From positions 656,895 to 720,894 of the forward strand of contig JAEUVX010000002.1 in NCBI GenBank assembly GCA_016786615.1: a stretch of DNA of 64,000 bases. The letters are read 5' to 3'. The stretch comes from Flavipsychrobacter sp. (GTDB lineage Bacteria > Bacteroidota > Bacteroidia > Chitinophagales > Chitinophagaceae). Both the position numbers and the translations under genes were made by a program. Under the pieces are notes generated by a model. It searched no databases, was not told where the DNA came from, and was given only the letters and a program-made list of their open reading frames with translations. Shown here piece by piece: positions 1 to 64,000 of the stretch (positions within the stretch are counted from its first letter, which is position 1; each line of letters begins with the position of its first letter).

Positions 1-383
1 GCTACGCTATCTTTTGATGGCAAAGACAATTTTGCATCATCGCTATACACAATACAATCTACATTAGCGCCTTCTAAATAATTGCGTAAGAAAGCTACGG
101 TATCTCCAACTGCAAATTTTATCTGTATAGACTCCAGCTTCGATTTGTAAGAGTTCTTCAGCATCTCACAGGTTTCTTTAAAATCCTCGCTTACCATTTT
201 CATCTGTTCAGCACGTACTTTGTTTCTTATTGACGCAAACAACATACTTGCTATATCATTGGGCTGACGTACCATGTGCAATAAAGTAATCCTGATTTTT
301 TCGTCACCAAACTTCGCTACAGCGGCATGCACCACCTGCAACGACTGTACTGTAAAATCTGTTGGTATTAATATATGCCTCAT
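1..383 (-). CDS. Universal stress protein (UspA-like), 3' part outside window
   Basis: The ATG is at 381-383 and the frame stays open for 127 codons to the window edge, so the C-terminal part is missing. The N-terminus MRHILIPTDFT is the typical UspA beta-1 strand with the conserved Asp. The middle holds a long charged helical stretch, followed by an FAVGDTVAFL segment like the second half of a Usp fold. Usp proteins are cytoplasmic ATP- or AMP-binding stress proteins of about 140 aa, and Bacteroidota often carry tandem-Usp forms near 280 aa; which applies here cannot be seen. It lies downstream of the two-component operon on the same strand, and phased GTAAA/GTAAG repeats occupy the spacer in front of it, suggesting control by a winged-helix regulator. 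Confidence 0.7.
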   Translation of the reverse strand, partial: MRHILIPTDFTVQSLQVVHAAVAKFGDEKIRITLLHMVRQPNDIASMLFASIRNKVRAEQMKMVSEDFKETCEMLKNSYKSKLESIQIKFAVGDTVAFLRNYLEGANVDCIVYSDDAKLSLPSKDSV

Positions 384-426
384 AACAATTTGTTTTGAGC
401 AAAGATGTACCCGCGGTGTTAGAGAG

Positions 427-480
427 TGGTAAAGACCTGTAAAAAATCTGTAAAGAATGTGGTAAGAAAACGGTAAGAAA
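427..480 (-). promoter_or_regulatory. Phased GTAA(A/G) direct-repeat array upstream of the Usp gene
   Basis: Five GTAAA/GTAAG motifs start their TAA at 430, 440, 451, 463 and 474, about one per helical turn (spacings 10, 11, 12, 11). Read toward the Usp gene the unit is TCTTTAC or TCTTACC. A -7-like CATCTTTG lies at 400-407. Direct repeats with 11-bp phasing are the usual binding format of OmpR/PhoB-type regulators, and the gene pair upstream encodes exactly such a regulator. The link is inference. Confidence 0.5.
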
Positions 481-493
481 TGTTGAGGAATTG

Positions 494-1864
494 TTAAAGC
501 CAGCCGGAAGTATCTAATGGCAGTTTGATTTTTATAAACGTGCCCTTGTTCTCTTCAGAGCGCACTTCCAGTTCTCCGTTATGCAACCTGATAATGTTTC
601 TTGACAGCGGTAAGCCAATACCATATCCATTAAAACTGCCTGTATTTGACGCCCTGAAAAACGGTTCGTATATATAAGCAATTTCATCTTTAGGTATGCC
701 AATACCCTGGTCTTCTATAGATATTACAACTTTGGTATCAGTAGCCGCTATCGATACTTGTACCGGTTTATTCTTAGAATACTTGCAGCCATTGATTACG
801 ATATTAACCAATGCCAGTTCCAATAATTGCTGATTTCCTTTTATCATCAGTTTCTGCTGGTCTTCAGGCATCATACTCAGGTTAATGAATACTTTGTTCT
901 CCGGTATAATATTATCTACTGTCTCTTTCACAATATATATCACCTCATCCAGCCTCAGTGATGTGAACTCCTGTATCTTTCCGTTATAACCGGTTTGAGC
1001 AAGGTGCAGCAGGCTGCCTGTAATACGCTTCAACCGCTCTGCTTCATTTAGTATCACGCTCATAGAGCGGATGTAGTCTTCGGCATTTCGTTGTTTGCTG
1101 AGTGTATATTCAGATTCACCGATGATGGCTGTGAGTGGCGTATTGAGTTCGTGTGATGCATTGCTGATAAAATTCTTCTGTGTCTCAAAAGTGGCCTCAA
1201 GCCTGTCGAGCATATTGTTGAATGTAGCACTCAATTCAGATATTTCATCCTTACCATTACCTTCCGGCAGACGCAGGTGTAGCTGGCTGGCACTGATATC
1301 CTGTACTTTGTGCGTAATAATGCTGATAGGTTGCAAAATGATTTTTGAAAACCACAACCCGATGAGTAATGACAATAATATAGCCGATACTATGCTTACT
1401 ACTATTATAGTTCGTAGGTTGCGCAGGTAAGAATCAATGAATTCATTTTTAGCCGCTATAATAACAATGCTGTTTACATCACTGTCATTATACCTGTAAG
1501 CATAATAAAACATATTATGCTCTCTGTGCCTTGCAACACCATATATTTCTGCTTGTCTGTAGAACGATTTGCTAAGCGGTAGTTTTGCTATCAATCCTCT
1601 CTGTGAATCAACATCAAAAAAATACTCCCGCTCGTCAGGCAGCGTTTCCAGGTGCAGACGCCTGATTTCGTCATACGTACTCTTGCTCATAGCCTCTTTT
1701 TCAAAACGGCTCTTAGCAGCAATTACGGCACGTATCTCCAGCCTTTTATAAAAATCTTCAAACGTATTCTGGTTAACAAAATAATACTCCGTTACACTTA
1801 CAATCAGTACAATGCTGACAGTAAGCATAGCAAACAGTAATGCTATACGGTATTGTATTTTCAT
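494..1864 (-). CDS. Sensor histidine kinase (HAMP-HisKA-HATPase_c)
   Basis: This 456-aa inner-membrane kinase has TM1 at about residues 7-27, a periplasmic sensor of roughly 125 residues, and TM2 at about 152-172. A HAMP linker (about 173-228, ending in the DEISELSATFNNMLDRL signature) leads to the HisKA H-box NASHELNTP with phospho-acceptor His238, then an ATPase domain with DQGIGIP (G1) and GYGIGLPLSR (G2) boxes. It autophosphorylates and donates phosphate to the adjacent response regulator. The start is 4 nt after the regulator stop, so the two are co-transcribed. The layout resembles CusS/ArlS-type metal or envelope sensors, but the periplasmic domain matches no known ligand-binding fold by eye, so the signal is unknown. 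Confidence 0.93.
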   Translation of the reverse strand: MKIQYRIALLFAMLTVSIVLIVSVTEYYFVNQNTFEDFYKRLEIRAVIAAKSRFEKEAMSKSTYDEIRRLHLETLPDEREYFFDVDSQRGLIAKLPLSKSFYRQAEIYGVARHREHNMFYYAYRYNDSDVNSIVIIAAKNEFIDSYLRNLRTIIVVSIVSAILLSLLIGLWFSKIILQPISIITHKVQDISASQLHLRLPEGNGKDEISELSATFNNMLDRLEATFETQKNFISNASHELNTPLTAIIGESEYTLSKQRNAEDYIRSMSVILNEAERLKRITGSLLHLAQTGYNGKIQEFTSLRLDEVIYIVKETVDNIIPENKVFINLSMMPEDQQKLMIKGNQQLLELALVNIVINGCKYSKNKPVQVSIAATDTKVVISIEDQGIGIPKDEIAYIYEPFFRASNTGSFNGYGIGLPLSRNIIRLHNGELEVRSEENKGTFIKIKLPLDTSGWL

Positions 1865-1868
1865 TTGT

Positions 1869-2561
1869 CTATTCTTCTTTCAAAATATACCCCATACCCA
1901 CTACGGTATGTATCAGTTTACCTTCATTTTCCTTATCTATTTTTTTACGCAGGTAGTTTACATACACATCTACCACCTTTGTATTCATATTGAATTCTAT
2001 ACCCCATACTTTCTCCAGTATATCCATTCTTGATAAAAGACGTTTCTTATTCTCCAGCAGGTATTTCAGCAATCGGTATTCAGTTGCTGTCAGGTCTATT
2101 TTCCGTCCGGCTCTTGTTGCTGTTTTATCTTTAAGATTCAGTTCCAGATCTGCTATTCGCAGCTTTTCATCATCACCCTCTTCAGGTTCAGGGGTAGTTG
2201 CACCCCGGCGTATCATACTTCGCACACGCGCCAGTAATTCTGCCAGTTTGTATGGCTTCACCATGTAGTCATCCGCACCATAGTCTAGTCCGGCAACAAT
2301 ATTCTGTGTTGTACCAAGAGCTGTAAGCATTAGTATCGGCTTCATAATACCCGCCTCACGCACTTTCCGGCATATTTCCAAGCCGTTTACCCCAGGCAAC
2401 ATTATGTCCAGTATCATCAGGCTGTAATGACTGTTCAACGCCATATCCAGCCCTGTATTGCCATCTGGGGCAAGGCTAACAACATAGCCTTCTTCGCTGA
2501 GGCTGCGTATCAGCAATGACGCTACTGCTGCTTCGTCTTCTATCAATAAAATACTATTCAA
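1869..2561 (-). CDS. OmpR/PhoB-family response regulator
   Basis: The 230-aa protein has an N-terminal receiver domain (acidic pair ED at 8-9, phospho-acceptor Asp52 in LDIMLPGVNG, Lys in YMVKPY near 104). A C-terminal winged helix (about 130-228) contains the ATEYRLLKYLLENK and VDVYVNYLRKKID signatures of OmpR-type regulators. The start codon is TTG at 2559-2561; no ATG lies upstream in frame close by, and the receiver begins immediately (NSILLIEDE), so TTG is preferred. It forms an operon with the kinase downstream. Regulators of this class bind 11-bp phased direct repeats, which makes the array at 427-480 its most likely nearby target. Confidence 0.93.
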   Translation of the reverse strand: MNSILLIEDEAAVASLLIRSLSEEGYVVSLAPDGNTGLDMALNSHYSLMILDIMLPGVNGLEICRKVREAGIMKPILMLTALGTTQNIVAGLDYGADDYMVKPYKLAELLARVRSMIRRGATTPEPEEGDDEKLRIADLELNLKDKTATRAGRKIDLTATEYRLLKYLLENKKRLLSRMDILEKVWGIEFNMNTKVVDVYVNYLRKKIDKENEGKLIHTVVGMGYILKEE

Positions 2562-2684
2562 AACCCGTTCGTTGTTGTTATTAATATCAACGAAAATAAA
2601 GGCAGAAAGTTTCTTTGCCTATTAATAATAACTATTTAATCATTTTTTTAACGCGTCTGTACCTGTTTATCAATTGCCTGTCAA

Positions 2685-2712
2685 TAAAAAAGTGTAGCAA
2701 AACTGCTACACT
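2685..2712 (-). terminator. Intrinsic terminator of the VOC gene
   Basis: Perfect 9-bp arms AGTGTAGCA/TGCTACACT at 2691-2699 and 2704-2712 with a 4-nt loop. On the minus strand the stem is followed by a T run (complement of the A run at 2686-2690). It lies just downstream of the VOC gene. Confidence 0.85.
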
Positions 2713-2737
2713 CCAGATATTGATTGATTACCGGATA

Positions 2738-3211
2738 CTATCCGTTGTAAGCTGTCTCCAGGTCTGCAATAATGATTTTCTTCATCTGCATCATGGCCAT
2801 CGTTACGCGTTGTGCTTTTGCCGCATCTTTATCACTCATCAGTTTTATCAATGCATCAGGCACTATCTGCCACGACAGTCCGTACTTATCTTTCAACCAC
2901 GAGCATGGCTGTTCCATACCGCCATCCGCTGTCAGTTTATCCCAGTAATAATCTACTTCTTCCTGGTCTTTGCAGTGCACTACAAACGATATGGCCTCTG
3001 TGAATTTATACATAGGCCCCGCATTCAGGGCAGTAAATCGCTGTCCGAACAGTTCAAAATCTATAGTTAAAGCTGTACCTGCAGGCATGGGCATACCTTC
3101 GCTGTAGCGGCTTATACTGTTTATTTTTGCATCCCTGAAAACGGAAGCATAAAAGTTAACTGCTTCTTCCGCATTGTTGTCGAACCATAAGAATGGTGTG
3201 ATTTTTTGCAT
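2738..3211 (-). CDS. VOC-family protein (PhnB/3-demethylubiquinone methyltransferase-like fold)
   Basis: From the ATG at 3209-3211 the protein is 157 aa and begins MQKITPFLWFDNNAEEAVNFY, the standard start of the PF06983 group of vicinal-oxygen-chelate proteins. An upstream in-frame ATG would add ten residues (MHYDIIKTRT) that do not fit the family. Conserved later segments are SVFRDAKI, FTALNAGPMYKF, SFVVHCKDQEEVDYYWDKL and CSWLKDKYGLSWQIVP. Members are small cytoplasmic dimers, often annotated as PhnB, usually of unknown substrate. It is a single-gene unit with its own terminator downstream. The family is secure; the reaction is not. Confidence 0.88.
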   Translation of the reverse strand: MQKITPFLWFDNNAEEAVNFYASVFRDAKINSISRYSEGMPMPAGTALTIDFELFGQRFTALNAGPMYKFTEAISFVVHCKDQEEVDYYWDKLTADGGMEQPCSWLKDKYGLSWQIVPDALIKLMSDKDAAKAQRVTMAMMQMKKIIIADLETAYNG

Positions 3212-3423
3212 AGTTCTAGTTTTAATAATATCATAATGCAAACCTACTGTAGCCGGATAATATTAATACGGTATATATGCGTCAGAAAATGGTGTATTTG
3301 CGACATACCAGAAATGACTAAATCTGCACTTTTGATTATTCCATATCATTAAACAAAACTTAATATTAATTGAATTTTCACTGTTTATCCTTAACATATA
3401 AAAGCCATATCAACTATTTAAAA

Positions 3424-3431
3424 TATCTTTG
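3424..3431 (+). promoter_or_regulatory. -7 element of the peroxiredoxin promoter
   Basis: TATCTTTG matches the Bacteroidota -7 consensus TAnnTTTG and lies 28 nt before the peroxiredoxin ATG. No clear TTG is seen at the -33 position. Confidence 0.6.
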
Positions 3432-3459
3432 CGCGCCTTTAAAAAAGTAATAACAGGAA

Positions 3460-4095
3460 ATGAACGTATTAACAGGAAAAAAAGCCCCGCTTTTCAAAGA
3501 AGAAGCAGTAGTAAACGGAAACGAATTTGCAGAAAACTTTTCGTTGGAGCAGTACATCGGTAAAAAGAATGTGGTATTCTTTTTCTACCCGCTCGATTTC
3601 ACTTTTGTATGCCCTACAGAGCTGGTAGCTTTTCAGGAAAAACTGGCTGAATTTGAAAAACGCGATACAGTAGTTGTTGCATGCTCTACAGACTCAAAAT
3701 ATTCTCACTGGGCATGGTTGAATACGGAGCGTAATAAAGGTGGTATCAAAGGTGTTACATACCCTATAGTTGCAGATAATTCAAAAATGATTGCTATCAA
3801 CTATGGTGTTCTTGCAGGTAATTATACTTTCAACGATGGTGCTATGTCTTTTGAAGGAAACCCTGTTGCGTACCGTGGCTTGTTCCTGATAGATAAGCAA
3901 GGTGTGGTTCGCCATCAGGTTATCAACGACCTGCCGCTGGGCCGTAGTGTAGATGAAACGCTGCGTATGGTAGATGCACTGAACTTCCATGAAGAAAATG
4001 GTGAAGTATGCCCTGCTAACTGGAACAAAGGTAGCGAAGGATTGAAAACAACTGCTGCAGACATCGCTAAGTATCTGGAAACACACGCTAACTAA
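3460..4095 (+). CDS. 2-Cys peroxiredoxin (AhpC/Prx1 type)
   Basis: This is a 211-aa cytoplasmic thiol peroxidase. The peroxidatic Cys51 lies in DFTFVCPTEL and the resolving Cys184 in GEVCPANW, the typical 2-Cys arrangement in which the two cysteines of a dimer form a disulfide. Other Prx signatures are YPLDFTF, the SHWAW helix, the YGVL segment and RGLFLIDKQGVVRH. It reduces hydrogen peroxide and organic hydroperoxides using thioredoxin or AhpF. No ahpF lies next to it, so the electron donor is encoded elsewhere. The gene is monocistronic, with a good -7 box 28 nt before the start and a strong terminator 23 nt after the stop. Confidence 0.96.
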   Translation: MNVLTGKKAPLFKEEAVVNGNEFAENFSLEQYIGKKNVVFFFYPLDFTFVCPTELVAFQEKLAEFEKRDTVVVACSTDSKYSHWAWLNTERNKGGIKGVTYPIVADNSKMIAINYGVLAGNYTFNDGAMSFEGNPVAYRGLFLIDKQGVVRHQVINDLPLGRSVDETLRMVDALNFHEENGEVCPANWNKGSEGLKTTAADIAKYLETHAN

Positions 4096-4118
4096 TATCC
4101 ATTGCAAGATTTATAACC

Positions 4119-4150
4119 GGAAGCCACTCAATTGAGTGGCTTCCTTGTTT
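4119..4150 (+). terminator. Palindromic terminator after peroxiredoxin
   Basis: A perfect 26-bp palindrome without a spacer (13-bp arms built on GGAAGCCACTCAA) spans 4119-4144 and is followed by TTGTTTTT. The core AAGCCACT recurs in other terminators of this window. Confidence 0.9.
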
Positions 4151-4216
4151 TTAACAAATACTAAGTAACCGCAAAATATAATTGGATTAATTTCGTTTCA
4201 TCATAAAACATAGGAT

Positions 4217-5068
4217 ATGAGATTTGCTTTCATCACAATTGTAGCCTTAACCTTATTTACTACCGGCTGCGTCAGTTCTAAAAAATATAAAGACTTACAG
4301 GCTAAGTACAATTCGTTACAAACGAACAATAACACATTAAGCGGGAAGAACCAGTCTTGCGAGTCCGACCTTTCATCCGCTCGTACACGCATCAGCAGTC
4401 TTGAAGAGCAGTTGAGTTCTGAACGCTCTAATCTTGCTGCATTACAGGCAGCATTAGATAAATGCCTGACAGCGGGCAACCAGGGTAGTGTAAACATTGC
4501 AAAGCTGGTAGATGAAATCAACGCATCTAACAAATACATCCAACACCTGGTGAATATGAAGAATAAGAGCGACTCGCTGAACATAGTGTTGACAAACAAC
4601 CTGACACGTTCGCTGAGCCGCGAAGAGTTGAAAGATGTAGATGTAAAAGTGCTGAAAGGTGTTGTGTATATATCGTTGGCAGATAATATGCTGTATAAAA
4701 CAGGCGACTACCAGATATCTGAACGTGCCGGCGAAACTCTGAGCAAGATTGCCAAAATCATCAAAGACTATAACGACTACGAAGTACTGGTAGAAGGCAA
4801 TACCGATGATGTGCCTATCTCTCGCCCCAACATACGCAACAACTGGGACCTGAGTGCCCTGCGTGCATCATCTGTAGTACAGGCACTGCAATACAACTAT
4901 GGTGTTGACCCTAAACGCCTGACAGCCGGCGGGCGAGGCGAGTACAACCCTGTAGCTGATAACAGCAGCGAAACAGGCAAAACACGCAACCGCCGCACAG
5001 AAATTATCGTTACTCCGAAGCTCGACCAGTTTATGGACCTTATAGAAAAGGCTCCGGAAAAGCAATAA
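4217..5068 (+). CDS. OmpA-family outer-membrane lipoprotein with coiled coil
   Basis: The 283-aa protein has a lipoprotein signal ending at Cys18 (LFTTGC), a long polar coiled-coil stretch (about 22-95), a linker, and a C-terminal OmpA/MotB-type peptidoglycan-binding domain (about 155-275). Typical segments of that domain are VEGNTDDVPIS, NNWDLSALRASSVVQAL and GRGEYNPVADN followed by NRRTEI. It should anchor the outer membrane to peptidoglycan. The architecture resembles Pal- or YiaD-like proteins, but the coiled coil makes it longer than Pal. It is flanked by terminators on both sides and so forms its own unit. Confidence 0.92.
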   Translation: MRFAFITIVALTLFTTGCVSSKKYKDLQAKYNSLQTNNNTLSGKNQSCESDLSSARTRISSLEEQLSSERSNLAALQAALDKCLTAGNQGSVNIAKLVDEINASNKYIQHLVNMKNKSDSLNIVLTNNLTRSLSREELKDVDVKVLKGVVYISLADNMLYKTGDYQISERAGETLSKIAKIIKDYNDYEVLVEGNTDDVPISRPNIRNNWDLSALRASSVVQALQYNYGVDPKRLTAGGRGEYNPVADNSSETGKTRNRRTEIIVTPKLDQFMDLIEKAPEKQ

Positions 5069-5079
5069 ACCACATTACT

Positions 5080-5129
5080 CGTATATATGAAAAGCCACTA
5101 CAATATTGTAGTGGCTTTTCATATATACG
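5080..5129. terminator. 50-bp perfect palindrome (terminator)
   Basis: Two 25-bp arms are exact reverse complements with no spacer. The centre is built on AAAAGCCACTACAAT/ATTGTAGTGGCTTTT and the outer part on CGTATATATG/CATATATACG. It lies 12 nt after the OmpA lipoprotein stop and is probably its terminator, although the arms are far longer than needed. Confidence 0.8.
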
Positions 5130-5248
5130 ATACTAAACCTATGTAAGCAGTTTTAACAATCGTTTATACATATTACTTATCATCATTATTACTTATTTAT
5201 TACCATACCGTTATTTTTGCGTTACCTTAATTCACTTTTGGTAACCTT

Positions 5249-5941
5249 ATGCGCATATTATCAGGACTAAATATTTATTACAAAACTGTAATAAATGAAT
5301 GGATATACGAGTTTCAGAATAAATCATTCAGATTAAAGCTGCTTATAGTACCGGGACTATTCCTGATATACTCTGCCATCACACAGCAGTTGGGCAACTA
5401 TATTGAAACCCGCAAAGGTGTGCAGTTGGAAGATAAACTGCTCTATTTATTTCCCAGCTACGATTTTTCCACCATTATATTCATCCTGCTATATACTTCC
5501 CTGTTTGCATTAATACTCAGCCATCTGCACAAGCCCAAAACTATTATGCGCATCATAGAGATGCACTTTCTGGTAGCGGTAGTAAGGCAGGCATGTATAT
5601 TACTGATAGCCCTTGAGCCACCGATGGGTATCATCGTACTCAGGGATGTGTTTCTTGAAAATACTGTTTACCCGCATAATACCCCGCTTACCAAAGACCT
5701 CTTCTTCAGCGGGCATGTAGCCAGTATATGGATATACTTCCTCTGCGCACAGCAAAAGCACCTGAAAGCCTATATGTGCATTGCTACGTTTATAATGAGC
5801 TTTATGGTACTGAGCATGCGCATACATTATACCTACGATGTGTATGGCGCCCTGTTCTTCACAACACTCCTATACTTTGTACCTTCAAAAGTAAAGCCAT
5901 ACTATACCAAAGTGAAAGCGCAATTGTTGTATTCTAAATAA
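5249..5941 (+). CDS. PAP2-related membrane enzyme (PAP2_C/sphingomyelin-synthase-like)
   Basis: This 230-aa multi-pass protein has about six hydrophobic segments. The motifs FFSGHVAS (His156) and RIHYTYDVYGA (His193, Asp197) reproduce the His-His-Asp catalytic triad of the PAP2_C branch, which includes sphingomyelin synthases. In that branch the enzyme exchanges phospho-headgroups on lipids rather than acting as a simple phosphatase. The active site would face the periplasmic side of the inner membrane. A -7-like TATTTTTG lies at 5212-5219. Substrate and partner genes are not visible. A phosphatase role on undecaprenyl or phosphatidyl substrates is an alternative. Confidence 0.8.
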   Translation: MRILSGLNIYYKTVINEWIYEFQNKSFRLKLLIVPGLFLIYSAITQQLGNYIETRKGVQLEDKLLYLFPSYDFSTIIFILLYTSLFALILSHLHKPKTIMRIIEMHFLVAVVRQACILLIALEPPMGIIVLRDVFLENTVYPHNTPLTKDLFFSGHVASIWIYFLCAQQKHLKAYMCIATFIMSFMVLSMRIHYTYDVYGALFFTTLLYFVPSKVKPYYTKVKAQLLYSK

Positions 5942-5969
5942 TACACCTATAGTATTGTAGCTTATAGTG

Positions 5970-6338
5970 TCAGGTTTGTTGCAACACAGTTTCCAACTGC
6001 CTGAAAACAGGGATTAAGGTCTGTCCTTTTTCAGAAAGTATATATTCTATATGCAGCGGTTTTTGTTTGATGATGGTTCTTATCAGCAGGCCCTGTTCTT
6101 CCAGTTCTTTCAATGCTACTGCAACAGTTTGCTTATTCGCTCCATCTATACCTCTCAGCAGTGCATTAAACCGCAGAGGGCCATCGACAGCCAATTTAAA
6201 TATCTGCATTTTATACTTGCCCGACAGCATCTTTAGCAGCCCCTCTACAGGGCAACCATTATCGTTCTCTATGTTTTTATCGGTAGTCACTTTTTTCAGA
6301 CTAATTGTTTGTCTGCGTAACAACAGGGAATTTTGCAC
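5970..6338 (-). CDS. HxlR-family winged-helix transcriptional regulator
   Basis: The 122-aa protein shows the full HxlR pattern: Cys29 in NGCPVEGLLKML, SGKYKMQIFKLAVDGPLRFNALLRGI, the recognition-helix region ANKQTVAVALKELEEQGLL, and the wing around HIEYILSEKGQTLIPV. HxlR proteins are dimeric, and the N-terminal Cys is the redox or electrophile sensor in YodB and HypR of Bacillus. It is divergent from the DsbA-like gene with 52 bp between starts, so it probably controls that gene and itself. A dyad ACTA-N5-TAGT in the spacer resembles the YodB-type operator. Confidence 0.92.
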   Translation of the reverse strand: MQNSLLLRRQTISLKKVTTDKNIENDNGCPVEGLLKMLSGKYKMQIFKLAVDGPLRFNALLRGIDGANKQTVAVALKELEEQGLLIRTIIKQKPLHIEYILSEKGQTLIPVFRQLETVLQQT

Positions 6339-6355
6339 TAAGTTAATGATTCGAA

Positions 6356-6371
6356 TACTAACGGATAGTTA
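6356..6371. promoter_or_regulatory. Candidate HxlR operator
   Basis: ACTA (6357-6360), five bases, TAGT (6366-6369) form an inverted repeat in the 52-bp divergent spacer. It sits inside a wider dyad AGTTAA/TTAACT at 6341-6346 and 6369-6374. The half sites resemble the TACT/AGTA format known for YodB. Assignment is inference. Confidence 0.4.
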
Positions 6372-6390
6372 ACTACAGAAAAGAATAAAC

Positions 6391-7377
6391 ATGAGAGGCA
6401 AATTATTGTTGTTGATGATACTGATTGGCAGCATCAGTTGTCAATCGCAAACAAAGAGAAAAATGAAAGTAGAACAGACGAACCCGTTATTGTGCGACAC
6501 TACAACAGGCATATGCGAAGTACCCAGCAGCAACAACGCAGCATCGGTAACGAATATTAAACTGGGCATCAAACCCATCAAAATCATTTACTATACAGAC
6601 CCTATTTGCTCATCGTGCTGGGGCATAGAACCACAACTGCGCAAGCTGAAACTTGAATACGGCGAATACATAGATATTGACTACCGTATGGGTGGCCTGC
6701 TGCCCGACTGGAGCTATAACAGCGGTGGCATCAGTAAACCGAGCGATGTAGCACACCACTGGAAGGAAGTGAGCAAGTATTACGAAATGCCCATTGAAGG
6801 CGATGTATGGCTCACTGATCCGCTACATTCTTCCTACCCGCCATCTATAGCCATGAAGGCTGCACAGATGCAAGACAAAACTAAGGCCTTGATATTCCTG
6901 CGCAAGTTACGCGAGCGCGTGTTTCTGGACAACAAGAATATAACCCGTTGGGAAGTGATACAGGAAGCTGCAAGCTATGCAGGGCTTGATACTGTACAAT
7001 TAAAGCAAGACTATGAAGGCACTGCAAAGCAACTGTTTGAAGAAGACCTGCAATATGCACGTACACTTGGCGTGCGTGGCTTTCCTACATTATTGGTATC
7101 GGCATCAGGCAAGCAGCATGTCACTATCTATGGCTTCCGTCCGTATGATATTTTTGAAAGCACAGTAAAACAATTGCTGCCCGATGCTAAGAAAGCAAGC
7201 ATCAACACAGCTCCGCTCGCACTTTTCAACCACTACCCTACACTAACTGTAAAAGAATACGCAGTGCTTGCTGGCACAACAAATTCAGTTGCCACAACAA
7301 TGCTGGATAAACTGGTTGCAGAAAACAAGCTGAAGAAGCAGACCGTTAGCAGCGGCAGCATTTATAGCCTGCCATAA
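6391..7377 (+). CDS. DsbA-family protein (FrnE/SpxH-like) with C-terminal winged-helix-like tail
   Basis: The 328-aa frame has a thioredoxin-fold active site CSSC at 73-76 (TDPICSSCWGIEPQL), an alpha-helical insertion, and the cis-Pro loop RGFPTLLV, as in FrnE and SpxH/YjbH proteins. The last 50 residues (YPTLTVKEYAVLAGTTNSV onward) look like a small winged helix. The start is uncertain. From 6391 there is a lipoprotein-like signal with Cys17 in LIGSISC, placing the protein in the envelope. From the ATG at 6463 (residue 25) it would be cytoplasmic, as expected for SpxH homologues. It is divergently transcribed from an HxlR regulator, which fits a thiol-stress role. Confidence 0.85.
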   Translation: MRGKLLLLMILIGSISCQSQTKRKMKVEQTNPLLCDTTTGICEVPSSNNAASVTNIKLGIKPIKIIYYTDPICSSCWGIEPQLRKLKLEYGEYIDIDYRMGGLLPDWSYNSGGISKPSDVAHHWKEVSKYYEMPIEGDVWLTDPLHSSYPPSIAMKAAQMQDKTKALIFLRKLRERVFLDNKNITRWEVIQEAASYAGLDTVQLKQDYEGTAKQLFEEDLQYARTLGVRGFPTLLVSASGKQHVTIYGFRPYDIFESTVKQLLPDAKKASINTAPLALFNHYPTLTVKEYAVLAGTTNSVATTMLDKLVAENKLKKQTVSSGSIYSLP

Positions 7378-7384
7378 GTGTTGA

Positions 7385-7648
7385 TTATTTTACTTTGGTA
7401 AGAAAATCAGTAACAAACCCTTCCAATGCACTGCACGCCATAAAGAAGGGTTTTTCTGTTATGTGCATCTCTACAGCGTCGGGCAGCAGCGTATAGTCTG
7501 CACCAATGCTACCAAGCATGGTATTCATTGTAAAAGAACCGCCTGTTTCTATTTCCTTCAGGGTACCATTGTTCTTCGCCACCACATGCTTCAGTTTCGA
7601 TAGCATGGACTCTATGTTCCCTGAATGCGGCACTTTAAAATCGCACAT
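7385..7648 (-). CDS. Small conserved protein, PHA-granule-region-like (uncertain)
   Basis: The start is placed at the ATG at 7646-7648, giving 87 aa. A consensus -7 box TACCTTTG (complement of 7674-7681) lies inside the longer frame that could be opened from 7741, so the extra N-terminus is not transcribed. The protein begins MCDFKVPHSGNIESMLSKLK and ends in ALEGFVTDFLTKVK. The helix/strand alternation, with a central GSFTMN...GSIGADYTLL...VEMHITEKPFF section, resembles the PF09650 family of small polyhydroxyalkanoate-system proteins, whose function is poorly known. Similarity is by pattern only. No PHA genes are nearby. Confidence 0.6.
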   Translation of the reverse strand: MCDFKVPHSGNIESMLSKLKHVVAKNNGTLKEIETGGSFTMNTMLGSIGADYTLLPDAVEMHITEKPFFMACSALEGFVTDFLTKVK

Positions 7649-7673
7649 CTTATTCGCTGTTTTTAATCTATAG

Positions 7674-7681
7674 CAAAGGTA
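7674..7681 (-). promoter_or_regulatory. -7 element (TACCTTTG) of the small protein gene
   Basis: An exact TAnnTTTG match on the minus strand, 25 nt before the ATG at 7648. It decides the start of that gene. Confidence 0.65.
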
Positions 7682-7731
7682 GGATTTCCTGAATTTGAGT
7701 GTGTTAAAGAATGGGAATACTATTAATAACA

Positions 7732-7754
7732 AAAGCCGCATTAATAGCGGCTTT
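7732..7754 (-). terminator. Terminator downstream of tRNA-Lys
   Basis: AAAGCCGC/GCGGCTTT arms with a 7-nt loop, 11 nt beyond the tRNA 3' end in the direction of its transcription. Confidence 0.7.
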
Positions 7755-7764
7755 CAATTTCCAG

Positions 7765-7837
7765 TGATCCCGTTGGGACTCGAACCCAAGACCCATACAT
7801 TAAAAGTGTATTGCTCTACCAACTGAGCTACGGAATC
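7765..7837 (-). tRNA. tRNA-Lys (anticodon TTT)
   Basis: The minus strand folds as a complete 73-nt cloverleaf. The acceptor GATTCCG pairs with CGGGATC (one G-T pair), with discriminator A. The D arm contains AGCTCAGTTGGTAGAGC, the anticodon stem is ATACA/TGTAT around loop CTTTTAA, and the T arm contains GGTTCGAGTCC. The CCA end is not encoded (the next bases are CTGG), so it must be added by the CCA enzyme; a cca gene is in this window at 38554. Confidence 0.97.
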
Positions 7838-8094
7838 ATTCCCTGATTGGGAGCGCAAAGATACGCAAGGAACTATTTCTGCAAAATCTTTTTGACACTT
7901 TTTTTTTGCGTTTGCATCAAAGCCTTTACCAGACTGATTATTAAAGCATAGAAATCGTTTTCATTTAACCATTTTCATTGGTTTTGTCAATCCCCCCATT
8001 GTCATATAAGCATCATTTAATTTTAAAAAATTTTTAATTAAAGTTTAATCTGTCTATTTTGCTTCCTTTCAAAAATTATTTTTAATAACACGTA

Positions 8095-11085
8095 ATGAAG
8101 AAAACAATCGTTTTATTGAGTTTGGCCGCGCTGGTTAGTTCGGGGGCAACAGCGCACAAACACGATTTTGGTGTATCTGTGTACGATGGATTTATTAACC
8201 TGCCTTTTGCAGGTAAGAAAGCTGCTGCTAATACACAAAAGCTTACAAAGTCTGTATTCCCGGGGTTTTATGTTACTACCGATAAGTTGACCGGTAGCCC
8301 CCGTGATATATATGGCAGCGTGCTTGCTGTACCAGGTAACGACATCAGCAGAAAAGCGCAGTACCTTTTAAATAATCAGCTTGCTTCATTAAACATAGAT
8401 GCAGCAGAGTGGAAAAAGATGAACGAGGTAAATGCTGCACATGCATCTTTCGTTCATTTCTCTCAACAGATAGATGGCCGTGAGGTTGTTTTCTCGCAAA
8501 TGAGTATGCGTTTCACACCATCGGGCAACCTGCAACGTATTGTACTGAAAACATACGGCAAACCGCAATCGGGCATGCAGCCCGTACTGTCTGCGGCAAA
8601 CGTGCTGAATACAAAAGGAATGACATCTGATGTAGCATCAGTAAATATCAGCAACAGGTCTGTTGCGAATGATTGGGTATGGTTCCCGATACCTACCAGC
8701 TACGGATATGTGCTGCACCCGGCATGGGCGTTTACCATTACAGGTACAGACAAAGACGACGAAGCAATGCCTGTAGAACTGACAGGTTATATTGATGCAA
8801 CGGATGGTACAGTACTCTATCGTAAAAACAACGTAGAAGAGGAAGTAAACGTGGTAGTAAAAGGCAGCGTGTATAAAGACGGCGTGTTATCTCCGGCTAC
8901 AATAGAGCCGCTTGCAAACCTTGCGATAACAATAGGCAGCAATACGAATCACACGGACGATACCGGCTTTTACTCAAATGCGTCATTGTCTCCTTCTCAA
9001 ACTGCAGCTGTAAAGCTTCAGGGTAAGTGGTCTATAGTACGCCATCTTACATCAGGCGGTACTACACCTTCATTCAATTATAATATTGCTGCCAACGGTA
9101 CTACTTATACATACCCTACAACAGCACCATCAAGCGATGCACATGTCAATGCATATTACCATACAGACAGGGTTCATGGCTATATGAAACGCTTCTACCC
9201 TGATGCTTCTGGCTTTACAAGGCTCGATGTAGCATTAAACACTGTTGTAGATATAGCAAGCACTTCCGGTTGTAACGCATTTTATAATGGTTCTTCTATC
9301 AATTTCTATGCAGAAAACACAGCCTGCAATTCATTCGCCAAAGTGGGTGATATTGTTTACCACGAATACGGGCATGGTATCAACGGCAGGTTCTATGGTT
9401 TTATAAAAAATCAGGGTACAAATAGCGGCATGGTAAATGGTGGCCTTAACGAAGGCTATGCCGATGTATGGGCATTGGGCCTTACCAAAAACCCGGTACT
9501 GGGTGGTGGCGCCTTCAAACTGGGTGGCAGCATACGTACATATAATACGGCTCCCAAAGTATATCCTAAAGACCGCTCAAGCGAAGTACATGCTAATGGT
9601 GAAATCATTGCAGGTGCATGGTGGGACTATAGCACTAACATAGGAGATGTTGATTCAATGGCTGCTCTATTTGCTAAAACACTATACGACATCCCGGACG
9701 GGCCGGAAGGAACAGAAGGCGAAGTATTTCATGAAGTACTTGTTTCTGCCATCATGAATGATGATGATGATAACAACCTTGCAAACGGCACACCACATTT
9801 CGCACAATTGACGGCTGCTTTTGCAAGACATGGTATTTATCTGATGAGCGATGCAGCACTTGACCATAAAGAAATAGCACATCAGAAAGATGAAAATACA
9901 CCTATACCGGTAATTGCAAACATTACCTTGTCTGAGCCTGCATTCTTCAAATCATTAAGCCTGATATACAGAAACCGCAGCGTTGGCACATGGGATACTG
10001 TAGTATTAAACAATACAGGAGCCGGTGTAACAGGCGGACTTGATTTCGGTGGCCAGATTCCGGGACAACCTGCTGGCTCTATTATCGACTATTTCTTCCT
10101 GACGTATGATTTGAATAATAACACAGCCTATTCTTTTCCCAACAGGTACAATACCGTACAATCTACTACCGAAGTAACATTGCCTTATCAATTCGCAATA
10201 GGACTTCGCAAAGTACAGGGTACTGATTTTGAAACCGATGCTAAAGACTGGACATTCGGTTTATCAAGTGATAATGCTACTGCTACCGGTAAATGGACAC
10301 AAGCTGTACCCGTAGCATCATACTGGAGGCCATCAGGTGTCAGCCCTTATATATCACAACCGGGTGCAGATAACACAACAGGTGCCGGTTCTTGCCTGGT
10401 AACAGGTAACGCTGCTTCTACCCTTACAGATTATGAAGGAGCTGACGTAGATAATGGAAGAACTACAGTTGTATCTCCAATAATAGACATTACAGGGTTT
10501 AATAAACCTGTAATAGAATATTATCGCTGGTACTCAAACGACCAGGGGCCAAGAGATTCTAACCCACGTTCAGACATATGGCAGGCACAGGTAAAAGATG
10601 CAAACTCTCCGATATGGATATCGGTTGACTATACATACCAGTCGGACAGGGCATGGAGACGCAGGGTATTTAATGTGAGAGATTTTCTTCCGAACAGCAA
10701 CCGCATACAAGTGCGTTTTATTGCTGCTGATGAAGTAATTACATCAATGACAGGTAACGGGCAAAATGCCGTTGAAGCTGCAATTGACGATTTCAACGTG
10801 TATGACGCATGGCAGACATCCATTCAGCAGGTAAGTGCTAATAACGGGGTGAAAATATATCCTAACCCTGCGAATAACACATTGAACATTTCTCTGAACA
10901 ATGTGTCCGATAACGGAAATATTTACCTGTACGACCTTACAGGCAAACAAGTAGCTGGTACAACAATCAGTAAGAGCAACAGCAGCTATTCAATAAATAC
11001 GGCTGCTCTTCCTTCAGGCACTTATATGATAATGATACAAAATGGAAGTAACATACTTTCTCAGAAAGTTGTTATAAGCCACTAA
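8095..11085 (+). CDS. Secreted M36-type (fungalysin-like) metalloprotease with T9SS sorting domain
   Basis: The 996-aa precursor has a signal peptide (about 1-20, cut after GATA or nearby) and an N-terminal propeptide region to about residue 250. The zinc protease domain has HEYGH at 423-427 and the third ligand Glu453 in GGLNEGYADVWAL, the gluzincin pattern of family M36. A beta-rich region follows to about 910. The last 75 residues are a T9SS type A sorting domain (IYPNPANNTLNI, VYLYDLTGK-like NIYLYDLTGKQV, LPSGTYMIMI, QKVVISH). The enzyme should be exported by Sec, passed through the T9SS and attached or released at the cell surface to degrade proteins. It is monocistronic, with a strong bidirectional terminator after the stop. 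Confidence 0.93.
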   Translation: MKKTIVLLSLAALVSSGATAHKHDFGVSVYDGFINLPFAGKKAAANTQKLTKSVFPGFYVTTDKLTGSPRDIYGSVLAVPGNDISRKAQYLLNNQLASLNIDAAEWKKMNEVNAAHASFVHFSQQIDGREVVFSQMSMRFTPSGNLQRIVLKTYGKPQSGMQPVLSAANVLNTKGMTSDVASVNISNRSVANDWVWFPIPTSYGYVLHPAWAFTITGTDKDDEAMPVELTGYIDATDGTVLYRKNNVEEEVNVVVKGSVYKDGVLSPATIEPLANLAITIGSNTNHTDDTGFYSNASLSPSQTAAVKLQGKWSIVRHLTSGGTTPSFNYNIAANGTTYTYPTTAPSSDAHVNAYYHTDRVHGYMKRFYPDASGFTRLDVALNTVVDIASTSGCNAFYNGSSINFYAENTACNSFAKVGDIVYHEYGHGINGRFYGFIKNQGTNSGMVNGGLNEGYADVWALGLTKNPVLGGGAFKLGGSIRTYNTAPKVYPKDRSSEVHANGEIIAGAWWDYSTNIGDVDSMAALFAKTLYDIPDGPEGTEGEVFHEVLVSAIMNDDDDNNLANGTPHFAQLTAAFARHGIYLMSDAALDHKEIAHQKDENTPIPVIANITLSEPAFFKSLSLIYRNRSVGTWDTVVLNNTGAGVTGGLDFGGQIPGQPAGSIIDYFFLTYDLNNNTAYSFPNRYNTVQSTTEVTLPYQFAIGLRKVQGTDFETDAKDWTFGLSSDNATATGKWTQAVPVASYWRPSGVSPYISQPGADNTTGAGSCLVTGNAASTLTDYEGADVDNGRTTVVSPIIDITGFNKPVIEYYRWYSNDQGPRDSNPRSDIWQAQVKDANSPIWISVDYTYQSDRAWRRRVFNVRDFLPNSNRIQVRFIAADEVITSMTGNGQNAVEAAIDDFNVYDAWQTSIQQVSANNGVKIYPNPANNTLNISLNNVSDNGNIYLYDLTGKQVAGTTISKSNSSYSINTAALPSGTYMIMIQNGSNILSQKVVISH

Positions 11086-11101
11086 TATCTGTCTGTCACA
11101 T

Positions 11102-11146
11102 ATTAAATAAATAAAGCCACTGTAACAGTGGCTTTATTTATTTAAT
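11102..11146. terminator. Bidirectional palindromic terminator
   Basis: 22-bp perfect arms (11102-11123 and 11125-11146) around a single central base, with core AAAGCCACTGT. It serves the convergent protease (+) and YiiX-like (-) genes, and its right arm covers the last codons of the latter. Confidence 0.9.
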
Positions 11147-11772
11147 ATCCTGATGTTTCGCGACCTTGATATTCCTCCGGGATTAATACCCGGTTTACCT
11201 TCCGGTATCGGCATATTCAGTTCTTTATAATAATCTACCCACACATTGAAGAAGGCATTTGTCTCCAGTTCTTTAAACGTCATGGGTTGCAGCCTGAAGA
11301 ACGGCTTATCATCATTTGCAGCCTTAAACGCGTCATATATCAGTTCAGAGCAATAATATTTACCATTGTTATAAATAAACACATCATCATAAGCCACACC
11401 TATTTTACTGATAGCGTTCACTACTGCCCGGTCAGCAATTTTTGCATACCTTTTTTTAACCCTTCCGATATATACTTTATGGCTGCTCCTTTTCAGAAAA
11501 GAATGTAATGGAGTAAGGTGCACATCCGAACCGATAGCCTCTAATACATATACACTATCATTGCGCCTATACACCATCCCTATATGCGAAAACTTGCTTC
11601 CGTCAATTCCTCGAGTAACAGTTTCTATAGCATCGCATAACGGTCCGCAATCAAGGTTCTGAAATAGTAAATCTCCGTTTTTAAAATCATACCCGTCTAT
11701 TTGCTGTGCAGATACTATACCTGATGATGTAATATGAAAAAACAGGCTCCATATCATTAACTTATAATTCAT
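11134..11772 (-). CDS. YiiX-like permuted papain-fold (NlpC/P60 superfamily) enzyme
   Basis: The 212-aa protein has an N-terminal signal peptide (about 1-22, ending VSAQQ). The fold is recognised from GDLLFQNLDCGPLCDAI, the catalytic-His motif FSHIGMVY (His63) and the catalytic Cys141 in GKYYCSELIYDAF, with His preceding Cys as in circularly permuted YiiX/YebB proteins. Related enzymes cleave peptide or acyl bonds in cell-wall or lipid substrates; the substrate here is unknown. It is probably periplasmic. It converges with the M36 protease gene and shares its terminator. Upstream lies the divergent lipoprotein cluster. Confidence 0.85.
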   Translation of the reverse strand: MNYKLMIWSLFFHITSSGIVSAQQIDGYDFKNGDLLFQNLDCGPLCDAIETVTRGIDGSKFSHIGMVYRRNDSVYVLEAIGSDVHLTPLHSFLKRSSHKVYIGRVKKRYAKIADRAVVNAISKIGVAYDDVFIYNNGKYYCSELIYDAFKAANDDKPFFRLQPMTFKELETNAFFNVWVDYYKELNMPIPEGKPGINPGGISRSRNIRILNK

Positions 11773-11905
11773 GCTGTTGTATTAAAACGCAAATCTATTG
11801 TTTTATATACTTCTTTTTAACTTCCGGATAAAGCCGCTACAGACTTGTACAGTTAAGATAATACGTACATTTTTTGTACTTTAGATATTCATAATTCATG
11901 AGAAA

Positions 11906-12679
11906 ATGAACAGATTAATGTTAGCACTGCTCGGTACCACCTTATTATTGGGCAGCTGCAGGAAAAAAGGAGATGGGAATACAGAAGTGACATTCAACAA
12001 TCGCCTGAATAAAGATGTAGTATTAACAGTGTATCCCACTATGGATGATTATGCTAATGTTACAAACCCTGTTTTGCGTACTGTAATAAGAGCCGGAGAG
12101 ATTGCACAATATCCGGGAAGTACATTTGCTGCCGGAAAAACGTATTATATGGACTGGCATTCAGACAATTTCTATCAAAGCAATTGGTTTAATGACAATT
12201 ACCCTCAGGAGGGGGCACAGGTAGCTATTAAACCAGTAACCGGAAACAACTCCTACTATACCGAACCGGCACTTACCGGCAATTCACGTATCGTCTATTT
12301 ATCAAACAACGGTACATTCAGCAAGTGGCGTGCCATTAATGCATATATGTTCAGCACCAATACAGGTTACGTTTCATTCTGGAGCAGCCTTACAGATGCA
12401 CAAAAAATACGCGAGGTTACTGTCAGGAAAAACTTCATTGCTGAATACACATACCGCAATGCCGCAGGTACCCTAACGACCGACAATCTACCTTTCAAAG
12501 TTATGCGTTCAGAAGAAGCATTTATACAGTTCATGGGGCAGAATGATAGCTTACTGGGGTCGATGATAAGCGGCAAATTACCTACAGCACCACCGCCAAC
12601 ATACAACAGTAATACAAAAGATACGGTGCTGGCATTGTTCCCGAATTCCGATTACTATTTTATGATGGTAAGAGACTGA
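11906..12679 (+). CDS. Lipoprotein of unknown function
   Basis: A 257-aa protein with a lipoprotein signal (LLLGSCRKKG, Cys18). The body is rich in Asn, Tyr and Thr and has beta-strand character; segments such as VTFNNRLNKDVVLTVYP suggest an Ig- or C2-like sandwich. I do not recognise a family. It is the first of three small lipoprotein genes in a row with 13-nt and 10-nt gaps, so they are very likely one operon. A weak -7-like TACTTTAG lies upstream near 11876. Confidence 0.7.
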   Translation: MNRLMLALLGTTLLLGSCRKKGDGNTEVTFNNRLNKDVVLTVYPTMDDYANVTNPVLRTVIRAGEIAQYPGSTFAAGKTYYMDWHSDNFYQSNWFNDNYPQEGAQVAIKPVTGNNSYYTEPALTGNSRIVYLSNNGTFSKWRAINAYMFSTNTGYVSFWSSLTDAQKIREVTVRKNFIAEYTYRNAAGTLTTDNLPFKVMRSEEAFIQFMGQNDSLLGSMISGKLPTAPPPTYNSNTKDTVLALFPNSDYYFMMVRD

Positions 12680-12692
12680 TAAAAAACTATTT

Positions 12693-13124
12693 ATGCATCC
12701 ACTTCGTGCCATCATTCTTGTTTTATTATTACTTACCGGCGCATGTGCCGGGGCAAAAAAGAAACACAATAAAACAGCATCTCCCGCAAAACACATCCCG
12801 GTATCTACCCCATTCAGGATAGATACAGTTTCGGGAGTATATACAGTAAAAGGATGCGATGTTTGCACTGTTTATATAGAAAATATACAAGTCCATTTTG
12901 TAAGTAAAGAGCAGCCATCTGTATCTGTATGTATTATATCGGCAAAAGGAGAGAAACGCTATTATGGCATACCCTTTATTAAAAACATGGACAGCTATAG
13001 CTATGGTGGGTTTGTCAAATACAAATTACTCCCGGGGGAGAAAGCTGAAATTATGGCTATGAATGCCGCTACTACAGCACCTATTGAATCTAAAGTCATT
13101 GTATTAGGTACTATAGAAAAATAA
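12693..13124 (+). CDS. Small lipoprotein of unknown function
   Basis: The 143-aa protein has a hydrophobic N-terminus ending LLTGAC (Cys18), followed by a basic stretch AGAKKKHNKT and a beta-rich domain with a DVCTVYIENIQVHF segment. No family is recognised. It lies 13 nt after the preceding lipoprotein gene and 10 nt before the next, so it is probably co-expressed with both. Lipidation is predicted from the lipobox only. Confidence 0.65.
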   Translation: MHPLRAIILVLLLLTGACAGAKKKHNKTASPAKHIPVSTPFRIDTVSGVYTVKGCDVCTVYIENIQVHFVSKEQPSVSVCIISAKGEKRYYGIPFIKNMDSYSYGGFVKYKLLPGEKAEIMAMNAATTAPIESKVIVLGTIEK

Positions 13125-13134
13125 TTAATTGATT

Positions 13135-13344
13135 ATGAACAGGAAAGCTATCGGTATTGCAATTTTCATCATTAGCACAACTGCTTGCAGCAGTACAAAA
13201 AAGAGCTCAGACACCGGCATTAATACAGAAGTGAACGAGTATAAGTCAAATGGCACTGTCAGAAAAATATACACGAACGACAGCAATCAAAAAGCAATAC
13301 CCATTGATAACACACGTAAAAATCAGGTACTGTACGACAAATAA
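13135..13344 (+). CDS. Very small lipoprotein of unknown function
   Basis: From the ATG at 13135 the protein is 69 aa: signal MNRKAIGIAIFIISTTAC with lipobox Cys18, then a polar, probably unstructured tail rich in Ser, Lys, Asn and Thr. A TTG six bases upstream could also start the frame, but the ATG gives the normal signal peptide. It is the last gene of the three-lipoprotein operon. It is too short and low in complexity for a functional guess. Confidence 0.55.
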   Translation: MNRKAIGIAIFIISTTACSSTKKSSDTGINTEVNEYKSNGTVRKIYTNDSNQKAIPIDNTRKNQVLYDK

Positions 13345-13398
13345 TATCTATAGGTTTTAATGTTGTATTGCCCATTCTGCACCAATTTTACATTAATA

Positions 13399-13427
13399 TT
13401 GTATTAGCCAATATTTTATTATCTTTA
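13399..13427 (+). promoter_or_regulatory. Promoter of the double-HTH gene
   Basis: TTG (13399-13401), 18 bp, TATCTTTA (13420-13427), close to the Bacteroidota consensus TTG-N19-TAnnTTTG. The ATG follows 18 nt later. Confidence 0.6.
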
Positions 13428-13445
13428 GTCCTCAATTAAAAAATC

Positions 13446-13886
13446 ATGCCTCCAAAAGCAAACCACATCAAAAGTGTAAAGCCGGTACAATTAAAAAAGG
13501 CAGCAGCCATATTAATGAAGCGCCGCAATGTGGCTACAAAAGGTGAAATGGCTGAAAAGATAAAAGTAACGCCATATTACTACTCAAAAGTTATAAATGG
13601 CGAAACACCACTTACACAGGCTTTTCTGGATAAGTTTTTGAAATATGCGCGCTCAGGCAGCATCAATGAAATACTTGCCAGCAAAAAGCCGCCGAAGAAT
13701 ATGTATGAAGTAATTGCTGAAGGGCTTACAGACTACATGGAAGCTAAAAAAGTAACACAGGCAGAGCTGGCTCATCATCTCAAAACAGACCAGCAGATAC
13801 TAAGCCGCATTCTGCATTGCAAAAAGAAACTCTTCAGCCCAGATATGCTGCTGGAAATTCTGAGGCTTATCAAATACAAAATTTAA
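13446..13886 (+). CDS. Protein with two tandem XRE-like helix-turn-helix units
   Basis: The 146-aa basic protein appears to repeat one fold twice. Residues about 17-70 (LKKAAAILMKRRNVATKGEMAEKI then YYYSKVINGETPLT) and about 88-145 (LTDYMEAKKVTQAELAHHL then QQILSRILHCKKKLFS) each have the spacing of a Cro/C1-type HTH with a recognition-helix Ser-(K/R)-(V/I)-(I/L). A monomer could thus contact two half-sites. It is cytoplasmic, with no sensor domain. It has its own promoter and a bidirectional terminator. Neighbours are the lipoprotein operon upstream and the YtxH/holin cassette on the other strand; a regulatory link is unproven. Confidence 0.72.
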   Translation: MPPKANHIKSVKPVQLKKAAAILMKRRNVATKGEMAEKIKVTPYYYSKVINGETPLTQAFLDKFLKYARSGSINEILASKKPPKNMYEVIAEGLTDYMEAKKVTQAELAHHLKTDQQILSRILHCKKKLFSPDMLLEILRLIKYKI

Positions 13887-13901
13887 CCTCGTTTATACGT
13901 A

Positions 13902-13937
13902 AAATAAAACACCCCTCAGCTGAGGGGTGTTTTATTT
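13902..13937. terminator. Bidirectional loopless palindromic terminator
   Basis: 18-bp perfect arms with no spacer, core ACACCCCTCAG/CTGAGGGGTGT, flanked by A and T runs. It lies between the converging double-HTH gene and the membrane cassette. Confidence 0.9.
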
Positions 13938-13955
13938 ATATACCATTCCGGTGTA

Positions 13956-14360
13956 TTACCTGTTTTTCGCTCTTTCCTGTACCTTCTTATCTATCAGGTA
14001 CTTAGCACCTTTAAATGCTAATTCTATCGCTTTCCACTTTGCATAGCCAAAGCCTACTTCTTTCAATATCTTTTTCACTAACCCCTTTTCCAGTTGGCTA
14101 CCTGCGGCTTTCAGCAATGGCAATCCTATTGCCAGTAAACTATCTTTATTACCAAGCGATGATAACAAGCCTGTTGCCAATCCCGCTATATCTACCTCGC
14201 CCGAAGTTTCTCCTTTATTCTCTTTGTTTCCGGTAGCAGGTATTATATCATCCAACGAAAATAAGCCCTCCGCATCTGCCTTACGCAATTCAGCTTTCAA
14301 CTGTTGCTTTTCACGCAGCAGTTCTTCTACACTGTTCAATTGTTTATTGTAAAGCTTCAT
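13956..14360 (-). CDS. Hypothetical protein of the YtxH/holin cassette
   Basis: This 134-aa protein has an N-terminal coiled coil (NSVEELLREKQQLKAELRKA), a Gly/Leu-rich amphipathic middle (IAGLATGLLSSLGNKDSLLAIGLPLLKAAG), and a basic tail. It is the third gene of a minus-strand cassette after the YtxH and holin-X-like genes, 8 nt from the latter, an arrangement common in Bacteroidota. Function is unknown; membrane association through the hydrophobic middle is plausible. Confidence 0.65.
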   Translation of the reverse strand: MKLYNKQLNSVEELLREKQQLKAELRKADAEGLFSLDDIIPATGNKENKGETSGEVDIAGLATGLLSSLGNKDSLLAIGLPLLKAAGSQLEKGLVKKILKEVGFGYAKWKAIELAFKGAKYLIDKKVQERAKNR

Positions 14361-14368
14361 CGCGGCAA

Positions 14369-14731
14369 TTATTTTTTTTCATCATCTGCTTCTTCATCCT
14401 GATTATCAGTCATCACTTTAATAAACAAGTCTGTAAACTTTCTTATTACCTGCTTACGCATCAGAAACAATGTTCCCAGCATCAGCATATAAATACCGGT
14501 AATTATAAGATATCCACCACCACGAGAGCCTACTAAATCTGCAAAAAACTCTGCTACCCCAATACCCATAAAAAGAAGAATTGGCAGCACCAGCAAAAAG
14601 CAAACTATGGTAAACGTAAAAAAGCTGAGCACTTTTGAAGTACGTTCTATTAAGTCCAACTTCATGATACGCACACGCATATCAACATAGTCGGTAAGCT
14701 TATCTTTCCATTTACCTATAAAACTCAGCAT
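14369..14731 (-). CDS. Phage-holin-family (Holin-X-like) membrane protein
   Basis: The 120-aa protein has two adjacent transmembrane helices (about 33-58 and 73-92), an N-terminal amphipathic helix (WKDKLTDYVDMRVRIMKLDLIERTSKV) and an acidic C-terminus. This is the pattern of the putative Actinobacteriota Holin-X superfamily (PF07332), which in Bacteroidota is a chromosomal housekeeping or stress membrane protein rather than a phage lysis protein. It sits between the YtxH gene and a hypothetical gene in a tight cassette. Confidence 0.8.
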   Translation of the reverse strand: MLSFIGKWKDKLTDYVDMRVRIMKLDLIERTSKVLSFFTFTIVCFLLVLPILLFMGIGVAEFFADLVGSRGGGYLIITGIYMLMLGTLFLMRKQVIRKFTDLFIKVMTDNQDEEADDEKK

Positions 14732-14740
14732 CGGCAGTTA

Positions 14741-14935
14741 TTAACCGTTATAAATATCATGTTCAAGGTCTTCCGTTTTCTTAGCCAGTTTATCCTTCAG
14801 GCTATTGAAGCGATCCTTGATTTTTGCCATGTCTTCCTGACGTTTATCCTTATCCGTTGCAAGCAGGTAACCAACCGCTGCACCGATAGCTGCCCCTACT
14901 AATAGTGTTGCAACTGTTTTTCCTGTTTTAGCCAT
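14741..14935 (-). CDS. YtxH-domain small membrane protein
   Basis: The 64-aa protein has an N-terminal Gly/Ala-rich transmembrane helix (VATLLVGAAIGAAVGYLLA) followed by a charged helical tail (DKLAKKTEDLEHD), the standard YtxH layout. YtxH proteins are general-stress proteins of unknown biochemistry. It is the first gene of the cassette with the holin-like gene (9 nt apart). Confidence 0.85.
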   Translation of the reverse strand: MAKTGKTVATLLVGAAIGAAVGYLLATDKDKRQEDMAKIKDRFNSLKDKLAKKTEDLEHDIYNG

Positions 14936-15077
14936 AATCCGCTGTTAATTAATGTTAAATATGTATTGACGATACAAAATTAGCAAATATTGTACCAGCT
15001 CTACGTTTTTATGTGGCATGTTTTTTATAATTTAATAAAATATTGACATCTTGCCTCATCATTATAACAGGCCTTCT

Positions 15078-16085
15078 ATGCGCAACGATACTGTAAAACA
15101 ATACCTGCTTATTGGAACAATACTGGTACTGACATATACCCTCGGCGCACAGTTATTTGTTTTCTTTCCCGGTTTGTTGGGCGCTATTACCTTGTATATA
15201 CTTATGCGTGAGTATTACTTCAAGCTGACGGTTATAAAACATTGGCGCAAGGGGTTCACTGCTGCACTTTTCATTCTGGCATCTATTATAGTTATTGTAC
15301 TGCCTATTGCCGGTATGATACAGGTAATCCTCCCGAAATTCACCGCACTCATTGAGAATCAGGATGCTGTAACAGCTACGCTCCAGGGATTAGCTGATAA
15401 AATGAAGAACATTTCGCCACAGTTTCAGATTAACCAGCAACAGGTAATGGAGGTTATACAAAAAATAACTGCCGCCATCCCCGATGTACTGGGTGCTACC
15501 GCCAATATGCTTACTAATACTGTGCTTGCTTTCTTTCTGCTGTATTTCATGTTGGTAGACGGGCGTAAGATGGAGATGTCTATCAATAAATACCTGCCAC
15601 TGAAGGATACAAACGTAGATAATATATGGGAAGCTACACGTACTATGGTAGTATCTAATGCTATAGGCATACCTGTACTGGCTGCTTGTCAGGCTGTTGT
15701 GGCCATGATAGGTTATGCTATTTTCGGTATCGAGTCGTGGGCGCTATGGGGCATTTTTACAGGTGTCGCTTCCTTAGTGCCGGTAGTTGGCTGTATGCTT
15801 ATATGGGGCCCATTATCCATTTACCTGTTTGCTACTGCACATCCGGGTGCTGCGATAGGCCTTGCGTTGTACTCTTTCATCATCACAGGGGGTATCGATA
15901 ACGTACTGCGTTTCACTATTCTCAAAAAACTGGGAGATGTACATCCTATTATCACAACACTGGGCATCATTGTAGGATTACCTCTTTTTGGCTTTATGGG
16001 GCTGATATTCGGGCCTTTGCTGGTTTCATACCTGTTACTGATGATTAAGATATACAGAGCTGAATTCCCCGACAGAAAAGAATAA
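15078..16085 (+). CDS. AI-2E family transporter (PerM/YdiK type)
   Basis: A 335-aa polytopic membrane protein. The ATG at 15078 is chosen; a TTG at 15051 would add nine residues without family support. Helices cluster at the N-terminus (two), then a soluble central segment (about 75-150), then five to six helices including the conserved FFLLYFMLVDGRKME, GIFTGVASLVPVVGC and GLPLFGFMGLIFGPLLVSYL motifs. The family exports diverse small molecules or ions. Despite its name, an autoinducer-2 role is shown for few members. It is a single gene convergent with nadD. Confidence 0.88.
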   Translation: MRNDTVKQYLLIGTILVLTYTLGAQLFVFFPGLLGAITLYILMREYYFKLTVIKHWRKGFTAALFILASIIVIVLPIAGMIQVILPKFTALIENQDAVTATLQGLADKMKNISPQFQINQQQVMEVIQKITAAIPDVLGATANMLTNTVLAFFLLYFMLVDGRKMEMSINKYLPLKDTNVDNIWEATRTMVVSNAIGIPVLAACQAVVAMIGYAIFGIESWALWGIFTGVASLVPVVGCMLIWGPLSIYLFATAHPGAAIGLALYSFIITGGIDNVLRFTILKKLGDVHPIITTLGIIVGLPLFGFMGLIFGPLLVSYLLLMIKIYRAEFPDRKE

Positions 16086-16104
16086 GAGGTACCTAAAAAA
16101 TCAG

Positions 16105-16674
16105 CTACTTATAATAGCGGTTGTCTTCAATATACTTCCACACAGCATCGGGTACAAGGTATTGTATGCTTCTACCTTCTTTCAACTGCTTTCTTATAAA
16201 TGTAGATGATATATCCAGCAGAGGTGCTTGTACCTTTGTGAGTTTAGCACCATGTGTTTCAGTTATGTCAAAACCCGGACGTTCATATACAATTACACTG
16301 TAGTTCGCCAGCAACGATTCATAATTCTTCCAGCGATGAATATTCGTAAAGCTGTCAGAGCCCATAATAACCGAAAACTGTTCCAGCGGAAACTTCTCTT
16401 TCAGGTAGGTGAGCGTATCGATAGTATAAGAAGGTTTGGGCAGATGAAACTCTACATTACTTGCCCTGAACTTGCTGTTATCCCTGATAGCCAGCTCTAC
16501 AAGATGCAACCTGTCGTATTCATTCAGTAAAGAGTCAGAGTCTTTCAACGGGTTGTGCGGCGATAATACAAACCAAACCTTATCAATATCCACATTTTCT
16601 ACTATATGATTGGCTACTATAAGATGTCCGATGTGTACAGGATTAAAACTGCCGAAATACAACCCGATATGCAT
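16105..16674 (-). CDS. nadD: Nicotinate-nucleotide adenylyltransferase
   Basis: This 189-aa enzyme of NAD synthesis transfers AMP from ATP to nicotinate mononucleotide. The nucleotidyltransferase motif GSFNPVHIGH is at 8-17 and the C-terminal ISSTFIRKQL corresponds to the ISSTxIR ATP-binding motif. The N-terminus is fixed because the first strand starts at residue 2. A perfect -7 box TACCTTTG ends only 5 nt before the ATG, so the mRNA should be leaderless or nearly so. Confidence 0.96.
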   Translation of the reverse strand: MHIGLYFGSFNPVHIGHLIVANHIVENVDIDKVWFVLSPHNPLKDSDSLLNEYDRLHLVELAIRDNSKFRASNVEFHLPKPSYTIDTLTYLKEKFPLEQFSVIMGSDSFTNIHRWKNYESLLANYSVIVYERPGFDITETHGAKLTKVQAPLLDISSTFIRKQLKEGRSIQYLVPDAVWKYIEDNRYYK

Positions 16675-16679
16675 GGGCG

Positions 16680-16687
16680 CAAAGGTA
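16680..16687 (-). promoter_or_regulatory. -7 element directly in front of nadD
   Basis: TACCTTTG on the minus strand, separated from the nadD ATG by CGCCC. Transcription should start at or within about 2 nt of the start codon. Confidence 0.65.
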
Positions 16688-16770
16688 AGTAAAACACCAT
16701 ACCCCTAATCGGGCTTAGTTGATATAAATATTAATTAACTGCGAACTGAGAGTTATATACGCTATTAAAG

Positions 16771-16799
16771 AAAAAAGTCCCCTTTAGGGGATTTAGGGG
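16771..16799 (-). repeat. Bacteroidota-type CCCCTAAA hairpin element, probable feoA terminator
   Basis: TCCCC-TTTA-GGGGA at 16778-16791 is followed by a second TTTAGGGG. Read on the minus strand it is ACCCCTAAATCCCC, then a hairpin, then ACTTTTTT. This type of motif is found repeatedly between genes in many Bacteroidota. Here it can act as the terminator of feoA, whose stop is 9 nt upstream. Confidence 0.65.
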
Positions 16800-16807
16800 T
16801 TGGATTG

Positions 16808-17056
16808 CTATGAGTTCACCGTCACCCAGATATTATCGGCATCCTGCTTACGGATGCTCAGGTAGTAGCCCGCTATCTGTATAGCCATAGGGTCGCCCAT
16901 TGGGGCTATCATTTCTATCCATACAGGCTCACCGGGTATGCAGCCCATCTCCATCAATGTCAGCTTAAAATCGGTCTGATCGTGCTCTTTTATCACAGCC
17001 CTGACACCCTTTTGCAATTCCGACAGGCGCATTGTTTTGACTTCTGCTACACTCAT
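16808..17056 (-). CDS. FeoA-domain protein
   Basis: An 82-aa SH3-like protein: MRLSELQKGVRAVIKEH, LTLMEMGCIPGEPVWIEM, APMGDPMAIQIAGYYLSIRKQDADNIWV, the full FeoA pattern. FeoA assists the FeoB ferrous-iron transporter at its cytoplasmic side. No feoB gene lies on either side here, so FeoB is elsewhere or this is a stand-alone FeoA-like protein. A consensus -7 box ends 5 nt before the ATG, predicting a leaderless message. It is divergent from ybeY. Confidence 0.92.
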   Translation of the reverse strand: MSVAEVKTMRLSELQKGVRAVIKEHDQTDFKLTLMEMGCIPGEPVWIEMIAPMGDPMAIQIAGYYLSIRKQDADNIWVTVNS

Positions 17057-17061
17057 TGCTA

Positions 17062-17069
17062 CAAAAATA
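17062..17069 (-). promoter_or_regulatory. -7 element directly in front of feoA
   Basis: TATTTTTG on the minus strand followed by TAGCA and the ATG. This is the same 5-nt spacing seen at nadD. Confidence 0.6.
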
Positions 17070-17124
17070 CGCCAACATAGCAGCTACACCTAAAAAATAT
17101 GCGACCTTTGCACAAATTTTAACC

Positions 17125-17556
17125 ATGCCTGCAAGGTTTTACGAACAGGAAGTAAGCTCGAAACTTAAAGACAAGCGCAAACTCAGTGCTTTTCTGGATA
17201 CATTGGTACAAAAGCACCGTAAAAAGGTAAAGCATACACAGCTTACCTATATTTTTTGCGATGATGCGTACCTGTTGCAAATTAACCAGCAGTTTCTGAA
17301 CCACAATACATTTACGGATATCATTACTTTCGACCTCAGCGAGACAGAAGATACACTGCAAGGCGAAATATACATCAGCACAGAGCGTGTGGCTGAAAAC
17401 GCGGCTAAGTTTGACAAAACCTATATAGACGAGCTGCACCGCGTTATATTCCATGGTGCATTACATCTATGCGGCTTCAAAGACAAAACACCTGCCGACC
17501 GGGATGAAATGCGACGCAAAGAAGACCTAAGCCTGAAACAATACTTTAAAGATTAG
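17125..17556 (+). CDS. ybeY: Endoribonuclease YbeY (16S rRNA maturation)
   Basis: The start is placed at the ATG at 17125 (143 aa). The -7-like GACCTTTG at 17103-17110 lies inside the longer frame, so the upstream codons are not transcribed. The core motifs are FTDIITFDLSE, GEIYIS and the metal site HRVIFHGALHLCGFKDKTPADRDEM. Two His ligands are present, but the third His of the proteobacterial HxxxH-x5-H motif is replaced by the FKDK segment, a substitution I have also seen in other Bacteroidota. The enzyme processes rRNA 3' ends and surveys ribosomes. The rluA-type gene follows 3 nt later. Confidence 0.93.
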   Translation: MPARFYEQEVSSKLKDKRKLSAFLDTLVQKHRKKVKHTQLTYIFCDDAYLLQINQQFLNHNTFTDIITFDLSETEDTLQGEIYISTERVAENAAKFDKTYIDELHRVIFHGALHLCGFKDKTPADRDEMRRKEDLSLKQYFKD

Positions 17557-17559
17557 TAC

Positions 17560-18285
17560 ATGCAGATAGATATTTTATACCAGGATGATGACATGATTGT
17601 GGTAAACAAGCCCGCAGGTGTACTCGTTATCCCAGATCGCTTTAACAGCGACCTGCCATCATTGAACCGCATGCTCGAAACCAAACTCGGGCAGCAGATA
17701 TGGGTAGTGCATCGCCTCGACCGTGATACGAGTGGTGTTATATGCTTTGCGAAAAATGAACAGACACACCGTTATCTCTCCAAGCTGTTTGAAGCACATG
17801 AAGTCGGTAAGTTTTATGCGGGTATTGTTACAGGCAGGGTAATACCTGAAGAAGGCCGTATTGAAGCACCTATTGCCGAACACCCGGGTAAAAAAGGAAT
17901 GATGGTGGTAGCCAAGAAGGGCAAAGCATCTGTTACCGATTATAAAGTTGTAGAGCAATGGGGACTGTACTCTCTGATGCAGTTTCAGATACACACCGGC
18001 CGCACACACCAGATACGTGTGCACATGCAGTCTATTGGCCACCCTATAGCCTGCGATGAAATCTATGGAGATGGCAAACCTTTCCTGCTATCTGCTATAA
18101 AAAAGAAGTATAAACTATCAGAAAAGGAAGAAACAGAACGCCCGTTACTGAACAGGCTGGCACTGCATGCTTACAAGCTGATATTATACAAAGAAGACGG
18201 TACTGAAATAAATGTAGAAGCCCCGATACCAAAAGATATGGCTGCATGTATCAATCAATTAAACAAATGGAGCAAAAGCCGATAA
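17560..18285 (+). CDS. RluA-family pseudouridine synthase
   Basis: The 241-aa enzyme carries the catalytic motif HRLDRDTSGVICFAK with the active-site Asp in RLDRDTSG, then the FYAGIVTGRV strand, ADRRIE-like PIAEHPG, and QIHTGRTHQIRVHMQSIGHPIACDEIYG. There is no S4 domain at the N-terminus, so it belongs to the short TruC/RluA-like branch that modifies tRNA or 23S rRNA; the exact target is not deducible. It is directly downstream of ybeY (3 nt) and surely co-transcribed, giving an RNA-maturation operon. Confidence 0.93.
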   Translation: MQIDILYQDDDMIVVNKPAGVLVIPDRFNSDLPSLNRMLETKLGQQIWVVHRLDRDTSGVICFAKNEQTHRYLSKLFEAHEVGKFYAGIVTGRVIPEEGRIEAPIAEHPGKKGMMVVAKKGKASVTDYKVVEQWGLYSLMQFQIHTGRTHQIRVHMQSIGHPIACDEIYGDGKPFLLSAIKKKYKLSEKEETERPLLNRLALHAYKLILYKEDGTEINVEAPIPKDMAACINQLNKWSKSR

Positions 18286-18290
18286 TCAAT

Positions 18291-18298
18291 TACCTTTG
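18291..18298 (+). promoter_or_regulatory. -7 element of the gldC promoter
   Basis: An exact TACCTTTG, 44 nt before the gldC ATG and just behind the pseudouridine synthase stop. It marks a new transcription unit. Confidence 0.6.
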
Positions 18299-18342
18299 CA
18301 ATCCACTTTTGAATTACGAATATTTATTTTTGAATTAACAAT

Positions 18343-18690
18343 ATGAAATCTAACATAAACATACAGGTAGAACTGGACGAGGACAAAATGCCGCACACCA
18401 TTGAATGGAATGCACCGGGTGGTGGTGTTGACGATATGCAGGGTGCTAAAGCCATATTACTGGGCCTGTGGGACGGTGAAGAAAAATCTGCACTTCGTAT
18501 AGATTTGTGGACTAAGAAAATGATGGTAGATGAAATGAACGATTTTTTCTACCAGACAATATTCGGCATGGCAGATACATATATGCGCGCTACAAAAAAT
18601 GCAGAATTGGCAGCGGAAATCAAAAACTTCGCTAAAGACTTTCTGAAGAAAGCAAGTGACGCATTGGAACAACAGGAAGAAAATAATTAA
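18343..18690 (+). CDS. gldC: Gliding motility protein GldC
   Basis: The 115-aa cytoplasmic protein begins MKSNINIQVELDEDKMPHTIEW and contains ILLGLWDGEEKSALRIDLWTKKMMVDEMNDFFYQT, the conserved GldC core, followed by a helical acidic tail. GldC belongs to the gliding/T9SS-associated set of Bacteroidota. In Flavobacterium it supports but is not the motor of gliding, and it is kept in many non-gliding species. It is followed 19 nt later by the YqeY-like gene, with cvpA and pabA behind. Confidence 0.93.
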   Translation: MKSNINIQVELDEDKMPHTIEWNAPGGGVDDMQGAKAILLGLWDGEEKSALRIDLWTKKMMVDEMNDFFYQTIFGMADTYMRATKNAELAAEIKNFAKDFLKKASDALEQQEENN

Positions 18691-18709
18691 CCATTCAACT
18701 TTTATAGAA

Positions 18710-19162
18710 ATGTCATTAGAGCAAAAAGTAATGGAAGAAATGAAAGGTGCTATGCGCGCGAAAGACGAAGCGGCATTACGCACCCTGCGTGCCATCAAAG
18801 CAGCTATACTGATTGAAAAAACATCGGGCAGCGGCACTGAGATGACCGAAGCTGATGAAACTAAAATGCTGCAAAAAATGGCAAAACAACGCCGCGATTC
18901 GCTGGACATTTTCGTGCAGCAAAACCGCGAAGACCTTGCCGCTAAAGAGCGTGAAGAACTGGCTATCATAGAACGTTTTTTGCCTGAGCAAATGGGTGCT
19001 GAGGAATTGCAGAAAATAATAAAAGAAATCATGACACAGGTTGGCGCTTCTTCTCCCGCAGATATGGGCAAGGTAATGGGTGTAGCCAGCAAACAACTGG
19101 CAGGAAAAGCCGATGGCAAACTGATATCTGAAACAGTAAAACAATTGCTGGCACAAGGGTAG
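18710..19162 (+). CDS. GatB/YqeY-domain protein
   Basis: The 150-aa protein starts at the ATG at 18710 (MSLEQKVMEEMKGAMRAKDE). An earlier in-frame ATG at 18656 overlaps gldC and adds residues not found in the family. The helical YqeY pattern is clear: LRTLRAIKAAILIEKTSG, KMLQKMAKQRRDSLDIF, FLPEQMGAEELQKIIKE, GKVMGVASKQLAGKADGKLISETVKQLL. YqeY corresponds to the tRNA-binding tail domain of GatB and binds tRNA; its cellular role is not settled. It sits between gldC and cvpA. Confidence 0.92.
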   Translation: MSLEQKVMEEMKGAMRAKDEAALRTLRAIKAAILIEKTSGSGTEMTEADETKMLQKMAKQRRDSLDIFVQQNREDLAAKEREELAIIERFLPEQMGAEELQKIIKEIMTQVGASSPADMGKVMGVASKQLAGKADGKLISETVKQLLAQG

Positions 19163-19166
19163 TACA

Positions 19167-19712
19167 ATGATACTCGACGTAATTGGTATCATACTGCTCA
19201 TTATATTTTTTGTACGCGGCTACATGAAGGGATTCATCGTAGCCGCGTTCGCCGTTATATCCATAATAGTAGCTATCATTGTTTCTCTCAAGCTTTCTGA
19301 AAAGCTTGCTACGCTGCTGCTGGAAAATAAAATCATCACATCGGGTTGGGCACAACCCATCAGCTACATAGCCATCTTCTTTGGTGTAGTACTACTGATA
19401 CGCCTGCTGGCAAAAGCATTGGAAACAACGCTGGACCTTGCCATGATTGGCTGGATAAACAAACTATCGGGCGGATTATTGTATAGTTTTATGATTGCTA
19501 TGGTATGGAGTTCCCTGCTTTGGATTGCAAATAAAATGCAGCTCATCAGTGCTGCTACCATTAGTTCGTCCATCACTTACCCATACTTCATCAAACTCGC
19601 ACCGTGGGTGCTGCATCATATAGGTGCATTGATGCCTGTTGCCAAAGATGTTTTCAACGACCTTGAAGTATTTTTCAAAAAAGTAAACGACTATGTGGGT
19701 ACTGATAGATAA
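19167..19712 (+). CDS. CvpA-family membrane protein
   Basis: This 181-aa inner-membrane protein has four transmembrane helices (about 4-24, 27-48, 65-88, 104-125). The first part matches CvpA: LDVIGIILLIIFFVRGYMKGFI. In enterobacteria CvpA is needed for colicin V production and bile resistance; its molecular function is unclear. Its 3' end overlaps the start of pabA by 20 bp, so translation of the two is coupled. Confidence 0.88.
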   Translation: MILDVIGIILLIIFFVRGYMKGFIVAAFAVISIIVAIIVSLKLSEKLATLLLENKIITSGWAQPISYIAIFFGVVLLIRLLAKALETTLDLAMIGWINKLSGGLLYSFMIAMVWSSLLWIANKMQLISAATISSSITYPYFIKLAPWVLHHIGALMPVAKDVFNDLEVFFKKVNDYVGTDR

Positions 19713-20259
19713 CTACGATTCGTTTACATACATACTGCACCACTACCTGTTGCAAACAGGCAATGATTGTGTTGTGCATCGCAATGATGAAATAACACTT
19801 GAACAACTGATTGCACTCAATCCATCGCGCCTAATCATTTCTCCAGGACCTGAAACACCTGTACAGGCGGGCATTACCATGCAGGCAGTTGCACATTTCG
19901 CAGATAAGATTCCTGTATTGGGCGTATGCCTCGGGCATCAGGCATTGGGTATGCACTTTGGTGCGCAACTGGTACACGCCCCTTACCCTATGCATGGCAA
20001 AACGAGCAGTGTCACACATACATCGCACCCGTTGTTCGATGGTATCAGCAATCCCTTTACAGTGATGCGTTACCACTCACTTGCTATCAATCATTTGGAT
20101 GGTACAGGCTTGCAAAGCATAGCCATTGCAGACGATGACGGCGCCATCATGGCACTGGCACACGAAACGCTGCCATGCATCGGCATACAGTTTCACCCCG
20201 AAAGCATTGGCACGCCAGATGGTTTACAAATACTAAAGAATTGGGCTAAGCTGTTTTAG
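19693..20259 (+). CDS. pabA: Aminodeoxychorismate/anthranilate synthase glutamine amidotransferase subunit
   Basis: The 188-aa class I glutamine amidotransferase begins VLIDNYDSFTYIL, the TrpG/PabA start. It has the oxyanion and nucleophile motif GVCLGHQALG with the catalytic Cys and the HPES His-Glu dyad near the C-terminus. It supplies ammonia to PabB (folate) or TrpE (tryptophan); with no trp genes nearby the folate role is somewhat more likely. It overlaps cvpA at the 5' end by 20 bp and the convergent lycopene-cyclase gene at the 3' end by 14 bp. Confidence 0.88.
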   Translation: MWVLIDNYDSFTYILHHYLLQTGNDCVVHRNDEITLEQLIALNPSRLIISPGPETPVQAGITMQAVAHFADKIPVLGVCLGHQALGMHFGAQLVHAPYPMHGKTSSVTHTSHPLFDGISNPFTVMRYHSLAINHLDGTGLQSIAIADDDGAIMALAHETLPCIGIQFHPESIGTPDGLQILKNWAKLF

Positions 20260-20944
20260 CACGCCTGCCACGCATCCACTCCATACCCCACACATTTCCC
20301 AGCATCAGCAACATACCGTAGAAGCAATCTTCGAAAGGAATAGTATATATGCGTATGCCCAGATTTTCAGCATCGTCATACATCACCACAGGTAGTGCTG
20401 TCAGGAAACCATTTACAATAAGAAAAGGTAAAAGACTGATGATATAACAAACCACAAACGCAGCAGCATTGAACGTGGGAAACCTGTTGCGCATAACGTA
20501 GAGCAATATCATTGCAAAACCGCACAGGCTGAATGCGCTGAATGTATAGGCACGATAACTGTTCATAAACCCTACTGCAAGCACTGCTATGCCCAACCAC
20601 AGTATCACATTCCAACCCCAGTCTTTCTTCTGCCTGAAGGGAAAATAACAAAGCAGACATTCGTAAATGAACACACAACTATATGGCACTACCAGAAAAA
20701 ATGCCCATTCTTCAATCGGCAGCCCTGCCAGCTTTATGCCGGTTATGTAAGTATCATTAAAACTCCAGACTCCCATTGCCGTAAACCACACATCCCATGC
20801 AATGAACAATGCACCCGTACCCAGCAACCCAACCCACAGGTTTTTCCATTGCTTGTAGAAAGCAACTTTTTTATCGAAGCTCAGCAAGAATGGAAAGAGT
20901 ACTGTCAGTACATCTATCAGTAGATAAGTATAATGGGGATTCAT
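20246..20944 (-). CDS. Lycopene cyclase-domain protein (CrtYcd type)
   Basis: The 232-aa polytopic protein consists of two related halves of three to four helices each. The first carries the diagnostic LAGLPIEEWAFFLVVPYSCVFIYE with the essential Glu pair, and the second carries IYTIPFEDCFYGMLLML. This is the heterodimeric CrtYc/CrtYd cyclase fold fused in one chain. It cyclises lycopene ends to beta-ionone rings. It is the last gene of the minus-strand carotenoid operon; crtB, crtI and crtE are not in the window. The stop codon lies inside the 3' end of convergent pabA. Confidence 0.88.
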   Translation of the reverse strand: MNPHYTYLLIDVLTVLFPFLLSFDKKVAFYKQWKNLWVGLLGTGALFIAWDVWFTAMGVWSFNDTYITGIKLAGLPIEEWAFFLVVPYSCVFIYECLLCYFPFRQKKDWGWNVILWLGIAVLAVGFMNSYRAYTFSAFSLCGFAMILLYVMRNRFPTFNAAAFVVCYIISLLPFLIVNGFLTALPVVMYDDAENLGIRIYTIPFEDCFYGMLLMLGNVWGMEWMRGRRAKTA

Positions 20945-20970
20945 TGGCTAAGTGTGGGTATAAATATACA

Positions 20971-21486
20971 CTATGCCGCCGTATGTAATTGCTTGGGCGT
21001 TACTTGTTGTTGTTCTGTTTGGCGCGCTTCATCATGTTTCACCTTGTCCCAGTAGCGGATAGGCACTATCAACAGCCCGAAAGACTCACCACCTTGTTTT
21101 TCGCGGTGCTTATGATGCATCTTATGCGCCCAGCGCATCACTTTTATGTAGCGATTGTTGCTTTTCGCAAACCATTTAAAGCGTTGGTGAATAATGACAT
21201 CGTGCACCAGAAAATAGCACCAGCCATAGATGAAGATACCCACTCCTATAGCTGCCAGCCAATACATCTGATCCATCAGGCCATACATAATGCTCAGCCA
21301 GCTTGGTATCGCGAATATCAAAAAGAAAGCATCGTTTTTCTGAAATGGGTGATAGCCCCCGTCGTGGTGGTCTTCGTGCAGAAACCACAGAAACCCATGC
21401 ATCACGTACTTATGGGCAAACCAAGCTACAAACTCCATTAAGAGGAATGCAGCGGCTACTATCAGTATATAAACTACCCAATTCAT
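20971..21486 (-). CDS. crtZ: Beta-carotene hydroxylase (CrtZ-like, fatty-acid hydroxylase superfamily)
   Basis: The start is set at the ATG at 21484-21486 (171 aa), which overlaps the upstream gene's stop as ATGA. The di-iron histidine clusters are visible: HKYVMH, HEDHHDGGYH, HDVIIHQRF and HKMHHKHREKQGGESFGLL. Several transmembrane helices surround them. It hydroxylates C3 of beta-ionone rings, giving zeaxanthin- or myxol-type end groups. It lies between the CruF-like and cyclase genes, so the product is probably a hydroxylated, mono- or bicyclic carotenoid. The C-terminal Gln-rich tail is not conserved. Confidence 0.92.
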   Translation of the reverse strand: MNWVVYILIVAAAFLLMEFVAWFAHKYVMHGFLWFLHEDHHDGGYHPFQKNDAFFLIFAIPSWLSIMYGLMDQMYWLAAIGVGIFIYGWCYFLVHDVIIHQRFKWFAKSNNRYIKVMRWAHKMHHKHREKQGGESFGLLIVPIRYWDKVKHDEARQTEQQQVTPKQLHTAA

Positions 21487-22112
21487 AACACTATTCTCAG
21501 CAGGATGAAGAATACTAACTGTATTAAAAACAACCACAGGCTGAAATTGTTCGCAGTAATCTTCATTTTATTTGCCAGCAGGGCTATCCGCAGGCTTATC
21601 AGAAACCAACACAGGTAATTATACAAAGGTATCACACCGCCCTGCCATTGCCAATAACCCAGCTTTATGGCTACGGGCTCCATCACCCAGTCGTATGCAG
21701 TAGCTACTGCCGCAGCTATCAGACTCTGTTGCAGTGGTTTATCGCTGATTTTTGATGCTACTGCTATAGCACCTATCAATACCACTACCCAGTTCATGCC
21801 TATCAGCAATGGCACACCCGATAGCTTAGGCCCCAATACCATACCATAGCTATAGTGCCCGAATACCAAACCGGTGTGCACACCAGCCGCCTCTGCTACA
21901 AAACCTATCAGGTAGGCAATGACTGCCCACTTGGCAAATTGCTTTATTTCATTGCTGTAAGATGCTAGTAGCAGGCCTGCCATCAGCAATAAGTGAAAAG
22001 GAGTAGCACTGCTTATGAGCTCATTGTGTAGTATACCAATGCCTGTAAAACCAATAATGTGGAATAGTATTGCAGCCGCAATCAGTATCCGTGTTTTTGT
22101 AATGCTGTTCAT
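21483..22112 (-). CDS. CruF-like carotenoid hydratase (PF04240)
   Basis: The 209-aa membrane protein has six or seven helices with the family segments FVAEAAGVHTGLVFGHYSYGMVLGPKL, PLLIGMNWVVVL, TAYDWVMEPVAIKLGYWQW and IPLYNYLCWFL. In CruF the acidic residues of these motifs hydrate the 1',2' double bond of an acyclic psi end. Together with cyclase and CrtZ this predicts a monocyclic hydroxylated pigment of the saproxanthin or flexixanthin type. Start and stop codons overlap the neighbours (TGATG with the upstream gene, ATGA with crtZ), so translation is coupled throughout. Confidence 0.88.
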   Translation of the reverse strand: MNSITKTRILIAAAILFHIIGFTGIGILHNELISSATPFHLLLMAGLLLASYSNEIKQFAKWAVIAYLIGFVAEAAGVHTGLVFGHYSYGMVLGPKLSGVPLLIGMNWVVVLIGAIAVASKISDKPLQQSLIAAAVATAYDWVMEPVAIKLGYWQWQGGVIPLYNYLCWFLISLRIALLANKMKITANNFSLWLFLIQLVFFILLRIVL

Positions 22113-23965
22113 CAGTAACTATTACAAAATTTCACCAGTGCTTGTTCAGCTTCTTTATAACCAAGATTGCGTGCTTTGTTCAAATCATGACAAGGCATCT
22201 GCCCGGCCAGTTGTTTTGCCATACCTCGCCAGTACCATGCCTCGCCGTTGTTGGCATTCTTTTCTATCACCAGGCTGAAGTCGTGTATCGCTGCATTATA
22301 GTCGTGCAGGTTAATCTGTGTAACACCTCGCCTGATATAAAACAGCGGATCGCCGTCGCCATATTCTATAGCTTTGTTGTAGCTGGCAATAGCCGTTTCG
22401 TAATTACCGTTTTGCTCCAGGCAGTTGCCCATTATAAAATGCGCCCTTGCATTCCGCGGTTCTGCAGCCAGTACTTTCTCCACATCCTGCATGGCCTGAA
22501 GTGGATGCCCTGCCTGTTGGTGCAATAATGCACGAGAGAATAATGCTTTCGGGTATTCTTTAAGTGCTATGCATTTATCAAGTGCCAGTGCAGCTTCCGA
22601 TAGCTCTCCTTTGCGCAGGTGCAGCACACCTTTGTTATACCATGCTTTGTAGTTGTTGGCATCCAGTGTCACAGCCTTATCTATATACTCCATAGCAGAT
22701 ATATAATCGCCCTCTTTCATATACACACCGCCAAGGCTGCTTTGTGCCACTGCAGAATTTGGGAATGTTTCAGTGATAGCTTGCCAGAATTGTTTTTCAG
22801 ATTGCCATATATCATTTCGCTGATAGGTCATCACAGCAAACACTACAGACAGTACACTAAGCACGATAAGCGGTGTTGTTTCTTTCAGCTTCAACCCCAG
22901 CCAGTCAAATGCATATTGTACAAGCGGTATCCATATACCTATACACGCAAGATACATATACCTATCTGCGCGCAGCACATCACCAAACTGTATAAACTGC
23001 AATACCAGTGCTATGTTTACCGAATAGAAAACAATACCACCACATAATACAAACCATTGTTTTCTGTATGCCTGTACTGCTAACGCAGCAATACCAATTG
23101 CCAATAGTGTATATATCCACTGTATTACTCCAAGTTCAGGATATGGGTAAAGCACCGAGGGTTTTACCGGCACTATTAGCTGAATGATGTATTGCACATA
23201 AGCATAGCCTGCATAGCCAATGGTCTGCAAAAACCCATGTTCAGGATGGTGATTCAGGAACTCTCCTGATGCCTGTGCTTTTATGGCTATTATACCTACT
23301 GTTAATGCTATCAACAGCAGTGGCAGTTTTTCTACCCATACTTTCTTTTGGTTCAGCGGACGATGCAGCCATATATCTATAGCCAATAGCGACACCGGCA
23401 ATGCTACAGCCGTTGCTTTTGATAGCATTGCTGCCACAGCTGCCAGCACCACCAGCAATAAGGTTGTTTTCTTTTCTTCTCCCAGGTAGCGTGTATATAG
23501 CCACATAGTCATTATAGAGAAAAAGCCTGAAAGCACATTCTTACGCTCTGCCACCCACGATACGCTCTCTGTTTGTACAGGATGTATGGCAAAAAGCAAA
23601 GCAACAAAAAATGCCACCCATCTATTGCCCTGTATCTTATTTACAAAAGCATACAGCATCAGTGCATTGGCGCTGTGAAGTATAATATTGGTTATGTGGT
23701 ATTGTGCCGGGGCTGTATTGCCTATCAGGTAGTCAATGGCATAAGACACCATCGTCAACGGATGATAGTTACCTATATAAAAGGAAGAAAACCACTTGCT
23801 GATATTTGCAAAGCTTTGGATATCAGTATTGTTAGCAACATAATCAGCATCATCCCAACTGATGAAGCCCGCGCCGAAAACATTGATGTATGTAAATATT
23901 ATAGCTGCCATCAATATGGCAATCTGTAATACTGTAGTATATTTTTGTTCTTGCTGCGGCTTCAT
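22112..23965 (-). CDS. GT-C-fold membrane protein with C-terminal TPR repeats (TMTC/GT39-like)
   Basis: The 617-aa protein has about ten transmembrane helices (residues 10-395). The first periplasmic loop carries FISWDDADYV, the acidic pair of GT-C glycosyltransferases, followed by NYHPLTMVSYAIDYLIG and HPVQTESVSWVAERKNVLSGFF, typical of bacterial TMTC-like proteins. Residues about 410-605 form five to six TPR units. GT-C enzymes use polyprenyl-phosphate sugars to glycosylate proteins or lipids. It is the first gene of the carotenoid operon (TGATG overlap with the CruF-like gene), which hints at a role in pigment or envelope glycosylation, but no substrate can be read from the sequence. Confidence 0.82.
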   Translation of the reverse strand: MKPQQEQKYTTVLQIAILMAAIIFTYINVFGAGFISWDDADYVANNTDIQSFANISKWFSSFYIGNYHPLTMVSYAIDYLIGNTAPAQYHITNIILHSANALMLYAFVNKIQGNRWVAFFVALLFAIHPVQTESVSWVAERKNVLSGFFSIMTMWLYTRYLGEEKKTTLLLVVLAAVAAMLSKATAVALPVSLLAIDIWLHRPLNQKKVWVEKLPLLLIALTVGIIAIKAQASGEFLNHHPEHGFLQTIGYAGYAYVQYIIQLIVPVKPSVLYPYPELGVIQWIYTLLAIGIAALAVQAYRKQWFVLCGGIVFYSVNIALVLQFIQFGDVLRADRYMYLACIGIWIPLVQYAFDWLGLKLKETTPLIVLSVLSVVFAVMTYQRNDIWQSEKQFWQAITETFPNSAVAQSSLGGVYMKEGDYISAMEYIDKAVTLDANNYKAWYNKGVLHLRKGELSEAALALDKCIALKEYPKALFSRALLHQQAGHPLQAMQDVEKVLAAEPRNARAHFIMGNCLEQNGNYETAIASYNKAIEYGDGDPLFYIRRGVTQINLHDYNAAIHDFSLVIEKNANNGEAWYWRGMAKQLAGQMPCHDLNKARNLGYKEAEQALVKFCNSY

Positions 23966-24003
23966 CCGGTTTCTATGTTATAAAACTAATCCTTTTCGGG
24001 CTA

Positions 24004-24759
24004 TTACCATTGCCAGCTTACACTACCATGTGTATAACGCTGCATACTTCCATCGGTTAACTGTACTACAAGCTGCCCTTCGACATTAACACCATTTATC
24101 AAAGCTTCCCATTCCGTTAGCTCATCACTGAAGCGTTGTAACTGCCCCCTGCGATACAGGTATTGATTGTAATGGCGCATCAGGGTTTCATCATCACCAT
24201 TATAAAGATTCTTTAATATATCAGTACGCAAATCGAGTCTAAGCATCCTTATATCAAAAGATTGTCTGTTTTCAAGATACAGAGACGTTGCATAGGGCAA
24301 CGCCGCAGGCATGTCTTCCTGTAATACATTGAGCCCCAGGCCTATAATGCTGTAAGCCCATCGGTTTCCACGTATCACGTTTTCTATCAATACCCCACCT
24401 GCCTTTTTGTCATTAACAATAATATCATTGGGCCATTTGATGCGGATATCGCAGTTTTCACATTTTTTTTGCAAAACCTCGGTTATTGCCACCGTTGCAG
24501 CTACGTTAAAGAGGAATTGACGCTCCAAACTGTGTACAGGTTCTACAATTATGCTCATCAGCAGGCTTTGGCCGGCATTGTCTTGCCATGTCCTGCCGCG
24601 CTGCCCCTTGCCTTGTGTTTGCTCCCGTGCGGTGATTGTCAGCCCCGGCTGTGCCGTATCGGCATCTATCAGGCGCATGGCATAGTTATTGGTACTGTCA
24701 ATAGTATCAAGTTCTATAATCGGGGCGTCGGTTATGTTTTGCAATAAGTGGAGTGCCAA
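24004..24759 (-). CDS. birA: Biotin--[acetyl-CoA-carboxylase] ligase
   Basis: The 251-aa enzyme lacks an N-terminal HTH and is thus the non-regulatory BirA form. It contains DSTNNYAM, the adenylate loop GKGQRGRTW, SLLMSIIV, and IRIKWPNDIIVNDKKAGGVLIE. It attaches biotin to the carboxylase carrier protein. No ATG precedes the essential DSTN motif. The frame is closed by a TAA upstream, so the start must be TTG at 24757-24759 or another near-cognate codon. It is divergent from rsfS. Confidence 0.93.
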   Translation of the reverse strand: MALHLLQNITDAPIIELDTIDSTNNYAMRLIDADTAQPGLTITAREQTQGKGQRGRTWQDNAGQSLLMSIIVEPVHSLERQFLFNVAATVAITEVLQKKCENCDIRIKWPNDIIVNDKKAGGVLIENVIRGNRWAYSIIGLGLNVLQEDMPAALPYATSLYLENRQSFDIRMLRLDLRTDILKNLYNGDDETLMRHYNQYLYRRGQLQRFSDELTEWEALINGVNVEGQLVVQLTDGSMQRYTHGSVSWQW

Positions 24760-24820
24760 AAAGATTATTTAATTTTGAATGAATTACGGATATTGCCAAC
24801 AAAAATAGACTTTTAGCAAT

Positions 24821-25219
24821 TTGGATAAAATTATAAACGCATTGCAAGGCAGGAAAAAAGCTGCCACGCGCCTCAATAAAAACAGCAAACTTTTTAAAGC
24901 TGTCATTAAAGCCATACAAGAAAAGAAAGGTGAAAATATCGTTTCGCTCGATTTGAGAAAAATCGACGAAGCGGTTGCAGACTTCTTTATCCTTTGCGAA
25001 GCTCAATCAAACATACAAATCAACGCTATTGCAGATTCAATTGAAGATATAGTAAGAAAGGAATGTGATGAGCGCCCTTACCACATAGAGAAAAGCGATA
25101 TGTGGACACTCGTGGATTATGTAAACATTGTGGTACACGTCTTTCAGAAAGACTACCGCAAGTTCTACGACCTCGAAGGACTTTGGGCAGATGCAGAACA
25201 GCAGGAACATAATGACTGA
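24821..25219 (+). CDS. rsfS: Ribosomal silencing factor RsfS
   Basis: The 132-aa protein contains KLFKAVIKAIQEKKGENIVSLDLRKI, VADFFILCEAQSNIQINAIADSIED and WTLVDYVNIVVHVFQKDYRKFYDLEGLWADA, the full RsfS/Iojap fold. It binds ribosomal protein uL14 and blocks subunit joining in starvation. The N-terminal part has no ATG: the candidates are TTG at 24821, ATT at 24830 and TTG at 24842, bounded by an in-frame stop at 24806. The true start is unclear. It is 41 nt upstream of ftsH and probably co-transcribed with it. Confidence 0.92.
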   Translation: MDKIINALQGRKKAATRLNKNSKLFKAVIKAIQEKKGENIVSLDLRKIDEAVADFFILCEAQSNIQINAIADSIEDIVRKECDERPYHIEKSDMWTLVDYVNIVVHVFQKDYRKFYDLEGLWADAEQQEHND

Positions 25220-25260
25220 TAATAACGTTTAATAGAAACATTCTAGATTTTTTAAGAACA

Positions 25261-27240
25261 ATGGAAGACAATAATAAAAAGCCAATACCGGGCGGTGATG
25301 GAAAGGGACAAAGAAAAGGTCCCCGGTTCAATATATACTGGGTGTATGGCATCATGGTATTAGTACTGCTGGGCTTGCAGATATTCGGCAGTAACCTGTC
25401 TACAAGTACTCAGGCAATAGGCTTTCAGGACTTCAAAACACAATACCTCGATAAAGGCATTGTAGAAGAAGTAGTGATTGTAAACAAAAGCGAGGCAGAG
25501 GTGTATGTAAAAGAAGCACCAGTTGCCAATCAGAAAAAGCCTTTTGTAAGCCGCAGCCGCGAACCCAAAGTGCGTTTCACCATAGGTAGTGTAGAGCAGT
25601 TTGAAAACAACCTGAAAGATGCACAGGCAAACGTACCTGAAGGCCAGCGCGTACGTGTAAAATATGAAGACCGTGTAAGCTTCCTTCGCGAGATTGGTGG
25701 CTTCCTCGTACCTGCATTGCTGATGATAGCCGTATGGTTCCTCATCATGCGCAAAATGAGTGGTGGCACAGGCGGTGGTGGTGGTACAGGTGGTATCTTC
25801 AACATCGGCAAATCAAAAGCACAACTCTTTGAAAAAGGTACGCGTGTCAATATCACCTTCAACGATGTTGCAGGGCTTGACGAAGCGAAAGTAGAGGTAA
25901 TGGAAATTGTGGACTTCCTCAAGAATCCTAAAAAATATACCGCACTGGGCGGTAAAATACCGAAAGGCGCATTGCTCGTAGGCCCTCCGGGTACGGGTAA
26001 AACCCTGCTTGCCAAAGCTATGGCGGGCGAGGCTCAGGTTCCGTTCTTCTCTATGTCGGGTTCCGATTTCGTAGAGCTGTTTGTAGGTGTGGGTGCCAGC
26101 CGTGTACGCGACCTCTTCAAACAAGCACGCGAAAAGGCACCTTGTATTGTGTTTATCGATGAGATAGATGCTATAGGACGTGCACGTGGCAAAAACATGG
26201 TGATGAGCAACGACGAACGCGAAAACACCCTGAACCAGTTATTGGTTGAAATGGATGGTTTCAGCGGTGATACAGGCATCATCGTACTGGCGGCTACCAA
26301 CCGCCCCGATGTACTGGACACAGCCCTGCTGCGCCCGGGCCGTTTCGACAGGCAGATATCTATTGACATTCCGGATGTAAAAGGCCGTGAGAAAATATTT
26401 GAAGTGCACCTGAAGCCTATCAAGCGTTCTAAAGACCTTGATATACACAAACTGGCAGTACAAACACCGGGATTCGCCGGTGCGGATATCGCCAATATCT
26501 GTAACGAAGCCGCACTGATAGCTGCACGTAAAGGCAAAACAGAAGTAGAACTGAGCGACTTCAACGATGCTATCGACCGCGTGATTGGTGGCCTTGAAAA
26601 GAAAAACAAAATCATTTCTCCGGAAGAGAAGAAAGTGATAGCCTATCACGAGGCAGGGCACGCAGTTTCGGGCTGGTTCCTGGAGCATGCACACCCGCTG
26701 GTGAAGGTAACCATCGTGCCGCGTGGCGTGGCTGCGCTGGGCTATGCACAATACCTGCCAAAGGAAATGTATATACAGAATACAGACCACCTTGCAGATG
26801 ATATGAGCATGAGCCTCGGCGGACGTGCAGTGGAAGAAATCGTATTCGGTAAAATAAGCACCGGCGCGCTCAGCGACCTGCAGAAGGTAACACGTATGGC
26901 TTATGCTATGGTGAGCGTATATGGTATGAACGATAAAATCGGAAACATATCTTTCTACGACCCGCAGAGCGAAAACAACTTCTCTAAACCATACAGCGAA
27001 GAAACCGGCAAACTGATAGACGAAGAAGTACGCAAACTGGTAGATGGTGTGTATGATAAAACAAAAGCACTGCTTACCGACAAGATAGAAGCCGTAAAAA
27101 TAATTGCAGAAGAACTGCTGAAAAAAGAAGTGTTGTATAAAGACGACCTGGTGCGCCTGATAGGCCCGCGCCCGTTCCCCGATGGTAGCGAAGAAGAAGC
27201 ACCCGCACCCGTTATAACACCACTTACAGAAACAGCTTAA
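25261..27240 (+). CDS. ftsH: ATP-dependent zinc metalloprotease FtsH
   Basis: The 659-aa membrane-anchored AAA+ protease has TM1 near 30-45, a periplasmic domain, and TM2 near 144-163. Walker A is GPPGTGKT (241-248), Walker [12 protein letters not shown], then the SRH region with [19 protein letters not shown] and the zinc site HEAGH at 463-467. It degrades membrane and short-lived cytoplasmic proteins. The C-terminal tail is acidic and Pro-rich. It follows rsfS, a pairing common in Bacteroidota. A strong palindromic terminator follows the stop. Confidence 0.98.
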
Positions 27241-27254
27241 TAAACTAAAAACAC

Positions 27255-27295
27255 ATAATAAATAAGGGCAGCTATTAGCTGCCCTTATTTATTAT
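27255..27295. terminator. Palindromic terminator after ftsH
   Basis: 20-bp perfect arms around one central base, core AAGGGCAGCTA/TAGCTGCCCTT with A/T-rich ends. Confidence 0.9.
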
Positions 27296-27384
27296 CATCC
27301 ATTCATTAAGCCATCCCTATACTCACATAAAAAACATTACCTGCACTCTACAATGATTGAACTCAATTACAACTATATCTTTTT

Positions 27385-27981
27385 CTATACTACTACAAAA
27401 TTGCCACCCTGGTAGTTCATAGTCAGTTGGGTAGTAGTGTCAAAATTGCCATAGCAGCCAATAGCGGGCAGGCTGGCAATAGTGCCTGTATTGTACCTGC
27501 CCAGTGCCACATATACTTTGTTTTGGTAGCCCGTCACAGATGGTGCACCGTTGCCCGTTATGTTCAGTGCATTTACAGGTGTGGCAGATGCCTGCATACC
27601 ATTCACATTGGCCTGTTTTGCCAGCCCCATAGTCATAGCGGGCCCCATGGCGCCGGTGTATGCCAGCCCGTACTGGGTGCTGCCAAGCCCTGCCATTGGC
27701 GCTTCGCTAAAACTACCTGCACCAAATGTGTACTGTTGCTGCGGGCTTGCCTGTGTATAGGCCATCATCATTACCTGCGCGCCCTGCACTATGGTGGTGG
27801 TGCTGGCATACACGCTGTAGTTATTATCCCATACCACACGGTTACTGCTCATGGGGCTGAATGCCACCCACACTACGGGCGTGCCGTTGTCGGTAATGTT
27901 ATACACTATCACATTGTAGCCATTGGCAAGGATGTTGCTCAGGTCTGCCGGGCTGATGTTGATGTTCAGACTGTAATTCAT
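27385..27981 (-). CDS. Hypothetical protein, orphan
   Basis: The 198-aa protein shows no signal peptide, transmembrane segment or known motif. The N-terminal third (LSNILANGYNVIVYNITDN, VVWVAFSPM, VVWDNNYSVYAST) looks like an alternating beta-sandwich. The middle is Met-, Gly- and Ala-rich (APMAGLGSTQYGLAYTGAMG), and the C-terminal part again has beta strands ending in Val. The composition, rich in Asn, Thr, Gly and Gln and poor in Lys, Arg and Glu, is unusual for a cytoplasmic protein and more like a self-assembling or surface protein. It is a single gene beside the repeat-rich spacer. Confidence 0.6.
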   Translation of the reverse strand: MNYSLNINISPADLSNILANGYNVIVYNITDNGTPVVWVAFSPMSSNRVVWDNNYSVYASTTTIVQGAQVMMMAYTQASPQQQYTFGAGSFSEAPMAGLGSTQYGLAYTGAMGPAMTMGLAKQANVNGMQASATPVNALNITGNGAPSVTGYQNKVYVALGRYNTGTIASLPAIGCYGNFDTTTQLTMNYQGGNFVVV

Positions 27982-28166
27982 GGTTCTTTTTGTTTTTCGT
28001 GGTTAAGAATAATGGCACCTAAGGTAAAATCTTTTTCAAACAAAAAAACCAGTGTATAAACGGGTTTTTTGTAACATAATACATTAAGCATTGTACTATA
28101 ATATAACCAATCCTATCATTTTATCAAAACAAATAAAAAGCGTATATTTGTTATAGTAAAACATTA

Positions 28167-28263
28167 CCTCTCCTCTTGAGAGGAGATGCCGAACCCCGTG
28201 AGGCAGAGGTGTGTCCACCCGCGCAGGAGATAACGCGACAAGGAACGAAGCAAAGGATGGGAA
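28167..28263. repeat. Hairpin-headed intergenic repeat element
   Basis: It starts with a CTCTCCTCTTGAGAGGAG dyad, followed by about 80 bp of unusually G+C-rich sequence (GAACCCCGTGAGGCAGAGGTG, CCACCCGCGCAGGAG). The sequence style matches dispersed Bacteroidota intergenic repeats. A copy elsewhere in the genome would confirm it. Confidence 0.5.
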
Positions 28264-28323
28264 CTTTTTAAAAGCAGCAACAAAAAAATAAACTCATGAA
28301 AACTGCAACAAAGTGCAACAAAA
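28264..28323 (+). repeat. Direct repeat, copy 1
   Basis: About 60 bp beginning CTTTTTAAAAGCAGCAAC and including ATGAAAACTGCAACAAAG. It recurs 223 bp downstream with a few substitutions. Confidence 0.8.
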
Positions 28324-28330
28324 TATCATT

Positions 28331-28490
28331 AAAGCTCCCCTCCTGTTTTTAGGAGGGACGTCCGCATGGGTATGTGCGGTTGGCGGACGGGGTGGTTATA
28401 TACTCGCCACGAGCCAACCACCACGATTGGCAACAATATGCTTTGCATATCTCAGCCAATATCCCCTCCTAAAAACAGGAGGGGAGCTTT
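28331..28490. mobile_element. MITE-like element with 28-bp terminal inverted repeats
   Basis: The ends (28331-28358 and 28463-28490) are inverted copies differing at one base; each begins AAAGCTCCCCTCC and itself folds as a small hairpin (CCTCCT/AGGAGG). The 104-bp interior has no coding frame. The size, inverted ends and lack of a transposase suit a non-autonomous or REP-like element. No clear target-site duplication is visible. Confidence 0.6.
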
Positions 28491-28546
28491 TTAAAAGCGG
28501 CAACAAAAAACAAAACCATGAAACCTGCAACAAACTGCAACAAAAA
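28487..28546 (+). repeat. Direct repeat, copy 2
   Basis: Begins CTTTTTAAAAGCGGCAAC and includes ATGAAACCTGCAACAAAC. Its first four bases overlap the inverted-repeat end of the element before it. Confidence 0.8.
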
Positions 28547-28632
28547 GAAAAACCGTAACCGTTTGTAACCATATTAAACAAAACCCTAATCTCTAATAAC
28601 TAATTCCTAATTATTAACTTTACAGCTCAGAT

Positions 28633-29292
28633 ATGCAGACACTCAAAACATCCAAGGCAAGAGAAAATATATTGGGTAAAATCCGCAAGGCGCTGAGCAG
28701 CGAGCCTGTGCCAATGCCCTTCCCCGAAGCCGATAAGGATAATACCACACCACTGTTTGCAGATAGTGGCCATAGCCCCGAAGAAACTTTTGCTGAGGCA
28801 TTTATAAAACTGGGCGGCAAGTTTGTGTTTTGTGATAACGAGCAGCAGGTGCTGGAACAGATTGCCGACCTGCACGACAGCCGCGGCTGGGCACAGCTCT
28901 ACTGCGCCGAGCCCCGTTTGATGCAGCTCTTTCAGAACAATAAGATTACTACGGTACAACCCGTTGATATACAAAACGAAAAGGCCGATGCCTGCATCAC
29001 CGGCTGCGAATACTTAGTAGCTCGTACAGGCTCAGTAGTACTCAGCAGTATGCAGCATATGGGGCGTACAGCAAGCGTGTTCTACCCGGTACACATCATA
29101 GTAGCCTATGCCAGCCAGGTAGTACCCGATATACAGGATGGCCTGCAGATGATTACTAAGAAGTATGGCGCCAATCTGCCATCTATGATAAACCTGAACA
29201 CCGGCCCCAGCCGCACAGCAGATATCGAAAAGACATTGGTCGTGGGCGTACATGGCCCGGGAGAAGTATTCTGCTTCCTTGTAAATGCTTAA
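28633..29292 (+). CDS. LUD-domain protein (LutC/YkgG family)
   Basis: The 219-aa protein has the LutC layout: an N-terminal helix (KARENILGKIRKAL), a central Rossmann-like domain with ITGCEYLVARTGSVVLSS, and the C-terminal TGPSRTADIEKTLVVGVHGPGE motif shared with LldG. LutC is part of the LutABC lactate-utilisation iron-sulfur complex. Here no lutA or lutB is adjacent, although in Bacteroidota LutC-like genes are often separate. A -7-like TAACTTTA lies 11 nt upstream of the ATG. Confidence 0.9.
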   Translation: MQTLKTSKARENILGKIRKALSSEPVPMPFPEADKDNTTPLFADSGHSPEETFAEAFIKLGGKFVFCDNEQQVLEQIADLHDSRGWAQLYCAEPRLMQLFQNNKITTVQPVDIQNEKADACITGCEYLVARTGSVVLSSMQHMGRTASVFYPVHIIVAYASQVVPDIQDGLQMITKKYGANLPSMINLNTGPSRTADIEKTLVVGVHGPGEVFCFLVNA

Positions 29293-29299
29293 AATGCGA

Positions 29300-29343
29300 A
29301 ACGGGATTCAGAATAGGGGTGTATTATTTTCCTGAATCCCGTT
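29300..29343 (+). terminator. Long-loop hairpin after the LUD gene
   Basis: Perfect 12-bp arms (AACGGGATTCAG/CTGAATCCCGTT) around a 20-nt loop, 8 nt after the stop. No T run follows, so terminator function is only likely. Confidence 0.5.
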
Positions 29344-29485
29344 CGGTAAAGATGTTTATAGCCAAAGTAATGGTTTATCAATTAAGGGCACAAAGGGGCT
29401 GGGTAAGCGCAATAATTGATTGTTAATAGTTTAAATCAGTTCTATTAACTATCCGAAGTACCGAAACAATGGCGAAACGTTTTGT

Positions 29486-29541
29486 AACCATTCCACGAAT
29501 GGTTGTTTTCATTCGACGAATGACATGTTTCGTCTGACGAA
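29486..29541. repeat. Three consecutive dyads in a convergent spacer
   Basis: Inverted repeats AACCATTC-N3-GAATGGTT (29486-29504), TCATTCG-N1-CGAATGA (29509-29523) and TTCGTC-N1-GACGAA (29529-29541) follow each other with centres 21 and 19-20 bp apart. A weaker fourth (CGAAACGTTTTG) precedes them at about 29473-29484. See findings. Confidence 0.6.
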
Positions 29542-29564
29542 GCAAAACATACACACTCGAACCC

Positions 29565-30320
29565 TTATTCTTTGGCTTTAAAGCCGGCAGTACGGCTTAT
29601 TTTACTGAAAGCATCCTGAAATTCCAGCCTTATGTTTTTAGAAACAGGTATCTGCATATTGTCATCCATCACCAAAACACCCTGAGTTTCATATCTTTTT
29701 ACTTTATGTAAATTTACAATATAAGACCTGTGCGCCTGAAAGAAGGTATCTTCAGCTACTATCTTCCTGAACTCGCCCAGATTGTAGGAGCTCATCAGGC
29801 TATAGCTCTTGGTCACCACCTTTGTGTACTTATTCACGCTTTCGAAGTATAGTATGTCATCGATATTCAGGTAGTCTGTACCCTTTGCGTTTGGTATGCC
29901 AATCTTCAACCTGCTTTGTTGTTCAGGTTTGCCATTACTATTCCCCACCTTGCTGATATTAGACAGTGCTTTGTTGATGGCAAAACTGAGCTCCAGATCG
30001 TCAATAGGCTTCATTACATACCCCGCCGGCGATAGCTTTATAGCCTGTAATGCATAGTCATCATGAGCTGTGATGAATATGACCTGATAAGTAGCCTCGG
30101 GCAACAACTTCAGGAAGTCGATACCCGATTTCTCGGGCATAGAAATATCAAGGAAGAGGATATCTATTGGTGTATTACGTACAGCATGCAGCGCATCTTC
30201 CCATCGGGTAAATGAATGTACCACCTCAGCTTGAGGGAAAAGAATCTCAAGCCTTGATTTGAGCAAGGCTATGGCTTTAGGTTCATCATCAATGATAATA
30301 CATTTAAAATTACGCGTCAT
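29565..30320 (-). CDS. LytTR-family response regulator (LytR/AlgR type)
   Basis: From the ATG at 30318-30320 the protein is 251 aa. The receiver domain begins FKCIIIDDEPKAI with phospho-acceptor Asp58 (FLDISMPEKSG) and VMKPID. The LytTR DNA-binding domain (about 150-245) contains DILYFESVNKYTKVVT and FFQAHRSYIVNLHKVKRYE. It is the output partner of the propeller kinase immediately upstream; the coding regions overlap by 11 bp, so translation is coupled. Targets are unknown. Confidence 0.94.
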   Translation of the reverse strand: MTRNFKCIIIDDEPKAIALLKSRLEILFPQAEVVHSFTRWEDALHAVRNTPIDILFLDISMPEKSGIDFLKLLPEATYQVIFITAHDDYALQAIKLSPAGYVMKPIDDLELSFAINKALSNISKVGNSNGKPEQQSRLKIGIPNAKGTDYLNIDDILYFESVNKYTKVVTKSYSLMSSYNLGEFRKIVAEDTFFQAHRSYIVNLHKVKRYETQGVLVMDDNMQIPVSKNIRLEFQDAFSKISRTAGFKAKE

Positions 30321-33300
30321 ATCGAATGTTTCTGATAGTAAGTACAACAGTGGTTCCCGTATGGGGTGGTTCTTTATCTATATATTTAAGATAGATGTTC
30401 AGGTTCTCATATTCTTTGAATATATCAATTAGCTTTTGTGTAAGCATGGTACCATAAGAGTCTTGCGGGGCAGAGCTTTCTTCTTTTATCTGTGCAGCTT
30501 TCGTACGCCCCACTCCATTATCATCAATGGTACAAATCAACTCATTATTAGTATCTCCCTGTCTGAAGGATATTAGCAGCAACCCTTCTCCCTGTTTATG
30601 AAACAAGCCATGATTTATGGCATTTTCTACCAATGGCTGCAATAGCAATGAAGGAATAAGGATACTATCGACCGGTATTTTATTATCTACCTCTATCTTA
30701 TATTGAAAGGGTTGTACAAAACGCGACTGTTGCAGTTCAATATAGTTTCTGAGCATCATTATCTCGTGAGACAATGTCACATAACGTTCCTGAGAAGAGC
30801 GAAGATACCCTCGCAGCAGTTTCGAAAACTTACTGATATGTGCATACGCTTCATCGAAGTTCTTCTTATCAATAAAGAACTGTGCGGAACTGAGGGTATT
30901 AAATATAAAATGGGGGTTTATTTGTGAATACACTGCTCTTAATTCCAGATCCAGTAAACGGTTTTTCTTTTCATTGTTTTTATTCACATAATACCTTGTA
31001 ACTGATATTATCAAGTAGACGGTGAATATTAACATTAATACACCTAATACCCAGAAAATTCTCACAAATGTTGCCGACTGCCACCAATGCGGATGTTTAT
31101 ACAAGTAAAAAGTGTAGGTTTTACTTTCCCATAAATGGTCTGTGATTGTACATTTTACTTTATAATACTTTTCAGTCTTAACGCGTTCCAGAAAGATATC
31201 GCCAGACAGTGAAATTCCTTTGCTGATACCACTGATGGCGTATTTATAATGAGGTTCCCCTTTACCGAAATAATTTACAAAGTCTAGTTTTATTGAAGCA
31301 GTATTCTCATCTATAAATAAGGTATCATAATCGTTAATAATTGTCTGATATGGTTCTTTAAGTAGCAGTGACATGAAATCCCTGTCGTGTACACTTAAAG
31401 ATGGAGCATTGACAATATCCATCAGGTCAACACTATACATTCCTTTATCAGTATTTATATGCAATTGCTGATCGGGCGTAGAAACACAGTTATATATTTG
31501 ATTGTAATAAGCATTAGTAGTTTGAGGTAAGACTCTTACTCGATCTAAATTAGAATGATGAACATAAGCCAAGCCTTGTGGTCCGAATATTATTAAGAAA
31601 TCTCCTGATACAGTTATTTGACAAACTGACACATCAAATGGGAAATTAATAGCTTTAAATACCTGTCTTGATAAGTTGAAATAGTAGACCTTACTTTGTG
31701 TATGTATGTATTGGCCTCCATGATAATCAGTTACTATATTCACTATACCATCTATCCCAAAACGTTTTAACGTGTTATCGTCCAGTAATCTGACTTCTTG
31801 ACTTTTATGATCTGATATAAGTATATTCTTATTATTGTAGTGTATATAGTACTTAAGCTTGTCGTCATAGTAATATCTTGGGTATCTCCCCATAGCAATT
31901 GTTCTGATATACGCTGTGTCTTTATCAATAGATATTTCTTCGAATAGTCCGGTAGAAATTAGAATTATCTTGTTAGTATCAACATTAATTATCTTAATCC
32001 CTGCTGTGAAAACTGCATGATTAAGCTGTTCAGGAACACATACATTCTCGTTTTTACGGGATAATATAAGTCTATCAAATTGTGAGTTTTTTAAATCTCT
32101 GATACAAATGGTTTTCCCTTTAAAAATATCATACCATGTATTTGACTTAAGATTATACCTGATAATGCTTTTATTGTAAAGCACCAGTATATTATCCTTA
32201 TCCTGAACAGCAATATCCTTAAAGTTCAATTTGTCGGGTAATGCCAGGTCTATCTCGTTATTATTTTTAATAAAAAAAGGCAAACTCTTTTTTCTTTGCC
32301 ACCAGCACATAGAACTATCTTGAAGCAATGCTATAAATGCACAATTCTCACCACCATTGATACTGGTATTTTTTTGCAATAGCATTTGTTTATCCGGTAT
32401 CATTTTTGCCGAAGCATCTAATGTACTAAACCATGTATTATTAGCTCGATCTCTATATCTATCTACTATTACAGGTGTGTCAGCAAACAAAGCATAATTT
32501 TCAAGCCTTTTTTTTAATTTCAAATCATAGCCGACATCATAAATAGCTTTATTAGAAAATATTTCAATTGATCCATTTCTTAAAAAAAGAATCTGAATCC
32601 TTTCTTCCACTGTACCGTTATAATCTCGTAAAAAATGAATTTTCTCTTCACAGGTTTTAGTATTGAAAGAGTAAAAATGGTCGCTTTTCATCAAAACGGC
32701 AATCAGCTTGTCGTTAACTATATTAGAGGTTTTGATGCCGGCAGTTTGAGTACCAATTTCACACGATTGATTTTTCACAAACAAGCCGTTTCTGTTTAAT
32801 ACCAGTTTTTTTATTCTATTATCTCTTGGTGAAGCTGATAAATACAATTCCTTTTCAGGCGTTACAATTTTTACTCCATATTTATCAAGCCATTGAATAG
32901 AACTTGTATTGTCATTAGAATCAACCAATATGAACTTGACAAATGTAGCATCTGTATAAGTCAATAAAACATTACTACCAATGTTATTGATATTAGTTAA
33001 TCTGGCTAACGATCTGAACCCATAGTTTAATTTATGGTATTTATCATTACGTATATACCCCAATTCATTAGCATACATACACAGCCATCTGCGTCTATGT
33101 TTATCCTCTATGGTTTCCCATACATCATTACTGGGCAATCCATTCTTGTTATTGAATAATTGATAGCTATACCCATTATACTTTACAACACCATTTTCTG
33201 TAGCAAACCATATATACCCGAATGAATCTTGTGTAATAGAATATACCTTGTTAGATGGCAATCCGTTTTCTACGCTGTAATAAAAATATGGTACTCTGTT

Positions 33301-33369
33301 CTGCTCGCGTGCAGATGCGATTATATTCTGAAAAACAAAGAAGGTTAGTATTATAATTACAAACCGCAT
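30310..33369 (-). CDS. Two-component sensor kinase with N-terminal beta-propeller and LytS-type kinase domain
   Basis: The 1019-aa protein starts at the ATG at 33367-33369 with a signal peptide (MRFVIIILTFFVFQNIIASA). A long periplasmic region (about 25-740) begins with clear two-component-regulator propeller repeats (SVENGLPSNKVYSITQDSFGYIWFATENGVVKYNG) followed by degenerate blades and a Y_Y_Y-like domain. One transmembrane helix (about 760-785) leads to the His_kinase domain with INPHFIFNTLSSAQFFI and the ATPase motif DDNGVGRTKA. Such kinases often sense polysaccharides, but LytTR-linked ones are widespread and mostly unassigned. The middle propeller is much diverged. Confidence 0.92.
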   Translation of the reverse strand: MRFVIIILTFFVFQNIIASAREQNRVPYFYYSVENGLPSNKVYSITQDSFGYIWFATENGVVKYNGYSYQLFNNKNGLPSNDVWETIEDKHRRRWLCMYANELGYIRNDKYHKLNYGFRSLARLTNINNIGSNVLLTYTDATFVKFILVDSNDNTSSIQWLDKYGVKIVTPEKELYLSASPRDNRIKKLVLNRNGLFVKNQSCEIGTQTAGIKTSNIVNDKLIAVLMKSDHFYSFNTKTCEEKIHFLRDYNGTVEERIQILFLRNGSIEIFSNKAIYDVGYDLKLKKRLENYALFADTPVIVDRYRDRANNTWFSTLDASAKMIPDKQMLLQKNTSINGGENCAFIALLQDSSMCWWQRKKSLPFFIKNNNEIDLALPDKLNFKDIAVQDKDNILVLYNKSIIRYNLKSNTWYDIFKGKTICIRDLKNSQFDRLILSRKNENVCVPEQLNHAVFTAGIKIINVDTNKIILISTGLFEEISIDKDTAYIRTIAMGRYPRYYYDDKLKYYIHYNNKNILISDHKSQEVRLLDDNTLKRFGIDGIVNIVTDYHGGQYIHTQSKVYYFNLSRQVFKAINFPFDVSVCQITVSGDFLIIFGPQGLAYVHHSNLDRVRVLPQTTNAYYNQIYNCVSTPDQQLHINTDKGMYSVDLMDIVNAPSLSVHDRDFMSLLLKEPYQTIINDYDTLFIDENTASIKLDFVNYFGKGEPHYKYAISGISKGISLSGDIFLERVKTEKYYKVKCTITDHLWESKTYTFYLYKHPHWWQSATFVRIFWVLGVLMLIFTVYLIISVTRYYVNKNNEKKNRLLDLELRAVYSQINPHFIFNTLSSAQFFIDKKNFDEAYAHISKFSKLLRGYLRSSQERYVTLSHEIMMLRNYIELQQSRFVQPFQYKIEVDNKIPVDSILIPSLLLQPLVENAINHGLFHKQGEGLLLISFRQGDTNNELICTIDDNGVGRTKAAQIKEESSAPQDSYGTMLTQKLIDIFKEYENLNIYLKYIDKEPPHTGTTVVLTIRNIRYDA

Positions 33370-33409
33370 TATAGGTATATCGTGATGTGCAATACAATAA
33401 TACACAATA

Positions 33410-33425
33410 TATGACGTATGTCATA
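33410..33425. promoter_or_regulatory. Crp/Fnr-like dyad between kinase and truncated haemoglobin
   Basis: TATGAC-N4-GTCATA, a perfect 6-bp inverted repeat with the TGAC/GTCA half-sites of Fnr/HcpR-type sites. Its centre lies about 44 bp before the expected haemoglobin transcription start. Confidence 0.45.
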
Positions 33426-33447
33426 GTATCGGTATTTGGCCATCATG

Positions 33448-33455
33448 TACATTTG
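33448..33455 (+). promoter_or_regulatory. -7 element of the truncated haemoglobin gene
   Basis: An exact TACATTTG, 17 nt before the ATG. No TTG is seen at -33, consistent with an activator-dependent promoter. Confidence 0.6.
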
Positions 33456-33472
33456 CACAAAGAATCGTACGG

Positions 33473-33865
33473 ATGAATGATATTACTAACAGAGACGACA
33501 TAGTATTATTGGTGAACAGTTTTTATGATGATGTAAAAAAAGACGAAACTATTGGTTATATTTTTCATCAGATAATTGGTGAAGATTGGAGCCATCATTT
33601 ACCTGTTATGTATCAGTTCTGGAACACTGTTCTGTTTGGTGAAGCCGGCTATACAGGCAATCCCGTTCGTAAACATATAGAACTCGATAAAATAATTCCC
33701 CTTAATGAAAAACACTTCACACGCTGGTATGAGCTATGGATACAAACAGTTGACAGATTGTATGATGGCGAGATAGCAGAGAAAGCGAAAGAGCGTGCAA
33801 AAGCAATGCTGCAACTCATCAGCATGAAGATACAATGGGCAAGGGAAGGCAAATCAATTCTCTAA
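33473..33865 (+). CDS. Group III truncated haemoglobin
   Basis: The 130-aa all-helical protein shows the group III pattern: DIVLLVNSFYDDVKKDETIGYIF (helices A-B), HHLPVMYQFWNTVLFGEAGYTGNP (E helix region) and the proximal His in NEKHFTRWYELWIQTVD. These haem proteins bind O2 and NO; roles in NO detoxification or microaerobic metabolism have been proposed. It is divergent from the propeller kinase, with a Crp/Fnr-like dyad in the spacer. The adenine deaminase gene follows 39 nt later on the same strand. Confidence 0.92.
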   Translation: MNDITNRDDIVLLVNSFYDDVKKDETIGYIFHQIIGEDWSHHLPVMYQFWNTVLFGEAGYTGNPVRKHIELDKIIPLNEKHFTRWYELWIQTVDRLYDGEIAEKAKERAKAMLQLISMKIQWAREGKSIL

Positions 33866-33904
33866 AGACTGTCTGATAATGACTGCTACTTAGTACTTTT
33901 AAGT

Positions 33905-35542
33905 ATGCATTCATTTTCAGTATCCGGCAAACTGATAGATATACCCGGCAGACGTATATATCCTGCAACAGTAACAATAAAAGACGGCACTATTACTGCC
34001 ATTGAAGAAAGTAATAATGTCGAGGAACAGCATATCCTTCCCGGATTTATAGATGCTCATGTACACATAGAAAGCTCTATGCTGACCCCTACAGCATTTG
34101 CACGTATGGCTGTAGTACACGGTACTGTTGCAACAGTATCGGACCCGCACGAGATAGCCAATGTCTGTGGCACAGCAGGCGTGCAATACATGATAGATAA
34201 TAGTAAACAAACACCTTTCAAAATATTCTTTGGCGCACCATCGTGCGTGCCTGCTACATTTTTTGAAACTGCTGGTGCACATATAGCTGCCGCTTCTATT
34301 AAGGATTTGCTGGATAACCCTGACATATGGTACCTGACGGAAATGATGAACTACCCAGGTGTACTTTACAAAGATGAAGAAGTGATGGCAAAGATTGCTG
34401 CCGCAAAGGCAGTGAACAAACCAATAGATGGCCATGCTCCGGGTTTGCTAGGCGAACAAGCTATTGCTTATGCTAGTGCGGGCATCAGCACAGACCATGA
34501 ATGTTTTACAATTGAAGAAGCGCTGGATAAGATTGCAGCAGGTATGCACATCATCATACGCGAAGGCAGTGCTGCCAAAAACTTTGAAGCACTACACACA
34601 CTCCTGAAAACACATCCTGAACGTGTAATGTTTTGCAGTGATGACAAACATCCTGACGACCTTGTACTGCATCATATAAACGGATTGGTGAAACGTGCTT
34701 TACAAAAAGGATATGATTTGTTTGATGTATTACGTGCTGCTTGTACCAACCCCGTACAACATTACAAAATACCAGTTGGCCAATTGAAAGTGGGTGATGC
34801 TGCTGATTTTATTATCATCAACAATCCTGATAGTTTTGATGTATTGCAAACCTATATTGGCGGTAGCATGGTTGCAGAAAAGGGCAGGCCTTTACTGCCA
34901 CATGTCAAAGTCTCACCAATCAATCATTTCAATACCAACCATAAATATCCTGCTGACTTTGCTGTACCTGTAACTAAAAATGGCGATACCATAAGAGTAA
35001 TAGAAGCAATAGAAGGACAGCTGGTTACAAATGAACTGATATTACCTAAAACTGTTGTTAAAAACAAAATAGTAAGTAACATCGCCCACGATATACTGAA
35101 AATTGCGGTAGTAAACAGGTACACTCCTGATACAGAAATAGCTGTAGCATTTATCAGAAACTTCGGGCTGCAAAATGGTGCATTAGCATCAACAGTAGCA
35201 CACGATTGCCACAACATAATAGTAGTAGGTGTTGATGATGATTCGATATGCAAGGCAGTAAATGCATTGATAGATTGCAAAGGTGGTGTTGCAGTATGTG
35301 ACGGAACCGATACACGGGTAATGGGCTTACCAATTGCAGGGCTGATGACTGATGCAGATGGTTATGATGTAGCTGCACAATACGCATCGCTGGATGCGAA
35401 AGCCAAAGAACTGGGTACGAAGCTGAAAGCACCATTTATGACCCTATCGTTTATGGCATTGCTGGTAATCCCTTCGCTGAAGCTTAGCGATAAAGGTTTG
35501 TTTGATGGTGGCGGTTTTAAGTTTACAGATGTAGAAGTATAA
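33905..35542 (+). CDS. ade: Adenine deaminase
   Basis: The 545-aa amidohydrolase-superfamily enzyme has the metal-binding HVHIESSMLTP near residue 50, DPHEIANV, GHAPGL, TDHECFT and CSDDKHPDDL, all diagnostic of the Ade (not Add) family. It deaminates adenine to hypoxanthine with a dinuclear metal centre in purine salvage. The C-terminal domain (about 360-545) ends with FMTLSFMALLVIPSLKLSDKGLFDGG, as in full-length members, so the gene is intact. A bidirectional terminator follows. Confidence 0.96.
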   Translation: MHSFSVSGKLIDIPGRRIYPATVTIKDGTITAIEESNNVEEQHILPGFIDAHVHIESSMLTPTAFARMAVVHGTVATVSDPHEIANVCGTAGVQYMIDNSKQTPFKIFFGAPSCVPATFFETAGAHIAAASIKDLLDNPDIWYLTEMMNYPGVLYKDEEVMAKIAAAKAVNKPIDGHAPGLLGEQAIAYASAGISTDHECFTIEEALDKIAAGMHIIIREGSAAKNFEALHTLLKTHPERVMFCSDDKHPDDLVLHHINGLVKRALQKGYDLFDVLRAACTNPVQHYKIPVGQLKVGDAADFIIINNPDSFDVLQTYIGGSMVAEKGRPLLPHVKVSPINHFNTNHKYPADFAVPVTKNGDTIRVIEAIEGQLVTNELILPKTVVKNKIVSNIAHDILKIAVVNRYTPDTEIAVAFIRNFGLQNGALASTVAHDCHNIIVVGVDDDSICKAVNALIDCKGGVAVCDGTDTRVMGLPIAGLMTDADGYDVAAQYASLDAKAKELGTKLKAPFMTLSFMALLVIPSLKLSDKGLFDGGGFKFTDVEV

Positions 35543-35548
35543 AAAAGA

Positions 35549-35571
35549 AAAGCCCCGCAATGCGGGGCTTT
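35549..35571. terminator. Bidirectional terminator between ade and aminotransferase
   Basis: AAAGCCCCGCA/TGCGGGGCTTT, 11-bp arms around one base, with A and T runs on both sides. Confidence 0.9.
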
Positions 35572-35589
35572 ATATCAATAAGCAAATTA

Positions 35590-36780
35590 TTAATTGTTGT
35601 ATGCTTTCAAGGCTGCTTCCAGGCAATCCATAGCACCGTTTATATCATCTGTATTCAATACATAAGCAAGGCGTACTTCATTGCGGCCCTTACCCGGTGT
35701 AGCATAAAAACCTGCTGCAGGCGCCATCATTACCGTTGCTCCGTTATGAGAGAAGTCTTCTAACAACCATTGGCAAAATTTTTCGCTATCATCAACAGGC
35801 AGCTGAGCTATTGCGTAGAACGCGCCGCCCGGCATAGGACATTTTACACCCGGCATAGCTTGCAGGCGTTTTACCAGCAAATCTCTACGCTTATTGTATT
35901 CTGCATGTACTTCATCGAAATAATCAGCAGGCAGGTCCACCGCAGCTTCACCCAATATCTGTGCAAAGGATGGAGGACTAAGACGTGCCTGTGCAAATTT
36001 CATGGCGGCATCCAGTACTTGTTGGTTTTTAGTAACGAATGCACCAATACGGCCACCACATGCACTATAACGTTTAGAGATGGTATCCATCAGTATAGCA
36101 TGTTCTTCTAACCCCTCAAGAGATAATGCTGATATATGTTTCTTACCATCGTAGCAAAATTCACGATAAGCCTCATCGCTGAACAGGAATAAATCATGCT
36201 TCAGGCATATTTCTTTCAATACCTCCAATTCCTCGCGGCTATACAGGTAGCCTGTAGGGTTGTTAGGATTGCATATCATGATAGCCTTTGTACGTGTAGT
36301 AACTGCTTTTTCAAACGCTTCAATCGGAGGTAACGCAAAACCCTCATCAATCGTAGAAGGTATCGGCACTACTTTTACACCTGCGCTGGTAGCAAAACCA
36401 TTATAATTAGCATAAAATGGTTCAGGGATAATGATTTCATCACCGGGATCCATACAACCCATTATAGCAAACAGAATAGCTTCAGAACCACCTGTAGTAA
36501 CAATAATCTGATTGTGGTTGATGTTTACATTGTTTCGGCCATAATACGCTACCAGCTTTTTGCGATAGCTTTCAAAACCTGCACTGTGGCTGTACTCAAG
36601 CACCTTCATATCTACATGGCGTACAGCATCCAGTATAGCTTTAGGTGTTTCGATATCTGGTTGTCCAATATTCAAGTGATAAACCTTTGTACCGCGCTTT
36701 TTAGCTGCTTCTGCAAATGGTACCAACTTCCTGATGGGTGAGGGCGGCATCTGCGCCCCGCGATGTGAAATTACCGGCAT
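35590..36780 (-). CDS. Class I/II pyridoxal-phosphate aminotransferase (aspartate aminotransferase-like)
   Basis: The start at the ATG at 36778-36780 gives 396 aa beginning MPVISHRGAQMPPSPIRK, the usual start of this Bacteroidota group. PLP-binding residues are seen in CNPNNPTGY, SDEAYREF and the Schiff-base Lys236 in DTISKRYSACGGRIG. These enzymes transfer amino groups between amino acids and 2-oxoglutarate; aspartate or aromatic substrates are most likely. A -7 box TATTTTTG ends 4 nt before the ATG, again predicting a leaderless mRNA. Confidence 0.93.
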   Translation of the reverse strand: MPVISHRGAQMPPSPIRKLVPFAEAAKKRGTKVYHLNIGQPDIETPKAILDAVRHVDMKVLEYSHSAGFESYRKKLVAYYGRNNVNINHNQIIVTTGGSEAILFAIMGCMDPGDEIIIPEPFYANYNGFATSAGVKVVPIPSTIDEGFALPPIEAFEKAVTTRTKAIMICNPNNPTGYLYSREELEVLKEICLKHDLFLFSDEAYREFCYDGKKHISALSLEGLEEHAILMDTISKRYSACGGRIGAFVTKNQQVLDAAMKFAQARLSPPSFAQILGEAAVDLPADYFDEVHAEYNKRRDLLVKRLQAMPGVKCPMPGGAFYAIAQLPVDDSEKFCQWLLEDFSHNGATVMMAPAAGFYATPGKGRNEVRLAYVLNTDDINGAMDCLEAALKAYNN

Positions 36781-36784
36781 GGCG

Positions 36785-36792
36785 CAAAAATA
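36785..36792 (-). promoter_or_regulatory. -7 element directly in front of the aminotransferase
   Basis: TATTTTTG on the minus strand followed by CGCC and the ATG. Confidence 0.6.
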
Positions 36793-36822
36793 GAAAACAG
36801 CAGCCTTATTTGGCACTTTATA

Positions 36823-36852
36823 TAAATAAAATCGCCCCGATAACGGGGCGAT
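36823..36852 (-). terminator. Terminator after the DUF1573 genes
   Basis: ATCGCCCCG/CGGGGCGAT 9-bp arms with a 4-nt loop (36831-36852), followed on the minus strand by a T-rich run. Confidence 0.85.
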
Positions 36853-36877
36853 ATATATTAAGTTATGATTCGTAAGC

Positions 36878-37294
36878 TTACCCTTTAGTCGGTTCAGGCT
36901 CTTTGGCAGCTACTACGGTACCTTTTATTTTCAGTTCGTAGCGCTCTTTACCACCCTGTCCGCCAGCATTTGATTTTATATAAATGTATTTGCTGAAGGG
37001 AGAAACACGGCCAACTGTGTTGTATTCAACCGTTATTTTACCGGATTGCCCTGGTAAAATTGGTTGTTTCGGCCAGCTTGGCTTCGTACATCCGCAGTCT
37101 GCAGTTGCATCATATATGATTAGCGGCTCTTTACCTGTATTGGTAAACTCGAAATCATACTTAACTGTCGGCCCTTCTTTTATAGTACCGAAGTCGTGCA
37201 AGTCACCGCTTTTAAACTTAAACTGCGGGCCATTCTGTGCATTTACCACAAATGCGGTAAATACTAAGGTTATAATAGCAAGCAAATGTTTCAT
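36878..37294 (-). CDS. DUF1573 periplasmic protein
   Basis: The 138-aa protein has a signal peptide (MKHLLAIITLVFTAFVVNAQ) and one ASH/MSP-like Ig fold: FGTIKEGPTVKYDFEFTNTGKEPLIIYDATADCGCTKPSWPKQPILPGQSGKITVEYNT. The DCGC motif and the strand pattern define DUF1573. Function is unknown; such proteins occur in envelope and cilia-like contexts. It lies 26 nt behind a second DUF1573 gene, of which it is a diverged paralogue. Confidence 0.92.
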   Translation of the reverse strand: MKHLLAIITLVFTAFVVNAQNGPQFKFKSGDLHDFGTIKEGPTVKYDFEFTNTGKEPLIIYDATADCGCTKPSWPKQPILPGQSGKITVEYNTVGRVSPFSKYIYIKSNAGGQGGKERYELKIKGTVVAAKEPEPTKG

Positions 37295-37320
37295 ATCCTG
37301 ACTATAGATTCTTATAAATA

Positions 37321-37812
37321 TTAGTTCATCTTAACCATTGACTTATTCGCCGGTACTGATGACTCAGGTGCTTTTTCAACGCTACCTTTAATAGTCAACA
37401 CTTTTGTACCTGCATTAGATACAACTGTGATTGCTTTATTGAAAGCACCCGGACGGCCTGCAGAGTGGTAAACTGCTTTTATTGAGCTTTTCTTACCTGG
37501 CAAAACAGGTTCTTTAGACCATTCAGGAGCTGTACAACCGCAAGATGCAGTAACTGAGCTAAGTATGATTGGTTCTTTACCTGTGTTCTTAAATTCGAAA
37601 ACGTGAACCGCATCCGGGCCTTCAGTAATAGTACCAAAATCATGGATGTCTGATTTAAAATCCATATTTTCTCCTTTCAGAGAAGTAGCAGGCGCTGCTT
37701 GCTGCGGTGCCGGTGCTGCAGTTCCATGATTATGACCTGCATGATTATCCTGTGCCATTGCAAAGCCGCTTGTCAAAGCGATAAGACCAAGAGATAGTAA
37801 AACCTTTTTCAT
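37321..37812 (-). CDS. DUF1573 periplasmic protein with His/Pro-rich linker
   Basis: The 163-aa protein has a signal peptide (MKKVLLSLGLIALTSGFAMA), a His/Ala/Pro-rich linker (DNHAGHNHGTAAPAPQQAAPA) that could bind metal, then the DUF1573 domain with FGTITEGPDAVHVFEF, SVTASCGCTAPEWSKEPVLPGKKS. It is the first gene of the pair and has a -7 box TAAATTTG (37840-37847, minus strand). The His-rich linker is absent from the second paralogue. Confidence 0.92.
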   Translation of the reverse strand: MKKVLLSLGLIALTSGFAMAQDNHAGHNHGTAAPAPQQAAPATSLKGENMDFKSDIHDFGTITEGPDAVHVFEFKNTGKEPIILSSVTASCGCTAPEWSKEPVLPGKKSSIKAVYHSAGRPGAFNKAITVVSNAGTKVLTIKGSVEKAPESSVPANKSMVKMN

Positions 37813-37839
37813 TTCAGATTATTTTTAAAATTATCAATA

Positions 37840-37847
37840 CAAATTTA
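37840..37847 (-). promoter_or_regulatory. -7 element of the DUF1573 operon
   Basis: An exact TAAATTTG on the minus strand, 27 nt before the ATG. Confidence 0.55.
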
Positions 37848-37904
37848 ATACCTAAGACAGCTAATAAACATTTAAAAGGTTGTTAATCCCCTGTTAAGTA
37901 TGCT

Positions 37905-37912
37905 TATTTTTG
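37905..37912 (+). promoter_or_regulatory. -7 element of the tsaC promoter
   Basis: TATTTTTG with TTA 19 bp upstream (37883-37885). The ATG is 44 nt downstream. Confidence 0.5.
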
Positions 37913-37956
37913 CCCGAATATCAAATTTAGGTATTAATCCTGACTTATAGATACAT

Positions 37957-38529
37957 ATGAGCGAGTTTGAATATGACATAAAGAATTGCATTAAAGTGCT
38001 GGAAGAAGGCGGAACAATATTGTACCCCACAGATACTGTTTGGGGTATAGGATGTGATGCAACTGACGAAATTGCCGTAGAAAAGGTATTTGCTTTAAAA
38101 AACAGGCCTAAAGAAAAGAGCCTGATTGTACTGTTGGCAGATGCTAAAGATGTGTTGCAATATGTGGCCGCCCCGCCACCGGACATAATAGCCATACTGG
38201 AAGGGTTTGATAAACCTACAACTGTGATATATGAGGGTGCAATAGGATTCGCAGATAACGCAGTGAATGAAAACGGGAGCATTGCAATCAGAGTAACGAA
38301 TGACCCATTTTGTAAAGCACTGATAAAACGTATGCAAAAACCTTTAGTATCCACCTCTGCAAATATTAGCGGCGAAGCAACACCTGCGGTGTTCAGTATG
38401 GTGTCTGACAAAATCATTCGTGGTGTGGATTATGTGGTGCAACACAGGCAGCAAGATGATACTACCAAACAACCATCGCGGCTTGTGAAAATTGACGATG
38501 ATGGCAATATGGAAATATTACGACCTTAA
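37957..38529 (+). CDS. tsaC: Threonylcarbamoyl-AMP synthase (Sua5/YrdC/TsaC family)
   Basis: The 190-aa YrdC-fold enzyme has GGTILYPTDTVWGIGCDATDE near the N-terminus, KNRPKEKSLIVLLA, and LVSTSANISGEATP, the substrate-binding motifs for Thr, bicarbonate and ATP. It makes threonylcarbamoyl-AMP for the universal t6A37 modification of tRNA. There is no C-terminal Sua5 domain, so it is the short form. The cca gene follows 24 nt later with its own -7 box. Confidence 0.94.
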   Translation: MSEFEYDIKNCIKVLEEGGTILYPTDTVWGIGCDATDEIAVEKVFALKNRPKEKSLIVLLADAKDVLQYVAAPPPDIIAILEGFDKPTTVIYEGAIGFADNAVNENGSIAIRVTNDPFCKALIKRMQKPLVSTSANISGEATPAVFSMVSDKIIRGVDYVVQHRQQDDTTKQPSRLVKIDDDGNMEILRP

Positions 38530-38537
38530 ATAAATAG

Positions 38538-38545
38538 TAGATTTG
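38538..38545 (+). promoter_or_regulatory. -7 element of cca
   Basis: An exact TAGATTTG ending 8 nt before the cca ATG, predicting a 5' leader of only a few nucleotides. Confidence 0.5.
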
Positions 38546-38553
38546 CCGCTGTA

Positions 38554-39975
38554 ATGGATATTGTTTGTACACCCGAAGAACTGGATTTGCTGGAACGCAT
38601 TGGTAATGCCGCACAAGCTATGCAAGTGCCTTGCTACCTGATAGGCGGCTTTGTACGCGACAAACTGCTGGGAAGAAACACAAAAGATGCCGATTTTGTA
38701 TGCGTAGGTAATGGCATAGAACTGGCACATGCAGTAGCAGATACATACCCGCATAAACCGCATGTTAGTTTTTTTAAAAATTTCGGCACAGCACATTTCA
38801 ACCTGCATGGATTTGATGTAGAATTTGTAGGCGCGCGAAAAGAATCTTACAGCGAACATAGCCGAAAACCGGATGTAGCACCCGGCACTATAGAAGATGA
38901 CCAGAAACGCAGAGATTTTACAATCAATGCTTTGGCAATCAGCCTGAATAAAGAAGACTTTGGCAAACTGGTCGATCCTTTTAACGGCATTGAAGATTTG
39001 AACAATAAAATACTGCGTACCCCTCTTGACCCAGACATTACATTTTCAGACGACCCGTTGCGTATGATGCGCTGTGTTCGTTTTGCCAATCAATTAGGGT
39101 TTGATATACTCCCTGAAACTTTTGAAGCTATACAACGCAATAAAGAACGCATCAAAATAGTATCCGGAGAAAGGGTTGCTGATGAACTCAACAAAATCAT
39201 GCAAACCGATAAACCTTCTGTCGGGTTGGATTTACTATACCGTAGCGGTTTGCTCAAAGAGTTCTTTAAACAATTTACGGAGCTTGCGGGCACAGAAATG
39301 ATAGAAGGGAAGGGGCATAAAGACAATTTCTACCACACACTACAGGTAATAGATAATGTTGCTGCACGCAGCAACGATTTGTGGCTGCGCTGGGCAGCAT
39401 TACTGCACGACATAGCCAAACCGGCAACTAAGCGATTTGAACCGGGGCATGGATGGACATTTCACGGACATGATGCTGTTGGAGAAAAAATGGTACCCCG
39501 CATCTTCAAACAACTGAAGCTGCCGCTGAATGAAAAGATGAAGTATGTGGCAAAACTGGTAGGCCTGCACCTGCGCCCTATCAGCCTGTCGAAAGAAGAT
39601 ATTACCGACTCTGCCATGCGTCGCCTGCTGTTTGATGCAGGTGAAGACCTTGAAGATCTGATGATACTTTGCGAAAGTGACATCACGTCTAAAAACAAAC
39701 AAAAAGTAAAACGCTACCTCGAAAACTTTGAACTGGTAAAGAAACGCCTGAAAGAAGTAGAAGAGGCTGATAAAATACGTAACTGGCAGCCACCTATCAG
39801 CGGCGAAGAAATAATGCAGCTCTTCAACCTGCAGCCAAGCCGCGATGTAGGCACACTGAAAACTGCCATACGAGAGGCTATACTGGATGGCATCATCCCC
39901 AATACCTACGAGGCTGCTTATGCTTACCTGATAACTAAAGCAGCGGAACTGGGCAAGCACCCTGTACATTCTTAA
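38554..39975 (+). CDS. cca: CCA tRNA nucleotidyltransferase/HD-domain protein
   Basis: The 473-aa class II nucleotidyltransferase has the [20 protein letters not shown] signature (Gly31-Gly32, Arg35-Asp36, DAD catalytic acids at 45-47), [11 protein letters not shown], the [17 protein letters not shown] helix, and a C-terminal HD domain ([26 protein letters not shown]). It adds or repairs the CCA end of tRNAs; the tRNA-Lys in this window has no encoded CCA, so this activity is needed. A poly(A) polymerase function cannot be fully excluded. Confidence 0.94.
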
Positions 39976-40000
39976 GAAACTGAAATCAATGCAAATAAAG

Positions 40001-40023
40001 AAAGCCACTCAATGAGTGGCTTT
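40001..40023. terminator. Bidirectional terminator between cca and beta-helix lipoprotein
   Basis: AAAGCCACTCA/TGAGTGGCTTT, 11-bp arms around one base, then TCTTATTATT. The core is shared with the terminator after peroxiredoxin. Confidence 0.9.
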
Positions 40024-40047
40024 TCTTATTATTCTATGCAATGAATA

Positions 40048-41358
40048 TTAGTAGTTAGTAGAACCAGGGCTCCAGTTAGTCCAACCTTTAGTCCAGTCGT
40101 TACCACCTGTGATAGCACCCCATCCATTAACAGCAGCAGGAGAACCGGCTTGCGGAGCGAAATCAGGAGCAGTCAGGTTGAATGGATTAGTCAGTTTAGC
40201 ATCAGCAGCAGTTGCAACTTTGATACAACCATCAGCAGTAGCTTTAGTTTCTACCGCAGCAGCAGTTAAACCGTTAGTTACGTCAGAACCTACTTTGAAA
40301 GGAGCAGCAACAGCGTGTACGATGTTGTTCTTGAATTCAGAAGCACCTGTAGTGTAAGCATCAGCAGCAGCATTAGACTCTATTGAGAAACCACCTTTCT
40401 GGAAACCTATCAGGATAGATTTGGTAAGAGAGAACCTTACCGCACGACGCCAGCGGTTTGCAAAGTTGTGGTTTGCAGCAGTACCTGCAGCACCATTAGG
40501 GCCTACGAAAGTGAAGTTTGATAATACAGGGCGAGTGTATGGAGTAGCACTTGTACCAGAACCATCGTTATCAGCTTCGATACCATTGCCGGCATCACCA
40601 CCGTCAACAAATACAGGATCCCTTAGAGCGATACCACCTGTAATAGTACCAGTGTAACCAAAGTCAAAATCGAAATCATCATCAGCAGTAGAGAATGCAA
40701 TCAGGTTTTTACAGTTTACTGTACCACCGAAGAATTCATACGCATCATCATTACCCCAAGACACCATGATGTTTTCGATAGTAGTACCGTTACCAACACC
40801 ACCCAATGTAAGACCGTTGATTTCTGAACCCGGAGCAGCAGCGATACCTGCGAACTCGATACGAACATATTTCAACACACCTGAATTATCTGCAGCGTTG
40901 TTACCACCATAAGAACGGCTAACACCACCTTCGATAGTAGGAGGCGTAGAACGGTTTGTAGGTGCATCACCCAGGATGATGATACCACCCCAGTCACCCG
41001 GCTTGCGTTGTCCTGCAGGTAAACCTGAAGTGAAAACGATAGGACTGCTTGCAGTACCTTCAGCCATTATTTTACCACCTTTTTCTATAATCAAAGCGCC
41101 TTTATCAGAAACATCGCTTTTAATAATTGTACCTGCAGGAATTGTCAGTGTAGCACCCGCTTTTACATATACATAACCTTTCAGTGTGTAAGGTTTTGTA
41201 TTCTTCAGCGTACGGTTTGCTGAGATGTCACCAGAAATTGTATAATTTTCTGTGTCAGGAGTAGGCGTTGTAGTATCATCATCATCGTCATTGTTACATG
41301 ATCCGAATACTGCAATGCTACCTGCTAATAAGAGAGAGAATAGCTTTTGGAATTTCAT
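40048..41358 (-). CDS. Surface lipoprotein with right-handed beta-helix-like repeats
   Basis: The 436-aa protein has a lipoprotein signal (AVFGSC, Cys20), an Asp/Thr-rich linker, and a repetitive domain. That domain begins ISANRTLKNTKPYTLKGYVYVKAGATLTIPAGTIIKSD and continues with short strands and Gly/Asn turns, as in parallel beta-helix proteins. Homologues are often misnamed multidrug transporters in databases; no transporter features are present. It follows the TonB-receptor gene on the same strand, but a terminator and its own promoter separate them. The shared phased operator suggests joint function, perhaps as the receptor's surface partner. Confidence 0.82.
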   Translation of the reverse strand: MKFQKLFSLLLAGSIAVFGSCNNDDDDDTTTPTPDTENYTISGDISANRTLKNTKPYTLKGYVYVKAGATLTIPAGTIIKSDVSDKGALIIEKGGKIMAEGTASSPIVFTSGLPAGQRKPGDWGGIIILGDAPTNRSTPPTIEGGVSRSYGGNNAADNSGVLKYVRIEFAGIAAAPGSEINGLTLGGVGNGTTIENIMVSWGNDDAYEFFGGTVNCKNLIAFSTADDDFDFDFGYTGTITGGIALRDPVFVDGGDAGNGIEADNDGSGTSATPYTRPVLSNFTFVGPNGAAGTAANHNFANRWRRAVRFSLTKSILIGFQKGGFSIESNAAADAYTTGASEFKNNIVHAVAAPFKVGSDVTNGLTAAAVETKATADGCIKVATAADAKLTNPFNLTAPDFAPQAGSPAAVNGWGAITGGNDWTKGWTNWSPGSTNY

Positions 41359-41377
41359 ACGTTCTTTAAATTTTGCT

Positions 41378-41385
41378 CAAAAGTA
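41378..41385 (-). promoter_or_regulatory. -7 element of the beta-helix lipoprotein gene
   Basis: An exact TACTTTTG on the minus strand. The phased array ends exactly 5 bp upstream, replacing a -33 element. Confidence 0.7.
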
Positions 41386-41390
41386 CCGGT

Positions 41391-41434
41391 GTAGTATTAC
41401 GCCTATATTAAGGACAGATTAAGTGAATGTTAAG
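41391..41434 (-). promoter_or_regulatory. Four 11-bp phased TAA repeats (PhoB-like operator), lipoprotein gene
   Basis: On the minus strand four contiguous 11-mers read CTTAACATTCA, CTTAATCTGTC, CTTAATATAGG and CGTAATACTAC, each with TAA at positions 3-5. The format is that of PhoB/OmpR-type activator boxes. Confidence 0.65.
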
Positions 41435-41453
41435 AAAACCACGTTTCATAAAA

Positions 41454-41484
41454 AACAAAAGCCCGCTTAATGCGGGCTTTTGTT
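41454..41484 (-). terminator. Terminator of the TonB-receptor gene
   Basis: 13-bp arms with core CAAAAGCCCGC/GCGGGCTTTTG and a 5-nt loop. Confidence 0.85.
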
Positions 41485-41498
41485 GTATCATATTTGTC

Positions 41499-44345
41499 TT
41501 ATTTACCGAACTTATAGTTGAAACCTAAAGTAAGTGTAGTACCTAAACGATATTGCTGGAATACCTGATCGTTACCTTTACCTGCTTTACTGCTTCCTTT
41601 CATGTAAGCATCTTTAGTATCTGTGTTCCAGTAGAAGGTAGTTGCCTGATTCAGCAAATCACCAACAGTCAGTTTCACTTCACCTTTATTTTTCAGAACA
41701 GCTTTGCTTATTTGCAGGTCAATAACATCACGCCCGTTTTCCCATGTAGTAGGTATTGTTGCATTACCTACGATAGCGATACGGTGTCCGATTCTGTTGT
41801 ACATAGCACTGAATGCGAAGCCTGTTTTAGGCATATTATACAATATTGAACCGTTGATCAGATAAGGAGATTGCCCCTGTAGCGGACGGTCTGTTTTTGT
41901 ACCTATAGTGTTGGTAGTACCAATGATATTAGAGGCATCTACCCTTGAATAGATATAAGAGAAGTTACCACCAACTATCAGGTTTTCCAGCCATTTTGCA
42001 TCGCTGATGAATGACATCTTCTTACGGAAATCTATTTCCAGACCTGCTGCATATGCAGATTTTGCATTCTGATAACCGAATATCAACAAATCGAGATTTG
42101 ACTGGTCATCCATTTTAGCCTCGATAGGGTTTTCAAAGTTTTTATAGAAAACACCGGCAGTAATTGCTTCGCCTGCACTCGGGTAATATTCGTACCTGAA
42201 ATCTGCATTGGTAATGTTAGCCCTTTTCAGATTCGGGTTACCTGTAATAGTCCAAACATTTTCAAAATCGATAAACTGGAATGGTGCAATCTCCCTGAAT
42301 TCCGGACGGTTCACCGTACGTGATGCAGATAAACGGAATTTAGACTTTTCCGTTGCATTATACGACAGGTTGAATGAAGGCAATACATCAGTAAATATAT
42401 CTTTCTTATTCAGTTTTGTACCCGAACGTAATGTTGCTTTAATCTTCTGCTCATAAGACTCTACACGCACACCCCATGTAAGGCGTATTTTTTCGCCAAA
42501 AGCGTTATCAAGCATCAAGAACCCTGCATTCAGCATACCATAAGCTTTGTAAGCATCTTCAGTACTTGTTATTTCATCTATCCTGAAACCTGATGCAGTA
42601 CCTATGTTTTTAGTATCGAATATTTCGCCTACAGGTGCGTGTGCTACTTCCGGTGCAGCAGAGAAACCGATTGGCGCATACTGGAATATCCTTGCACTGA
42701 ACTCTCTGTCTTTATATTGATAGAGATAACCTGCTTTTACAGATTGTTTCTGATTAAACAAATTAAATGGATAGCTTACGTGTGCATTACCACCTATGTT
42801 ATTATCTTTTTGTGTACTGAAGAAACGGCGGCTGTTTCTATCAACAACTTCAAAAGGGACAGACTCATTACTAACGGGTTCATCTTCTGTATTAAACGTA
42901 GTTGTCTTAGAGTAGAATGCACTTCGTAAATCTTTTTGTTGAGCATTCAGATTAGAATAACTCAGGTTCCAATATGCTTTCACATTCTTCTTACCAAAAG
43001 CATGATCACCTTCTAATTGTGCGTTATAAACTTGACGCTCAGAAGGGATTGAAGAAAATGCCTTTATCTGTTGCAGGTTACTTGTTGTATAGCCCTCACG
43101 TTGGTAATATGTGTTATCAAATATCTTGTTATACAGGTTTTTAAACCCGATTTTATGTTTACCGGTTACGTAAGAGAAGTTAGCCAATGCTGCCAGGTTT
43201 GAAGAATACCTGTATTGTTTTTCTGTGCTATACGTATGGATACGGCCTTGTTCATATTTACCACGGATAAACTCAGGTAATATTGTCTGGCTATTGCGGA
43301 GGTTTGCACCAATAACCGCACCGAATTTATCTCCGTTCTTCAAATGCGCCGCTTTACCAACAGATACATTGAAGTTTGTGTTAGGCATTGCACTTGTAGT
43401 TACTTCTTTATAGTTATTCGGTAGTGATTTTGCTATTTCATATTGTTTCTCAGGATTGCTGCTGCGCAGTTCATTGTAGTACGCCGCATTTTTACCAAAC
43501 CCTGAAGGAAGTGCATGGTCGTTACCCGGGAATGCCATATAAGACATACCAGTACGTTCATTACTTACAAAATCCTTTCCGGTACTTTGTGTATTGTAAC
43601 CTGCTGCAATACCTACATTCACAAAATCCCTTTCAGGTACATCTTTAGTAAGTACCGTTACGATACCACCTGCGAAATCGCCCGGCAAATCCGCTGAAGC
43701 AGTTTTGTTGATAATAATATTATCAATCAGGTTAGATGGTATAACATCGAAAGAGAATGCTTTCTTATCAGGTTCGGTACTTGGCATCAGCGCGTTATTT
43801 ACCATCGCCAGATTGTACCTGTCGCTCAAGCCACGGATAACAACATATTTACCATCCTTAACACTCGCACCGCTCACACGCTTTAATACCTCACCAGTAT
43901 TTTTATCCGGTGTGCGCTGTATGATATCAGCAGAAATACCGCTTGATACCGCCACACTGTTTTTCTGAATAGAATACAGTGCATTTACGGATTCTTTCTT
44001 TAAAGTACCGCGTACAACGACCTCTTTAAGTTGTTTTTTATTGTCTTCGGCAATTGCAACGTTCAATTCTGTTACTTCGCCTTCCTTTACCAATACATCG
44101 CTAATGCTTTTTTGCGTATATCCTATATACTTCACTTCTACTACATAGTCTCCTGTAGCTACATTGATTATGAAACGTCCGTCAACATCAGTTGCAGTAC
44201 CCAATCCCATTCCTTTTACTTCAACAGTAGCACCTATCAGGGGTTCTCCTGTCTTTTCGTCTGTTACTTTACCAGATATTTTGCCCCCGGCAATAGCTTG
44301 CAGCGAAATCAACAGGACAAACAATAAAGCATTAATTTTTAACAT
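41499..44345 (-). CDS. TonB-dependent receptor with carboxypeptidase-regulatory N-terminal domain
   Basis: The start at the ATG at 44343-44345 gives 948 aa with a signal peptide (MLKINALLFVLLISLQAIAG). A CarboxypepD_reg-like domain (KISGKVTDEKTGEPLIGATVEVKG...) occupies about 20-100, the plug about 125-245 (IIQRTPDKNTGEVLKRVSGASV, YVVIRGLSDRYN), and a 22-strand barrel ends in GTTLTLGFNYKFGK. It imports an unknown ligand across the outer membrane using TonB energy. No SusD gene follows, so it is not a typical SusCD pair. The phased operator upstream suggests nutrient control, with phosphate the first candidate. Confidence 0.94.
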   Translation of the reverse strand: MLKINALLFVLLISLQAIAGGKISGKVTDEKTGEPLIGATVEVKGMGLGTATDVDGRFIINVATGDYVVEVKYIGYTQKSISDVLVKEGEVTELNVAIAEDNKKQLKEVVVRGTLKKESVNALYSIQKNSVAVSSGISADIIQRTPDKNTGEVLKRVSGASVKDGKYVVIRGLSDRYNLAMVNNALMPSTEPDKKAFSFDVIPSNLIDNIIINKTASADLPGDFAGGIVTVLTKDVPERDFVNVGIAAGYNTQSTGKDFVSNERTGMSYMAFPGNDHALPSGFGKNAAYYNELRSSNPEKQYEIAKSLPNNYKEVTTSAMPNTNFNVSVGKAAHLKNGDKFGAVIGANLRNSQTILPEFIRGKYEQGRIHTYSTEKQYRYSSNLAALANFSYVTGKHKIGFKNLYNKIFDNTYYQREGYTTSNLQQIKAFSSIPSERQVYNAQLEGDHAFGKKNVKAYWNLSYSNLNAQQKDLRSAFYSKTTTFNTEDEPVSNESVPFEVVDRNSRRFFSTQKDNNIGGNAHVSYPFNLFNQKQSVKAGYLYQYKDREFSARIFQYAPIGFSAAPEVAHAPVGEIFDTKNIGTASGFRIDEITSTEDAYKAYGMLNAGFLMLDNAFGEKIRLTWGVRVESYEQKIKATLRSGTKLNKKDIFTDVLPSFNLSYNATEKSKFRLSASRTVNRPEFREIAPFQFIDFENVWTITGNPNLKRANITNADFRYEYYPSAGEAITAGVFYKNFENPIEAKMDDQSNLDLLIFGYQNAKSAYAAGLEIDFRKKMSFISDAKWLENLIVGGNFSYIYSRVDASNIIGTTNTIGTKTDRPLQGQSPYLINGSILYNMPKTGFAFSAMYNRIGHRIAIVGNATIPTTWENGRDVIDLQISKAVLKNKGEVKLTVGDLLNQATTFYWNTDTKDAYMKGSSKAGKGNDQVFQQYRLGTTLTLGFNYKFGK

Positions 44346-44363
44346 GTGGTTGTTATTTGCCCG

Positions 44364-44371
44364 CAAAATTC
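44364..44371 (-). promoter_or_regulatory. -7 element of the TonB-receptor gene
   Basis: GAATTTTG on the minus strand, one mismatch from TAnnTTTG, with the phased array ending 5 bp upstream. Confidence 0.5.
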
Positions 44372-44376
44372 CGACT

Positions 44377-44431
44377 TCAATGTTACCAAAGCCTTAAGCG
44401 AATGTTACGCCAACATGAACCTTATGTTAAC
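44377..44431 (-). promoter_or_regulatory. Five 11-bp phased repeats (PhoB-like operator), TonB-receptor gene
   Basis: On the minus strand the contiguous 11-mers are GTTAACATAAG, GTTCATGTTGG, CGTAACATTCG, CTTAAGGCTTT and GGTAACATTGA. Four of five have TAA at positions 3-5, and the second has TCA. Confidence 0.65.
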
Positions 44432-44537
44432 TGAATATTAATTATAAACTGAGTGTAATCGAATTGTTGTTTATTTATTATTTAATTATTAAGCTAAAGG
44501 GCAATTATTAGTCCTGTTCAAAGGTTAATTTTGAGCT

Positions 44538-45710
44538 ATGAATACCCGTAGTTTGTTTTTGCAGCATGTAGCACAGACCTCGCCCGCACCAATAGGATTG
44601 CATATCACTGAAGCCAAAGGCTGTTATCTGCATGATGCTGATGGCAGAAAATACATTGACCTCATTGGTGGCATCAGCGTGTGCAACATAGGGCATAGCC
44701 ACCCTGAAGTAATAGCAGCTATCAAGGAACAGGCAGATAAATACCTGCACGTAATGGTTTATGGCGAAGTAATACAAAGCCCGCAGGTGCAATACGCCAA
44801 AATGATTACTGACCACCTGCCAGCCAACCTGAATTGCGTCTATTTTACTAATTCGGGAGCAGAAGCAACTGAAGGGGCTATTAAACTTGCAAGAAGGATT
44901 ACAGGCAAAACAGATATTGTAGCTGCCAATAAAAGTTATCACGGTGCTACACTTGGCGCATTGAGTGTTATGGGCGATGAATACTGGCGTAACGCATTTC
45001 GTCCTCTGATGCCGGGTGTATGGCATCATAATTATAACAGCGATGCCTTTATTAATGCTATTAATGAAAAAACAGCCTGTGTTATTATTGAAACAATACA
45101 AGCTGAGGCGGGCGTAATCAAGCCCCATATTGAATGGTTGAAGAGGCTTCGGGGAAAATGCAATGAAACAGGAGCAGTATTGATATTTGATGAAATTCAA
45201 TGCGGCTTCGGGCGTACAGGCAAACTGTGGGGATTTGAACATTTTAATGTTATTCCTGACATCATACTATTGGGCAAAGCATTAGGAGGGGGCATGCCTT
45301 TGGGGGCATTCATATCTTCTCACGAAAACATGTGGCAGCTAACTGACAATCCTGTATTAGGGCATATAACCACATTTGGAGGGCACCCGGTCAGTTGTGC
45401 AGCAGGTATGGCCGCGATGCAGGTATTGCTGGAAGAGGGTATTGTAAACGAAGTAGCAGCCAAAGAACAATTATTTAAAGAAATACTGGTACACCCTGCA
45501 ATAAAATCAATAAATAGCGCAGGGTTGCTGATGGCAGTAGAACTTGAAAACTCCGAAAAAGTACTCAGCACATTGAGCAAATGCCTTGAAAAAGGGCTTT
45601 TCTCCGACTGGTTTTTATTTGCACCTCATTGCATTCGCATTGCCCCACCCCTCAACATCAGCAAAGAAGAAATAGCTACTGCTGCAGATATATTGAAAGC
45701 TTGTCTATAA
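44538..45710 (+). CDS. Class III aminotransferase (acetylornithine/ornithine type)
   Basis: The 390-aa PLP enzyme has the class III pattern: VYFTNSGAEATEGAIKLAR, SYHGATLGALSVMG, LIFDEIQCGFGRTGKLWGFEH and Schiff-base Lys247 in DIILLGKALGGGMPLGAF. Substrates of the subgroup are ornithine, acetylornithine, GABA or similar omega-amines; no arginine genes are nearby to decide. It is a single gene ending at a bidirectional terminator. Confidence 0.92.
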   Translation: MNTRSLFLQHVAQTSPAPIGLHITEAKGCYLHDADGRKYIDLIGGISVCNIGHSHPEVIAAIKEQADKYLHVMVYGEVIQSPQVQYAKMITDHLPANLNCVYFTNSGAEATEGAIKLARRITGKTDIVAANKSYHGATLGALSVMGDEYWRNAFRPLMPGVWHHNYNSDAFINAINEKTACVIIETIQAEAGVIKPHIEWLKRLRGKCNETGAVLIFDEIQCGFGRTGKLWGFEHFNVIPDIILLGKALGGGMPLGAFISSHENMWQLTDNPVLGHITTFGGHPVSCAAGMAAMQVLLEEGIVNEVAAKEQLFKEILVHPAIKSINSAGLLMAVELENSEKVLSTLSKCLEKGLFSDWFLFAPHCIRIAPPLNISKEEIATAADILKACL

Positions 45711-45713
45711 AGA

Positions 45714-45743
45714 GAAATGGCCTGCAATATTGCAAGCCATTTC
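45714..45743. terminator. Bidirectional terminator after the class III aminotransferase
   Basis: GAAATGGC-C-TGCAAT facing ATTGCA-A-GCCATTTC, one mismatch and no spacer, followed by TTATATT. Confidence 0.8.
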
Positions 45744-45763
45744 TTATATTAAATATGTTGATA

Positions 45764-46591
45764 CTATTCCAGTGTTATATCAGTAACCTCTCCATTGATG
45801 GTTAATGTAGCTTTATTATCGCAGCCCGGTCCACCATAATTCAAAACACGGGCAATACCGTGAGGTGGTATCAGCTCCACAACACCTTGCATAGGCCAGT
45901 CACAATTAGGATCTATCTCTATTGCCTGCTTGATACTGGTTGTATAAGCCGAGCCATCTGCACGGTATAAAGAACCCCAACCAGTTACCTCATACCTGTC
46001 ATCATAAACATTTCCTGAATATCCGCCAGCAGTATAAATACGTTTCTGCATAGAGGTACGTTTCGCTGTAATACCTTTCGGCGTCAGGAAAGTAACAGAG
46101 GTTTCAACACTATAATTCAATAAGCCCTGTTTATTCTTACCAAGGTTTGTCACAATTACAGAACCTTCAATCTTATTATCATTGATATAATAATTATCAA
46201 ATACTATAGTATGTACAGACCCGCTATCATTGTACCCGTTAGTGTATTTAGATATAATGCGACCACGCCTGTAACGTGCGTCTTTACAGAGACAATTTAC
46301 AGTACCGAAATCGACCCCCACTGTTTTAATAGCAGTATCTACCGAAACAGTTGCACATGAAGAACCCAACACATCTCCACCCTTCAGTGCTAAAGACCTT
46401 GCATGATACGCCTGATCTGTAAAAGTGATGGCATTGTTCGACAACTGCTCAAAACGGGCATACTCCGCCCCAAAGTCTTTATCTTCAATATAAGTTGCCG
46501 CTTTGTTATCATCTTTCTTACATCCTGCAATACCCGCAAGCAGCAATGTAGCTGAAGCGGCTGCAATTGATAAGAACCTTGTAAAACCCAT
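45764..46591 (-). CDS. Lipoprotein of unknown function
   Basis: The 275-aa protein has a lipoprotein signal (LLAGIAGC, Cys24) followed by KKDDNK, a typical Bacteroidota surface-lipoprotein export signal context. The body is beta-rich with conserved-looking segments SSCATVSVDTAIKTVGVDFGTVNCLCKDARYRRGRIISKYTNGY and a paired-Cys C-terminus (DPNCDWPMQGV, YGGPGCDNKATLTING). The family is seen in Chitinophagales as uncharacterised. It is a single gene with no obvious partner. Confidence 0.75.
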   Translation of the reverse strand: MGFTRFLSIAAASATLLLAGIAGCKKDDNKAATYIEDKDFGAEYARFEQLSNNAITFTDQAYHARSLALKGGDVLGSSCATVSVDTAIKTVGVDFGTVNCLCKDARYRRGRIISKYTNGYNDSGSVHTIVFDNYYINDNKIEGSVIVTNLGKNKQGLLNYSVETSVTFLTPKGITAKRTSMQKRIYTAGGYSGNVYDDRYEVTGWGSLYRADGSAYTTSIKQAIEIDPNCDWPMQGVVELIPPHGIARVLNYGGPGCDNKATLTINGEVTDITLE

Positions 46592-46713
46592 AATTATTTA
46601 TTTTATTACTTAAAAAGCACCGGTTTGTTAAAATACTAATGTAATGCTAATAAAAATTTTCAAATTAAGCTAATACATCTGCCTAATACTCTTATTGAGT
46701 ATGAAAATATAAC

Positions 46714-46721
46714 TACATTTG
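46714..46721 (+). promoter_or_regulatory. -7 element of the UDP-sugar operon
   Basis: An exact TACATTTG with TTA 19 bp upstream (46692-46694). The ATG of ugd lies 23 nt downstream. Confidence 0.6.
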
Positions 46722-46744
46722 CGCAAATTTTATAAACAGTCATT

Positions 46745-48124
46745 ATGCAGATAGCAATTGTTGGAACCGGATATGTAGGATTGGTTTCGGGTACTTGTTT
46801 TGCTGAAACAGGTAATAATGTGGTATGTATAGACGTAAATGAGGACAAAATTGCCCAATTAAAAAGCGGTAAATCACCAATTTACGAACCCGGTCTTGAT
46901 GTACTCCTGGAGCGTAATATCAAGGAAAAACGTATCACTTTCACCACTTCTCTGGCAGATGGCATTAAAAATGCTCAAATTGTATTTCTGGCACTGCCTA
47001 CCCCTCCGGGTGAAGATGGCGCAGCAGACCTGCGTTATGTATTGGGCGTAGCAGATGACCTGAGCAAAATCATTGACAAATACACTGTAATAGTAAATAA
47101 GAGCACAGTACCGGTTGGTACTGCTGAAAAGGTTGCTGCTGTTTTGGCTAAAAACCTGGACAAAAGCCTTTATGATGTAGTTTCTAATCCTGAATTCCTG
47201 CGCGAAGGTGTGGCAGTTGAAGACTTCCTGAAGCCTGACCGTGTAGTAGTAGGTACATCATCAGAAAAAGCTAAGAAGCTGATGGAAGAATTGTATCAGC
47301 CGTATGTACGTCAGGGAAACCCGATATATTTTATGGACGAGCGTTCTTCTGAAATGACTAAATATGCTGCCAACTCTTATCTGGCAATGCGTATATCTTT
47401 CATGAACGAAATGGCTAACCTGTGCGAAAAAGCAGGTGCGAACGTTGATATGGTACGCATAGGTATGGGTAGCGATGGCCGTATCGGTAAGCGCTTCCTG
47501 TTTCCCGGTGTGGGTTACGGCGGCAGTTGCTTCCCTAAAGACGTACAGGCACTGGCGTTGACAGCACGTGAACTGGAATACGACTTCCGCCTTGTGAACA
47601 CGGTGATGGAAGTTAATGACAAACAAAAACTGCGCCTTGGCAGGAAAATCCGTGAAGCTTTCGGTACAGACCTGACAGGCCGTACATTTGGAGTTTGGGG
47701 CCTTGCCTTCAAACCTGAAACAGATGACATACGCGAAGCACCGGCATTGGAACTGATACGCGAAATACTGGAAGCAGGTGGTCAGGTACGCACCTACGAC
47801 CCTGAAGCAATGGCTAACGTAAAGAAAATCTTTGGTGATAAAATATACTTTGCAAACGACCAGTATGATGCACTGACAGATACAGATGCGCTGGTTATTG
47901 TTACAGAATGGAGCGAGTTCCGCAACCCGGATTTCGAGCGCATACAGAAAACACTGAAATTCCCGGCTATCTTCGATGGCCGTAACGTGTACAGCCTTGA
48001 GAAAATGGAAGAACTTGGTTTCTACTACGAAAGTATAGGCCGCAATACAGTACATGCAGCGTTAAGGACAAAAATCACTGTCAATAACGGGTCTGCTATC
48101 AGAGAGCGCGGTGTACTGGACTAA
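46745..48124 (+). CDS. ugd: UDP-glucose 6-dehydrogenase
   Basis: The 459-aa NAD-dependent enzyme begins with the Rossmann GTGYVGLVSGTCFAE (7-21). It has YEPGLDVLL, STVPVGTAEK, NPEFLREGVAVEDF, the catalytic Cys262 in GVGYGGSCFPKD, and FKPETDDIREAPAL in the C-terminal domain. It oxidises UDP-glucose to UDP-glucuronate. The UDP-xylose synthase gene follows 31 nt later, so the pathway continues to UDP-xylose. Confidence 0.97.
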   Translation: MQIAIVGTGYVGLVSGTCFAETGNNVVCIDVNEDKIAQLKSGKSPIYEPGLDVLLERNIKEKRITFTTSLADGIKNAQIVFLALPTPPGEDGAADLRYVLGVADDLSKIIDKYTVIVNKSTVPVGTAEKVAAVLAKNLDKSLYDVVSNPEFLREGVAVEDFLKPDRVVVGTSSEKAKKLMEELYQPYVRQGNPIYFMDERSSEMTKYAANSYLAMRISFMNEMANLCEKAGANVDMVRIGMGSDGRIGKRFLFPGVGYGGSCFPKDVQALALTARELEYDFRLVNTVMEVNDKQKLRLGRKIREAFGTDLTGRTFGVWGLAFKPETDDIREAPALELIREILEAGGQVRTYDPEAMANVKKIFGDKIYFANDQYDALTDTDALVIVTEWSEFRNPDFERIQKTLKFPAIFDGRNVYSLEKMEELGFYYESIGRNTVHAALRTKITVNNGSAIRERGVLD

Positions 48125-48155
48125 TCAATAACTTTATTAGCAACACAACTATATA

Positions 48156-49097
48156 ATGAGTAATAAGAAACGTATATTAATAACAGGTGCCGCAGGCTTC
48201 CTCGGCTCTCACCTGTGCGACAGGTTTCTGAAAGAAGGATACACTGTAGTTGGTATGGACAACCTGCTGACCGGTAATATCCAGAACATAGAACACCTGT
48301 TCCCTAACAAGGACTTTGAATTTTATCATCACGATGTGACCAAGTTTGTACATGTACCGGGGCACATCGATTACATACTGCACTTTGCATCGCCTGCAAG
48401 CCCGATAGACTATCTGAAAATGCCTATCCAAACGCTGAAAGTAGGTGCAATGGGTACACACAATCTGCTGGGCCTTGCAAAAGCAAAAGGTGCCCGTATA
48501 CTGGTAGCTTCTACATCTGAAGTATATGGCGATCCGCTGGTACACCCGCAGACAGAAGAATACTGGGGTAATGTGAACCCTATAGGCCCGCGTGGTGTAT
48601 ATGATGAAGCTAAACGCTACATGGAAAGCATCACAATGGCTTACCATAACTTCCACGGTGTGGAAACACGCATCATCCGTATCTTCAACACATACGGTCC
48701 GCGTATGCGACTCGATGACGGCCGTGCGCTGCCAACATTCATGAGCCAGGCGCTACGTGGTGAAGATGTTACAGTATATGGTGATGGTTCTCAGACTCGT
48801 TCATTCTGCTATTGCGATGACCTTGTAGAAGGTATCTATCGTTTGTTGCTGAGCGACTACCATATGCCTGTAAACATTGGTAACCCTGTAGAGATAAGCC
48901 TGCTGCAATTTGCGGAAGAAGTAATTGCACTGACAGGTTCTAAATCTAAAATAGTGTACGAGCCACTACCACAGGATGATCCTAAACAACGTCAGCCAAA
49001 CATTACAAAAGCAAAAGAAATACTGGGATGGCAACCAACTGTAGACCGCAGTGAAGGTCTGCGCAGGACGCTGGAATATTTCAAACAGCATATCTAA
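48156..49097 (+). CDS. UDP-glucuronate decarboxylase (UDP-xylose synthase)
   Basis: The 313-aa short-chain dehydrogenase/reductase has [10 protein letters not shown] at 11-20, [21 protein letters not shown], the catalytic Tyr149/Lys153 in [10 protein letters not shown], and the UXS-specific [26 protein letters not shown]. It converts UDP-glucuronate to UDP-xylose. With ugd it forms a two-gene route from UDP-glucose to UDP-xylose for glycans. The bidirectional terminator starts 4 nt after the stop. Confidence 0.95.
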
Positions 49098-49101
49098 TCT
49101 T

Positions 49102-49136
49102 AATAAAAAAGCCCCTCATTGAGGGGCTTTTTTATT
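49102..49136. terminator. Bidirectional terminator, partly inside the FRG gene
   Basis: 17-bp arms around one base, core AAAAAAGCCCCTCA/TGAGGGGCTTTTTT. The stop codon of the FRG gene (49116-49118) and its last codons are within the stem. Confidence 0.9.
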
Positions 49137-50501
49137 TTCAATAAGCACTTTAAATTCTGGAGAATCGACATTATTATCCTTTATTAATTGATGCTCTTCC
49201 AATGTAAATAAATTATAAAAATCTACAAACGCCCTTAAGTACATTAATTGGTCTTGTACTACTTCTTTATGCCTAAACTTCAAATCAAAGCTAGCTAAGT
49301 GGTTATTATAGTACGGGTTAGAATCAAAATATACTTCTGCGTAGAAATCTGCACGCATCACTGCCGTTTTCAGTAGATCATTATTGATTTTCAGTTCCGC
49401 TGCTATGTACCTATACTTTTCAAAATGAGCTTCATTCATTGGTATACTATCAGTAAAAGAAGATTCATTATTTATGTTAGCCCTTACAGTCAAAAATAAA
49501 TTTCCGCTTATTTGTTTATTATAATATCTACTATCAATCTCATTAATTTCGAGTAAAATATTTTCATCATAACAGATAGACGATCCAAAAAACATCAACC
49601 CAGAACCATACTTCTTTAAATACTCAACAAGGTTTTCTTCTATATAATCCTTTAGTATAGACTTCAATTGCACATTCGATGGAGTAGTTATTGCATGAAG
49701 CTTTTTTATTTCCAATTGCTTTTTTAGGTATATCGCAATAGAATCAATATCCCCAAAAATTGTTTCATCAACACCTAATGAACGTAATCTATGATTGATA
49801 TACTGTTTATAATCTTCTTCAATGTCAAAAACAAATGGATGATACACGGATTTGGCATTAAATACTTTGGAATAATATTCTTCTTGATAATTATAAAACC
49901 CATCCCCTTTATACTTTCTATATAAGTCTAAAGTCCCTGCAAATTCATTATTATATCTTGATGCTTTTTCAATTTCAAGTAATCCTTTTGTTAAGCCTAT
50001 TATTGCAGGCTTGTTAGGCAATGGATGTACACTAAACAGGCCACTTTGCAACTCAATCCTTTTTGTACTGGTCGGTGGCATTAACATACAAACTTCATTT
50101 ATCTCGAAGGGTGATTGATATTTAGAAATATCAACAAATAATCTTGAATATGGAGGCAACGCATAAATTCTACCTGTGCCTGCAGTATTGGATGTTGCAA
50201 AATATGCTGCAACTAACGGATTAGCAGTCCAATCTAACAATCGAGTTGGCAATCCGTGATGTTGAGCTAACACCATCCATTCAAAGTCGTTATATACTTT
50301 AGGTATTTGCAGCGATGCCTTAAGCTTGAATTGCTCAAAAAGATTTATTTCATCATCGAGTGTATAGTTATCTAATCTCCCAACAGATGGCAACAACAAA
50401 TGATTTTCACGATCACCTACACCTCTAAAAAAGTGTCCGTCTTTACTCGTCAGCCAATTTATTAATTCGATCCACTTTTCTTCAAATTTATTTGCTTTCA
50501 T
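49116..50501 (-). CDS. FRG-domain protein
   Basis: The 461-aa protein has an N-terminal FRG domain (about 15-120): HFFRGVGDRENHLLLPSVGR, EINLFEQFK, and DFEWMVLAQHHGLPTRLLDWTANPLVAAYFAT. FRG domains occur in stand-alone genes, toxin-like and defence-associated proteins; the function is unknown. The remaining 340 residues are AT-rich in coding and match nothing I know, with ITTPSNVQLKSILKDYIEENLVEYLKKYGSGLMFFGSSICYDE as the most structured part. The low G+C, isolation and shared terminator with UXS fit recent acquisition. Confidence 0.82.
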   Translation of the reverse strand: MKANKFEEKWIELINWLTSKDGHFFRGVGDRENHLLLPSVGRLDNYTLDDEINLFEQFKLKASLQIPKVYNDFEWMVLAQHHGLPTRLLDWTANPLVAAYFATSNTAGTGRIYALPPYSRLFVDISKYQSPFEINEVCMLMPPTSTKRIELQSGLFSVHPLPNKPAIIGLTKGLLEIEKASRYNNEFAGTLDLYRKYKGDGFYNYQEEYYSKVFNAKSVYHPFVFDIEEDYKQYINHRLRSLGVDETIFGDIDSIAIYLKKQLEIKKLHAITTPSNVQLKSILKDYIEENLVEYLKKYGSGLMFFGSSICYDENILLEINEIDSRYYNKQISGNLFLTVRANINNESSFTDSIPMNEAHFEKYRYIAAELKINNDLLKTAVMRADFYAEVYFDSNPYYNNHLASFDLKFRHKEVVQDQLMYLRAFVDFYNLFTLEEHQLIKDNNVDSPEFKVLIENKKAPQ

Positions 50502-50557
50502 GTAATAACATTGAGTATATAAATCTAAGAAAAGGCTTTAGATAGTTCTATAGCTTT

Positions 50558-51853
50558 CTACTTCACTAAGTTTCCTTCCAGTTCCAGTACTCTGGTTTCG
50601 CTTACCTTCAGGTTGTAGGCTGCGGTGAATAAACGTTGCAAAGCCTGCACGTAGCTATTCTCTGCCTCGCGTGTTTCCAGTGTATTTGCAATACCTACAC
50701 GAAAACGTGCTTTCTGTATATCGAGGTTCTCTTTGGCGTATCCTATGTTTTCCTGTTCCAGCTTGTAAGCAGCAAGCGCCATTTCATAATTACCCCATGC
50801 AGTGCGATATTGCCTGCTAAGTTCGGTGTTCTGCCAATCGTACGTAAGCTGCATACGCATAGCCTGCAGCGATGCTACTTTTGACTGCCTGCGCAGGTTG
50901 CCACCTTGAAACAACGGCATGTTCAATGTAGCACCACCAGATGGTCCGTAGCTCTGGTTAAACAATGCAAAACCTGCCTGGCTCTGTGTGCGATTGTAAG
51001 AATATGTACCATTTACAGATAGCGTCGGCAGCATAAAAGATTTAGCAATCTTTGCACTCAGTTCAGAAGCTTCTGCATTTTGCCTTGCAATCTGCAAAGA
51101 AGGGCTCAGGTCTTTCAACTTATCTTTATCAGTTGGTTGCAGTGCTGTATTCATTTGCAATTCCTCATCCAGCACATACAGCTTATCCGCCTCTTCACCC
51201 ATCAATGCATTGAGCGTAGCCAGTGATGAAATGTGTTGCGATTCAAGCGTAAGTGAGTCTGACTGGCGTGTATTATAGTCTACACGCGCCTGCAGGAAAT
51301 CTACTTTGGCAGATGCACCTGTTTCGTACTTCACCTGCGATAATATCATCCTTGTCTTTGCAAGTACCAACGCAGTATCTATAGCAACGCCCTGCTGCTT
51401 TTGAAATACTGCAGCAGCATAAGCCTGCACTGTTTGCGATACGATGGCCTGCACACGCTCTTTCAACTGTGCACTTGCTACGGCTTCCTGTGTGTTCAGT
51501 AGTTTTTTATTCAGGAACATTCTGCCACCGTCAAACAAAGTCCACCCGAGCGATACCGCGCCGTTGTACCCTACAGAAGTCGCATTGGCTACTTCCTGTA
51601 CACGACCGTCCGCAAATTCTATTCTTGTATTGGCGCTACCTGTAGTAATACCTGCAGTTGCGTTTACATTTGGCGAAAAGCCTGCATTACCAAGTGTATT
51701 ATTGCGCTCAGCCTGTTGCAGTGCCGTCTTTGCAATGCGTATATCAAAATTATGTTCAAGCGCTTTGGCAATGGCATCGCTCAGCGATAGCCGCTGCTGT
51801 GCAGTAGCTACCGTACCCGAGAGGAGTAATATGCCTGCTAATATTTGCTTCAT
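50558..51853 (-). CDS. TolC-family outer-membrane efflux protein
   Basis: The 431-aa protein has a signal peptide (MKQILAGILLLSGTVATA) and two related halves of coiled-coil helices plus barrel strands (LSDAIAKALEHNFDIRIAKTALQQAERN; SPSLQIARQNAEASELSAKIAKSF). It forms the trimeric outer-membrane channel of an efflux pump. It shares base 51853 with the stop of the RND gene, so they are coupled. Confidence 0.94.
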   Translation of the reverse strand: MKQILAGILLLSGTVATAQQRLSLSDAIAKALEHNFDIRIAKTALQQAERNNTLGNAGFSPNVNATAGITTGSANTRIEFADGRVQEVANATSVGYNGAVSLGWTLFDGGRMFLNKKLLNTQEAVASAQLKERVQAIVSQTVQAYAAAVFQKQQGVAIDTALVLAKTRMILSQVKYETGASAKVDFLQARVDYNTRQSDSLTLESQHISSLATLNALMGEEADKLYVLDEELQMNTALQPTDKDKLKDLSPSLQIARQNAEASELSAKIAKSFMLPTLSVNGTYSYNRTQSQAGFALFNQSYGPSGGATLNMPLFQGGNLRRQSKVASLQAMRMQLTYDWQNTELSRQYRTAWGNYEMALAAYKLEQENIGYAKENLDIQKARFRVGIANTLETREAENSYVQALQRLFTAAYNLKVSETRVLELEGNLVK

Positions 51854-54800
51854 TAATCGTTCAGTTTATCTACCGCAGTAGCCGATTGTGGTTTTCTGCG
51901 AGAGAAGAATGTATAAATAACCGGTACTATAAACAATGACAAGACCAGCGAGAACAGCAAGCCCCCCACTATCACTATACCCAATGGCATACGGCTCTTA
52001 GATGCTGCACCCAGCGATAGTGCCAGTGGCAATGCACCAAACATCATAGCGAGACTTGTCATCAATATAGGACGCAGACGCATAGATGCAGCCTCTATTA
52101 CCGCATTTACTTTTGATGCTCCCCTGTCGCGAATATGGTTGGCGTATTCTACTATCAGGATACCATTTTTAGTAACAAGACCTATCAACATAATCATACC
52201 AATCTGCGAGAAGATATTCAGCGTTTGACCGAATAACCACAGCGACAGCACAGCACCGGCAATAGCCAATGGCACCGTAAGCATGATGATGAGTGGATCG
52301 ATAAAGCTCTCGAACTGTGCAGCTAGAATCAGGTATATCAGCACCAATGCAAGTATAAATGCAAAGAGTGTATTTGAAGAGCTTTCTACATAGTCTTTAG
52401 ATGCACCACCAAGCGATGTAGTGAATGATTCATCAACTACTTTATCCTTCTTCAGCTTTTCATAAATCTTATCCATCTCTGCTATACCATCACCGATGGT
52501 TTTACCTGGTGCAAGGCCTGATGAAATGGTTGCAGACTTGTACCTGTTGTAGTGATATATCTGCGATGGACTGGTTGTTTCTTCTATCGATACAAAATTA
52601 TCTATGGACATTACCTGCCCTGAACTGTTGCGTACATAGAATGTCTTCAGGTCTATTGGTGCTTCGCGATTTTCGCGGAATACCTGACCAAGTACCTGAT
52701 ACTGCTTGCCGTTTTTGGTAAAGTAGCCTAGACGGCGGTTACTCAATGCCAATTGCAAAGTCTGAGCAATATCCTGTATAGAAACACCTGCCTGCGATGC
52801 TTTTGCACGGTTGATGCTCACAGTCAGTTCAGGCTTATTGAATTTCAAATCTATATCAGCACCCTGGAATACAGGACTCTGGTTTACCTCGTCCAGAAAC
52901 TTAGGCACAACTTGCGCCAGCTTCTCGAAGTTGATGTTTTGCAGAATGAACACAACCGGGTATGCACTACCACCGCGCTGCACAGATATAGTCTGTTCTT
53001 GTATGGCAAATGCACGACCGAAGTTTTTCTTTTGCAGGTTGCGGTTAACAGCCTGTACAATTTCGTCCTGCGAACGTTTGCGTTTATCTGCATCGCTCAG
53101 ACGTACGTTCATAAAGCCTGTATTCACCGCACCTGAGCCTGTAAAGCCCGGTGCTGTAACAGACAGTGCCACTTCCCTTTCAGGTACAGAATCGAGCACT
53201 ACACCCACCAACTGCTCCATGTATTTATCCATGGCATCGTAAGATGTTCCTTCGGGTGCTGATACCTGTGCACGGAAACGGCCACGGTCTTCAAGCGGGG
53301 CGAGCTCACTTTGCAATCCTTTCCCAATCAGGAATATCAGTGCGAAGCTCACAACCACACCGAGAACAGCAACCAGTTTATGACGCATTATCCAAACCAA
53401 TCCTTTCTTGTATGCCTGCTCCATACCTACAAAGAATGGCTCAGACTTTACATAGAATTTTGAAGGCTTGTGTTCTTTGCGCGTCATCAGCACGTTCAGT
53501 ACAGGAGTTAATGACAGCGATACGAATGCAGATATCAATACCGCACCAGCTACCACTATACCAAACTCCCGAAACAGCCTACCCGTAAAACCCTGTAAGA
53601 AAACAATCGGCAAGAACACAACCGCCAATGTGATGGAGGTTGAGATAACGGCAAAATATATCTCCTCACTACCCTCTCTGGCGGCACGGTGTTTCTCCAT
53701 ACCCTTCTCTATCTTCTTGTATATATTTTCCGTCACAACAATACCATCATCCACCACAAGACCTGTAGCCAATACGATGGCAAGCAGCGTAAGGATATTG
53801 ATGGTAAAGCCCATCATATACATAATGAAGAATGCACCAATCAGGCTGACAGGTATATCTATCAAAGGGCGGAATGCTATGAGCCAATCGCGGAAGAAGA
53901 GATATATGATGATAATTACGAGTGCAAATGCAACGAATAGTGTTTCCTCTACCTCGCTGATAGACTTTTTAATGTAAGCAGTTGTATCGAGCGCTATGTT
54001 TACTTTAAAGTCTGCGGGGATGTCTTTCTTCAGTGCCTCGTAGCGTTTATAAAATTCATCGGAAATGGCTACATAGTTAGAACCCGGCTGAGGTGTTATT
54101 GCCAATGCAATCATCGGTACATTGCTTTCTTTCAGCACCGTTTCTTCGTTCTCCGGGCCAAGCACTGCCTCGCCAACATCGCTCAGGTGTATATCTGTGC
54201 CGTTTACATTCTTTACTATCAGATTGTTGAAATCTTCTTCTGAAAACAGCCTACCGAATGTTCGTACAGAGAGTTCTGTATTAGCCCCTGATAGTTTACC
54301 TGAAGGCAATTCCACATTTTGTTTGGCAAGCGATTGTTCCACATCCTGAAACGTAATGCCATAACCAGCCAATTTCAACGGATCGAACCAAAGGCGCATG
54401 GCATAACGCTTCTGCCCCCATATCTGTATACTACTAACACCGGGGATTGTTTGCAGACGTTCTACCAATACGTTCTCAGCATACTCTGTCAGTTCCAGTT
54501 GATTCTTGGTATCGCTCTGTACCGTCATGGATATGATAGGCTGCGAATTGGCATCTGCTTTAGACACTACAGGCGGCGCATCTATATCCTGCGGCAGATT
54601 ACGTATGGCTTGCGATACTTTATCGCGCACATCATTTGCTGCAGCTTCCAAGTCTACACCCAAATCAAACTCTACGGTAATATTACTATTACCCTGTGCG
54701 CTTGTAGACGATATACTCTTGATACCCGCAATACCATTGATGGATTTCTCCAACGGCTCAGTAATCTGCGATTCTATGATATCAGGATTGGCACCTGCGT

Positions 54801-54951
54801 AAGATGTACGCACGTTGATGATCGGCGGGTCGATAGAGGGATAGTCGCGGACACCGAGCGAAGTGAACCCGATGTAACCGAAAACAACTATCAGAATATT
54901 GAGAACGATGGCTAATACTGGCCGCCGTAATGATAACGAAGGAAGACTCAT
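51853..54951 (-). CDS. RND efflux transporter permease (HAE1 family)
   Basis: The 1032-aa inner-membrane pump starts at the ATG at 54949-54951 (MSLPSLSLRRPVLAIVLNILIVVFGYIGF). A -7 box TATATTTG 24 nt upstream rules out the longer frame. It has the 12-helix RND layout with the two large periplasmic loops, the HAE motifs ITEPLEKSINGIAGIKSISS, ATGLVVDDGIVVTENIYK (proton-relay Asp pair in TM4) and GLVTKNGILIVEYAN. It exports hydrophobic drugs or lipids. The usual periplasmic adaptor gene is absent: the only partner is the TolC gene downstream. Confidence 0.95.
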   Translation of the reverse strand: MSLPSLSLRRPVLAIVLNILIVVFGYIGFTSLGVRDYPSIDPPIINVRTSYAGANPDIIESQITEPLEKSINGIAGIKSISSTSAQGNSNITVEFDLGVDLEAAANDVRDKVSQAIRNLPQDIDAPPVVSKADANSQPIISMTVQSDTKNQLELTEYAENVLVERLQTIPGVSSIQIWGQKRYAMRLWFDPLKLAGYGITFQDVEQSLAKQNVELPSGKLSGANTELSVRTFGRLFSEEDFNNLIVKNVNGTDIHLSDVGEAVLGPENEETVLKESNVPMIALAITPQPGSNYVAISDEFYKRYEALKKDIPADFKVNIALDTTAYIKKSISEVEETLFVAFALVIIIIYLFFRDWLIAFRPLIDIPVSLIGAFFIMYMMGFTINILTLLAIVLATGLVVDDGIVVTENIYKKIEKGMEKHRAAREGSEEIYFAVISTSITLAVVFLPIVFLQGFTGRLFREFGIVVAGAVLISAFVSLSLTPVLNVLMTRKEHKPSKFYVKSEPFFVGMEQAYKKGLVWIMRHKLVAVLGVVVSFALIFLIGKGLQSELAPLEDRGRFRAQVSAPEGTSYDAMDKYMEQLVGVVLDSVPEREVALSVTAPGFTGSGAVNTGFMNVRLSDADKRKRSQDEIVQAVNRNLQKKNFGRAFAIQEQTISVQRGGSAYPVVFILQNINFEKLAQVVPKFLDEVNQSPVFQGADIDLKFNKPELTVSINRAKASQAGVSIQDIAQTLQLALSNRRLGYFTKNGKQYQVLGQVFRENREAPIDLKTFYVRNSSGQVMSIDNFVSIEETTSPSQIYHYNRYKSATISSGLAPGKTIGDGIAEMDKIYEKLKKDKVVDESFTTSLGGASKDYVESSSNTLFAFILALVLIYLILAAQFESFIDPLIIMLTVPLAIAGAVLSLWLFGQTLNIFSQIGMIMLIGLVTKNGILIVEYANHIRDRGASKVNAVIEAASMRLRPILMTSLAMMFGALPLALSLGAASKSRMPLGIVIVGGLLFSLVLSLFIVPVIYTFFSRRKPQSATAVDKLND

Positions 54952-54974
54952 GCGAATGGTTTCGAAATACTGGT

Positions 54975-54982
54975 CAAATATA
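54975..54982 (-). promoter_or_regulatory. -7 element of the RND-TolC operon
   Basis: An exact TATATTTG on the minus strand, 23 nt before the RND ATG. Confidence 0.6.
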
Positions 54983-55186
54983 CAGACTAAACAGGTGTTT
55001 GGTGTAGGTACACGAAATAACGAACAGGACAAGAAATTGTAAAATCGGCGATTATCTGCCAGTCAACTAATAAACTAAAACCTTATTAGTGTTGATAATT
55101 AGCGGTTAACGAAAACACAAAAGGATAATAAGCAAGGAATATGCCTATAAGGCTATTTTAAATAACTATTAAAATCACCCTGCGTT

Positions 55187-55216
55187 TTGGGCTTTCGGCA
55201 TTCAGGGTTAACTTTG
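55187..55216 (+). promoter_or_regulatory. Consensus promoter of superoxide dismutase
   Basis: TTG (55187-55189), exactly 19 bp, TAACTTTG (55209-55216). This is a textbook Bacteroidota promoter. It also shows that the ATG at 55250, not an upstream codon, starts the gene. Confidence 0.85.
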
Positions 55217-55249
55217 GAGTCCTTTAGAAAACGTAAAAACAATAAAACT

Positions 55250-55852
55250 ATGGCACATACACTTCCTGCATTAGGATATGCGTTCGACGCACTGGAACCA
55301 CACATTGACGCACTGACAATGCAAATACACCATGACAGGCACCACCAGGCTTATGTAGACAATCTGAACAAAGCACTGGCCGGCACTGAAGGTGAAGGCA
55401 AATCGCTTGAAGAACTGATGGCTGACATCTCTAAATACCCTGCTGCAGTACGTAACAACGGCGGCGGTCACTGGAACCACTCTCTGTTCTGGGAAATTCT
55501 GGGGCCAAGCGGTAGCCAACCATCTGGTGCATTGGCAGATGCTATCAATGCAGCTTTCGGTTCTTTGGATGCACTGAAAGAAAAAATGAATACGGCAGGT
55601 ACTACACGCTTTGGTAGCGGCTGGGCTTGGCTGATTGTAAAAGATGGTAAACTGGATGTATGCTCTACACCAAACCAGGACAACCCGCTGATGGATATAG
55701 CTGAAGTAAAAGGCACACCTATTCTGGGTATCGACGTTTGGGAACACGCATACTACCTGAAATACCAAAACAAACGCCCTGACTACCTGGGTGCTATCTG
55801 GAATGTTATCAACTGGGATATGGTAGCTGAAAAATACAATGCTGCACTTTAA
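55250..55852 (+). CDS. Superoxide dismutase [Fe/Mn]
   Basis: The 200-aa enzyme has metal ligands His27 ([13 protein letters not shown]), His in [13 protein letters not shown], and Asp and His in [21 protein letters not shown]. No signal peptide is present, so it is cytoplasmic. The metal (Fe, Mn or cambialistic) cannot be decided from the sequence. It has a consensus promoter and its own terminator and stands alone. Confidence 0.97.
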
Positions 55853-55881
55853 TCAATAATTAATCAAACAATTACAAATAG

Positions 55882-55911
55882 AAGCCTTACATATATTGTA
55901 AGGCTTTTTTA
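55882..55911 (+). terminator. Terminator of superoxide dismutase
   Basis: AAGCCTTACA/TGTAAGGCTT 10-bp arms, 5-nt loop, then a T run. Confidence 0.9.
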
Positions 55912-55972
55912 ATGGCTACACGACAATAAAGCAGCACAGTATTCGTTTTTTCATCAAACAAATACTGAATAA

Positions 55973-56674
55973 ATGAACTTATTAAAATCTATTATCTGCT
56001 GCACACTATTTGCGAATACAGCAATTGCACAAGACCAAAAAGGGACTACAATACCTGTAGCTGAAAAAAGAAATGAAGTCGGGATATTTTCTCATGGCAG
56101 GATAAATGGTTCGTTTATCGGAAACACAAATGCCAATATGATAGGTATATCCTTAACCCACTGGAAAAATGAGCACTTCGGTTATCGCATTATAAATGCG
56201 TATGGTAACCTCTATTCAGAATCAGGTATTTTTCAGAAATACACCAGTCTTGATACATTTGTTGATATGAACAGCCGTACACGTATCGACATGGGTATTG
56301 TGGGCGGCGCTTTGCAAGCACAAAGAAAATTCTATAAACGTGTATATCTATTCGCTGCGATAGAACTTAATGCAGGTTATGGTACAGGCACCAGAGACAC
56401 ACTCATTACAAAAACGTACAGAACATCAAAAGAAGGATATAGCACTACCAGTTCCAACGGCAACGTACAATCTGCTGCAACCCTGTGGCAAGCAAATATT
56501 TCACCAACATTTGGTGCAAAACTGGTGTTTAACAGGATAGTTGCAGGTGTTGAAGTCTATGGACTTGGAGTTACATACCAGTCAATAACGGCGAATAAAA
56601 CAAGTATGAGTACATTCGACTTTAACATTGGCAACCTCGGCCAACGAATATTTATCAACTATAGGTTTAAATAA
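55973..56674 (+). CDS. Hypothetical outer-membrane beta-barrel-like protein
   Basis: The 233-aa protein has a signal peptide (about 1-19, NTAIAQ) and alternating aromatic/Gly beta strands ending in a C-terminal aromatic strand (GQRIFINYRFK), as in outer-membrane barrels. No specific family is recognised. It is monocistronic and convergent with another barrel-like gene (56724). Confidence 0.65.
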   Translation: MNLLKSIICCTLFANTAIAQDQKGTTIPVAEKRNEVGIFSHGRINGSFIGNTNANMIGISLTHWKNEHFGYRIINAYGNLYSESGIFQKYTSLDTFVDMNSRTRIDMGIVGGALQAQRKFYKRVYLFAAIELNAGYGTGTRDTLITKTYRTSKEGYSTTSSNGNVQSAATLWQANISPTFGAKLVFNRIVAGVEVYGLGVTYQSITANKTSMSTFDFNIGNLGQRIFINYRFK

Positions 56675-56703
56675 AAAGTGGAGCGTTAATAACGCTCCAC
56701 TTT
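56675..56703. terminator. Bidirectional terminator
   Basis: 14-bp perfect arms around one base, core AAAGTGGAGCGTTA/TAACGCTCCACTTT. Confidence 0.9.
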
Positions 56704-56723
56704 CCTAAATGCTATTTTTATAC

Positions 56724-57329
56724 CTATCGCAACACACCAAAGGTGAAGCCGAATCCTAACATAAAACCACCGGGTGCCAATATCGTCATAACTTGTTTGC
56801 CCTCGCTGGTGAGTGTGTACCCATTCAGTATGCGGTAGTTATCTTCATCAAGCCTGATGGAATAACCCATAGAAATATTAAACCGGTGACCATTCCTGCC
56901 TAAATTGAAAAACTTATGTGCCGCAATAAATACATTCGTCTTTGGGTTCAAGTCCATCGCTACATTAGCATCGCCCATAGTTGTAGGCATTGTAGAACTA
57001 AAATTTTTCAGGCCGGTGTTATAAGTGACACCAGCACCTAATGCCCATGAACGATTACATTCACCGAAATAAAAACGGCCTTCTCCACCTGCTTTATAAC
57101 CCCAAGAGCCGAGCCCCGCACTACCGGACAATGAAAACTTTTGAGTAACAGGAACATCTACATTAAACCCGATAAGTCCGCCCGGACTTTCGATACCTGC
57201 AGTAATACCAATATATAGTTTAGGACATTCGTAATTGTTACGACCTTTCCCACCTTTGTATCCTCCACGTTGTGCAAAAGACGAAGCAGAAAGTGCAATC
57301 AAAACAATCAAAAGGGTTAGTTTCTTCAT
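56724..57329 (-). CDS. Hypothetical outer-membrane beta-barrel-like protein
   Basis: The 201-aa protein has a signal peptide (MKKLTLLIVLIALSASSFAQ), a Gly/Lys/Arg-rich linker (RGGYKGGKGRNNY), then amphipathic Gly-rich strands (LYIGITAGIESPGGLIGFNVDVPV...FMLGFGFTFGVLR) typical of a small outer-membrane barrel. Cys pairs (ECPKLY, GECNRSW) may form a disulfide. Function is unknown. It lies 20 nt beyond the terminator shared with the convergent gene. Confidence 0.65.
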   Translation of the reverse strand: MKKLTLLIVLIALSASSFAQRGGYKGGKGRNNYECPKLYIGITAGIESPGGLIGFNVDVPVTQKFSLSGSAGLGSWGYKAGGEGRFYFGECNRSWALGAGVTYNTGLKNFSSTMPTTMGDANVAMDLNPKTNVFIAAHKFFNLGRNGHRFNISMGYSIRLDEDNYRILNGYTLTSEGKQVMTILAPGGFMLGFGFTFGVLR

Positions 57330-57367
57330 TTCAGTTTATTTAGGTTTTTAAAAGAGGTGCAAATATA

Positions 57368-59305
57368 CTATTGAATATCAGCTAACATGGCTTTTGCCTG
57401 CTCATTTTGCGGATGTTTTTTCAACAAGTGCAGCAGGTGTTTTTTTGCGTTCCCATCGTTGCCGTTGTTGTGGTGCCATACTGCCAGGTTGATGAGCGTT
57501 TGCTCGTAATCAGGATTCAGCTTCAATGCGCGCATCAGGTAATCGTAAGACATGGTTTTATTGCCTTGCTGCATATATATAAAACCAAGGTTCACATTTG
57601 CACTCAGGTAATCAGGATTTTCATTCAGTATGTATGCAAACACATCTTGTGCTTCTTTTACTTTATCGAGTGTCAGCAGGCAATTACCATATTTATTCTG
57701 GAAATCGAGCGATTGTGGCCAGATAGCTACAGCCTGCTTGTACCATGCCAATGCTTTATCTGCCTGTTGTGTATTGCTGTAAGACTCACCAATGCGATAA
57801 CATGCCCATGCATCTGTTATGCTTTCAGGCTTTAGTGACGATGCATACTGGGTTACTTTACCAAAATCATTTAGTAGGAAGTAGGCACGTATATAATCTC
57901 TGTTTTGCTTCTCAGATGCTTCACGATTTTGTTCTTTGTTCAGGTATTTCAACGCAGAGTCTATCAAACCCCTGTTAGGATTATACCTTTCAAAAAACTC
58001 CATAAATGCACGTGCTGTGGTAATAGCATCGGGGTTATCATTATTAAAAGACTTCAGCCCGAGGAAAGCAGTGATTTTACTTTTCGTTGCATCATCGAGC
58101 GGGCGCTTGCGGATGTAGTGGTCTGTAACGGCTACGTGCGGTATATCTATACTACCATTGCGCGGCATGTGGCAGGTGATGCAATCATTGCCTTTTGCAT
58201 TACGCGTTGCTTCTTTTTCTGTACACTCTTGCTTGCCTGTAGCATGACAGCTGTTACATGCGTTTATGTATTGTGTGTGTTGTGTAAACTTCACACTCAC
58301 GTGCGGGTTATGGCAAGTGATACAACTCATCTTGCCCGAGCTTACATAGCAATTGCTTTTTTTCATCCGCTCTACGTGCGATGCCATAATCATCTTGTCT
58401 TGCGCACCCTCGTATTGTGGCATAAAGACGTTCATCACTTCAGACAAATGCATGCCGGGGCGGAAATCGAAAAAGGTTTTACCATCATTCAAGACTGCAA
58501 TGCCTTGCAGATGACAACGCTGACAAATATTGTTTTGCAATTCTGTAGAAAGCCTGCGAGGGTTGACGATTGTATAGTCAGGACCTTTTGATGTATCTAC
58601 TATGTTACCTGCTATTTTCTCCTTCACGTGCAGCCCACCGGGACCGTGACAGCGTTCGCAATCAATACCTGTTTTGATGGTTACATATTTGTTCTGGCTG
58701 GTCTTTACAAAATCCGGATAGCCGTTGTGGCAGGTCATACACTCAGACTCAATGAGCCTTGTAAAACGGCTGCTGGCACCTTTTTCAAACCCCGGGGCAA
58801 GATCCCACTGTTTCTTTTGTGTATAGAAAGTAATAGGTGCTTGATAGAGGTAACCATTCTTGCTAAAGATGTGCGAGTTGGTATGCTGTCCGGAACCAAC
58901 AATATAATCTACTTTCTGCAGTAGCTTGTGTGTGGTATCACTACCCTCTGTACGATACTCCATAACATAGAGCGAATCGTTTTGCCAGAGAGGTTTGTAG
59001 TAAAAATCAAGGTCTTTGTCGTAAACGGGTGCGTGGGTAAAATCGGCAGCGGACTTTTGCATTGTTGCATGGTCAAAAGACTGACCCATACCTGTCTGTA
59101 TGTACGTGTTGTAGATATCTGCATGGCAACCCTTACAGGTTTCCATACCTACATACTGCACTGTAGTATCGTACACATTGTGCCACGGAGAGCCAACTGC
59201 AGCCTGCTCCGTTTTTTCATCGGGACTGCTGCAATAAAAAGCGGGCAGCGTCACCGCTGCCATCGCCAGTATTATCAATAAACTCCGTACAATACGTGAA
59301 GACAT
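57368..59305 (-). CDS. Seven-haem c-type cytochrome with C-terminal TPR repeats
   Basis: The start at the ATG at 59303-59305 gives 645 aa. A -7 box TATTTTTG ends 6 nt upstream. The N-terminal signal leads to seven CxxCH sites: CKGCH, CMTCH, CERCH, CQRCH, CITCH, CNSCH and CITCH. The middle has a CHMPRNGSIDIPHVAVTDHYIR segment as in the NrfA/hydroxylamine-oxidoreductase-like multihaem group. Residues about 480-645 are TPR repeats (AYFLLN, WACYRIGESYSN, NPDYLSANVNLGFIYMQQGN). It is periplasmic or surface-bound. The partner and electron acceptor are not visible. Confidence 0.92.
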   Translation of the reverse strand: MSSRIVRSLLIILAMAAVTLPAFYCSSPDEKTEQAAVGSPWHNVYDTTVQYVGMETCKGCHADIYNTYIQTGMGQSFDHATMQKSAADFTHAPVYDKDLDFYYKPLWQNDSLYVMEYRTEGSDTTHKLLQKVDYIVGSGQHTNSHIFSKNGYLYQAPITFYTQKKQWDLAPGFEKGASSRFTRLIESECMTCHNGYPDFVKTSQNKYVTIKTGIDCERCHGPGGLHVKEKIAGNIVDTSKGPDYTIVNPRRLSTELQNNICQRCHLQGIAVLNDGKTFFDFRPGMHLSEVMNVFMPQYEGAQDKMIMASHVERMKKSNCYVSSGKMSCITCHNPHVSVKFTQHTQYINACNSCHATGKQECTEKEATRNAKGNDCITCHMPRNGSIDIPHVAVTDHYIRKRPLDDATKSKITAFLGLKSFNNDNPDAITTARAFMEFFERYNPNRGLIDSALKYLNKEQNREASEKQNRDYIRAYFLLNDFGKVTQYASSLKPESITDAWACYRIGESYSNTQQADKALAWYKQAVAIWPQSLDFQNKYGNCLLTLDKVKEAQDVFAYILNENPDYLSANVNLGFIYMQQGNKTMSYDYLMRALKLNPDYEQTLINLAVWHHNNGNDGNAKKHLLHLLKKHPQNEQAKAMLADIQ

Positions 59306-59311
59306 GCGCTT

Positions 59312-59319
59312 CAAAAATA
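59312..59319 (-). promoter_or_regulatory. -7 element of the seven-haem cytochrome
   Basis: An exact TATTTTTG on the minus strand, followed by AAGCGC and the ATG. Confidence 0.55.
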
Positions 59320-59341
59320 ACTAATCGGGAGCAGTAATTGT

Positions 59342-60622
59342 TTAGTTGAATATTGCCAGTGTGTAGTTTGATTTACCTTTTTGTATCAGCAGGTATTTAT
59401 CGTTCAACAACTGTGCAATTGTCAGCTTATGATCTATAGCTGTTACTTTTTCTTTGTTGATGCTTACACCACCACCTTGTATCATTTTTTTGGCTTCGCC
59501 TTTTGAAGGGAACACGCCACCATCTGCCAGAAAAGTCAACACATCCAGCCCGTCATTCATGAGGCTTTCTTTTGATGCTGATACCTGCGGCACACCATCC
59601 ATTACTTCCAGCAATTGCTTCTCGTTCAGCGATCGCAATGCATCTACCGTACTTTGCCCGAATAATATATCAGATGCTTTCTGTGCAAATAATAAATCGG
59701 CTTCGCTATGTACAAGTATGGTCAATTCTTCTGCCAATGCTTTTTGCAGCTTACGTTGGTGGGGGGCTTGCTGGTGTTCAGCTATCAATGTCTTTATTTC
59801 TTCAACCGTTTTGAAAGAGAATGTAAATGCCATACGCTCTGCATCAGCATCAGGTAGCTTCAGCCAAAACTGGTAGAACTGGTAAGGCGAAGTCTTCTCA
59901 GGATCAAGCCATACGTTGCCACCTTCGCTTTTGCCAAACTTACTGCCATCACTTTTAGTAATCAACGGGCATGTTGCGGCAAATGCATCACTACCACCCT
60001 TCCTGCGTATCAATTCAGTACCTGTTACAATATTACCCCACTGGTCTGCACCACCCATTTGCAGTTTTACATTATGATGCTGATTGAGGTAGTAAAAATC
60101 GTAGCCTTGTATCAATTGGTACGAAAACTCTGTAAAAGACAACCCAGTTTCCAGGCGTTTTTGTACAGAATCTTTTGACATCATATAGCTTACAGTGATG
60201 TGCTTGCCGATATCGCGGATGAAATCGAGAAAACTGAAGTTTTTAAACCAGTCATAGTTGTTCACCATAACTGCTGCATTAGGCGTCTTATCTCCGAAAT
60301 CCAGAAACTTTTCTAATTGCTTGCGGATACCATCACAGTTTTTCTGCAAGGTTTCCATATCCAACAGGTTACGTTCTGCCGACTTACCTGAAGGGTCGCC
60401 TATCATACCGGTAGCACCACCTACCAAAGCGTAAGGTTTATGACCTGCCTTTTGCAAACGCATGAGTATAGTTATAGGCAGCAGGCTACCCACATGCAGG
60501 CTATCTGCAGTAGGGTCGAAGCCAACATAGCCCGAAGTCATTTCTTTATTCAGTTGCTCCTGAGTGCCGGGCATTATATCCTGAATCAGGCCCCTTTCTT
60601 GAAATTCTTTTATTAAATCCAT
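59342..60622 (-). CDS. tyrS: Tyrosine--tRNA ligase
   Basis: The 426-aa class I synthetase has the HIGH-like LHVGSLLPI (in PTADSLHVGS), the Tyr-binding GYDFYYL, GGADQWGNIVTG, the KMSKS-like KFGKSEGG, and a C-terminal S4 domain (GGVSINKEKV). It charges tRNA-Tyr. It is an ordinary single gene, complete. Confidence 0.97.
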   Translation of the reverse strand: MDLIKEFQERGLIQDIMPGTQEQLNKEMTSGYVGFDPTADSLHVGSLLPITILMRLQKAGHKPYALVGGATGMIGDPSGKSAERNLLDMETLQKNCDGIRKQLEKFLDFGDKTPNAAVMVNNYDWFKNFSFLDFIRDIGKHITVSYMMSKDSVQKRLETGLSFTEFSYQLIQGYDFYYLNQHHNVKLQMGGADQWGNIVTGTELIRRKGGSDAFAATCPLITKSDGSKFGKSEGGNVWLDPEKTSPYQFYQFWLKLPDADAERMAFTFSFKTVEEIKTLIAEHQQAPHQRKLQKALAEELTILVHSEADLLFAQKASDILFGQSTVDALRSLNEKQLLEVMDGVPQVSASKESLMNDGLDVLTFLADGGVFPSKGEAKKMIQGGGVSINKEKVTAIDHKLTIAQLLNDKYLLIQKGKSNYTLAIFN

Positions 60623-60805
60623 TGTTTATATCACGAAGTCCGCAAAAATAAGATTTCCAATCCAGCATTGGTTACTCATTAAATAGACATTAAAAACTAT
60701 CGAGAAATACACATTTTACATATTTACAATATTTAGGAAGTCAAAGCAGCAAAGAGATACAATACATTGAAAATAATATTAATAAATCTACCGGCTATTA
60801 ACCTT

Positions 60806-60834
60806 TTGTTTTTCAAAAATTGTTTTTATCTTTC
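60806..60834 (+). promoter_or_regulatory. Promoter of the PorG-like gene
   Basis: TTG (60806-60808), 18 bp, TATCTTTC (60827-60834), one mismatch from consensus. The TTG start codon follows 31 nt later. Confidence 0.6.
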
Positions 60835-60865
60835 GAATTGTATCCTTTAACAAAACTTTTAGGCT

Positions 60866-61771
60866 TTGAAACGTTTTATACTATCGTTAGCTCTGGTTAT
60901 ACCCTTCATAGCTTCAGCACAGTCTCACCATGAATTTGGTTTGTCTGCCGGTGCAGCTAATTATTATGGCGATCTTCAGAATAAATTATACCCCAATTAT
61001 GGCTTCAAGCCAATGGGAGGATTGATGTATAAGTACTTCTTTAATCCTAATCTGGGTATCCGTTTCGGTGCATCTTACTCGAACGTAACTGCAGCAGACA
61101 GCCTTTCGGATATAGCTGTAAAGAAAGCACGCAACCTGCGCTTTGCCAGCAACATATTTGAAGTACATGGCGGATTTGAATTAAACCTCTTCCGTGTTGA
61201 AAAAGAACGTACAAAGTTCAGCCCGTATATATTTGGTGGACTGGCTTTATTCCATTTCAACCCATATACAGATGGTATGCGTGGTGAAAAAGTATATCTG
61301 CGCCCACTGGCTACAGAAGGACAAAACCTGCCTGTGTACCCCGACCGTAAAGAATATAAGCTGACTAATATTGCTTTCCCGATTGGTGGTGGTTTGAAAG
61401 TTTTTGTAGGTAAAACATTCTTCATTACTGCAGAAGCAGGATTCCGTTACACAAACACAGATTATCTGGATGATGTGAGCAAATCTTATGTAAACCTTGA
61501 TGTATTAAAAGCATATAAAGGACAGCAATCAGTTGATTTGTCTTTCCGTGGCGATGAAATTAATAACGTCTTCCCCGGCAACGAACAGGTGAGCAACAAT
61601 CCAAGCTCAATCCGTAATCAACAATATCCTGATTACAAATACCAGCGCGGAGATAGCAAAGCTAACGACTGGTACTATTTCACCAACGTAACAGTTACTG
61701 TGTATTTGGATGCATTCGGTAATGTTAAAAAATACTGGCAGGCTACTTGCCCTGCATTCCGTCGCAATTAA
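60866..61771 (+). CDS. DUF6089 outer-membrane protein (PorG-like, T9SS)
   Basis: The 301-aa protein has a signal peptide (MKRFILSLALVIPFIASAQ) and the DUF6089 pattern: HEFGLSAGAANYYGDLQN, GGLMYKYFFNPNLGIRFGASYSNV, EVHGGFELNLFR, FSPYIFGGLALFHFNPY. PorG of Porphyromonas gingivalis, an outer-membrane component of the type IX secretion system, belongs to this family. The start codon is TTG (60866-60868); no ATG is available. It is monocistronic. Confidence 0.9.
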   Translation: MKRFILSLALVIPFIASAQSHHEFGLSAGAANYYGDLQNKLYPNYGFKPMGGLMYKYFFNPNLGIRFGASYSNVTAADSLSDIAVKKARNLRFASNIFEVHGGFELNLFRVEKERTKFSPYIFGGLALFHFNPYTDGMRGEKVYLRPLATEGQNLPVYPDRKEYKLTNIAFPIGGGLKVFVGKTFFITAEAGFRYTNTDYLDDVSKSYVNLDVLKAYKGQQSVDLSFRGDEINNVFPGNEQVSNNPSSIRNQQYPDYKYQRGDSKANDWYYFTNVTVTVYLDAFGNVKKYWQATCPAFRRN

Positions 61772-61791
61772 TACTTATTCTTAAATCATAT

Positions 61792-61833
61792 TCAAATAAA
61801 AAAGCCTCACAGTAGTGAGGCTTTTTTATTTGA
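61792..61833. terminator. Bidirectional terminator between PorG-like gene and hisS
   Basis: 19-bp perfect arms with a 4-nt loop, core AAAAAAGCCTCAC/GTGAGGCTTTTTT. Confidence 0.9.
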
Positions 61834-61843
61834 TGTCTATTAT

Positions 61844-63232
61844 CTATTTCAACATTGCTATTACATCTTGAACAGACAAAAGCTGCTGCTCTCCGGTTAT
61901 GAAATTTTTCAAACTAAGCATTTGCTGTGCGCGTTCATCTTCACCCGGTAATATTACATAGCTGACACCACGTTTGTTAGCATATTTCATTTGCTTATCA
62001 AACTTTGCAGGTTCAGGGTATATTTCTGTAGCTATTCCATTGGCACGTAGCTGCTGTAATACCTGTAGTGCATATATTTCGTTTTCACCTCCGAAATTTG
62101 CAATCATTACATTAGCACCTGTAGCAAGTGTTTCGGGAAAAAGGTTTAGCTCTTCCATCACATCGTATATCCTGTCAATACCAAAAGACACACCAACACC
62201 CGATAAATTTTTCAGCCCAAACAAACCTGTAAGATCATCGTAACGGCCACCACCACCAATGCTGCCCATCTTCACCGCACGGCATACAACCTCTACAATA
62301 ACGCCAGTGTAATAATTAAGACCTCGCGCAAGGCTGATATCTACTTCAATAGCAGCTTCCCATTCTTTATTCTTTATCTGTTGGTGGTAGGCAAGTGTTT
62401 GCCTCAACTCCCTGATTCCCTCTGAACCAATAGCACTGCTTGCCATAATCACGCTTAAAGCCTCCAGCTTTTCGTCATTACTACCAGCTACATTTATTAC
62501 CTTCTCGATCTGTGCAATGCCTGCATCTTCAATACCTCTTTCTTTCAGTTCTTTTACTACACCATCCCAACCAATTTTATCCAGCTTATCCAATGCGATG
62601 GTTATTTCCATCATCAGCTCCGGCGTGCCGCAAATTTCCGCAAGGCCTGCTAACAGTTTGCGGCTGTTTATTTTGATAGCTACCTGTGGTAAGCCCAACT
62701 GTTGAAACGCGCTTTGGTATATACAAAGCAATTCAGCTTCGTTTATCAGCGAGGTGCTACCCACCACATCGGCATCGCATTGCCAGAACTCTCTGTATCG
62801 TCCCTTTTGCGGACGGTCTGCGCGCCAAACAGGCTGCATCTGGTAGCGGCGGAAGGGAAATGCTAATTCGTTTTGATTCATTACTACATAGCGGGCAAAC
62901 GGAATAGTAAGGTCGTAACGCAAGGCACGCTCTGTAACTACCGGTGAGGATACAGGACGATCTAGTATCCGGTTCCATTCAGCATTCAACTTCTCTTTAT
63001 CTGCATCTTTCTTTTCATGCAAGCCATTATTCAGAATTTTAAATATCAGCCTGTCGCCTTCTTCACCGTACTTCCCTGTTAGTGTTACCAGGTTTTCCAT
63101 AGCGGGCGTTTCCAATGGCTGAAATCCGTACAATTCGAATATGCCCCTGAGCGTATCAAATATGTACTGACGCCTGCGCACCTCTGCAGGCGAAAAATCT
63201 CTTGTTCCTTGCGGTATCGACGGTTTCGACAT
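61844..63232 (-). CDS. hisS: Histidine--tRNA ligase
   Basis: The 462-aa class II synthetase has motif 1 around QPLETPAMENL, motif 2 FPFRRYQMQPVWRADRPQKGRYREFWQCDAD, the His-A loop LARGLNYYTGVIVEV, and motif 3 VGVSFGIDRIYDV. It charges tRNA-His. The low-molecular-weight phosphatase gene lies 7 nt upstream on the same strand, and the two are one unit. Confidence 0.97.
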   Translation of the reverse strand: MSKPSIPQGTRDFSPAEVRRRQYIFDTLRGIFELYGFQPLETPAMENLVTLTGKYGEEGDRLIFKILNNGLHEKKDADKEKLNAEWNRILDRPVSSPVVTERALRYDLTIPFARYVVMNQNELAFPFRRYQMQPVWRADRPQKGRYREFWQCDADVVGSTSLINEAELLCIYQSAFQQLGLPQVAIKINSRKLLAGLAEICGTPELMMEITIALDKLDKIGWDGVVKELKERGIEDAGIAQIEKVINVAGSNDEKLEALSVIMASSAIGSEGIRELRQTLAYHQQIKNKEWEAAIEVDISLARGLNYYTGVIVEVVCRAVKMGSIGGGGRYDDLTGLFGLKNLSGVGVSFGIDRIYDVMEELNLFPETLATGANVMIANFGGENEIYALQVLQQLRANGIATEIYPEPAKFDKQMKYANKRGVSYVILPGEDERAQQMLSLKNFITGEQQLLSVQDVIAMLK

Positions 63233-63239
63233 AATGTTT

Positions 63240-63695
63240 TTACTTATACTTTTCTAAAATAGCGTCGCAGGTCTGATTTATCAATTCATATACCGGCAAA
63301 TAACCTTCTTCAGTACCATACCACGGATCCGGTACTGATTTATTAGTACCTGGCCACAATTCATTCACAAACAATTCTACTCTGCTCATATCTGCCTTAT
63401 ACCCACCTATATGCTTTATCTCATTGTACACATCAGCAGCCATTGCATATATTTTATCAAACTGCTCAAAATCTTTTGCAGTGAACTTTCGTGCCCGTTG
63501 CGATGATATATCTACCCCATTTGCAAGACACACCTTCTGTGAATATCTATGTGGAGGTTCGCCTATATGATAAGACTCTGTACCTGCAGAATCTACCTCC
63601 CAATCAAGACCGTTCTGCTCTATCTTGTTCCGCATCAAACCCTCGGCTATCGGCGACCTACAGATGTTACCAAGACATACCATTAATATACGCAT
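63240..63695 (-). CDS. Low-molecular-weight protein-tyrosine phosphatase
   Basis: The start at the ATG at 63693-63695 gives 151 aa beginning with the P-loop MVCLGNICRSPIAEG (nucleophile Cys7, Arg13). The general acid Asp is in SVPDPWYGTEEGY. It dephosphorylates protein tyrosine; in bacteria it often counters Wzc-type kinases of capsule synthesis, though arsenate-reductase-like roles exist. A consensus promoter lies 16 nt upstream of the ATG. hisS follows. Confidence 0.95.
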   Translation of the reverse strand: MRILMVCLGNICRSPIAEGLMRNKIEQNGLDWEVDSAGTESYHIGEPPHRYSQKVCLANGVDISSQRARKFTAKDFEQFDKIYAMAADVYNEIKHIGGYKADMSRVELFVNELWPGTNKSVPDPWYGTEEGYLPVYELINQTCDAILEKYK

Positions 63696-63710
63696 ACTGC
63701 TGAAAGTGAG

Positions 63711-63740
63711 CAAAAATACCGTATTTAAGGGCTATTTCAA
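63711..63740 (-). promoter_or_regulatory. Consensus promoter of the phosphatase-hisS operon
   Basis: On the minus strand TTG (complement of 63738-63740), exactly 19 bp, TATTTTTG (complement of 63711-63718). It also settles the phosphatase start at 63695. Confidence 0.85.
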
Positions 63741-63799
63741 GCAGTTTGTTAACCATTTGCTAACGGAATACAAATAACCTGTTAACCCGGCTTCAGAAT

Positions 63800-63831
63800 T
63801 TGGCGAAGGAGTGTTTCGCGATGCATCTTTG
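63800..63831 (+). promoter_or_regulatory. Promoter of the last (partial) gene
   Basis: TTG (63800-63802), 21 bp, CATCTTTG (63824-63831), followed by an A/C-rich leader of about 50 nt with repeated ACAAACAA, typical of strongly expressed Bacteroidota genes. Confidence 0.55.
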
Positions 63832-63889
63832 TATCACAATAACGGACAAACAAACATTAATCAAATAATCAAACAACAAACAAATTAAA

Positions 63890-64000
63890 ATGAAAAAGGT
63901 AATCGCAATCATCGCTCTGGGTATCACAGGTTTCGCAGCTAAAGCTCAAAACGCTTCTTCTACTGCTACTCAAACAGTTAATCTGAACCTGAGCAACGCT
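63890..64000 (+). CDS. Secreted protein, 3' part outside window
   Basis: Thirty-seven codons are visible: signal peptide MKKVIAIIALGITGFAAKAQ, then NASSTATQTVNLNLSNA. The polar Ser/Thr/Asn start of the mature protein resembles small abundant surface proteins of Chitinophagales, but the function cannot be read. Its long unstructured A/C-rich leader suggests high expression. Confidence 0.7.
   Translation, partial: MKKVIAIIALGITGFAAKAQNASSTATQTVNLNLSNA

Follow-up and report, generated by a model that had tools for sequence, protein, structure and literature searches.

A TonB-dependent receptor gene in the window, by which we mean the whole 64-kb stretch of DNA analysed, is preceded on the minus strand by an operator of six contiguous 11-bp units (44377..44442; ATTAATATTCA, GTTAACATAAG, GTTCATGTTGG, CGTAACATTCG, CTTAAGGCTTT and GGTAACATTGA), which we interpret, with a probability of about 0.88 and on the strength of sequence comparisons, as a Pho operator of the receptor promoter that would be bound by PhoB and would activate the receptor when phosphate is scarce. 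The same array recurs before phosphate genes of many related bacteria, which makes low phosphate the probable trigger of the receptor gene. An earlier note on this DNA had described five gapless 11-bp units on the minus strand (44377-44431), with TAA at unit positions 3-5 and once TCA, lying 5 bp from a -7-like box. All five units are present, with TAA in four and TCA in one, and the box is GAATTTTG (44364..44371, minus strand), 5 bp after the array and with one mismatch to TAnnTTTG, the -7 box of Flavobacterium sigma-A promoters (PMC9723704). The count of five was right as far as it went, but the array is longer, since a sixth unit, ATTAATATTCA (44432-44442), immediately precedes those noted earlier. 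The receptor itself (41499..44345, minus strand) carries the domains PF13715, PF13620, PF07715 and PF14905. Its listed TTG start (44366) was rejected because it falls within the -7 box, and the ATG at 44345, which comes 19 nt past the TTTG, probably serves as the start instead.

In kind, this operator is a PHO box, a known class of site made of tandem 11-nt units (PMC4415409). It shares with the PHO boxes of PhoB and PhoP the head-to-tail 11-nt direct repeats with about seven better-conserved letters, and likewise the location ahead of the promoter core; Streptomyces is known to have complex operators (PMC4415409). Here six direct repeats follow each other in tandem and without gaps in a conserved register, about seven letters of each unit are conserved and the other four less so in the unit table of the homologous promoters, with T, A, A and the next CAT strongest and the unit ends weak, and the array lies upstream of the promoter core in the place of the upstream sigma element, so that an array-bound regulator may replace the -33 contact. 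What sets it apart from the described boxes is a [GC]TTAACATT-like unit, repeated six times in one register and 5 bp from a TAnnTTTG-type box. Among Bacteroidota regulators, PhoP of Riemerella anatipestifer is raised at phosphate starvation and has a DAP-seq motif whose most conserved letters are TTTAACA (PMC9603813). These letters are common to the array described here, whereas an 11-bp array or a register is undescribed in the available part of that paper, whose authors discuss redox and virulence and not phosphate genes, and liken the motif to that of ArcA (PMC9603813). PhoB of B. fragilis binds the pstC promoter, the accessible text giving no site layout (PMC3547664). PlcP is induced by phosphorus starvation, in a flavobacterium among others, and a figure marks Pho boxes ahead of plcP genes (PMC4796936); Caulobacter secretes a lipoprotein at low phosphate (PMC2996285). 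In the open-access literature searched we found neither a description of a multi-unit array with a fixed 5 bp to the -7 box in Bacteroidota nor one of its distribution across the phylum.

The array is conserved, and in one register, upstream of receptor homologues. Receptor matches at E<=1e-50 were present in 79 of the 99 genomes searched, our own included, and for the 30 best of them (again with our own) we took 260-bp upstream stretches and counted TAA in 11-bp steps from each TTTG. The mean best score was 4.3 of 6 units, at a single register to TTTG and with the 11-bp period; the 64 alternative settings tried, with periods of 9-13 and offsets of 3-15, scored at most 1.17, and shuffles 0.31. 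At least four units were found in 24 of the 30 promoters, as against none in 200 shuffle rounds. Below four units were L050, L052 and L053 (3 each), L056 (2), L055 (1), in whose promoter no array was found, and L031 (0), the locus of the window itself; this last one failed because its stretch had been taken from the erroneous TTG start, and it otherwise has 5 of 6 units. The lack of conservation in relatives that the earlier note had considered damaging was thus not observed. Counted from the promoter, each of the first three units has TAA in 26 of the 30 sequences and unit four in 12, and CAT is less marked in units two and four; this 22-bp alternation would fit one regulator dimer per two units.

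For genome-wide searches, a two-unit pattern with two mismatches proved useless in our own genome (147 matches, and 202 for the backward pattern) and was therefore replaced by a profile. This sequence-only profile, R1, was built from 20 homologous promoters, with our own genome excluded: 26 promoters were aligned, L052, L055 and L056 having been left out beforehand, and six were then dropped (four gapped, two with irregular far units). The same alignment read backwards served as the control, R2. R1 gives the window array 69.2 bits, with a genome-wide E of 6.5e-19. At E<=1e-3 it found 91 sites in 28 of 39 relatives, 12 of these sites being, by our own count, training promoters, while R2 found none in the same 39 genomes (best E 0.00196). 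Across the phylum, at E<=5e-4, R1 matched in 75 of 198 Bacteroidota genomes and R2 in none of the 198. Outside our own genome, 35 of the 106 phylum sites, one per genome, lie no more than 260 bp upstream of any of the 147 receptor matches used, and all 35 are on the receptor's strand; one of them, in genome G048, is a training promoter. Twenty longer loci from other families gave 21 R1 matches at E<=1, and in 10 of these loci a match lies just upstream of the receptor and on its strand, as read from the coordinates; R2 gave a single match in these 373 kb (E 0.00091), which lies elsewhere.

The genes that follow these sites in relatives belong largely to a phosphate regulon. We inspected 63 of the 91 R1 sites, for which the first downstream gene was readable in 54 cases, missing in 8 and without a stretch in one. 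Pfam searches over the 54 genes returned Plug (10), Metallophos (9), PhoX (7), Phytase-like (4), Pur_ac_phosph_N (2) and Porin_O_P (1), raw counts in which some proteins hold two families, and by eye 12 more of the 54 belong to the lipoprotein family. In Flavobacterium, R1 matched in 37 of 61 genomes (E<=1e-3), and 29 of 30 sites examined gave a downstream gene: Porin_O_P (9), receptors with Plug (7), PstS-type (4), PhoU_div (3), a PstC-type permease (1), a calcineurin-type phosphoesterase (1), an aspartyl-tRNA-synthetase-type gene (1) and three without a telling match, among which one looks lipoprotein-like and one porin-like by eye. Of 15 further phylum loci, 11 gave a gene; porin and receptor-type genes are among them, as are genes for a lipoprotein and a small exported protein. 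The array is thus common to phosphate-regulon genes of relatives, as PHO boxes are, and the suggestion of the earlier note that the genes behind further arrays would point to a Pho regulon, PstS and PhoX included, held for the relatives; in our own genome the candidate phoB-phoR and the PstS-like gene lack an array. In one family (f43; loci L268, L270, L271 and L275) well-formed arrays precede a gene whose small exported product has about 131-134 aa, possibly an unnoticed low-phosphate gene.

The linkage of the receptor and its lipoprotein neighbour to phoB-phoR points in the same direction. The pair is divergent from phoB-phoR, with an array between them, in F. glaciei, F. caseinilyticum, F. 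sandaracinum and a Flavobacterium MAG (R1 gives only 7.2 bits in the MAG), and the same arrangement was found in L202, a locus from another family; in two Confluentibacter genomes the pair lies near a porin and a transporter gene instead. The Flavobacterium arrangement matches Fjoh_0541-0549 of F. johnsoniae, the phoBR cluster PUSIV, in which a receptor with the domains pf07715, pf13715 and pf14905 is followed by a lipoprotein (PMC8115612). At low phosphate this receptor (Fjoh_0545) and lipoprotein (Fjoh_0546) have log2 fold changes of 8.02 and 9.91, with 8.59 for PlcP, 12.50 for PhoX and 3.06 for PhoB in the same data, and no induction of the phoBR-linked porin Fjoh_0542 (PMC8115612). The window pair likewise joins a receptor with these domains to a related lipoprotein, with 33% identity (receptor) and 43% identity (lipoprotein) to the F. 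glaciei pair beside phoB-phoR. Unlike PUSIV, it does not adjoin phoB-phoR, whose candidate genes lie on contig C5 while the pair lies on C6, and its lipoprotein has an array of its own; for the difference in contig we call it a homologous pair and not a PUSIV cluster. R1 found no site in three Flavobacterium clusters that combine a sigma factor with a receptor and a lipoprotein (L195, L196 and L197). Low phosphate induces a similar cluster of F. johnsoniae together with its sigma factor (PMC8115612), and control in such clusters may therefore run through a sigma cascade.

The lipoprotein gene (40048..41358, minus strand) is the next gene after the receptor and is preceded by a second operator of four units on the same strand (41391..41434; CTTAACATTCA, CTTAATCTGTC, CTTAATATAGG and CGTAATACTAC) and by the -7 box TACTTTTG (41378..41385, minus strand). 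With 26.1 bits and an E of 1.8e-5 this is the second-best R1 site of the genome. The protein matched no family in Pfam or NCBIfam, its predicted structure has a mean pLDDT of 49.8, and a comparison with solved structures gave no match at E < 0.05. Another predicted lipoprotein, without a Pfam match, is encoded at 45764-46591 (minus strand) of the window and adjoins an aminotransferase gene.

Elsewhere in this genome, R1 points (E 5e-5) to a protein of 632 aa that carries a type IX secretion tail and falls in no Pfam or NCBIfam phosphatase family. A PlcP-like metallophosphoesterase gene, followed by a glycosyltransferase gene, has a site before it at E 0.04 only. On contig C14 a site with E 0.002 adjoins a phosphate porin gene next to PhoU_div and PHO4 genes, with the array pointing away from the porin, that is, on the opposite strand, and the site at C11:137875 (E 5.7e-4) falls inside a gene. 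R1 gave no site ahead of the candidate phoB-phoR, of four other response-regulator regions or of the PstS-like gene. With PhoB and PhoR of F. glaciei the two candidate proteins share 53% and 39% identity, and both fall below the curated cut-offs. On its own, the phosphate evidence from this genome is suggestive, and it is the relatives that make the case. Two side observations concern the same genome: the porin and PhoU_div-PHO4 promoters have CCAAAATACATTTGCG in common (L083 7960-8145 and 9360-9515), and a weak R1 site (E 0.0018) precedes a polyhydroxyalkanoate synthase subunit gene (L082 6413-7909, minus strand).

Mechanistically, phosphate scarcity would lead the kinase PhoR to phosphorylate the OmpR-type regulator PhoB, which would then sit as dimers, head to tail, on the six units, at roughly one dimer per 22 bp and hence up to three. 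With 5 bp between the last unit and the -7 box, PhoB on the array would occupy the place of the upstream sigma contact, from which it could recruit sigma-A RNA polymerase and switch the receptor on; a model of PhoB dimers contacting sigma has been published (PMC3348028). The four-unit operator may act in the same way on the lipoprotein gene downstream of it. For this organism, PhoB binding, the number of dimers, the replacement of the -33 contact and the induction at low phosphate are what we infer from an array whose presence, register, conservation and recurrence before phosphate genes of relatives are directly observed. Activation by an OmpR-type regulator, with phosphate starvation as the first hypothesis, had been put forward in the earlier note, and the conserved arrays, the phosphate regulon of relatives and the linkage to phoB-phoR lend it support.

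Other readings of the array have to be weighed against the Pho operator. Its repeats could be a chance product of AT-rich intergenic DNA, and by a loose measure such repeats do turn up in shuffled sequence: four of five TAA with an 11-bp step occurred at least once in 37 of 200 shuffles, which makes this criterion by itself not convincing, and even five of six TAA with a period of 7 occur twice in the real 64-kb window. Five of six TAA with an 11-bp step, on the other hand, occur once in the window and in none of 200 dinucleotide shuffles, so that the equal frequency in shuffled sequence raised earlier as a possible objection does not hold for this stricter count. Together with the reversed-profile control, it is the conservation of the arrays that refutes chance, to which we give practically no credence. 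The array could also serve the divergent aminotransferase gene (44538-45710, plus strand), since it is situated between that gene and the receptor; this is very improbable, given that the array is in register with the -7 box of the receptor, that every receptor-adjoining site across the phylum is on the receptor's strand, and that in Flavobacterium the neighbour is phoB, with the receptor retained.

A more serious competitor for PhoB is another OmpR-family regulator with 11-bp repeat sites, for instance an ArcA-like redox regulator or the CopR-like one of the window, with phosphate being incidental. Similar spacing is usual for regulators of this family, the motif of Riemerella PhoP resembles that of E. 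coli ArcA (PMC9603813), and our genome matches the PhoB model ten times at E<=1e-20, always below the cut-off and once at 1869-2561 of the window. We nevertheless consider this unlikely, because phosphate genes follow the sites in relatives and, in Flavobacterium, the pair stands next to phoB-phoR. At 494-2561 (minus strand) the window encodes a response regulator closest to CopR/CusR-type models (below cut-off), together with a histidine kinase.

Returning to the Pho operator, we propose, at what we would call even odds, that it represents a phylum-wide Bacteroidota form in which up to three PhoB dimers bind in strict phase to a TAnnTTTG promoter without a -33 element, through alternating strong and weak half-sites, and whose best-conserved target is the pair of TonB receptor and lipoprotein and not a phosphate permease. 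If this is true, energised uptake across the outer membrane would be a leading step of phosphorus scavenging in Bacteroidota. The low-phosphate response of these bacteria is known from expression work, and the operator layout was absent from the literature that we found; an operator profile of this sort could make the regulon readable in uncultured Bacteroidota like this one, and it points to the receptor-lipoprotein pair as a main low-phosphate target. Finally, the window holds at 37851-37915 (plus strand), upstream of a Sua5/YrdC-like gene (37957), another stretch with four of five TAA at an 11-bp step, followed by TATTTTTG; R1 does not match it, and it is perhaps a chance product.
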